Shown here: piece after piece, positions 1 through 33,366 of the stretch | Layout: every line of letters starts with the position of its first letter | How positions within the stretch are numbered: the stretch's first letter is position 1 | Assembly: GCF_000281045.1 (NCBI RefSeq) | Contig: NW_008246118.1 | Span: 75,429 to 108,794 of the forward strand | Direction: 5' to 3' | Source of the DNA: Saprolegnia diclina VS20 | Taxonomy: Eukaryota; Oomycota; Saprolegniomycetes; Saprolegniales; Saprolegniaceae | Length of the DNA: 33,366 nt | Made by a program: the position numbers and the translations under genes | The notes under the pieces: model-generated | What the model was told of the DNA's origin: nothing | The model's input: the letters and a program-made list of their open reading frames with translations, nothing else | Databases searched by the model: none

Positions 1-568
1 ATCGTATCTTTGGTTTTGGATTGGTTTTGAGGTGGATAGGATATCATGCCGGTGAATCGGATCGGATGCGACTGCGGTAGCGTCGGTCGTCACTCGAAGA
101 GAAGTGGAGACCTGGTATGAATAACGACGTACTGGCCAACTCCGAAATATCGACAAACCGCTGGACGACGAAGAAGAATATGCGCGTGAGCATGTCCATT
201 CATTATTCTTAGGACTGAAGGTCAACTTTGTAGCAAATGCGGTGCAGTAGGTAGTCAGCAGGGAGCACGGACACGAAATGGGATTGCGGTCGCGTCGACA
301 CCGTGCGCTTGATGTCAACGAGAACTTTCTCTGTCGAACGTGGATCAGCCGCGACCACGACTTGTCATCTGCGGCTCGCCTAGTCGGTTAGAAGAGATCC
401 TGCCGCTTACGGGTTTCGTCACGGCGGTGATCTCGCCTATGCGCCCGCGTCAGTGTCAACACGGTGAAGAGGAACCCGATCTATACTGGAAAATCCTGGC
501 TGCTGCTGGCAAAAGGAAAAAGAATATTGTGAGAACAAAAGCGGACATCGCATTAGATGTGCGTATGC
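1..568. other. Intergenic stretch, no gene recognised
   Basis: I see no coding pattern on either strand. The only open frame of note (about 340-597 on +) begins with GTG, lacks the third-position GC bias of the confident genes and runs into the 3' end of the zinc transporter. The stretch lies just downstream of that transporter and probably holds its 3' untranslated region and terminator. Confidence 0.4.
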
Positions 569-1507
569 TTAGACGCCGACGTACGCAAAGAGGATGAGAC
601 TCAACGACATGATGCCCATGCCGCCGAGGATCGCGATCGAGACCGCGTGGCCATCCGGGCAAAACTTGACGGCCGACGGGATAAGCTCCTTGATTGAGAG
701 CGTCACCATCATGCCCGTGACGATACCAAACATGACGCCTTCCACGGTTGGGTTGAGGCCGTCACCGAGGATGAAAAAGGCGAGGATGGCACCGAGAGGC
801 TCCGCGAGTGACGAGCCGCAGGCCCACAAGAACGCCTTCCAGCGGCTGCCGGTGGCAAAGTAGACGGGCGTCGCGACAGCAATGCCTTCCGGAATGTTGT
901 GCAGCGCGATACCAATGGCAAGCGTGGCGCCGACCTTGAGGTCGTGGACCGCCGCCGTGTACGTGGCGACACCTTCCGGAAGGTTGTGTATCGCAAGCGC
1001 AATGGCCGTGAGGACACCAGTGCGGTTCATGGCCGCCTTGTCCTTGTTGGCGAGTAAATCAAAGTCCGCTTCGTTGCGGGGCGTCACAAGAGGCATGTGG
1101 CCGTCGACGATTTGCTCGAGGCGCGAGAGATCCGCAACGTCGATCTCGTCCTTGAGATCGGGCGAGAGACGGTGCACGAGCGCATCGAGGAGGTAGATGA
1201 TGCCGGCGCCAACGGCAAAGCAAATGTTGGTAAAGACCCACGCGTTGCCTTCGCACGTCGAGTCGCACTCGCCAGCCTCGTCGGCGTTGCCAGCCTTGAA
1301 CTGCTCGACCGACTCGTTGAAGATCTCGACGAGCGAGATGAAGACCATGACGCCACCGGCAAGCGCGAGCGCGATCGAGAGGTTCTTGGCGTTGGCCATC
1401 TTGACCATGGACGCGCTAAAGATGACGAGACCGCCGATGCAGGTGGCGAACGCCGCGGCCCACGTGAGGGCAAAGGCAATACCGACTCCTGTTGTCACCT
1501 CTGGCAT
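569..1507 (-). CDS. ZIP-family divalent metal (zinc) transporter, ZupT/GufA-like
   Basis: This single-exon gene encodes 312 residues from an ATG at 1507. Members of the ZIP family move zinc, iron or manganese into the cytosol. The sequence has about eight hydrophobic segments. The first three (about residues 8-30, 44-64 and 91-112) are followed by a hydrophilic loop (about 113-160). Two hallmark helices then carry HNLPEG (174-179) and HNIPEG (203-208), the paired metal-binding motifs of the ZupT/GufA/ZIP11 branch. More helices follow to the C-terminus. A Cys-rich loop (ECDSTCEG, about 80-87) lies between helices 2 and 3. The length is normal for the family and both binding helices look intact. 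The substrate is inferred as zinc from family knowledge; iron or manganese cannot be excluded. No intron is needed. Confidence 0.93.
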   Translation of the reverse strand: MPEVTTGVGIAFALTWAAAFATCIGGLVIFSASMVKMANAKNLSIALALAGGVMVFISLVEIFNESVEQFKAGNADEAGECDSTCEGNAWVFTNICFAVGAGIIYLLDALVHRLSPDLKDEIDVADLSRLEQIVDGHMPLVTPRNEADFDLLANKDKAAMNRTGVLTAIALAIHNLPEGVATYTAAVHDLKVGATLAIGIALHNIPEGIAVATPVYFATGSRWKAFLWACGSSLAEPLGAILAFFILGDGLNPTVEGVMFGIVTGMMVTLSIKELIPSAVKFCPDGHAVSIAILGGMGIMSLSLILFAYVGV

Positions 1508-1989
1508 AGTTGCGCTTTTGCTTCTGAAGATGGGTGTTGAAGCGAGAGGTTTGAAGAATGATCAACAGGCCGCCAGGATCCAAGCGCAGGCAAGACCAGT
1601 TGCTGCTATCACTCGTGCTAGAGAAGGAATCATAAACACCGCGGTGATCAATGCGTGGTGGACACGACCGTGCAACTGGCAGGTTCTGGTTCAGCACGAG
1701 CAACCCATGGAGTACGGTATCACACTATGGGATACTACTCAGTACCGCTGCTCGCTGAGCTGATATCGCTTCAAAATGCAATACCCATGACGCATAAACG
1801 GTGTCGAAATCGACCACATTGTCCGCCCATGCATTCCATTCCGGTGCAGAGTTCAACCGAAGACCGCAGTCGAGCCGATTTGGTTACTGAAAATACACAG
1901 GGCGTAGGATTCTAGGGAGGCCTCCCTGGTACGAAGCTGATAGCGACGGTACGCCATCTAGTCGCAGACAGACGAGAACCTTGTCTTTG
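1508..1989. other. Intergenic stretch upstream of the zinc transporter
   Basis: Nothing convincingly coding is visible. The part next to 1507 must hold the transporter's promoter and 5' leader. A perfect 14-bp palindrome lies at 1914-1927 and is listed separately. Short open frames here lack the codon bias of the confident genes. Confidence 0.4.
1914..1927. repeat. Perfect 14-bp palindrome
   Basis: AGGGAGGCCTCCCT reads the same on both strands. It lies about 400 bp upstream of the zinc-transporter start. It could be a protein-binding site or chance; nothing else supports a role. Confidence 0.5.
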
Positions 1990-2343
1990 TTATTGCGACT
2001 GGCCGGCTGACTGGACAAGGTAATTCCCTACGGATATTGCATGTAACCGGCCATGTAGACGCTTATCCGGATAGACCACTTCCACGAGGTGCATCCAGGA
2101 TTCGCTTCTCGTTTCTGGTTCATTGCGGGCATCGTTCCATCTTTGTTCGTGCGTTTCTTTGGACGCAAGCAAAATCAGCTTTTGAATCCAAGAACGCTCA
2201 GTGATCCATCTAGCAATCTGGCGTACCAATGGTAGCGAACGAGCATCCCTTCCAACTTCCTCTTCCATGGAGCCGTCCTTGGAATTCCTTGCCCTTTTCT
2301 CTTGCTCCAACAATATTAACGACAGAGTTTTCGATGCCGACAT
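1990..2343 (-). CDS. Doubtful small hypothetical protein (117 residues)
   Basis: An ATG-started open frame of 117 residues. I do not recognise any family. The translation is hydrophilic, with a helical-looking stretch around residues 38-62 and no signal peptide or membrane segment. Its third codon positions are much less GC-rich than those of every confident gene here, which argues against it being coding or suggests a young or transferred gene. It sits downstream of the giant membrane protein gene on the same strand, with 335 bp between them. It could equally be a chance open frame. Confidence 0.25.
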   Translation of the reverse strand: MSASKTLSLILLEQEKRARNSKDGSMEEEVGRDARSLPLVRQIARWITERSWIQKLILLASKETHEQRWNDARNEPETRSESWMHLVEVVYPDKRLHGRLHAISVGNYLVQSAGQSQ

Positions 2344-2678
2344 GACACGAGAGCTTGGTAAGGGGTGGGAAACAGGTGCGTACCAAGCAGTACCCGAGCA
2401 TGTACACTACTCGTACTAGCGCTAGGCCAAGTCAAGCTTAAATAGAGACGTGCGATCAACAATAGTGGCGTCAACGACCGTCAAGTAGCTTAACGTGACA
2501 CTGCACATCAAAACCCCAAAATCTCACATCGAGAGCATTGTGATAACCCACGCACGCATCAGTGCAACAAGGTCATGCATCGTGTTCGTTTCGCTACGAT
2601 GGTAGCCACTGGCAAGGTTCACATGTTTTTGAGCTTGCGGTACCAGTCGGTTCGATCAGACAAGGAATACACTCATCC
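2344..2678. other. Short intergenic stretch
   Basis: The 335 bases between the doubtful small frame and the stop codon of the giant membrane protein. No motif or conserved coding signal was seen; it probably holds the membrane protein's 3' untranslated region. Confidence 0.4.
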
Positions 2679-5600
2679 TTACCGAATGCGGTGCAGTGGG
2701 AGCACCGCCGACGTCGGAAACGGGCATGTTGTCGTCTCGGGCGCAACGACAAAGTGCCGCCAGCTCTTGATGTCAAAGAGGTGCAAGTCTCCGCGGTAGC
2801 GCCACGTGAACAAGCCGCCCATCGCAGCCGACATCCTGTCCGTGTACTGCTCGTCGCCAATCGCCCAGTTGCTCAGATTCGACGAGTACAGACTCGTCGC
2901 GTTCAGAAACAGCGACGTGATGCGCGACGGTGGCAGCGTCGGGCGCAGAAGCCGCTCGACGACGGCGGCTCCCACGACGCAGCTCACACAGAGTGCCACG
3001 TCAATCGAGACGCGGCTCACGCGGCCAATCTCAACGTGTCCGCTTGTGCAAGTGAGCGCCAGGTCCATATCAACGTAGGTGCAGCGGCGACGCACAAAGG
3101 CCGTGTAGTCTTGCGGCACCGCCAGCGTCCACGCGGCCGCAACAGCGCTTGCTGCGACCGAGCTCTTCCACGCATAAAAGGGCGTGTACTGGCGCGTGAC
3201 GCAGCTAAGGACGTCGTTCATTATGTACACAAGCCACGAAAGCTCGGACGCGCCGAGGAGCGTCGGAACGACGGCGAGCGGTGGAGCTACAAAGCGAGCG
3301 CCTGCGCCGACAGCCGTGAGCTCGAGCGGCTGCGTGTTGAGAAGCCATAGCGCAGTCACGCCGCGGACAATGAGCAAGACGCGGCCGACCCACGCATGCC
3401 CAACGAGTCGATTCAACGCAAAGAGATTCGCGCCTTCGTACGCGCCACGGCAAACAAAAAGAGCGTAAAGGGCGGCGATGGCCGCACCGAGCATGATGGT
3501 ACCGGTGACGTAGCGTACGCACTGCTGGCAGACAAACGAGAGACGGGTTGGGATGGCCGCGTCATCGATTGCGAGCGTCATGGGCTTTGACTGCTTGGAG
3601 ATGGCGGTGATCGCACCAGCATCGCCCTGGAAGGAGACAACCTCGCGGAGCCCAAGAACCCACTCGGCCAAGTAGTTCCACCCGAAAAAGAGCCAAGACC
3701 GGTCGCTTGCGTCCAAAATATTGATTTTGTAGAGCTGGACGTTGGAACTGTTGTATGGCTTGACAAGGAACTGAACTGTTTGGATATCAAGCGCGCGCGC
3801 CTCCGACTCGGCGGCCGTCGCCAAAGACCGCAGCGACGCCGTCAACCGACACAGCGTGCTGTTCGCCAACGTAAACGAAGCGTTGTAGATGGCAACGCAC
3901 GCCGCTTCGGCGTACACATCGCGTGCGCAGAACGCCGCCAAGTCCGTATCTGGTTGCATGGTATGCACCGCGTCAAAACCCGAAAGCGCAAAGAGAAGGC
4001 CAAGCGTCGACGGCGTGAAGTACTCTAAATGCCACCACGAACAGAGCGAGTCGGCGCCAAAGAGCGCGTAGAGCGCCCCGGACGGCGGCGACACTTGAAT
4101 GTCATTCCCGCAGGTGAGATCCCCGCCGACGATACCGACATCCGGGTCGGTCAGAAGAGTTATGGGCACGTGGCCGATGTAGGGTTTTGCAGGTAGCGCT
4201 AAAAGCTGCCGTTGGGCGGAAAGGTTCTTTGTCGTCTCGGTTGCAATGGACTGCCGCACTGCGTCGTAGAAGTCTAGGAGGGACCTCGGGCAGCTAATGT
4301 AGATCATGTCGACGGCCCCAAAAGGACCTATCGAGGCGTTTACGAGGTGCAGACCGAGAAGAAGTGGCGACGAGAGGGTTAGGTTTTCAAAGAGCAAACT
4401 GGCGCGTGTCGCATTGGCAAAGGCAAACTCGGGACTTTGCCGGAGAAGCGAACGGCCACCAATGCGTGTAGTATTGGTGTTGATAGCCCAAAGGTCGCTT
4501 GCAAAGGCCCAGTAAAAACGATGCGACGTCTGGCGATCCAAGTGCATGACACCGGCGCGCTGGCTGATGGGGAGTGTGTACGACAAGCCAAGCGCCGACG
4601 AGACGACCATGGCGTCGTCGAGGCCCGTGTCCTTAAAATTCTGCCACTGCAGCACAAACTGCGTGATACCGTGTGCGCGCCAGTAGTCAACTTCCTCAGA
4701 GACCGAGAGCACCTGTGGCCGAGCTATCTCGTCCAGCCAAAAGCGACCTCCTTCGGACGATTCCAAGTAGCGACCAAACCCAATATCAAACGAGTCGCCC
4801 CAGCAATAGCGCCATCGAGCCCAGTCGCGCACATTTCGCAAGCTTGTCTCGAGGTACAGAGCGCCGTTAGCCGCATGCCCCCTACAGCGTGCTTGGCGGG
4901 AGTGCGTGCTCGCCATCTCATAGCGTTGGTTCACATCGAGCCAGCAGTACTGCGTGAACATCCACGGTAATTGACACGGGTCCATAGCGCGAAGCCCCGC
5001 AACCAGATCCTCGAGTGGCGGAGCTGTGCTCAAGAGGTACCGCCGCGCCATCGTCGGGTACCCTGCCACGATGCTGCTCGAGCTATTGTATGGCTGCAGC
5101 GGGTCCGCGAACGATGCATCATGCAGCAAAATCGGTGCGTCGACCGAAGTGAGCAGCTGGGCGTTGAACGTGTTGGCAAGGAACGCGTGCATACCCGTGG
5201 CGATGAAGCCAGCCCAGCCAAAATCGTTTGCGAGCGACTTTTGCAACACGCCCAAGTACGCCGTGTTGCTCCAGAGCGTGAGGCCAATGTACACCACGCC
5301 CGAGACGCGAAGCAGTCGTTCCCAGGACGAGCGCTGCAACGTCAAATTCCCACTTGTTTGTCTCACCGTTCTCGGCGGCGCGCTGAAAGGAAGTACAATA
5401 GCGCCATCTGCGCCATCGTCAAAGACACGGTCGTCGGCACACAGCAATAGCCAGAGCTTGATGTCAAAAAGGTAGGTACGGCCGCGCCAGCGCAGCGGCA
5501 AGAGGCCACACATGACCGCGGCCGTCGCACTCACTGCATGCCCGGCGGGCGTCACGCGCCAAGGAGAGAGCAATGGCAAGATCGCGTTTGGGCGAGGCGT

Positions 5601-7931
5601 CTCGGTGCTTGATACTCGGCGGCAAAATGCTGTAACGAACGATGCGCAAATGAAAAAGGCGGCGATGCTCAGGATGACGAGTACGCGCGAAAAGCTACCG
5701 ACGTGCACTACACCGCTGGTGCAGTACACCATCGAGTCCATGTTAACTGTGTAGCACTGCCGATCGAGTGACGCAGACAGCGTCAGTGGCGCCAACTGAT
5801 CCAGCGCAAGAATTGCGCACCAGCATGAGAAAGCGTGCAACGGCGACGTGCGAATGCTTGTGCGCTGAAGCGGCAGTAGCACATTGTGGGCGACGAGCAT
5901 GAGCCAAAGGCTCTCGAGGGCGAGAACGCTGGACACCAAGATGGAGCGCGGCCCTTCGACTAGCCGAATGAACCCACTCGTCGTCGTTGAAGTGCCGAGC
6001 GGTACCGCGGCCAAGCATAGAATGGCCGCGACGCTGCGAAGGACGAGGAGGTTGCGGCTCACCCAAACGGAAGCCGTGAGCGGCACAAAGCTCCACCAGT
6101 CGTGGGATATAGCGCTTCGCGTGCGCCAGCCAACGCAGAGCAAGAGTCCCCCCGTAATAACGAGAGTGCCTGACGTGACTATTGCCAGGAAGGAGAGATA
6201 TGGTCCCAAACTCCTGGGTGCAGACGCGTCGTCCTTTGTACTTGGTAGTGGAAGGTACAGAGACGACATGAGTGTGAAGGACGCCACGTCACCTTGGATC
6301 TGAACCACTTCGCGCTGATTCCGCGCCCAGTCGTAGAGGTACATGGCGCCGAGGAATGCAAAGTCGGGCGATAGCAGTGGTTGCAGGTCCAGCTCGATGG
6401 CTGCTGTCGTATTGCGCATCAGCATTTGAAACAGTCCGACGTTGTACGCTGCCACGTCATCGGTCCAGGACGTGGGTGGCGTCAAAAGAGGTAGCGTACT
6501 TTGCAGGGACATGGCGTCGGCAACGAGTCGTAGGCATGCATCACCGTCGACGAAGGGTGCGCAGGTCGTGCTTGGGTGTGCCCCGTACAAAGCGAGCGCG
6601 AAGAGTGCATTGTAGACGTGCCACTCGAGCGTCAAGGGGGCTTGAGCGCCGCAGACATCGTCAAAGCCAAACGTTTGCTGCACGAAAGGCATAGGCCCCC
6701 CAAAGGTGCACATCGGGTTGCCCGTAAGAAAGCGAAAATTCGCGTCCTTCCAGCGCAAAGGGCGCGGGTGCAACGTGTGGCGACCGAGCTTTCCGGACGC
6801 GCTTGGCGTCGTTAGTAGGCGCTCGGTGAGGTCGGCGTGAAAGAGGCTCACGGAGCGAATCAAGCTGCGCGGTGCCGGTACCCACTTGATGTCAATGTTG
6901 CCGAGAGGCCCGATACCATCATGTAAAACTTGCTGCAGCAGACGCAGTGGGTATCCTTGGCAATAGGTCTCTATCTGGTTCGGATCAACATCGCCAAAGT
7001 AGCGGTGTGTGCCCCGCACAAGGCTTTGGTTGGTCCCAATGGCGTACAAGTCGTTGTAGAGAAGGTTGTACAGGACGTTGGTGGTCCGAAATGCCCAGCG
7101 ATTTAACATCGGCTTGGCCTTGAGCGGCAATAAGAGGCGCTGCCCGAGCGCATTCGCCATCTCGATCGTTTCCGAGACACCGATATCGTAGCCGGTCCCG
7201 TACTGCAGCGCAAAGCGATCGATGCCATGTCGCTGCCAGAGCGCGGCTTCATCGCTTTCGGCCACCCATGTGTGTATCTGAAGGGCTGCAAGCCATTTTG
7301 CGCCGTCCTCGCTCGACTCTGCGATCGGCGTCCCGATCGTCGAGAGAAACCGGCCTTGGGTTGACGCCAGGAACGACTTCCACTTGATGTTGCGCAAAAT
7401 GGTCTCGAGGTGCACGGCGCCGTTGGCGGCATCGAACCTCGCACAGCGCGCTTGCCGACGTACGGTATAGGCCAGCTCCCAACGCTTTTGCAAGTCAACC
7501 CAGCAGTATGGCGACACCATTCTGACGACGCGAGACGCCGCAAGCTGCCGGAGACCGCGGACGGCGCTCTGCACGGTTGTGAGATCGTCGTACATGAGGA
7601 GCCGCGCATATGCAGAGCTCGGCGCACTGGGCAGCGCCGCAATGTAGGCCGCTTGTGGCGCCACCAGATCCAAGGCGCCGGTGCCATCGAGTGCGAGCTC
7701 GTGGTTCAGCGTAGTGACGAGTACGTGGGCCATCGCGTCAAAGTCGGGGACAAAAAAATCGGTTGCAAGGTACGAAGCAAAGATGTCGAGCGCAAAGCAG
7801 ATCAAGCCGATGGACACGATAACACTGAGGACGCCACCCGCCTCCGTGACGACGCGCCGTCGGCATGTCTGTGGTCGAGCAAGAGGAAAGGCAGGGCCGT
7901 CCAGACGCGACGGCCAGACATGGACGCGCAT
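2679..7931 (-). CDS. Giant multipass membrane protein made of two tandem homologous units
   Basis: One uninterrupted frame of 1750 residues starts at an ATG at 7931 and has no intron, unlike most genes here. I do not recognise a named family. Each unit has the same order: a membrane segment near its start (about residues 33-55 in unit 1, about 875-900 in unit 2); a large, probably extracytoplasmic domain with many Asn-X-Ser/Thr sites; a cluster of membrane helices; and a short tail containing FDIKLW or FDIKSW. Paired landmarks include YCWVDLQKRWE/YCWLDVNQRYE (about 141 and 994), GAVHLETILRN/GALYLETSLRN, CTSGVVHVG/CTSGHVEIG, and the two FDIK tails (about 823 and 1721). The spacing between copies is therefore about 850-900 residues. 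No catalytic motif is seen. A lineage-specific surface or membrane protein family is likely; transport or receptor roles are only guesses. Confidence 0.85.
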   Translation of the reverse strand: MRVHVWPSRLDGPAFPLARPQTCRRRVVTEAGGVLSVIVSIGLICFALDIFASYLATDFFVPDFDAMAHVLVTTLNHELALDGTGALDLVAPQAAYIAALPSAPSSAYARLLMYDDLTTVQSAVRGLRQLAASRVVRMVSPYCWVDLQKRWELAYTVRRQARCARFDAANGAVHLETILRNIKWKSFLASTQGRFLSTIGTPIAESSEDGAKWLAALQIHTWVAESDEAALWQRHGIDRFALQYGTGYDIGVSETIEMANALGQRLLLPLKAKPMLNRWAFRTTNVLYNLLYNDLYAIGTNQSLVRGTHRYFGDVDPNQIETYCQGYPLRLLQQVLHDGIGPLGNIDIKWVPAPRSLIRSVSLFHADLTERLLTTPSASGKLGRHTLHPRPLRWKDANFRFLTGNPMCTFGGPMPFVQQTFGFDDVCGAQAPLTLEWHVYNALFALALYGAHPSTTCAPFVDGDACLRLVADAMSLQSTLPLLTPPTSWTDDVAAYNVGLFQMLMRNTTAAIELDLQPLLSPDFAFLGAMYLYDWARNQREVVQIQGDVASFTLMSSLYLPLPSTKDDASAPRSLGPYLSFLAIVTSGTLVITGGLLLCVGWRTRSAISHDWWSFVPLTASVWVSRNLLVLRSVAAILCLAAVPLGTSTTTSGFIRLVEGPRSILVSSVLALESLWLMLVAHNVLLPLQRTSIRTSPLHAFSCWCAILALDQLAPLTLSASLDRQCYTVNMDSMVYCTSGVVHVGSFSRVLVILSIAAFFICASFVTAFCRRVSSTETPRPNAILPLLSPWRVTPAGHAVSATAAVMCGLLPLRWRGRTYLFDIKLWLLLCADDRVFDDGADGAIVLPFSAPPRTVRQTSGNLTLQRSSWERLLRVSGVVYIGLTLWSNTAYLGVLQKSLANDFGWAGFIATGMHAFLANTFNAQLLTSVDAPILLHDASFADPLQPYNSSSSIVAGYPTMARRYLLSTAPPLEDLVAGLRAMDPCQLPWMFTQYCWLDVNQRYEMASTHSRQARCRGHAANGALYLETSLRNVRDWARWRYCWGDSFDIGFGRYLESSEGGRFWLDEIARPQVLSVSEEVDYWRAHGITQFVLQWQNFKDTGLDDAMVVSSALGLSYTLPISQRAGVMHLDRQTSHRFYWAFASDLWAINTNTTRIGGRSLLRQSPEFAFANATRASLLFENLTLSSPLLLGLHLVNASIGPFGAVDMIYISCPRSLLDFYDAVRQSIATETTKNLSAQRQLLALPAKPYIGHVPITLLTDPDVGIVGGDLTCGNDIQVSPPSGALYALFGADSLCSWWHLEYFTPSTLGLLFALSGFDAVHTMQPDTDLAAFCARDVYAEAACVAIYNASFTLANSTLCRLTASLRSLATAAESEARALDIQTVQFLVKPYNSSNVQLYKINILDASDRSWLFFGWNYLAEWVLGLREVVSFQGDAGAITAISKQSKPMTLAIDDAAIPTRLSFVCQQCVRYVTGTIMLGAAIAALYALFVCRGAYEGANLFALNRLVGHAWVGRVLLIVRGVTALWLLNTQPLELTAVGAGARFVAPPLAVVPTLLGASELSWLVYIMNDVLSCVTRQYTPFYAWKSSVAASAVAAAWTLAVPQDYTAFVRRRCTYVDMDLALTCTSGHVEIGRVSRVSIDVALCVSCVVGAAVVERLLRPTLPPSRITSLFLNATSLYSSNLSNWAIGDEQYTDRMSAAMGGLFTWRYRGDLHLFDIKSWRHFVVAPETTTCPFPTSAVLPLHRIR

Positions 7932-8097
7932 CGCTTACATGTAACTGGCATCCTGTAACTGCGCCAAACACTGTATTCAAAGGATTTCTTGGATACAGAA
8001 TTTTGCCCTGACAATCCCAACAAATGCAACTGCACAAACCACACTGACAAGGCTAAATATGAGGCGGTCTCATTCAGATTAGATTGGTGTCTACTAC

Positions 8098-9335
8098 TCA
8101 GACGACGGGCGACACCTTGCTCGGGTCGTCGGACGTGGTGTTGTACTGCGCCGTGAGGGCCTCGGAGGGCGAGAGGCTCGAGAGCCGCTCGTCCGTGCCG
8201 TCTTCGAGCGCGTTGGCGTTCATGCGCGCCGCGTCCTCCGCGGGCATGGGCATGTTGTAGAATTTCTGGATGTTCCGAGGCGTGACGCCTTGGTCCTTGT
8301 GGTTGATGTCGGCAAAGTACGCGTCTTGGAGGAACCACACCATGGGCACAACGTACAGCGCGGAGATGACATCCAGCGTATAGTGCTTGCGGGCGGCGAC
8401 GATGCAAAAGGCGATTGCGATTTGAATGCAGAGCATAAAGGCCAGCAGCGCCGTGCTCTTCCAGTACTTGAAGAGCGTCAGAATGAACGACATGGTGTAC
8501 ATCGTGTGCGAGCTAAACATGAGGTCGCCGCAGCCTAGAATCGAAATGTCAGGAAATGACGCGAGCAAAGGGCAATGGACCGTTGAGGACGTCAATGTGG
8601 AAAAAGTAGTAGGACGTGGTCGTCGGCGGCTGGAAATCCGGGTTGGGTACTTCGCACGAGAGCGGGTTGATCGGGTTCGCATCCAAGCACGTCTGGTTGA
8701 AGAGCGGGCGGCAGTGCGGCGCAGCGCCCGGAAGCGCCGTCACCAAGAACGAGCAGCAGCGAAAGAGCTACGGACACCATTGGTTCGTTGATATGCGCCG
8801 AGTCATTTCAAATGACGTACGAGGCACATGGCCGTGTGGAAGAGGAAGCGCTTAACGATGACGGCGACGTAGCGGACGTTGCCATTCTCTTTGGGCTTGA
8901 TGAACGGGATCGACGCAATGAGCACAATCGACGGGCCAAAGATGCAGCCAAACACGAGAATTTCGGAAATCTTGGCCTGCGACTCGCTAGACGCACTCTA
9001 TTGTGAGTTGCCCTGCGTCACCGATCGTCGTCGTACGTGAATTCGGGCAAGAGGTTGAAACCGACGTCGTACAGCGGCGTGCGCTGTTCGGGCGTCAAGC
9101 GCGACTGGATCCAGTACGCCAAGTTGTGCAAAATACTGTGCAGGTCTAGTCATAGTAGCATCAGTCGCACTGTCCACGATGGCGATTGGGATATGATATA
9201 CATACATTGCCAAAGCACGCCGTAGAGCAGCACCTTCCAGTCGCAGAGCGCGAGCTTGAGCTCAAAGAGCAGGTGCTCCTTGAGCTCCGGCCACGTGCGC
9301 AGCTCGAGGCCGAGGCGCTTGGAGAGGTACACCAT
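8098..9335 (-). CDS. Sphingomyelin-synthase-like ceramide head-group transferase
   Basis: Five exons, 9335-9206, 9145-9037, 8986-8821, 8767-8581 and 8534-8098, join into 1029 nt (342 residues). All four introns (60, 50, 53 and 46 nt) are GT-AG and end in TAG. The protein is a membrane enzyme of the SMS/IPC-synthase (PAP2_C) family. These enzymes move a phospho-head-group from a phospholipid to ceramide. The last junction restores the motif CGDLMFSSHT (199-208). With ARKHYTLDV (245-253) it supplies the catalytic triad His207, His248 and Asp252; the spacing is close to that of human SMS1. Several hydrophobic helices precede this, and a Cys-rich luminal loop lies between LVTALPG and the motif. 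The head group (inositol, ethanolamine or choline) cannot be told from sequence. Oomycetes are known to make unusual phosphosphingolipids. The hydrophilic C-terminal tail (about 280-342) is probably cytosolic. Confidence 0.9.
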
Positions 9336-9562
9336 CTTGGGTCGAGTCGGCAAAAACGAAAATGGCGATTACGCAAAGGCCGCCATCGTGAATACGCAAG
9401 ATTTTTTGCCATGTGGTTTTCATTTCCCACGGTGTTTTGCACGCCCAACCGCTCCTTGAAGCTTGCTGTTTGTATCGACATCGTGTGAAAAACAGTGTGT
9501 GTTGATGCAGACCCGGTCGTGCAATAATCGGGGTGCGACAGATCTTCCAAACACATATTAAA

Positions 9563-9595
9563 ATACAAATGTTTTTGAAAGTTTGGCATTTGTAT
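9563..9595. repeat. Inverted repeat with 9-bp arms
   Basis: ATACAAATG at 9563-9571 is mirrored exactly by CATTTGTAT at 9587-9595, with a 15-base spacer. It could form a hairpin or be a binding site upstream of the SMS-like gene. A chance origin in AT-rich DNA is possible. Confidence 0.45.
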
Positions 9596-9868
9596 CAAAG
9601 TACCGTATTTTTATAGAACCCTCAATGTGTAACCAACGCGGGACATGACACCTAGGAGAGACGAGGACTGAAACCTTAGGCTTGACGAACACCGAAGCCG
9701 GTCCAGCGAAGCCCACGGGCGCCCCTTCAAGGCTTCCTTGCATCTTAGTTGATCACGTCAAGAGAATATAGTTGTGCAAGTGGATGGCAGCGTCGATCAA
9801 TGTGACTTGGGGCAGAAGAAAGCTGCAGTCGCAGGCCTTGAGCAGCACTCATCTGTATGCATGTATTC

Positions 9869-9915
9869 AGAACTTGATCTTAATCAAACACAGTCTTTGA
9901 TTAAGATTAAGTTCT
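9869..9915. repeat. Long near-perfect hairpin (20-bp arms, 7-base loop)
   Basis: The arm at 9869-9888 pairs with 9896-9915 at 19 of 20 positions around the loop CACAGTC. The arms are built on the motif CTTAATCAAA. The structure lies about 375 bp upstream of the BMS1 start. Arms this long with so short a loop are unlikely by chance. It may be a fold-back transposon remnant or a structured regulatory site. No flanking duplication was identified. Confidence 0.75.
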
Positions 9916-10289
9916 CGCGCCACCGTCAACCCTTGACAGTCAGTATAATTTATAATTGGTTTTACGTTCAAGTTCAATTGTGCTGCGGTCGGACAAACTG
10001 TTCTTTGGCTTCTTCTGCGTTGGATGATGCAATCGCGAGGTGCAAACAACGTCGTCGGCGAAGCCGGCGACCACGATGTGTGCCTACGGTATATCTGCAT
10101 CCGTTTAAGATCGTTAGGCCAATTGCGACGTCTCGGCGCCAGTCTTCTGGCGCGGTGTTTCACTGTTGATTGGCTGAAATGCGAAAGGTTTTGCACCAAT
10201 TGCCGTCGTTTCGAGATGACCAATCACAGCGCGCGATTCCTGGTGGTTGGTGATCCTGGCAGCATATTTGCCTTCGCTCCAAGTTGACC

Positions 10290-13200
10290 ATGGACAAGGA
10301 CCTCCTGGGCAAGCGCACCAAGCAGCACCGCAAGTCCACGAGCGGCGCCAAGGTCAACAAGAAGAAGCGCAACGACGCGCAGAAGAACGAGCAGGCCAAG
10401 AATGCCAAGAACAACCCCAAGGCCTTTGGCGTCTCCAAGATTGGCAAGGCCAAGCGCATGACGCAGCGCAACCTCGACAAGGCCCACCAAAAGGAGTACG
10501 TGCCGCAGGTCGACCGCATGGAGGACACGCCGCCGCCTGTCTCGGTCGTCGTCATGGGCCCGCCCGGCTCGGGCAAGTCGACGCTCATCCGGTCGCTCGT
10601 CAAGCGCTACACGCGCCACAACATTGGCGAGATCAAGGGCCCGGTCACGGTCATTAGCGGCAAGGACCGCCGCATCACGTTCTTCGAGTGCCCCAACGAC
10701 CTCAACGCCATGATCGTACGTTCCTTCCTTCTTCTCAACGACGTGCTCATGACGGCGAGTAGGATCTCGCCAAGATTGCCGACCTCGTCTTGCTCATGGT
10801 CGACGCCAGCTTTGGTTTCGAGATGGAGACGTTCGAGTTCCTCAACATCCTCCAGGTACCACCACCCTTCCTCCTCTGTGTGCTGAGGAATCGCGTAGGT
10901 CTCGGGCTTTCCCAAGGTCATGGGCATTCTCACGCACCTCGACAAGTTCAAGAACAACAAGAGTCTGCGCCAGACCAAGAAGCGTCTCAAAAGCCGCTTC
11001 TGGACCGAGATTTACCAGGGCGCCAAGCTCTTTTACTTCTCCGGCATCGTCTCCAACAAGGTTCGCTCTCCTCTTCGAAGGCTGCTTGGCTCATCTCTGT
11101 CCTAGTACCCGAAGGGCGAGATCAACAACATGATGCTGTACATCGCGCGCATCAAGTTCCGCCCGCTCACGTGGCGCAACTCGCACCCGTACCTGCTCGT
11201 CGATCGCTTCGAAGACGTGACGCACCCCGACGCGATCCAGCAAAACCCCGTGTGCGACCGCAAGGTCACGCTGTACGGGTACCTCCGCGGCACGCACCTC
11301 AAGCCCGGCATGAAGGTCCACGTCGCCGGCGCTGGCGACTTTTACATGGAGTCGGTCACGTCGCTTCCGGACCCATGCCCGTTGCCGTCCAAGAGCAGCG
11401 ACAAGGTCAAGAAGCACCTCTCGCAGAAGGACATTATGCTCTACGCGCCCATGTCCGAGTACGATTTCTCTCCATATCGAGTGGACGTGCACTCATATGT
11501 ATGGGAGTAGCGTCGGCAACATTATGTTTGACAAGGACGCCGTGTACATCAACCTCGGGACTGTCAACTACTCCAAGAAGGACGACATTGAGGATGACGG
11601 CGATGAGACCGCCCAAGGCAAAGGCGGCGAAGGCACCGACATGGTCCAGAGCCTCCAGCAAATCGAGTCGGGTCTCGGCATCGACGAGCGTCTCAAGGGT
11701 GCGACCATGTCGCTCTTCAAGAACACGGCTGCGATCCGGGCGGACGAGCTCGACAGCGATGACGAGGATGACGACCAGGACGCAGAAGATGACGCTGCCA
11801 ATGACAGTGACGATGACGACGACGAGGACGACGAGGACGACGAAGATGATCAGGACACGTCCAAGGCGCGCAAGTCCAACCCGAAGGAGAGCATCGAGAC
11901 GGACGCTTCCGGGCGCGTGCGTCGCCGCGCTGTTTTCGACATGAACGACGCTGGCTCGGACAACGACGACGAAGCCATGCGTGACGGCTCGTCCTCGGAT
12001 GACAACGACTCTGAAGATGACGAAGGTGACGAGGAAGATGACGAGGAGAACGAGGAAGCGGCGCCGGCCTCGGCGGAAGCGTCGCAGATGCGCTGGAAGG
12101 ACAAGCTCGTCGAGCGCGCGGCGATGAATTTTCTCGAGCGCGAGCAGAGCGATATCAACCTCATGGAGCTCGTGTACGGCGCGACGGAGAAGCTCCATAT
12201 TGCGGACGCGGACGCGGCCCGCGCCAACGACAGCGAGAACGACGACGACGACGACGACGATTTCTTCCGGCCCAAAAACGCCGCCAACAAGAAGAAGGAC
12301 AAGAAGACGTCGTCGACATCGGACGATGGCGACGACATCAACAGCCTCGACTCGAGCAAGTATGTGCCTGCCGAGCTCCAGGCGTGGGACATGCCCGACC
12401 TTCTCGAGAGCCTCCGCAACAAGTTTGTCACGGGCTCGTGGAAGAAGCCGACAGCCGGTGACGACAACGACGTCGACATGGGCGACGATGACGTTGATGG
12501 GTCGTTCGAGGACCTGGAGACGGGGGAAGTCCACCGTGGCAAGGACGACGACGACAACGACGACGAGGACGCTGGCAGCGACGACGAAGCCCCGGAAGAC
12601 GAGTCGCCCGAAGAGATGCGCAAGCGCATTGGCGAAGAGAAGGCGCGGAAGCGTGCCAACTTGGACTCGGACGACGACAAGGACAAGGAAGAGGAGGACG
12701 AGGAGATCACCGAGATCATGGCCGAGGCCAAGCGTCTCAAGGAAACCCAAGCGCTGCGCAACGCCGAAGAGTTTGGCAAGGAAGGCGAAGACACGCGTCT
12801 CCAGCTCGAAGGCTTCCGCAACGGCCTCTACGTGCGCATCGAGATTCACGGTGTCCCGAGCGAGTTTGTGACGTGCGCGAATCCCACGACGCCAATCGTG
12901 GTCGGCGGCCTCCTCCCGCACGAACACGCGCTCGGCCTCATGCGGCTCCGCATCAAGAAGCACCGCTGGCACCGCAAGGTGCTCAAGGCCAACGACCCGC
13001 TCGTGTTTTCGATCGGCTGGCGGCGGTTCCAGTCGCTGCCCCTCTTCTCGATCGAGGACCAGAACGAGCGCCATCGGTACCTCAAGTACACGCCCGAGCA
13101 CATGCACTGCTCGGCGACCATCTACGCGCCTATCTGCCCGCCCAACACGGGCGTCCTCGCCTTCCAGAACATGTCCAACAAGGTCGACGGCTTCCGCGTG

Positions 13201-13986
13201 AGTGCGACCGGCGTCGTCCTCGAGCTCGACCACACATTTTCGGTGATGAAGAAGCTCAAGCTCATTGGCCACCCGACCAAGGTGCACAAGAACACGGCGT
13301 TCCTCAAGGGCATGTTCAACACGGAGCTCGAAGTCGCCAAGTTTGAGGGCGCGAGTCTCCGTACGGTGAGTGGCATTCGTGGCCAAGTCAAGAAGGCGAC
13401 GCGCGGCGGCAAGGGCGACTTCCGTGCGACCTTCGAAGACAAAATTCTCAAGTCGGACATTGTGTTTTGCCGCACGTGGGTACCGGTGGAGCCCAAGCTG
13501 CTGTACAACCCGGTCACGTCGCTCCTCGACCCCAAGTGGCGCCGCATGAAGACCATGCGCGAGTTGCGGCAGCAGAACCAGCTCCCGATTCCAGTCAACC
13601 CCGACTCGGTCTACAAGCCGATTGAGCGCAAGACCAAGATCTTCAACCCGCTCCGCGTGCCGGCCAAGCTCCAGGCGCAGCTGCCGTTTGCGAGCAAGCC
13701 CAAGCTCGACAAGAAGAAGGGCAAGAAGGCCGAGACGTACGTCACGAAGCGCGCGGTCGTCCTCGAGCCCGAAGAGCGCAAGAAGTATGCGCTCATTCAG
13801 CAAGTCAACACGCTCCGCCGCGAAAAGAACACGATCCGGGTCGCCAAGCAAAAGGAGCGGTCCAAAGAGAACCTCAAGCGCAAGGCCCGCGAAGAAGCCA
13901 AGTTTGCCGACGTCCACAAGGCCGAGAAGAAAGCCAAGTACCGCGCGGCGGGCAAGGAGGCCGCGTACCGCGCGTCCAAGGCGTAG
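10290..13986 (+). CDS. BMS1: BMS1, GTPase of 40S ribosome assembly
   Basis: Five exons, 10290-10715, 10763-10855, 10899-11060, 11106-11458 and 11511-13986, give 1169 residues, close to yeast Bms1 (about 1180). Introns are 47, 43, 45 and 52 nt and all end in TAG. Bms1 is a nucleolar GTPase of the small-subunit processome that recruits Rcl1. In order the protein has a Lys-rich N-terminus; a P-loop GPPGSGKST (about 90-98); the G-domain, including ILTHLDKFK; the AARP2CN-type segment; long Asp/Glu-rich tracts (coded around 11755-11850, 12000-12055 and 12230-12260, then 12540-12710); and the conserved C-terminal RIBIOP_C half ending in a Lys/Arg-rich tail. The fourth intron looks like a frameshift at about 11460-11510 until spliced; splicing restores [18 protein letters not shown]. 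The ATG at 10290 is the first in frame. Upstream is the divergent SMS-like gene. Confidence 0.96.
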
Positions 13987-14179
13987 ACTTGTGTTTACGT
14001 TGTCAATTGGCTCGATAATCTAGACTGTGTATGCTTTATCCACAAGCTTTCGCAATATTTGAATGCACACCCCCGCTTTTGCCAACTATTAGTCGGTTTC
14101 GAGACAAACAAGCTTGCTCTAGACCGCAGAAATCACTGTTCGTTGGCTCCATATCACAGGTCCCATCGATGCACCTGTA

Positions 14180-14192
14180 GGCCGTGTTCGGT
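14180..14192 (+). repeat. Left terminal inverted repeat of the Harbinger-like element
   Basis: GGCCGTGTTCGGT, preceded by the GTA target duplication at 14177-14179. It is an exact reverse-complement match to 15411-15423. A T-rich tract and a GTGGATCG motif follow inward. Confidence 0.85.
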
Positions 14193-14417
14193 TTTCTTTT
14201 TTTGGTAGATTCAGGTGGATCGAGGCAACCGTGGATCGGACGATATCGATTTTTTCGTGTTCGGTGAAAAAAAAAGGCGGATCGGGATGGCCAGGATCTT
14301 GAATCTCGGAATCCATGTCCCGCGGTGGATTTCGGCCATCGCAAAGTGAATCGGGCAATTTTATTAAAAGTACGATTAAAATTACAAGCGCTCAAAATTG
14401 CGCGCGCATTTGAACGG

Positions 14418-15240
14418 ATGGCCGACGACGACGACATAGTTCTCCTTGCGTGCGCCATGGCCGTAGCGGCGGCCGCATTAGCCATCAAGGACGAGCTTAT
14501 CGACGATGACCCGCCCGACCGTAAGCCGCAGCTCCGGTTCATGCGCCCCGAGACGTCGTACTTGGACTACCTAGACATGCAACGCGACCTCCTCCACGAT
14601 CGCGGCGATCGTGTCATCTACGACATTTTCCGCATGGACGATGCGAGCCTCCACGTGTTAGTTGCGATGGCGAAACCCTATCTACCGGGGCGTATCAACC
14701 CACGCGATGTGGTATGCGTCGTTGTGCATTGGCTGGCGACTGGGGCCTCGGTGCGTGCTCAGGAGCAGTTCTTCCTCGACAAAGGGTTCTCGACCCTCCT
14801 ACCATTACCATACCATCGGACTCGTCGCTATCCTGCGCGGCCTCACAGCCAACGGGTTCTACGGAGAAGATATCAACGACCCGAGGCGGCTCGCAGCTTC
14901 CTGCGCTGCATTTGCCACCAAGGACCCGTCGCTCGGCGCGTGCATTGGGGCTATTGATGGCACCCACATCCCTGTTGTGGTGCCGGTGCCCATGAGCGAG
15001 CGTTACCGCAACCGGTATGCCATCCTTGTGCTTGCCTCATCTCATCCACGTTATCCGTTCGTGATTGAGGCGTCCCTCGGCGCCATGTCTTTGGCGACGA
15101 GCGCCCAGCCAGTCGCCTTCAGGTTCTTGCCAGCCGACACGACATACTGTGGGCTCTTGGCGACATTGCGGAACGAGAGCCTCGAGCTCGCGCGTCCAGC
15201 TCGCCGGGGCCACCATGTTCCCGCCAAAAAAGAGCTGTGA
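14418..15240 (+). pseudogene. Broken HARBI1-like (DDE_Tnp_4) transposase
   Basis: From the ATG at 14418 the frame encodes an N-terminal acidic stretch and a helical domain to about 14798. The homologous frame then continues one step over, to a stop at 15240. This second part holds GACIGAIDGTHIPVVVP, the signature around the first catalytic Asp of Harbinger nucleases, followed by RYRNR. The expected 'HD' segment with the second Asp seems to lie in a third frame (about 15134-15142), implying another shift after about 15015. The C-terminal third, with the last acidic residue, is missing. A splicing explanation for the first shift fails: no GT-AG pair there restores the right phase. The element cannot move itself unless a full transposase acts from elsewhere. 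The number of lesions is approximate. Confidence 0.8.
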
Positions 15241-15339
15241 ACTTTTTTATTGGCCCGATTAAAATTGACGGCCAATTCAGGCCATTCGACCTTCGATCCA
15301 ATCGTGTTCGGCGAGCATTCCGGTGGTTGATCGGATGTG

Positions 15340-15363
15340 CCAGCCGGATCCACATCCGGCTGG
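15340..15363. repeat. Perfect hairpin inside the transposon's right end
   Basis: CCAGCCGGAT at 15340-15349 pairs exactly with ATCCGGCTGG at 15354-15363 across a 4-base loop. It sits midway between an internal copy of the terminal motif (15303-15311) and the right terminal repeat, so this end resembles a small fold-back unit. Confidence 0.7.
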
Positions 15364-15410
15364 ATGAAGATTCCGCGAATCGACATCCCGGATGCCGATC
15401 CACTTTTTTT

Positions 15411-15423
15411 ACCGAACACGGCC
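15411..15423 (-). repeat. Right terminal inverted repeat of the Harbinger-like element
   Basis: ACCGAACACGGCC, the exact reverse complement of the left end, followed by the GTA target duplication at 15424-15426. A run of seven T lies just inside. Confidence 0.85.
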
Positions 15424-15426
15424 GTA

Positions 15427-16606
15427 GTGTGCCATGCCTTAGCGCGAGAAGAAATGCTTATACATGTGGATAGCGCACTCGGACTCAGCGTGTAGGAAAT
15501 CGAGTTGTTGGCAAATCAATGTTGGAGCGGGAAATTGGCAAAAAGTTGGTAAGAAATTAGAGAGAAAGATAGAAATGGGACAAACGACTTCTCATAACAC
15601 CAGCGTCCGCTCACACCGTCTTGGAATAGCAACGGTGGACGTTCATCAAGAGCCAGCAACTCAAAACTCAATTCGAGCTTCTGGCCGACATCCCGAGTCA
15701 ACGGACGTGGTCACATACGATCATCAAAGTCATTTGTGATGTCAACTTTGAAAACAAAGTAGAACAGAACTGTACTGTAGAAAATGATCCTGTATAAGTA
15801 CGGTCTTGCTTCATTTTACCGTAAATCTTACATTGCTACGTAAAACGTTGCACGTGTCCTTGCGTAGATTTCATCTCACCTCGTTGATAGGCAAATGAGA
15901 TGGCGCTATTTCTGCATGGCGCACAGAAATCCGCATAATATCAGGTGTTTCCGCATAAATTGGCGTATATGTACGGTAAATTTGACATGAGTAGCGTAAT
16001 TTTGAGTCTGCACACTATAAAATACAATGGAACATACTATATATAGTGATTTAAATAGTATACGCACTATCTTGGAAAATAATTTTTTAAACCAGGACAC
16101 ATGAAGTCCACAAACCGAAACATAGCCTTGAAAATAGGCTTTTCCGAGGGCTGTCGTGTTCGGGGCAGTGATCGGGGCCCGAACACGGCAAGCTTAGCTC
16201 TCGGCTTGCAGCACGCAAACATCTACGAGTATATGCAGTTCACATGAAAGTAAATACTGTGTCCTTAGCCAGCCTTGATTTCCTTGCCAGCAGCTCTGTT
16301 GCAAGTAATAGCTCTTCTCCCCTGTATTCCAACTTGGAGCACGGGGTTGGAGATTGGTACTTGGAGTCCCAAAGTACCAATACCAAAGATTCTTCTCTAT
16401 CCGTGGCCTCGACACGGGCTGATAAGGTAATGATGGCAAGCAGTGCAGACGTCTTCCTGGCACATTGGGGGTGGGGGCAAAGACTGGTTTCTCTCGAGGC
16501 ACCCAGAAAGGCGTTGGTTACGACGATGCTGCAGACTATTTATTGACTGCCGAGGCTAATATTACGACTGCACGTCGCTATTCATAGTCGCTCACTTGCC
16601 GTGGGC
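15427..16606. other. AT-rich gene-poor interval
   Basis: This stretch of about 1.2 kb between the transposon and the CNBD-RGS gene has no convincing coding exon. It is markedly AT-rich at about 15730-16100. It contains a weakly similar pair of segments beginning TACCGTAAAT (about 15818) and TACGGTAAAT (about 15973), and a hairpin of transposon-terminus motifs at 16155-16187. The last few hundred bases should carry the promoter of the gene starting at 16607. Confidence 0.45.
16155..16187. repeat. Inverted pair of transposon-terminus motifs
   Basis: CGTGTTCGGG at 16155-16164 and its exact reverse complement at 16178-16187 face each other across 13 bases. The core CGTGTTCGG is the same one found in the 13-bp ends of the Harbinger-like element 730 bp upstream. 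This looks like a minimal fold-back derivative or an excision scar of that family. Confidence 0.65.
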
Positions 16607-18922
16607 ATGGGCAACCACGTGAGCGCGTACGTCCCGACGCACCAGCGGCTGCATGTGCTCGAGAACACGCCGTTTGCCATGTTCCTCAACAAGGAAGTGC
16701 TCCACGACATTGCCCTTTGCTTTGGCACCGTCAAGTTTGAGCCGGGTGCGCCCATCGTGTTTCAGAAGCATGAGCTCGTCATCGTCGCCAAAGGCACTGC
16801 GGACGTGAGCACGATCGTGCCCCAGACCGCGCACAAGAAGGTCAAGGTCACTGAAGTCCTCTGCAAGAAGCGCGTCGGCGACATTTTGACCAGCGTCACA
16901 AAAGCCACGGCCATCATGCAGCGCAAGTCGTCGAGCGCCGCCAGTTACGCCGGTGGCAAGAACGTCACCGCGATGCTCGACCTCGTCACCGTACGTCGAT
17001 TCCTCCACTGGCGCGTAGAGTAAGCTATACTACTTCGCAGGTGACAGCGGACAAGAAGGAAGGCTGCGTCGTCTTGCGCCTCAACAGAGAGCGTTTTCTC
17101 AAAATTCGATCCAAACACATTCGGGACGTACGCCGCCACTCCGACGCCATGCTCGTTCTAGAGTCCTATTGCGTAGGGCACGTACCATTTGACGATCAAC
17201 CGCGCGACCAAGTCGGCCGCCGACGACTGGCAGCTCATTTCGTCCATTGCTGACGAACAAGTTGTCGACTATCTCGGTACCGCCACTCACTGTAGACGCT
17301 TGGATCCACATGCCAGTAGCCGGCGTCCCCTTCTTTGCAGACGTGACGAGCACGCGGCTCCTCGGTCTCGCAGGCCTCTGCTCGTTTCTCGTCGTGCAGA
17401 AAGATGACGTCGTATGCCGCGAGAACGACCTCGGCGACCGCTTCTACATCTGCATCGAAGGCCTTTTGCAGGTGACGGTCACCAACCAAGCAGCCAAACC
17501 AACGCTGCACGTCTCGACAAAGTCTATCTCGCAGCGCCGCCTCGAGCGCCACCGGCCGTCGCTCGCGATGAGCGAAGTGCTCATCCGACGGCTCGCAAAC
17601 GGCAGCTACTTTGGCGAGATCTCGCTCTTGCTCAACGTCAAGCGCAGTGCGACGGTCAAAGCCGTGGAAAACTCGCTCTTGGTGTACATTGAAGCCCCGG
17701 CGTTCCGCAACTTTATCAAGGTCTGCCCCGACGTCAAGTCGGCCCTCGAAGAAGGTGCGGTTGCCGAATCTCACATGCTATCGACAAGTTGTCATTACTA
17801 GTCATCATTGCGCGCTTGCTGCAAATCACAACCAAGCACCACGTGCACAACTTTGTCGCTGCGATGAAGGGCGAAGATCAGTGCCGCATGGCCCAAGCCG
17901 GGTCGCTCACCGAAGTTACCAAAGGCACGACGTTCATCCACGAAGACGACGAACCGAGTACGTTTCTGGTCACCTGAATTTTCGGCATTTTGACAATTTT
18001 CCAGTGTTTTATATCGTCTTGAACGGTCTTGTCGAGGTCGAGTACCCGTTTCCGACCGGCAAGTCGTACGTGACGCTGCCGCCCGGCGGCTACTGCGGTG
18101 AAATCTCCGTCATGCTCCACTGCAAGAGCCTCATCACGGCGACCGCGGCCGAAGACACGATCCTGCTCGTCATGACACCCGTCGCGTTCCATAGCCTCTT
18201 TTCTACGCTGCGCGAAGTCTTTTCCGAGTTTTTGCTCCGAAATCTCCAGGAACTTGCGCGCATCGAAGACGTTATCGACCACTACGAGGCGCACGAATTA
18301 TGGCTCGTCTTTATCGAGTCGAGACCGACCAACTTTGGCGAAGCAACGCGGTACGCACCCCGCCTCGCAGCCGCAAAAGCCATCGTAGTATGAACCGAAT
18401 AGTAGGACCATGATGAACGGACTCGGCCTCTTGGAAGAAATTGAAGAATTCGTCGCGGGTTTTGCGTCCATGGACTTTGACGAGCTCCGGAAAAGCGCGC
18501 GGACCATCGTCAACGACTATTTAAGCCTCGGGGCGCCCAAGCGGGTACGCGCTCGCGTGAAGTTGCGGGTAGAGACGTGATTGTGACGCTAGGTGCCCAT
18601 CTCGGCCGAGGCAGTGGCGTCCGTTGCCGCGTCCGTGGAGCACCCCGAGCTCGACAAAGGTCTCTTCCGGGCAGTTCGCACCGAGATGCTTGGGCTCATG
18701 GGCGGCCCGACGTTCACCGAATTTAAGTCGTCTCCAAAGTTCAAGGACCTCCTCGAGTCGTACGCGTGCGTGCCGGACATCCCGAGCCACCTCTCGCCGA
18801 GCATGCTGCGGCAGCTCAGCTTTGACGAGTTTTGCCGCCTGCCGCACACAATTGTTCATACGTACAGCTGGAGCCACCCGGACCGAATGCAGTCGCTTCA
18901 GAAGAACCGACCAGAGGACTGA
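16607..18922 (+). CDS. Triple cyclic-nucleotide-binding-domain protein with C-terminal RGS domain
   Basis: Eight exons, 16607-16990, 17041-17127, 17177-17276, 17320-17754, 17802-17957, 18005-18350, 18403-18544 and 18593-18922, give 1980 nt (659 residues). The protein begins MGNHVS, which fits the N-myristoylation consensus. Three CNB folds follow: about 15-150, 192-330 and 345-455. Only the second keeps a full phosphate-binding cassette, with FGEISLLL at 288-295 and Arg299 followed by SAT. The third has CGEISVML but Ser where the Arg should be, and the first lacks the motif. From about 458 to 630 an RGS domain follows, with EEIEEFV, an NDYLSLGAPKRVPIS linker and an FTEFKSSPKFKDLL end helix. 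RGS domains speed GTP hydrolysis by G-alpha. The combination suggests cAMP- or cGMP-tuned G-protein shut-off at membranes (inference). The intron 6 acceptor is a TAGTAG tandem, so one Arg may be optional. Confidence 0.85.
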
Positions 18923-18991
18923 AGTGTAGTCGTTACTAGAGTAGTGGATAGGTATTTTCTCAACATGTAAAACATCTAGTCGTCGAAATGG

Positions 18992-19789
18992 CTACGAAGC
19001 TTGCATCGTAATCTCGACCCAGCTCGCGTGGCGGTACCAGACGCGGCGTAGGCTCCACGAAATGTTGCGGGTCGCAAAGCACGGGCGGCGATTGAGTCGA
19101 CCGAGCTGGCGCACGGCCGCGTCCTCGGCCTCTTTGATCTGGCCCCACGCGCAGTAGAGCGAGAGCCCGCCCGTGCAGATGCAGCAGCCATACCCAACCG
19201 ACATGCACGGAACACATGGCCAATGGTCGATGAGCGCTTCGTTGACGAGCTTCATGGCCGAGGTAAAGTCTTCTTCCGACATGAACGGCGCCAAGTCGGG
19301 CGGGAACCGAGCGTCGTACTCGTTCGAGAGGCCGTTGATCCACGTGTCGCCCACCGCTGGCAACTTGCAGACCATCTTGGATACGGTGCTATTGCTGCTC
19401 ATGGGAACGTACGGCTTGTGCTCGGACACGACGACGCCCAACGAATGGCTCTGGATCTCGGCGGGTGCAATGCTCGTCCAGAAGGCCGGCGCGGCCGCGT
19501 CCGACGGCGTCTCGACCCATGTGCAGAAGACGCGGAGGAGGTCGGCGGTCGTGTCGAGCTCGCTCGTCTTGACGAGCGCGTCAATGTGGATGGCCACGGA
19601 CGTCGCTGGCTGCAACACGCCTTGGTCGGGCTGCGCGCGATACCGGCTGTCGTCCGATGGCAGGACCTGGAAGGCCACCGGGTACTCGCAGTTGGACGTG
19701 AGCGTGAAGAGCGCCACGGACGACGACCCGCAGAACTCGACGCTCTCGGTCGACACGAGCAGGAGCGGCTCCAAGGTCAAAGATCGCAT
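18992..19789 (-). CDS. MSP-domain protein fused to ERF4/CHIC-type cysteine-rich domain
   Basis: Single exon, 265 residues from the ATG at 19789; the frame is open slightly further upstream but has no ATG there. Residues about 4-110 resemble the MSP domain of VAP proteins: LTLEP start, a beta-rich run, YRAQPDQGVLQP, then a conserved W. Residues about 150-262 resemble the Golgin A7/ERF4 and CHIC family: GLSNEYDARFPPDL, an EEDF..A...VN helix, a Cys-rich hydrophobic patch (192-213, with GCCICTGG), and a C-terminal WSLRRVWYR segment ending in WVEI. ERF4/GOLGA7 proteins partner DHHC palmitoyltransferases, and CHIC proteins are palmitoylated membrane proteins; MSP domains bind FFAT-like motifs at ER contacts. 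Joining the two would place a palmitoylation cofactor at contact sites (inference). The stop lies 70 bp from the stop of the convergent CNBD-RGS gene. Confidence 0.75.
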   Translation of the reverse strand: MRSLTLEPLLLVSTESVEFCGSSSVALFTLTSNCEYPVAFQVLPSDDSRYRAQPDQGVLQPATSVAIHIDALVKTSELDTTADLLRVFCTWVETPSDAAAPAFWTSIAPAEIQSHSLGVVVSEHKPYVPMSSNSTVSKMVCKLPAVGDTWINGLSNEYDARFPPDLAPFMSEEDFTSAMKLVNEALIDHWPCVPCMSVGYGCCICTGGLSLYCAWGQIKEAEDAAVRQLGRLNRRPCFATRNISWSLRRVWYRHASWVEITMQAS

Positions 19790-20345
19790 TGCCGTCGAGG
19801 TGGCCAACCTGCTTCTGCCCGTCCTTGCTACAATGAGAATCGAATATCGGACTTAACGCGTTGTACTTGGTATTTGTATGTATCCTCATTAAATGCGCTT
19901 GATCCCATCTCACGTTCTCACGCTATTTTCACGCAACCCTCCTCGGACAACAGTCTCGGCGGGTCGTGGCCACTACGTGGAGTCAGCACCGACTGCCGTC
20001 TATACGAGCGCGCTTCGACTGAAATGGGGACTGAATTTAGCTGAATTTGAAATTGCGTGTTGATAGGCCACAGGAAACGACGAGTAATGGGTCATCTCGT
20101 CCAGTTTCGACTCGGCAAGTCGAAGACACTCCTGCATGTGGACATGGACCATCGATTGGAGTTACCCGAGCCAAGGGTTTATAAGAAATCATATCTCTTA
20201 TATACTCTTGCCCGAGTGCAACGCGGCCGACGACCCAGCACGAGCACGCAGATTTTCTCTGGCTTGGATAGGTTGTGTTTTCTTAGACCCGCACTTGAAC
20301 GGACCAATTTCGAAAGAGTTGGGAAACTTCAGCGCAAGGTTGAAG
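19790..20345. other. Divergent intergenic region
   Basis: These 556 bases lie between the start of the MSP-ERF4/CHIC gene (-) and the F-box gene (+), so two promoters are expected. The frame of the F-box gene is open upstream to an ATG at 20136, but that stretch lacks coding character. No RNA gene or repeat was recognised. Confidence 0.4.
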
Positions 20346-21506
20346 ATGACGAATGCCAAGAAGTCCAAGGTCATCTTCGGGGACGCATGGCCCAATGAGG
20401 TTGTGGGCTACGTCGCCGAGTACCTCGACCACGGCGACCTCCATGCGCTCGAGGCCACGTGCCGGTGCTTCCAGCACCACACGCGCGATGGCGGTAGATG
20501 CTGCGTCCATGGCCTCGGCGTCACGTCCCATGGACTAGGCTACTGGCGGCAGTCGGTCGTGAAAGTCGTGGCCTTTCCGCACTCGCCCCGTACGACCTGC
20601 AACATTCTCGACTGGAAGGCCTTTGCGTGCGCCAACCACTTGATGGTCGGCAACAAGACCGACAGCATCTCGCTCCTCCACGACGTTGCCGGTAGGCGCT
20701 GGGCGTCATACGACGCGCCGAGATTCGATGCCTGCATGGACTAGCGTACTCGTCGGTCGACCGCGAAAAAGAAGAGAGCGCGACCAACACGCTTCAGCCC
20801 TCGCTTTGCTTTCGCGAAATGCTCAAGTACAAGGACCCGGGCGTCCGCGAGTTTGCCAACGACCGGACGCTCTTCGACTACACCATTCAACGGTAGTACG
20901 ATGGATTAACGTATGCTGCCCTGCGTGCTCAAGACGTTCGATGCGTAGGCTGGTCTGCGGCTGCTCGATGGGCCAGTGCTATTGGAGCAGGTACGAACGA
21001 CAAATAATTGGCAAATGTAAAGAGACAACCTGTTCACGCCTAGTGGGCCCAGCCGGGACCCCAACAGCGACGAGTTCATCGACTACATCGTCCGTGGCTC
21101 GTGCATCCTAAAGGGTCTGCAGATCGTGCTGTACCGCGCGTCGTGGCAGCTCGGGCAGCCCACGTACGGGCCGCGGCAGGTGTCGCTCTCGATTCTGTCG
21201 GCGTCGGGCGACACTGTGTACACGTCGCCTCGCTACGACACGAAGAACGCCATGGAGGTACCCGCATGCGAATTTCCTTCGTCTTCTGAAGCAACGACCA
21301 TCGAATTGTCTTAGCTGCAGTGCTTTGAGCTGCCGCAATGCGTCTTCCTGCAAGACCCCTGTTGGCACGTCCGGTTCTCGCTGCATGGGAAGCACCAGTA
21401 TCAGTTCGAAGACGACGAGCAAGAAGACGAAGATGAAATCCCGGAGGACCGCCGGCAGTACTATTGCTGCATGAGCTTCATCGGCCTCAACGGCGTTCTG
21501 CACTGA
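20346..21506 (+). CDS. F-box protein with C-terminal beta-sandwich domain (At4g00755-like)
   Basis: Six exons, 20346-20493, 20539-20691, 20745-20892, 20949-20990, 21044-21257 and 21315-21506, give 897 nt (298 residues). All five acceptors are TAG. The N-terminus carries an F-box (about 12-45): WPNEVVGYVAEYLDHGDL followed by LEATCRCF. F-box proteins bind Skp1 and deliver substrates to SCF ubiquitin ligases. The C-terminal half resembles the substrate-side domain of the plant At4g00755-like F-box proteins: SMGQCYWSSGPS, an LYRASW strand, QPTYGPRQVSLSIL, a hydrophobic LPQCVFLQDPCWHVRF run and a YYCCMSFIGLNGVL finish, interrupted by an acidic loop. Its substrate is unknown. The first intron is 45 nt, divisible by three and free of stops, so retention would add 15 residues. 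A further in-frame ATG at 20136 would extend the protein by 70 residues, but that segment does not look coding. Confidence 0.85.
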
Positions 21507-22035
21507 AAACGAATAGTTCTCTCTTCGACGACCAGTATAAATCGATGTAAATGTCGTTGGCGGTGATTTGACCCGCTCGTTGTCCTCTCGGATAGATGGA
21601 TGGATATATATGGATAGATGGATAGGTAGATGGATTAACGGGCGCAAGAAAAAAGGCTCTCTCGGGAATTGGCACCCGCCAAAAACTGCTCCAACGACGT
21701 TGCGACGCTGGCTTCGAGCTTGGCTTGATAACGCTCAATGCAGCTACAGCCGTCACAGCGTCGTAGCGGTTGCTTCATGCACAATGGCGACACTGTTCAA
21801 AGCCTTGTTGAGCTGAGTTTTATCTACATCAATTCCTGGCGTGGTGGAGCCACGTCGGTGGCAAGGTCTTGACTCGAGTTGTTATCTTTAAAAGGAACTA
21901 GCTAAAGCAATAGCAAATCCAAGGTCTCTTGAGCAAATAATAGGCGAATGATAACACAAGCTCATCATTGGTTTCGTGTCCGTCCATTCGCAGCGGTTGC
22001 AACGCCCTAGGGTTTCACTTTGAATCATTTGATCG
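21507..22035. other. Intergenic region with a GATG/GATA microsatellite
   Basis: These 529 bases separate the F-box gene and BBS4, both on the + strand. They contain the imperfect tetranucleotide repeat at 21590-21637. Nothing coding was recognised. The part near 22035 should hold the BBS4 promoter. Confidence 0.45.
21590..21637. repeat. Imperfect GGAT/GATA microsatellite
   Basis: About 48 bases of repeated GATGGATGGATA-type units, broken by a TATATA stretch. It lies about 85 bp downstream of the F-box stop codon. Such tracts are usually variable in length between strains. Confidence 0.8.
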
Positions 22036-23541
22036 ATGGGCGACGTGGACGATGCCAACTCGCCGCTGAGCGCGCGCGGTCCGCCGCGCATGGAGCCGCC
22101 GATGACGGCCAAAAACTACCTCATCCACAAGCTGTACCTGCGCCAAGAGTACACCGAGTGCCTTCGGCTCATCGAAGAAATGCTCAAGGAGCACCACGGC
22201 CTGTGCGAATTCCCCATTTACGTCAAAGGTGCGAGCGCTCTTTCTTATGGCGACTGAAAGGCCAACGGTAGCGCTCATTTTGCAGCGCAGTGGCCGCATT
22301 CAAGAATCCCTCCAGCTCTTCCAGGCAGCGACGTGCCTCAACCCTGAGAACAAGGACAACCTCAAGCAGGTCGGCCGGTCGCTCTATCTGCTCGGAAAGC
22401 ACAAGGCCGCGATCGAGGTGTACGAAGAAACGCAAAAGCTCCCGGGCTTGGAAGACTGGGAAGTCTCGCACAACATTGGGCTCTGCTACATGTACCTCAA
22501 GGACTTCGACCATGCGATCGAGGCGTTCCAGCACGCCAACAACGTCCACCGCCACGACACGACCTTTCTTCAGCTTGGCAAGGTCCATACGCTCCGAGAC
22601 GACTTCAAAGCCGCCATCAACGTCTACTTGGAGGCGCTCGAGTTCTCGCCCGAGAGCCCGGAGCTGCTCACCACGATTGGGCTGCTCTACCTTCGCATTG
22701 GCGAGAACTTTCGCGCGTTCGACTACCTCGGCAACTCGATGACGCACGACCCGCGCAACGCCAAAGTCCTTCCTTCAATAAACATAATTGAGTTCTGACG
22801 TCTAACTGGCATAGACGATCCTAGCCGCGGGCTCGATCATTCAAGACCATGGCGACATGGACGTGGCGCTCGTCAAGTACCGAGTGGCGGCGGTCCAGGT
22901 CCCCACCAATATATGAATATATAAGAGCGGCTTGCTAATACGACGTATAGACGCCTAACTCGGCGCAGCTCTGGAACAACATTGGCATGTGCTTCTTTGG
23001 GAAGCAGCGCTTTGTCGCGGTGCAATGGATTTCTTAGTGTATTTCAATCTAAGATCTGGGTTGGCGTAGGCGGTCGCGAGTCTGAAGCGCGCACTGTACT
23101 TGGACCCGTTCGAGTGGATCACGTCGTACAACCTCGGGCTCGTGCATCTCAACACGGGCCAGTACGCATCTGCGTTCCACTACTTTAGCGCGGCCATCAA
23201 CCTCAAACCGGACTTTCCGAGCTCGTACATGTACCTCGCGATTACGCTCGGGCGCCTCGACGACTTTGAGAATGCGTGCAGCGCGTACGACAAGGCGATC
23301 GAAATGGAAGCGTACGCAACTATTGTCAGACAAGTTGTATGCATGTTTGAGTAGGGACCATATGTTTCACCTCAACTATGCTCTCACGCTCTTCAACAAC
23401 GACGAGCTGGAGCGGGCCAAAGTGCAATTCGACAAATTCGAGGCCATCTTTGAGACACTCGACGAAGCGACACGCTCGAGCGACCCCGAGGTCATGGACC
23501 AGCGCCAAGCGCTTCTGGACGCGCTCTCGACCGTCAACTGA
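22036..23541 (+). CDS. BBS4: BBS4, TPR subunit of the ciliary BBSome
   Basis: Six exons, 22036-22228, 22272-22765, 22815-22898, 22951-23019, 23070-23311 and 23355-23541, give 1269 nt (422 residues). The introns (43-52 nt) all end in TAG. BBS4 is a superhelix of tetratricopeptide repeats in the BBSome, the coat that carries membrane proteins in and out of cilia. The match to animal BBS4 is recognisable along the chain: NYLIHKLYLRQEY near the N-terminus, LGKHKAAIEVY, FSPESPELLTTIGLLYL, ILAAGSIIQDHGDMDVALVK, LWNNIGMCFFGK, YNLGLVHLNTGQYASAFHY, then FHLNYAL. Each join restores a TPR. The C-terminus is shorter than in mammals, which have a long disordered tail. Its presence implies a flagellated stage such as zoospores. 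It ends 300 bp from a convergent coiled-coil gene. Confidence 0.95.
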
Positions 23542-23841
23542 GAGCCAGTAGACTGCAATTCATACGCTTCGTTTTCACTGTGCTTGTTGAAAGAGCATGG
23601 TGGGACGAGGTCTCTCGAGACATTTGCGCGTCGAGCGAAGAACCCGTCGGCGAGATAGTTGGTGTGATATGGTCGTTGCTCGTTGCGTCATCTCAAGTAG
23701 TCGACGTGTGCGATCTTGTTGATGATCAACATGGCCGCTTGTCGCAGACCGTGAAATTGGAGGTTTGGGTCTACAGGAAAACGTAGAATTTGTCTTTGTC
23801 GAAAATATAGATATATAAATGTTTTAAAGCATCCAAAAAAG
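23542..23841. other. Convergent intergenic region
   Basis: These 300 bases lie between the stop codons of BBS4 (+) and the coiled-coil gene (-). No coding sequence was recognised; both 3' untranslated regions should lie here. The end near 23800-23840 is AT-rich. Confidence 0.4.
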
Positions 23842-25763
23842 TTAAGTTAGTAACAGAAGGCGTCCGCGGAGGGCCGACAAAAAGACATTTTCGACTGCGA
23901 GAAAGTGCTGCAGTGGTGCGTGCTCGGGGGCGTCCGGACGCCGCCGAAGCTGGTCGAGGGCCGACTTGAACTCGAGAAGCCGAGCGCTTACCATGTCATG
24001 CAGCGTGTGGATGCTCGTGCCTTCTTTCGTGTCATGGGGCAGAAGCGCTTCGTTTTCGGGTTCATGCTGGTTGTCGCGTGTGCGGAGGAGATCCCGGAGC
24101 CGGTCGAGCTCGCGGCTCTGCATGTCGTGGCTCGCTTGGAGGCGACCAAAGCTCGACTTGAGCATGCCGTAGAGATGGCGCGCTCGCTTGTACTTGGCCT
24201 CGACCGACTGTAGTCGCTCGAGCGTCTCCATCGATGGCGTCGATCTACTTGCAACGGATAAGAAAACACAACTCGAGCACGAGCTTTGCCTGCGTACCGC
24301 GGACTAGTAGCACACTCGTCTTGGGCGGCGTGGACGTCGTAACGAGGTGCGTGCATTTTCGCTTGGAGCTCCGCCTTCTCGCTTTCAAGCACCTCGATGC
24401 GGGCCTTGGCGTCGCGGCAGTCGTCCAAGAGGCCGGCGTTCACGACCTCGACCTTGGCTACGAGATCCTTCATGGTTGCCTGCCACGCTACCGTCGCCGC
24501 AAGCTCGCTTGCTTTGCCGATGCCCTCGTCGCGCAGTCGAACATTCTCCGCCTTGAGCGCCGTAACGTCGCGCTGCAGCGCCGTGACTTGGGTCTTGAGT
24601 CGTCCAAGGAGGGCAGTGGGTGAGGCTGCCTCGCGCCTCCAGCGCGCCTTATCGTGCTCGAGGGAGGCCATCGTGGCCGCATGCGCAGCACGAAGCTGCG
24701 CGATCGTGTCTTCCAGCGCCTCGACGGTCTCGCGCTGCTTGTGCAAAACGCGGTCTTGGTCGGCCTGTGACGTCTCAAGCGTCGCCGTCAAGTACTCGAT
24801 GTACGCCTCGAGCTCTCCACAGTGCGCTTGCAACGTACGCGCATTGTCCGTCATCGAGCTGAGCTGCGCTTCGACGTCGACGAGCTGGCGCCGAGCGACC
24901 GACGCGTCGGCTTGCGCCACCTCCAAGTCGACAGTGATGGCATTGCGAGTAAATGATCTCGTTGTCTCTTGCTCGTGCAATGACATGAGTTGCGTCTCAG
25001 CAGCCTCCAAGCTTGCCGCGTGACGACTGCACGCATGGTCGTACCGGGCTTGTAGGTCACTGTACGCGGCTTGAAGCGCCTTGTGGGATGCAGTAAGCGC
25101 TTCGTACTGGGCAGGAACACCACTGGTAGCGGTTTCTTTTGTCGAGGGCTTGCTTTGTGCTGCCATCTCGATCGACGGGTCGTCCGTGCGACGAAGCTGG
25201 TCGACGTACGACGCCGTGGACGTGGCTTGGTCCATGAGCTTGGCAAGGACAAGCTGCAGCGCCTTGATGTTGGGCAGTGAAATCCGACGCTGCATGGACG
25301 ATGCGGCGTTGTTGGCGACATGGTCGCAGAGCCACTCGACGTGCTTGCGCAGCGGCAGGTCGTTCGGAAACCTCTCAAGCTCCTCGTGGATGTCAGCAAT
25401 CGTGAGCACGACGCTCGATCTCGGCTCGGAAAGGGTCGGGCTCGGCTCTGGCGCAGGCTCTGAGATGGTAGACGCGCAGTCGCTCTCTTCGTGTGGCTCC
25501 AAGTCGGGCATGTCCTTGAGCGCCTTTGGGCTCAGCGCGACATCGACCTTGCCATTGGCCTTGCGCAGTGTCACGAGTTCGCGCTGCTGGTAGTCGAGGA
25601 GATGCGCTTGCTCTTGGAGACGCTTCTCTTGCACTGCAACTTCCGCTTGGATGTTGGCCAGCAGTGTGAGGATGCGCGCCTTCTCGACGGGCGAGAGGTA
25701 CACGCCGTCGGGCTTGACGCTGTCGACGTTGCGGAGGGGCATGCTGACCGATGCTACGAGCAT
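23842..25763 (-). CDS. Coiled-coil protein of unknown function
   Basis: Two exons, 25763-24298 and 24244-23842, joined across a 53-nt GT-AG intron, give 1869 nt (622 residues). Without splicing the first exon runs into a Ser/Arg-rich shadow, so the intron is needed. I do not recognise a family. An N-terminal helical segment (about 23-65) is followed by an acidic, Ser/Pro-rich linker (about 90-115), a helical block to about 215, then a long heptad-rich coiled coil (about 220-480, rich in Leu, Ala, Glu and Gln). The second exon adds a further coiled coil starting METLERLQSVEAKYKRA and ending in a basic LRRRP stretch. There is no membrane segment or signal peptide. A scaffold at the cytoskeleton or centrosome is plausible by analogy only. 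A second in-frame ATG lies at 25742. Confidence 0.8.
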
Positions 25764-26298
25764 GGGTTCATAAGGTCAAGATGGGCGAGGAAGCATGGAG
25801 CTTCTTCGTTCTACCTCCGTCACCGTCCATGAGAGGGCTCGGTTGCTTGCGTCGACCTTGCTCGAGCTTGGTGGGAAAGATAAGACCCAAAAAGTGAGCC
25901 CAAAATATTCTGCTTCGAAGTTCGAATTACGTCAAACAACCTCTTGTATTGGATCTTCGATCGAAGTATTATAGCCACGGGAGGTTTTCGAGGCTGATGG
26001 CACGCAACTTGGGCGAGGTCGAGGAACTTTGTTGCACAAGCATGGGCGATGTGGGGTCAGAAGAACCGAGGTGCTTAACCAATACGACAATTATACACCT
26101 ATATACCCCTACTAACGCACAAATATGAACGAGATACACCGTGACGTGAGCAGCCAAGATCCACTTTGCCGTACACTGTACAAAAACCGAGTCAACCAAG
26201 CAGCGCGCCGAGGGTGCTACACGTACGTGGTAGGAAGTTGCGTGTTCCTAGAGACAGGGCGGGCACCTCAAGGTTGTCCTGTTGACGAACCAGAAGCC
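25764..26298. other. Divergent intergenic region
   Basis: These 535 bases lie between the starts of the coiled-coil gene (-) and the ankyrin gene (+), so both promoters should lie here. The ankyrin frame is open upstream to an ATG at 26125, which would add 58 residues that do not look like part of the repeat domain. No other feature was recognised. Confidence 0.4.
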
Positions 26299-27738
26299 AT
26301 GGCGCAATTCCTCAAGGCAGCAGGTCGGACCGCTCCGACGACAGCGAGCCTCATGCACCAGCGTAGGCAATGGCGACATTGACAAGGTAGAGAAGCTCCT
26401 TGACAACATCCACTTCCAGAACAAGAAGGGCGAGTCAGGTACGCGCGTCGACACGGTCCAAGCACCTGACGACATGTAGCCCTGCATGTGGCGGTCGCCG
26501 AAGCGCAGCTTGAAATGGTCGAGTTCCTCGTGAACCACCGCGCGAATGTCAACCTTCAGGAGAAGAAGGCTGGCTTCACGCCGTTGATGCTGGCGCTGGC
26601 GCAGCAGCCGCAAAGCTACCTCGACATGCTCGAGGTGCGTTGCCATCGCCGCCACATTTGCAGTCACAGCTAGCAATGTGTCTGTGCAGATCATGATGAA
26701 GGCGCAGCCCGACCTGACGATCAAGGACGTGTCGGGGCAGACTGCGCTCCACCTCGCTGCTCGTACGTCGTCATCGCATATATCGCGTGGCGCTCAGCCA
26801 GCGTAGAGTACGGCAATGTCGACGCTGTCAAGATCTTTCTCAAAGCCAAGACCAACTTGGACCTTCCAGAGACCAAGACGAAGATGACGCCGCTGATTGC
26901 GGCCGCGGGCCGAGGCAACTTTGAGATCGTACAGCTGCTGGCGCAGAAGGGCCACGCGATCAACGCCGTCGACGCCAACGGCAACACGGCCCTGTGCGTG
27001 CATCTCGGTCGTGCGACTGGGTCGTCATGATGGGCTGCTGTAGGCACTGGGCGTGCATGGGCCAAAGCCAAGACGCGCCCGAGATCGTAACCCTGCTCTG
27101 CCAGCGTGTACGTTCCTGGAAGAGGGTCCTTCGCCGTACGATATGTACATTGCTATAGGGCGCCAAAGCCATTCCCAACCACGCCGGCGACCTCCCGCTG
27201 CACGCGGAAGCCGCTCATTGCGACCCGAAAAAGCCGTGGCCGTCGCCGGTCGGGGCGTTCCTCTGCGAGACATTTCCCGACACTGTGTCGGCGACCAACC
27301 GTCGTGGCTTGACGGCGGCGGCTTTGTACGCGCGCAGTGACGTCATGCTCGACGAAGAAGCTGCTGTCGAAGCACCTGTCGCGACAAAATCCAAGGGCAA
27401 GAAGCAACCGCCCGTGCGCGACTTGGCCGAAGAGAAGAAGCTGGCGGAAAAGGCGCAAATCGCTCGCGCTGGTAGACATTTATCGCATGTGAGGTGTCAA
27501 CCTCAAACCAACACGGGTAGCGGCGATTGCTCGGACGAAGAAGCGATGGACGCGCCAGGTCCAGGAAGAGCCCGAAGAGCCCGAAGGCACGGAAGAGGAG
27601 CAGGCGGCGGCGGCAGCGCAGACCGCGATCGAAAACACGACCAGCCCATTGACGATGGCCATCATCGTGGCGGTCATTGTCGGCTTCTTTGCCGTCCTCT
27701 ACGCAGTGCTCGACAGCATGGCCACGCCGGCCAAGTAG
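26299..27738 (+). CDS. Ankyrin-repeat protein with C-terminal membrane anchor
   Basis: Eight exons, 26299-26323, 26367-26438, 26480-26634, 26690-26762, 26807-26993, 27044-27107, 27159-27471 and 27521-27738, give 1107 nt (368 residues). The seven introns are 41-55 nt. The first exon is only 25 nt. The chain opens MAQFLKAAGNGDIDKVEKLL and shows about five to six ankyrin repeats to about residue 240, including ALHVAVAEAQLEMVEFLVNH, GQTALHLAA, TPLIAAAGRGNFEIVQLLAQ and NTALHWAC. A Lys/Glu-rich linker with an acidic EEPEEPEGTEEEQ run follows. A single hydrophobic helix (about 342-360) then ends nine residues before the stop. That layout fits a tail-anchored protein with its ankyrin domain in the cytosol. 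The partner is unknown. The last splice, at 27471/27521, is what restores the membrane helix. Confidence 0.87.
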
Positions 27739-28051
27739 ACCTAGGATAGCTAGTCGCTTCTAAGGCATGAACATGCTTCGCGCTGGTGGTAGACCGGCGC
27801 GCCCACCTTGGCTTCATCGTCGTCGCATGCAGGAGCTGTCAATGCGGCGGCAAGCGAGGTCGACGTCCGGTCGTCGCTGTCGTGGCACGACCTCTGCGGA
27901 TTTGGGCAACGTGTATCCGGATATGCGACAGCAGTGAGTTATCCGGCACCTCGATACGTTGACCACAATAAAATAACTTGATGTTTGTATATACGATGCG
28001 ATTATAAAAAAACAAGTATCCACAAGGTGCCAGTTTGTAAGTTTCTGGGCC
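27739..28051. other. Intergenic region upstream of the acyl-AMP ligase gene
   Basis: 313 bases between two + strand genes. No coding pattern, repeat or RNA gene was recognised. The AT-rich part at about 27965-28020 is a likely promoter or leader for the gene starting at 28052. Confidence 0.4.
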
Positions 28052-30681
28052 ATGGCCGATACCCTCCTGGCGCGGCTGGACCGCTGGGGCGCCGAGCAGC
28101 CCGAGAAGGTCCGCTTCCGGCCGATCGTACGAGCATGGCCCTAAGAACCCGTTGTGCATAGACGGTCTACGCCTTTGCAGATGACAATGGCATCATCACG
28201 GCCTCGTTGACGTACAAGGTAGAGGCGCCGCCAGGCGACCATGCTCTACAACCTGCCTGTAGGAATTGGACGAGCGTACGCTCAACCTCGCCCGCTGGAT
28301 GCGTGCGCCAGCGTCGGCCAAAGGGTGCACAGCCACCTACAAGCACGTGTTTAGACTCACTAGACGTTCTAGCATGGGTCTGTCGCCGGACGAGAAGGTG
28401 CTGCTCGTGTACCCACCAGGCCTCGACTTTATCGTGGCCTTTGTTGCGTGCTTGCGCGCTGGCGTCGTCGCCGTGCCCGTCTACCCACCCGGTACTTGCA
28501 GTGGCAACGCGTTGTCGCTTGCCTCATATTCGTACCTGACGTAGACCCGCGCAAGCTGCGCAAGGACATTGTCATGTTCACGACCGTGTGCTCGAACGCC
28601 GGCGCCAAGACGGCGCTCACGTGCGCGAGCTACAACCACGTCAAGAAGATCCTCGACATCAAGCAAAAGATGACGTTCTCGGAGCGCTACCCGTGGCCCG
28701 ACCTCGCGTGGGTCGAGACGGACCGGCTCGTCCACGCGCCCGCGCCGAGCTCAAGTACGCTTGCGGCGCCCAGCGCCGACGCCATTGCGTTTCTCCAGTA
28801 CACGTCCGGGTCGACGTCCGACCCCAAGGTAGCATCTCACGCCACTCTTGCGAGGCGTACTATCCTCACGGTATCAGGGCGTCATGATCTCACATGGCAA
28901 CCTCACGAGCAACTTGCATCTAATTGTCGACGCGCTCGCAGCGCGCACGGACGCGGTCGTGGTGTCGTGGCTTCCGCAGTACCACGACATGGGGCTCATC
29001 GGCGCCTACTTGGGGATTCTCTTTGCAGGTACCCGACATCCTATTCCCTTGAAACTGCATGGGGCTCGAGCCACGGACTAGGCGGCAACGGCGTCTACCT
29101 CTCGCCCTTTTCGTTCATCAAGAACCCGTCGCTGTGGATTGAGCTCATGGCCAAGCACAAGGCGACGCATCTGCAAGCACCCAACTTTGCGTACGCGCTC
29201 TGCGCGCGCAAGTTCAAGCCGTCGTCGCCGTCGAGTCTCGACCTCTCGAGCGTCCGCCACATGATCAACGGCGCCGAACCCGTCGACGTGCACGCAATCG
29301 AGGCGTTTTATGCAACCTTTTCTCCACTCGGGCTGCCGCGCGGCGTCGTCCGACCCACGTACGGGCTCGCCGAGCACACGGTGTACGTGTGTGACTCGTC
29401 GCCGTCACTGACGCACCTCCGCGTCGTCAAATCGGTGCTCGAGTCGGAAGACAAGATGGAGCGGGCGACGGCAGCGACACCGGCCAACGACGTCAAGGAC
29501 ATGGTGGGGTGCGGCGAGCCCAAAGTCGATATGCGCATTGTCAACGCTGACACCCGCCGGACGCAGCCCGACGGTACCGTCGGTGAGATCTGGATCCGGA
29601 GCTCGTCGACGACGCAAGGCTACTTCAACTTGCCGGCGCTCACGCAAGAGATGTTTCACGCCTCGCTCGTTGACGCGCCCGAGGTGCATTACATGCGGAC
29701 GGGCGACCTCGGTGTCCTTTGCGAGCGCCAGGTACGTTCTGCAGTGTTGAAAGCGCGGTCTCTACATTTGACATGGAGTAGCTCTTTGTCTGCGGGCGTC
29801 TCAAAGACTTGATCATTGTCCGTGGCCGCAACCATTACCCGCAGGTACGCGCGTCGCCTTGTCCGCAGGAGTCTGACGTGCGACGCAGGACATTGAGAAA
29901 TCGGTGGAAGCGTTCGACGCCATTCGCCCGGGCTGCTCGGCGGCGTTCTCTGTGGCTCTGAATGGCCAGGACGACGAGGTGCTGTGTGTGCTGGCCGAAG
30001 TCCGTCCCGAGGCGTCGCAGCCGCTGTCGGAGCTCGCCAATGCGATCCGAAGCGCGATTGCAGCCGAGCACGGCGTGCAGCTCACGGGCGTTGTGTTTGT
30101 CGAGTCGCGCTCGATTCCCAAGACGACGAGCGGCAAGATCTCGCGCCGGCGCTGCAAAACGGCCTTTCTTGGGCAATCGCTGAGCGAGCTCCACCGCTCC
30201 ATCAACCTCGACGACCGGTCGCCCGACGAGACCGCGGTGAACCATCCGCCAGGTCCCAAGCGCACGTACCCGCCCTTTGAAAGCGTCCCAGCGGCATCGG
30301 TCACGACCTTTCTGTGCTCCGAGATTGCGCAGCTCCTCAATGTGCCCAAGACGCACGTGACGAACGCCACGACGCTCCACGAGGTACGTCGACACGTCAC
30401 ACCCGGCACTCGTCTAATATGTCTAGTTGGGTATGGACTCGATGGGTCTCACGCAGCTGCAAGGAATCATTGCCAACGAGTACGGGGTGCACGCCCCCGA
30501 AGAAGTCCTGTACAGTGAAACGACCACGATTGACGGCCTTTACGAGGCGCTCAAGCGCGCGCCGCCGTCGTCGCCGCAGTCGGCGCCCAATGTCGGTGGC
30601 GACAACCAGACGTCGTTCCTCGAAGACCCGCCGGCGCCGCCGCGGGCGCGCATGTGCTGCGGCTGCATTGCGATTCGGTAG
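28052..30681 (+). CDS. Fatty acyl-AMP ligase fused to an acyl carrier protein
   Basis: Ten exons, 28052-28108, 28162-28218, 28263-28324, 28373-28491, 28545-28828, 28878-29028, 29082-29731, 29782-29844, 29889-30383 and 30427-30681, give 2193 nt (730 residues). Motifs are those of FAALs, which activate fatty acids as acyl-adenylates and pass them to a carrier: YTSGSTSDPKG (184-194), WLPQYHDMGLIG (224-235), TYGLAEHTVYV, the hinge VRGRNHYPQDIE (about 473-484) and SGKIS with Lys564. The last exon holds a carrier domain with LGMDSMG, whose Ser651 is the expected phosphopantetheine site. No ketosynthase or other synthase domain follows, so the acyl group must be handed to a partner enzyme. The tail ends in CCGC, a possible palmitoylation site. 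The first donor is ambiguous: 28109 gives a better family fit than 28127. The intron 3 acceptor could be 28363 or 28372. Confidence 0.9.
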
Positions 30682-30826
30682 TACGAGTAGAAGTTATACA
30701 TCTCGGTAGCTAAAAACTAAAGACGACCTGCTAGCACTGTCGTCGACGTTGATGTCGTTCAACTAAGAACTTACCGACGTGTGAACCCAAGCCAAAATTC
30801 CATTTACAAAATGCTTCTTAAACGAT

Positions 30827-32067
30827 TTACAAGACAGGCACTTGGGTCGGTGACGACCGGCGCTGGCGCACGCTCTCTTTCGGTGTCGGCGGCAGAATAA
30901 GCTCCGACTCGTACACTTGGGGGCCATCGTACTCGTCGTCGTCATCGAGGACTTCGTCGGCCGAGTCGTGCTCCTTGGGCTCTTCCGGTAGCTGTTCTTG
31001 GTCGTCGTCGGTCGGAATGACGTCGACGCCGTGGAGCGTCGGGAACGTGATGTACAAGTACAACACAAAGCACCAAAAGAGCTGGACGAGCGCGATATTG
31101 AGCGTCGCAACCACCGCCGTCGTAAAGAACCAGTGGTACATGAGGTACCGGATGCCCGAGAGCTGCGCGAGGATGCTCACGCTGGCCGACACGATCTGCA
31201 CGCGCGGGTGGCTCAGCTCGACGTAAATCTCTTCGACGGCGCGGACGCGGCGCTCCTCAAAGCCGTTCATGACCACGAGCGTCCGGTGCTGCGTCAGTGA
31301 CGCGTCATAGCCAAGGGTCAGCGTCGGTACGATCCACACAAACTGCGAGACGAGGTCCACGAGCCAGTGCGACGTGCGGACAAAGGTTGGGCGCGCGCTC
31401 GTCGCCAACGGCGTCTTTCTAGTCTTATGAATGAGCAAAACGCAAGTCAAGGAGAGGCAGCGCGTACCCTTCGCCGAGGGCTTGGGTGCGCACCATGAAC
31501 ATGCCAATGTGTTCATTCACAGGCGTCTGTGCAAACTCGAAGTCGAGCACGACGTCGTACTTTGTGAGGTGCGTCAACGGCAGCGACTTGGTCTCGCTCA
31601 CTTCGACCGCGTCGCTATAGTGCCACTGGTCGCGGCCATTCTCGCCCGTCGTGAGCTCGAGCTGCGCGATCGGCAAGTGCACGCGGTTGGAGCTCACGTA
31701 CGGCGACTCCGCCGAGAGCTGCGCAAAGTCACTATGGACACCGTAGTCAAAGAAGAGCGGCCTACGCCAACGATGTCTTGAGCATGAGTACATGGCGACG
31801 AAGGACGCACCGCTGGAGCACTTTGGCCGGCATGATGAGGTAGTAAAAGCCGCCGTAGATGGCCGATGCGGACGAGAGAAGGAGGATGGCAAAGACAAGC
31901 AGCTGCACGCAGCGCATGATCCAGCGGAACGAGAAGCTCGAGAGGTCCGAGATGATCTCGGCAAACTCATACCGGCGGAGACGCTGGAGGCTCTCCTGCA
32001 CGTGGGCCACGATGATGGGCCACGACGCAACGACGAGCGACCAAAGAAACTTGACCGGCCGCAGCAT
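30827..32067 (-). CDS. Seipin, ER protein of lipid-droplet assembly
   Basis: Three exons, 32067-31811, 31761-31468 and 31418-30827, give 1143 nt (380 residues) across two 49-nt introns ending in TAG. Seipin forms ER rings that organise lipid-droplet formation. It shows the family layout: a short cytosolic N-terminus; a first membrane helix (about 52-78, VQLLVFAILLL); a luminal beta-sandwich with YDVVLDFEFAQTPVNEHIGM, FVRTSHWLVDL, VEEIYVELSHPRVQIVSASV and LSGIRYLMY; and a second helix (about 284-308). An acidic cytosolic tail follows (about 318-350, DDDQEQLPEEPKEHDSADE) and then a basic end. The tail is longer than in yeast and its partners are unknown. The ATG at 32067 is the first in frame; the frame upstream has only a GTG. 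It shares a 168-bp promoter region with the divergent riboflavin gene. Confidence 0.92.
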
Positions 32068-32235
32068 CGCTCTCGTGTGCAAACTCAAAATGCGCCTCGT
32101 TTTGAGAAAGTGCACTCTCGCTAAAAAAGCGTCGGTTTAACTTAACTTGGTCTTTGTATGTAATACTATAAACATGCAACCGGGTTCGGCGTTGACAAAA
32201 CAGCGCGCTTCAAGAAATCGCGCGAGTTGGATCCC
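32068..32235. promoter_or_regulatory. Compact bidirectional promoter region
   Basis: Only 168 bases separate the start codons of seipin (-) and the riboflavin reductase gene (+). Both promoters and both 5' leaders must fit here, so elements may be shared. An AT-rich core lies at about 32130-32175. No specific factor site is claimed. Confidence 0.5.
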
Positions 32236-33148
32236 ATGGACGCCGTCGTCGACTTCCACACTCGTGGCGTCATCGACGCCCAGTCGACCGGCCGCCTCCA
32301 TGTGACCATGACCTACGCGCAGAGCCTCGACGGCTCCATTGCTGCCATCCGCGGTAGGCTCTCTTCTAGTATGACGACGACGACATGTACTTGTGCAGGC
32401 CAGCCCACGCTGCTGAGCGGCCCCGAGTCCATGGCCATGACCCATCAGCTGCGCACGCTCCACGATGGCATTCTCGTGGGTGTGGGCACGATCCAAGCGG
32501 ACAATCCGTCACTCACGGTGCGTCTCGTGCCACCACCGTTTGAGAATCCGCAGCCGATCATTGTGGATACGCGCCTCGAGCTCCCACTGGACTGCAAGCT
32601 CCTTACCTCGCCTCTTTGCAAGCGCCCGTGGGTTTTAACGACCGATGGTCATTGGGACCAAGGTACGGACGCATTTTGAAAGCATCGAGTCGGGAACGAA
32701 CGACAGGTAAATTGGCTCGCAAATCGACGCTGGAAGCCCATGGCGCCAGGATCATCCCGTGCAAGTGTGCTGGCACCACGCACATTGACTGGTCAGACGC
32801 ATTTGGTACAATCGGCTCGCCTAGTCTGTGTCCATGATTTCGTGGTAGACAAACTGCGGGCGCTCGGACTGCTAAGCGTCATGATTGAAGGTGGTGCTTC
32901 GATCCTTACGAGTGTTCTCCGTGATCACGCGCACACGCCAAGCGGGATCCTACACCACGCCATCATCACTGTCGCACCCACATTTGTACGTCAGACAAGA
33001 CGCCATCGAGGTGGTTACGATTGCTGTCTAGATTGGTGGCTTGCACGCACTCACTGAGCGACTCCCTGCGGATGCATACCCGACACTATCAAACACGCAG
33101 GCGATTCCACTTGGCAAAGACATCGTACTCGTTGGTAAATTTGCATAA
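32236..33148 (+). CDS. RIB7: RIB7/RibD-C-type reductase of riboflavin synthesis
   Basis: Five exons, 32236-32353, 32399-32662, 32707-32805, 32849-32985 and 33032-33148, give 735 nt (244 residues), about the length of yeast Rib7. The family uses NADPH to reduce the ribosyl side chain of the diamino-pyrimidinone 5'-phosphate early in riboflavin synthesis. The DHFR-like fold is visible: TYAQSLDGSIAA near the N-terminus, GQPTLLSGPESMAMTHQLR, HDGILVGVGTIQADNPSLTV (the nucleotide-binding strand and loop), PQPIIVDTRLELP, SVMIEGGASIL and a C-terminal APTFIGG. There is no N-terminal deaminase domain, so it is the single-domain, fungal/archaeal-type enzyme rather than bacterial bifunctional RibD. Introns are 45, 44, 43 and 46 nt. 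Every exon join keeps the frame. Confidence 0.92.
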
Positions 33149-33366
33149 AGAAACCGCAATTCGTGAAATTTAAATTAGAGTGGCTAAAGGCAACATTTTT
33201 GCGGTCATGGCGCGTTCAATCTTTGCGCAATATGAGGGCGAGATTCGAGCACGAAATTTGATGGCATCTTGACGGAGTGTTGTGTAGTGGGGAGATGATA
33301 AAAGCGGTGCAGAAAGTGGCTTTGATGGCGTGTGAAGAATGGGTTTTAGCATACACGTTGAAAATA
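33149..33366. other. 3' flank to the window edge
   Basis: Downstream of the riboflavin gene stop. No coding sequence was recognised; the 60-residue frame on the minus strand at 33170-33352 lacks coding bias. It probably holds the 3' untranslated region of the riboflavin gene. Confidence 0.35.

Follow-up and report, generated by a model that had tools for sequence, protein, structure and literature searches.

The Saprolegnia diclina VS20 gene SDRG_12592 joins cyclic-nucleotide-binding (CNB) domains to an RGS domain within one polypeptide, an architecture that is both real and unusual. Its sequence places the product in a small family of oomycete proteins laid out as MG-CNB-CNB-CNB-RGS, which public databases already carry as hypothetical proteins annotated with both Pfam domains. 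We lean towards reading SDRG_12592 as a cyclic-nucleotide-sensing protein whose RGS-homology domain would be non-catalytic and would serve as a scaffold or antagonist, and we locate the link between cyclic nucleotides and G-alpha shut-off, if it exists, more plausibly in a pair of tandem paralogues.

Gene structure of SDRG_12592

The gene lies on the forward strand at 16607..18922 of the window, by which we mean the whole stretch of 33,366 nucleotides that was analyzed (C51:75429-108794, in an assembly of 54.15 Mb and 169 contigs). An earlier note made from the letters of this DNA had proposed a spliced frame of 1980 nt and 659 residues with seven introns, and we recovered this frame exactly, with GT-AG introns of 43-52 nt each. 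The reading frame and the seven introns stand, while the end of intron 6 at 18402 does not: the extra arginine that it creates is found in none of nine relatives (P0001-P0009), and the acceptor was therefore moved to the next AG, at 18405. This comparison gives an intron 6 of 55 nt (18351..18405, forward strand), which falls inside the RGS domain and between no domains. The corrected product of 1977 nt (stop codon included) and 658 amino acids is letter-identical to SDRG_12592 of S. diclina VS20 (P0001), and its eight forward-strand exons run 16607-16990, 17041-17127, 17177-17276, 17320-17754, 17802-17957, 18005-18350, 18406-18544 and 18593-18922. A chance frame is unlikely, because five Aphanomyces models carry both domains (46-50% identity) and because of the G+C content by codon position (0.58/0.39/0.79).

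The two halves could in principle have been produced by wrongly joining an adjacent CNB gene and RGS gene, which we regard as very improbable. An ATG is present after intron 6, and the gene model as well as the proteins of the relatives are predictions. Against such an artefact, the exon 18005-18350 (residues 388-502) alone codes for the greater part of CNB-C with its cassette and continues, uninterrupted by a splice junction, into the first RGS helices; moreover, the same fusion recurs in Achlya and Aphanomyces models and, on the side of the sister family, in one from Pythium. Two separate genes are thus disfavored both by exon structure and by conservation of the fusion, and the claim that CNB and RGS domains share one protein is upheld: on this evidence the fusion in SDRG_12592 is real and the product of a single gene.

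Other frames of the window include a convergent minus-strand ORF at 18992-19852, which carries an MSP domain (PF00635, 7.1e-7) and, below cut-off, a weak resemblance to Erf4 (0.001). The minus strand also holds a 1751-residue stop-to-stop open frame at 2679-7934 without a Pfam match up to 1e-3, and at 11314-14019 open frames of 890 (plus) and 861 (minus) residues overlap, the minus one without a Pfam match up to 1e-3.

Orthologues and tandem paralogues

Public orthologues of SDRG_12592, hereafter window-type, come from Achlya hypogyna (80% identity) and from four species of Aphanomyces, namely A. stellatus, A. invadans, A. euteiches and A. astaci (42-50%), all of this evidence consisting of gene predictions. 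Both Pfam domains are listed for seven of the nine window-type proteins (P0001-P0007), the five Aphanomyces models mentioned above among them. For P0008 only CNB is listed, yet the RGS region is present in its sequence; P0009, a 387-residue model for which only CNB is listed, lacks it and is the one exception to an RGS-length C terminus (8/9 models). A profile search with the window family returned 34 proteins, namely the nine known ones and 25 others; in the latter CNB accompanies oxidoreductase, kinase or channel domains, and RGS is listed in none of the 25. The relatives are a lower bound, as the protein searches scored about 8,000 candidates and relatives in Phytophthora or other stramenopiles may exist besides.

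A genome search with the SDRG_12592 protein recovered, apart from the gene itself, C12:440286-441389 (aligned to residues 276-610) and, at other places, four weaker stretches. Contig C12 holds tandem CNB-RGS paralogues at C12:436752-441620 (L017:2253-7121), in which five RGS contact residues are complete. Gene 2 (L017 4979-7121) has four exons and 666 residues and begins MGGTCTR from a start codon that was chosen and that matches the SPRG_08254 start; Pfam finds CNB at 2.4e-31 and a full-length RGS at 2.1e-17. Its relatives, which together with the C12 genes we call C12-type, are Saprolegnia parasitica SPRG_08254 (91%) and proteins of Achlya (80%), Aphanomyces stellatus (56%) and A. invadans (55%), and include P0043, a model of 461 residues without RGS. 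Gene 1 comprises a CNB stretch (C12:437782-437943) and, in the same orientation, an RGS stretch (438467-438835), with an upstream frame that begins MGSHASR; this layout is probable, since it was read from unspliced stretches.

Pythium insidiosum PINS_up008953 matches C12 gene 2 with 33% identity at 80% coverage, carries CNB and RGS, and groups with the C12-type in an unrooted FastTree tree. A PDB sequence scan of the family protein P0044 matched both CNB and RGS chains. When the window-type and C12-type alignments were compared with hhalign, they matched over 397 columns spanning CNB-B, CNB-C and RGS (probability 99.95, E 1.5e-37), CNB-A being outside the match. The fusion is therefore probably older than the split between the two types.

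N-terminus and cyclic-nucleotide-binding domains

The protein begins MGNHVS (16607..16624, forward strand), a possible N-myristoylation signal, for which MGxxxS/T is a consensus. An MG start is common in the family, being present in 14 of 15 proteins (P0001-P0009, P0039-P0044; the exception, P0007, is a model without the N-terminal stretch), and position 6 is S, T or G. The N-terminus of the family is a probable lipid anchor.

Three CNB folds had been proposed in the earlier note; two of them are significant (CNB-B and CNB-C), and the first is degenerate. Pfam cNMP_binding (PF00027) matches the whole protein at 1.6e-30 (105.3 bits, above the curated cut-off), the three stretches that it reports corresponding, as judged by piecewise scan, to CNB-B in two pieces and CNB-C. 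Scanned singly, CNB-B and CNB-C reach 58.2 and 46.4 bits, both above cut-off, and CNB-A reaches 13.7 bits (E 0.063) versus a cut-off of 27.5.

CNB-A (residues 25-157; 16679..17127, forward strand) is a degenerate fold without a recognizable phosphate-binding cassette, called from the sub-cut-off Pfam score and from strands and helices in an AF2 model. A first AF2 model, built on 7 sequences, was of low quality, with a mean pLDDT of 49.8, and was set aside; the model used drew on 10 sequences (mean pLDDT 61.4), and its block means over residues 11-160 are 24-68. A fold search aligned Plasmodium PKG chains, starting near residue 1-3 and ending near 455-461, with an rmsd of about 16, and the best 50 matches of each whole-model fold list are CNB-containing chains with no RGS chain. 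Based on this low-confidence part of the model and the Plasmodium PKG matches, CNB-A may be taken as a putative, degenerate CNB fold. The insert of CNB-A contains an Arg-Lys-Ser (R106 K107 S108; 16922-16930) that all nine window-type proteins share unchanged and that could be a phosphorylation site.

CNB-B (residues 185-345; 17258..17830, forward strand) looks canonical. Its phosphate-binding cassette, GSYFGEISLLLNVKRSATVK (17601..17660, forward strand), contains Glu290 and Arg299, and both residues are retained in all ten aligned window-type and C12-type sequences, FGE and RxAT being invariant (10/10). The ten-sequence alignment (A4) left out P0006-P0009 and P0043, and a further alignment (A2) left out P0006 and P0009. 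CNB-C (residues 346-470; 17831..18252, forward strand; Pfam 4.1e-12) has a cassette with Glu420 and without the Arg; the window-type in general keeps this Glu and loses the Arg, and the C12-type loses both. CNB-B is thus the only domain with a complete Glu-Arg pair. Its cassette reads RSAT in the window-type, RAAT in the C12-type and RTAT in C12 gene 1. In PKG and PKA, a hydroxyl after the cassette Arg permits cGMP, and Ala at this position favors cAMP. CNB-B looks binding-competent, and we predict from the cassette residues that it binds a cyclic nucleotide; these residues alone are no proof of binding, and the Foldseek matches include trypanosome PKA-R entries titled cAMP-independent.

An RGS-homology domain that has lost five putative G-alpha-facing residues

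The earlier note had placed an RGS domain after residue 458, and a significant Pfam match (PF00615) is indeed found there, both in the whole protein (36.5 bits versus a cut-off of 23.9, E 7.3e-9) and in the C-terminal piece alone (38.5 bits, E 1.7e-9). It covers residues 509-603 in the 659-residue numbering and profile positions 27-117 of 117, the first RGS helices having diverged upstream of the match. The RGS-homology domain as a whole spans residues 471-606 (18253..18763, forward strand) and is all-helical in the AF2 model, with block means of 63-91 over residues 471-600, the highest confidence of the model. The best PDB sequence match has an E-value of 0.015 for this RGS piece versus 2.4e-14 for that of C12 gene 2.

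In RGS4, we take Glu87, Asn88, Asp163 and Arg167 to be G-alpha-facing positions. We tabulated these and further residues in an 18-sequence alignment that includes RGS5, RGS8 and RGS17 and leaves out P0009 and P0043, which lack the RGS region. The equivalents of Glu87, Asn88, Asn128, Asp163 and Arg167 are all absent from the eight window-type sequences, none of which keeps any member of this residue set of GAP-active RGS domains, whereas all seven C12-type sequences have E N N D R at the same five positions. In SDRG_12592, Pro551 (18596..18598, forward strand) stands at the Asn128 position, in agreement with a phmmer alignment with RGS2, and Pro588 and Glu592 (18707..18721, forward strand) stand at those of Asp163 and Arg167; the latter position is acidic (Glu or Asp) in the window-type sequences. 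Leu159 is kept in 3/8 window-type and 7/7 C12-type sequences, and Ser164 in 1/8 and 4/7, respectively. The calls at Glu87 and Asn88 are weaker than those at Asn128, Asp163 and Arg167, because of about 20% identity and of alignment error near a 9-residue insert at the SEEN motif, and the Asn128 position alone is not absolute, because RGS17 has Ser there. RGS4 Asn128 is reported to bind G-alpha-i1 directly (PMC7572916).

In order to place these losses in the context of the genome, 25 RGS-like stretches from ten loci were compared, using a profile built from three human RGS segments and C12-type sequences, which leans towards complete RGS domains; ten stretches gapped at one of three positions were dropped. 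Asn/Ser128, Asp163 and Arg167 are all kept in five of the 15 stretches with letters there, two of these being the C12 genes, and at least one is missing from the other ten. Degenerate RGS stretches, several of which adjoin another RGS stretch, are thus common in this genome. The alignments indicate that the loss of these residues is not unique to SDRG_12592, yet it is consistent across its orthologue group. One RGS-like cluster (L028 and L029, C76:191200-197300), with units on the minus strand to the left and on the plus strand to the right, contains many degenerate units, and L025 and L033 each contain several RGS units.

An unlikely reading has the RGS domain decaying as a remnant whose constraint is relaxed, with the protein now working only via its CNB domains at the membrane. 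The commonness of degenerate stretches speaks for it, as does the low conservation of the domain: between Saprolegnia and Aphanomyces invadans, window-type identity is 56% for CNB-A, 64% for CNB-B and 50% for CNB-C and falls to 33% for RGS, the lowest of the folded domains, versus 46, 73, 51 and 54% in the C12-type. The two types differ little in RGS conservation when Saprolegnia is compared with Achlya (73% window-type, 76% C12-type), and this 73% argues against decay, together with the RGS-length C terminus of nearly all orthologue models, the high AF2 confidence of the region and the invariance of Glu580, Phe593 and Lys594 of the RGS bundle in ten of ten aligned window-type and C12-type proteins.

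Signaling setting and possible function

A single G-alpha of the genome passes the family cut-off (394 bits; C14:730304-731284), six further stretches falling below it, and the switch I of this G-alpha reads TSGIVEE, the glycine of which is presumably needed for RGS sensitivity. Nucleotide cyclase domains match 19 stretches. In oomycetes, adenylyl cyclase and phosphodiesterase each occur fused to receptors (PMC5784254, section 10), and in P. sojae a G-alpha is reported to share a pathway with an RGS protein (PMC9694693). A link from nucleotide to RGS would fit such a receptor-cyclase/G-alpha circuit.

The earlier note had proposed that the protein wires cAMP or cGMP levels to G-alpha shut-off, a function that is not supported for SDRG_12592 given the replacement of the five RGS positions in every orthologue with an RGS region (8/8); nor is the suggested role in zoospore signaling supported. 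That the protein is nevertheless a cyclic-nucleotide-gated GAP, in which cAMP or cGMP binding would free an active RGS domain and so exert negative feedback on G-alpha, appears quite improbable to us. The RGS match exceeds the Pfam cut-off, and the TSGIVEE G-alpha, the cyclase stretches and the receptor fusions (PMC5784254) would all suit such a device; on the other side, five of the seven tabulated G-alpha-facing positions are changed throughout the eight orthologues, an acidic residue replaces Arg167, and the paralogues that keep these residues are better candidates. A canonical GAP is therefore disfavored. For the C12 paralogues, a shut-off role is plausible on the residues that they keep, and it fits them better than SDRG_12592.

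The reading of SDRG_12592 as a nucleotide sensor with a non-catalytic RGS-homology domain is favored by the invariant CNB-B cassette, by the five replaced RGS residues, by the low RGS identity to Aphanomyces invadans and by the poor best PDB match of the RGS piece. It is weakened by the Pfam score of the domain, by the small RGS contrast between the two types in the Achlya comparison, and by Leu159 and Ser164, which are not uniformly lost. Under this preferred reading, a cyclic nucleotide would bind CNB-B and the CNB array would then change shape, so that the membrane-held RGS-like bundle might become accessible as a docking surface or be concealed. The partner could be G-alpha, bound without GAP action, or another protein, and the effect would be to scaffold or antagonize and not to switch off G-alpha.

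We further speculate, tentatively and with clear reservation, that a membrane-anchored, cyclic-nucleotide-gated RGS family of oomycetes may loop receptor-coupled cyclases to G-alpha, the C12-type acting as cAMP-gated GAPs and the window-type, with its RSAT cassette, as a conserved dead competitor for the same sites. If the C12-type is nucleotide-gated, a single protein would connect cAMP to G-alpha shut-off in organisms that possess receptor-cyclase and receptor-phosphodiesterase fusions.

Comparison with known systems

The domain order had been called unusual, which is borne out, and among the matches listed, no description of a CNB-RGS protein was found in the open-access literature, nor does one appear in the portions seen of PMC7572916, PMC9694693, PMC12223298, PMC6033456, PMC2837644, PMC12716839 and PMC5784254. 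In the part of PMC2837644 available, RGS and cNMP_binding each partner PX domains and not one another.

In contrast to PKG and to PKA regulatory subunits, the output domain of SDRG_12592 is RGS; a Pfam scan up to E 1 found no kinase domain, which sets it apart from the PKGs. EPAC, a cAMP-gated Rap exchange factor, similarly joins CNB to a G-protein regulator and offers a working analogy for a nucleotide-gated regulator, although its output acts on a small GTPase and, to our knowledge, it contains no RGS domain. D-AKAP2/AKAP10 (itself tied to PKA), GRKs and axin use RGS-homology domains for docking or partner binding, a parallel to what we propose here, and we know of no CNB domain in the same chain in any of them. 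The canonical RGS4, RGS5 and RGS8 share PF00615 with SDRG_12592, which lacks the five G-alpha-contact positions that the C12-type keeps. The closest comparison is found within the family itself: the C12 genes, SPRG_08254 and PINS_up008953 have the same layout, with homology from CNB-B through RGS, and the C12-type differs from SDRG_12592 in its complete set of five RGS residues and in a cassette without the RSAT of SDRG_12592. With intact and disarmed RGS domains attached to one kind of CNB array, the family offers a natural comparison.
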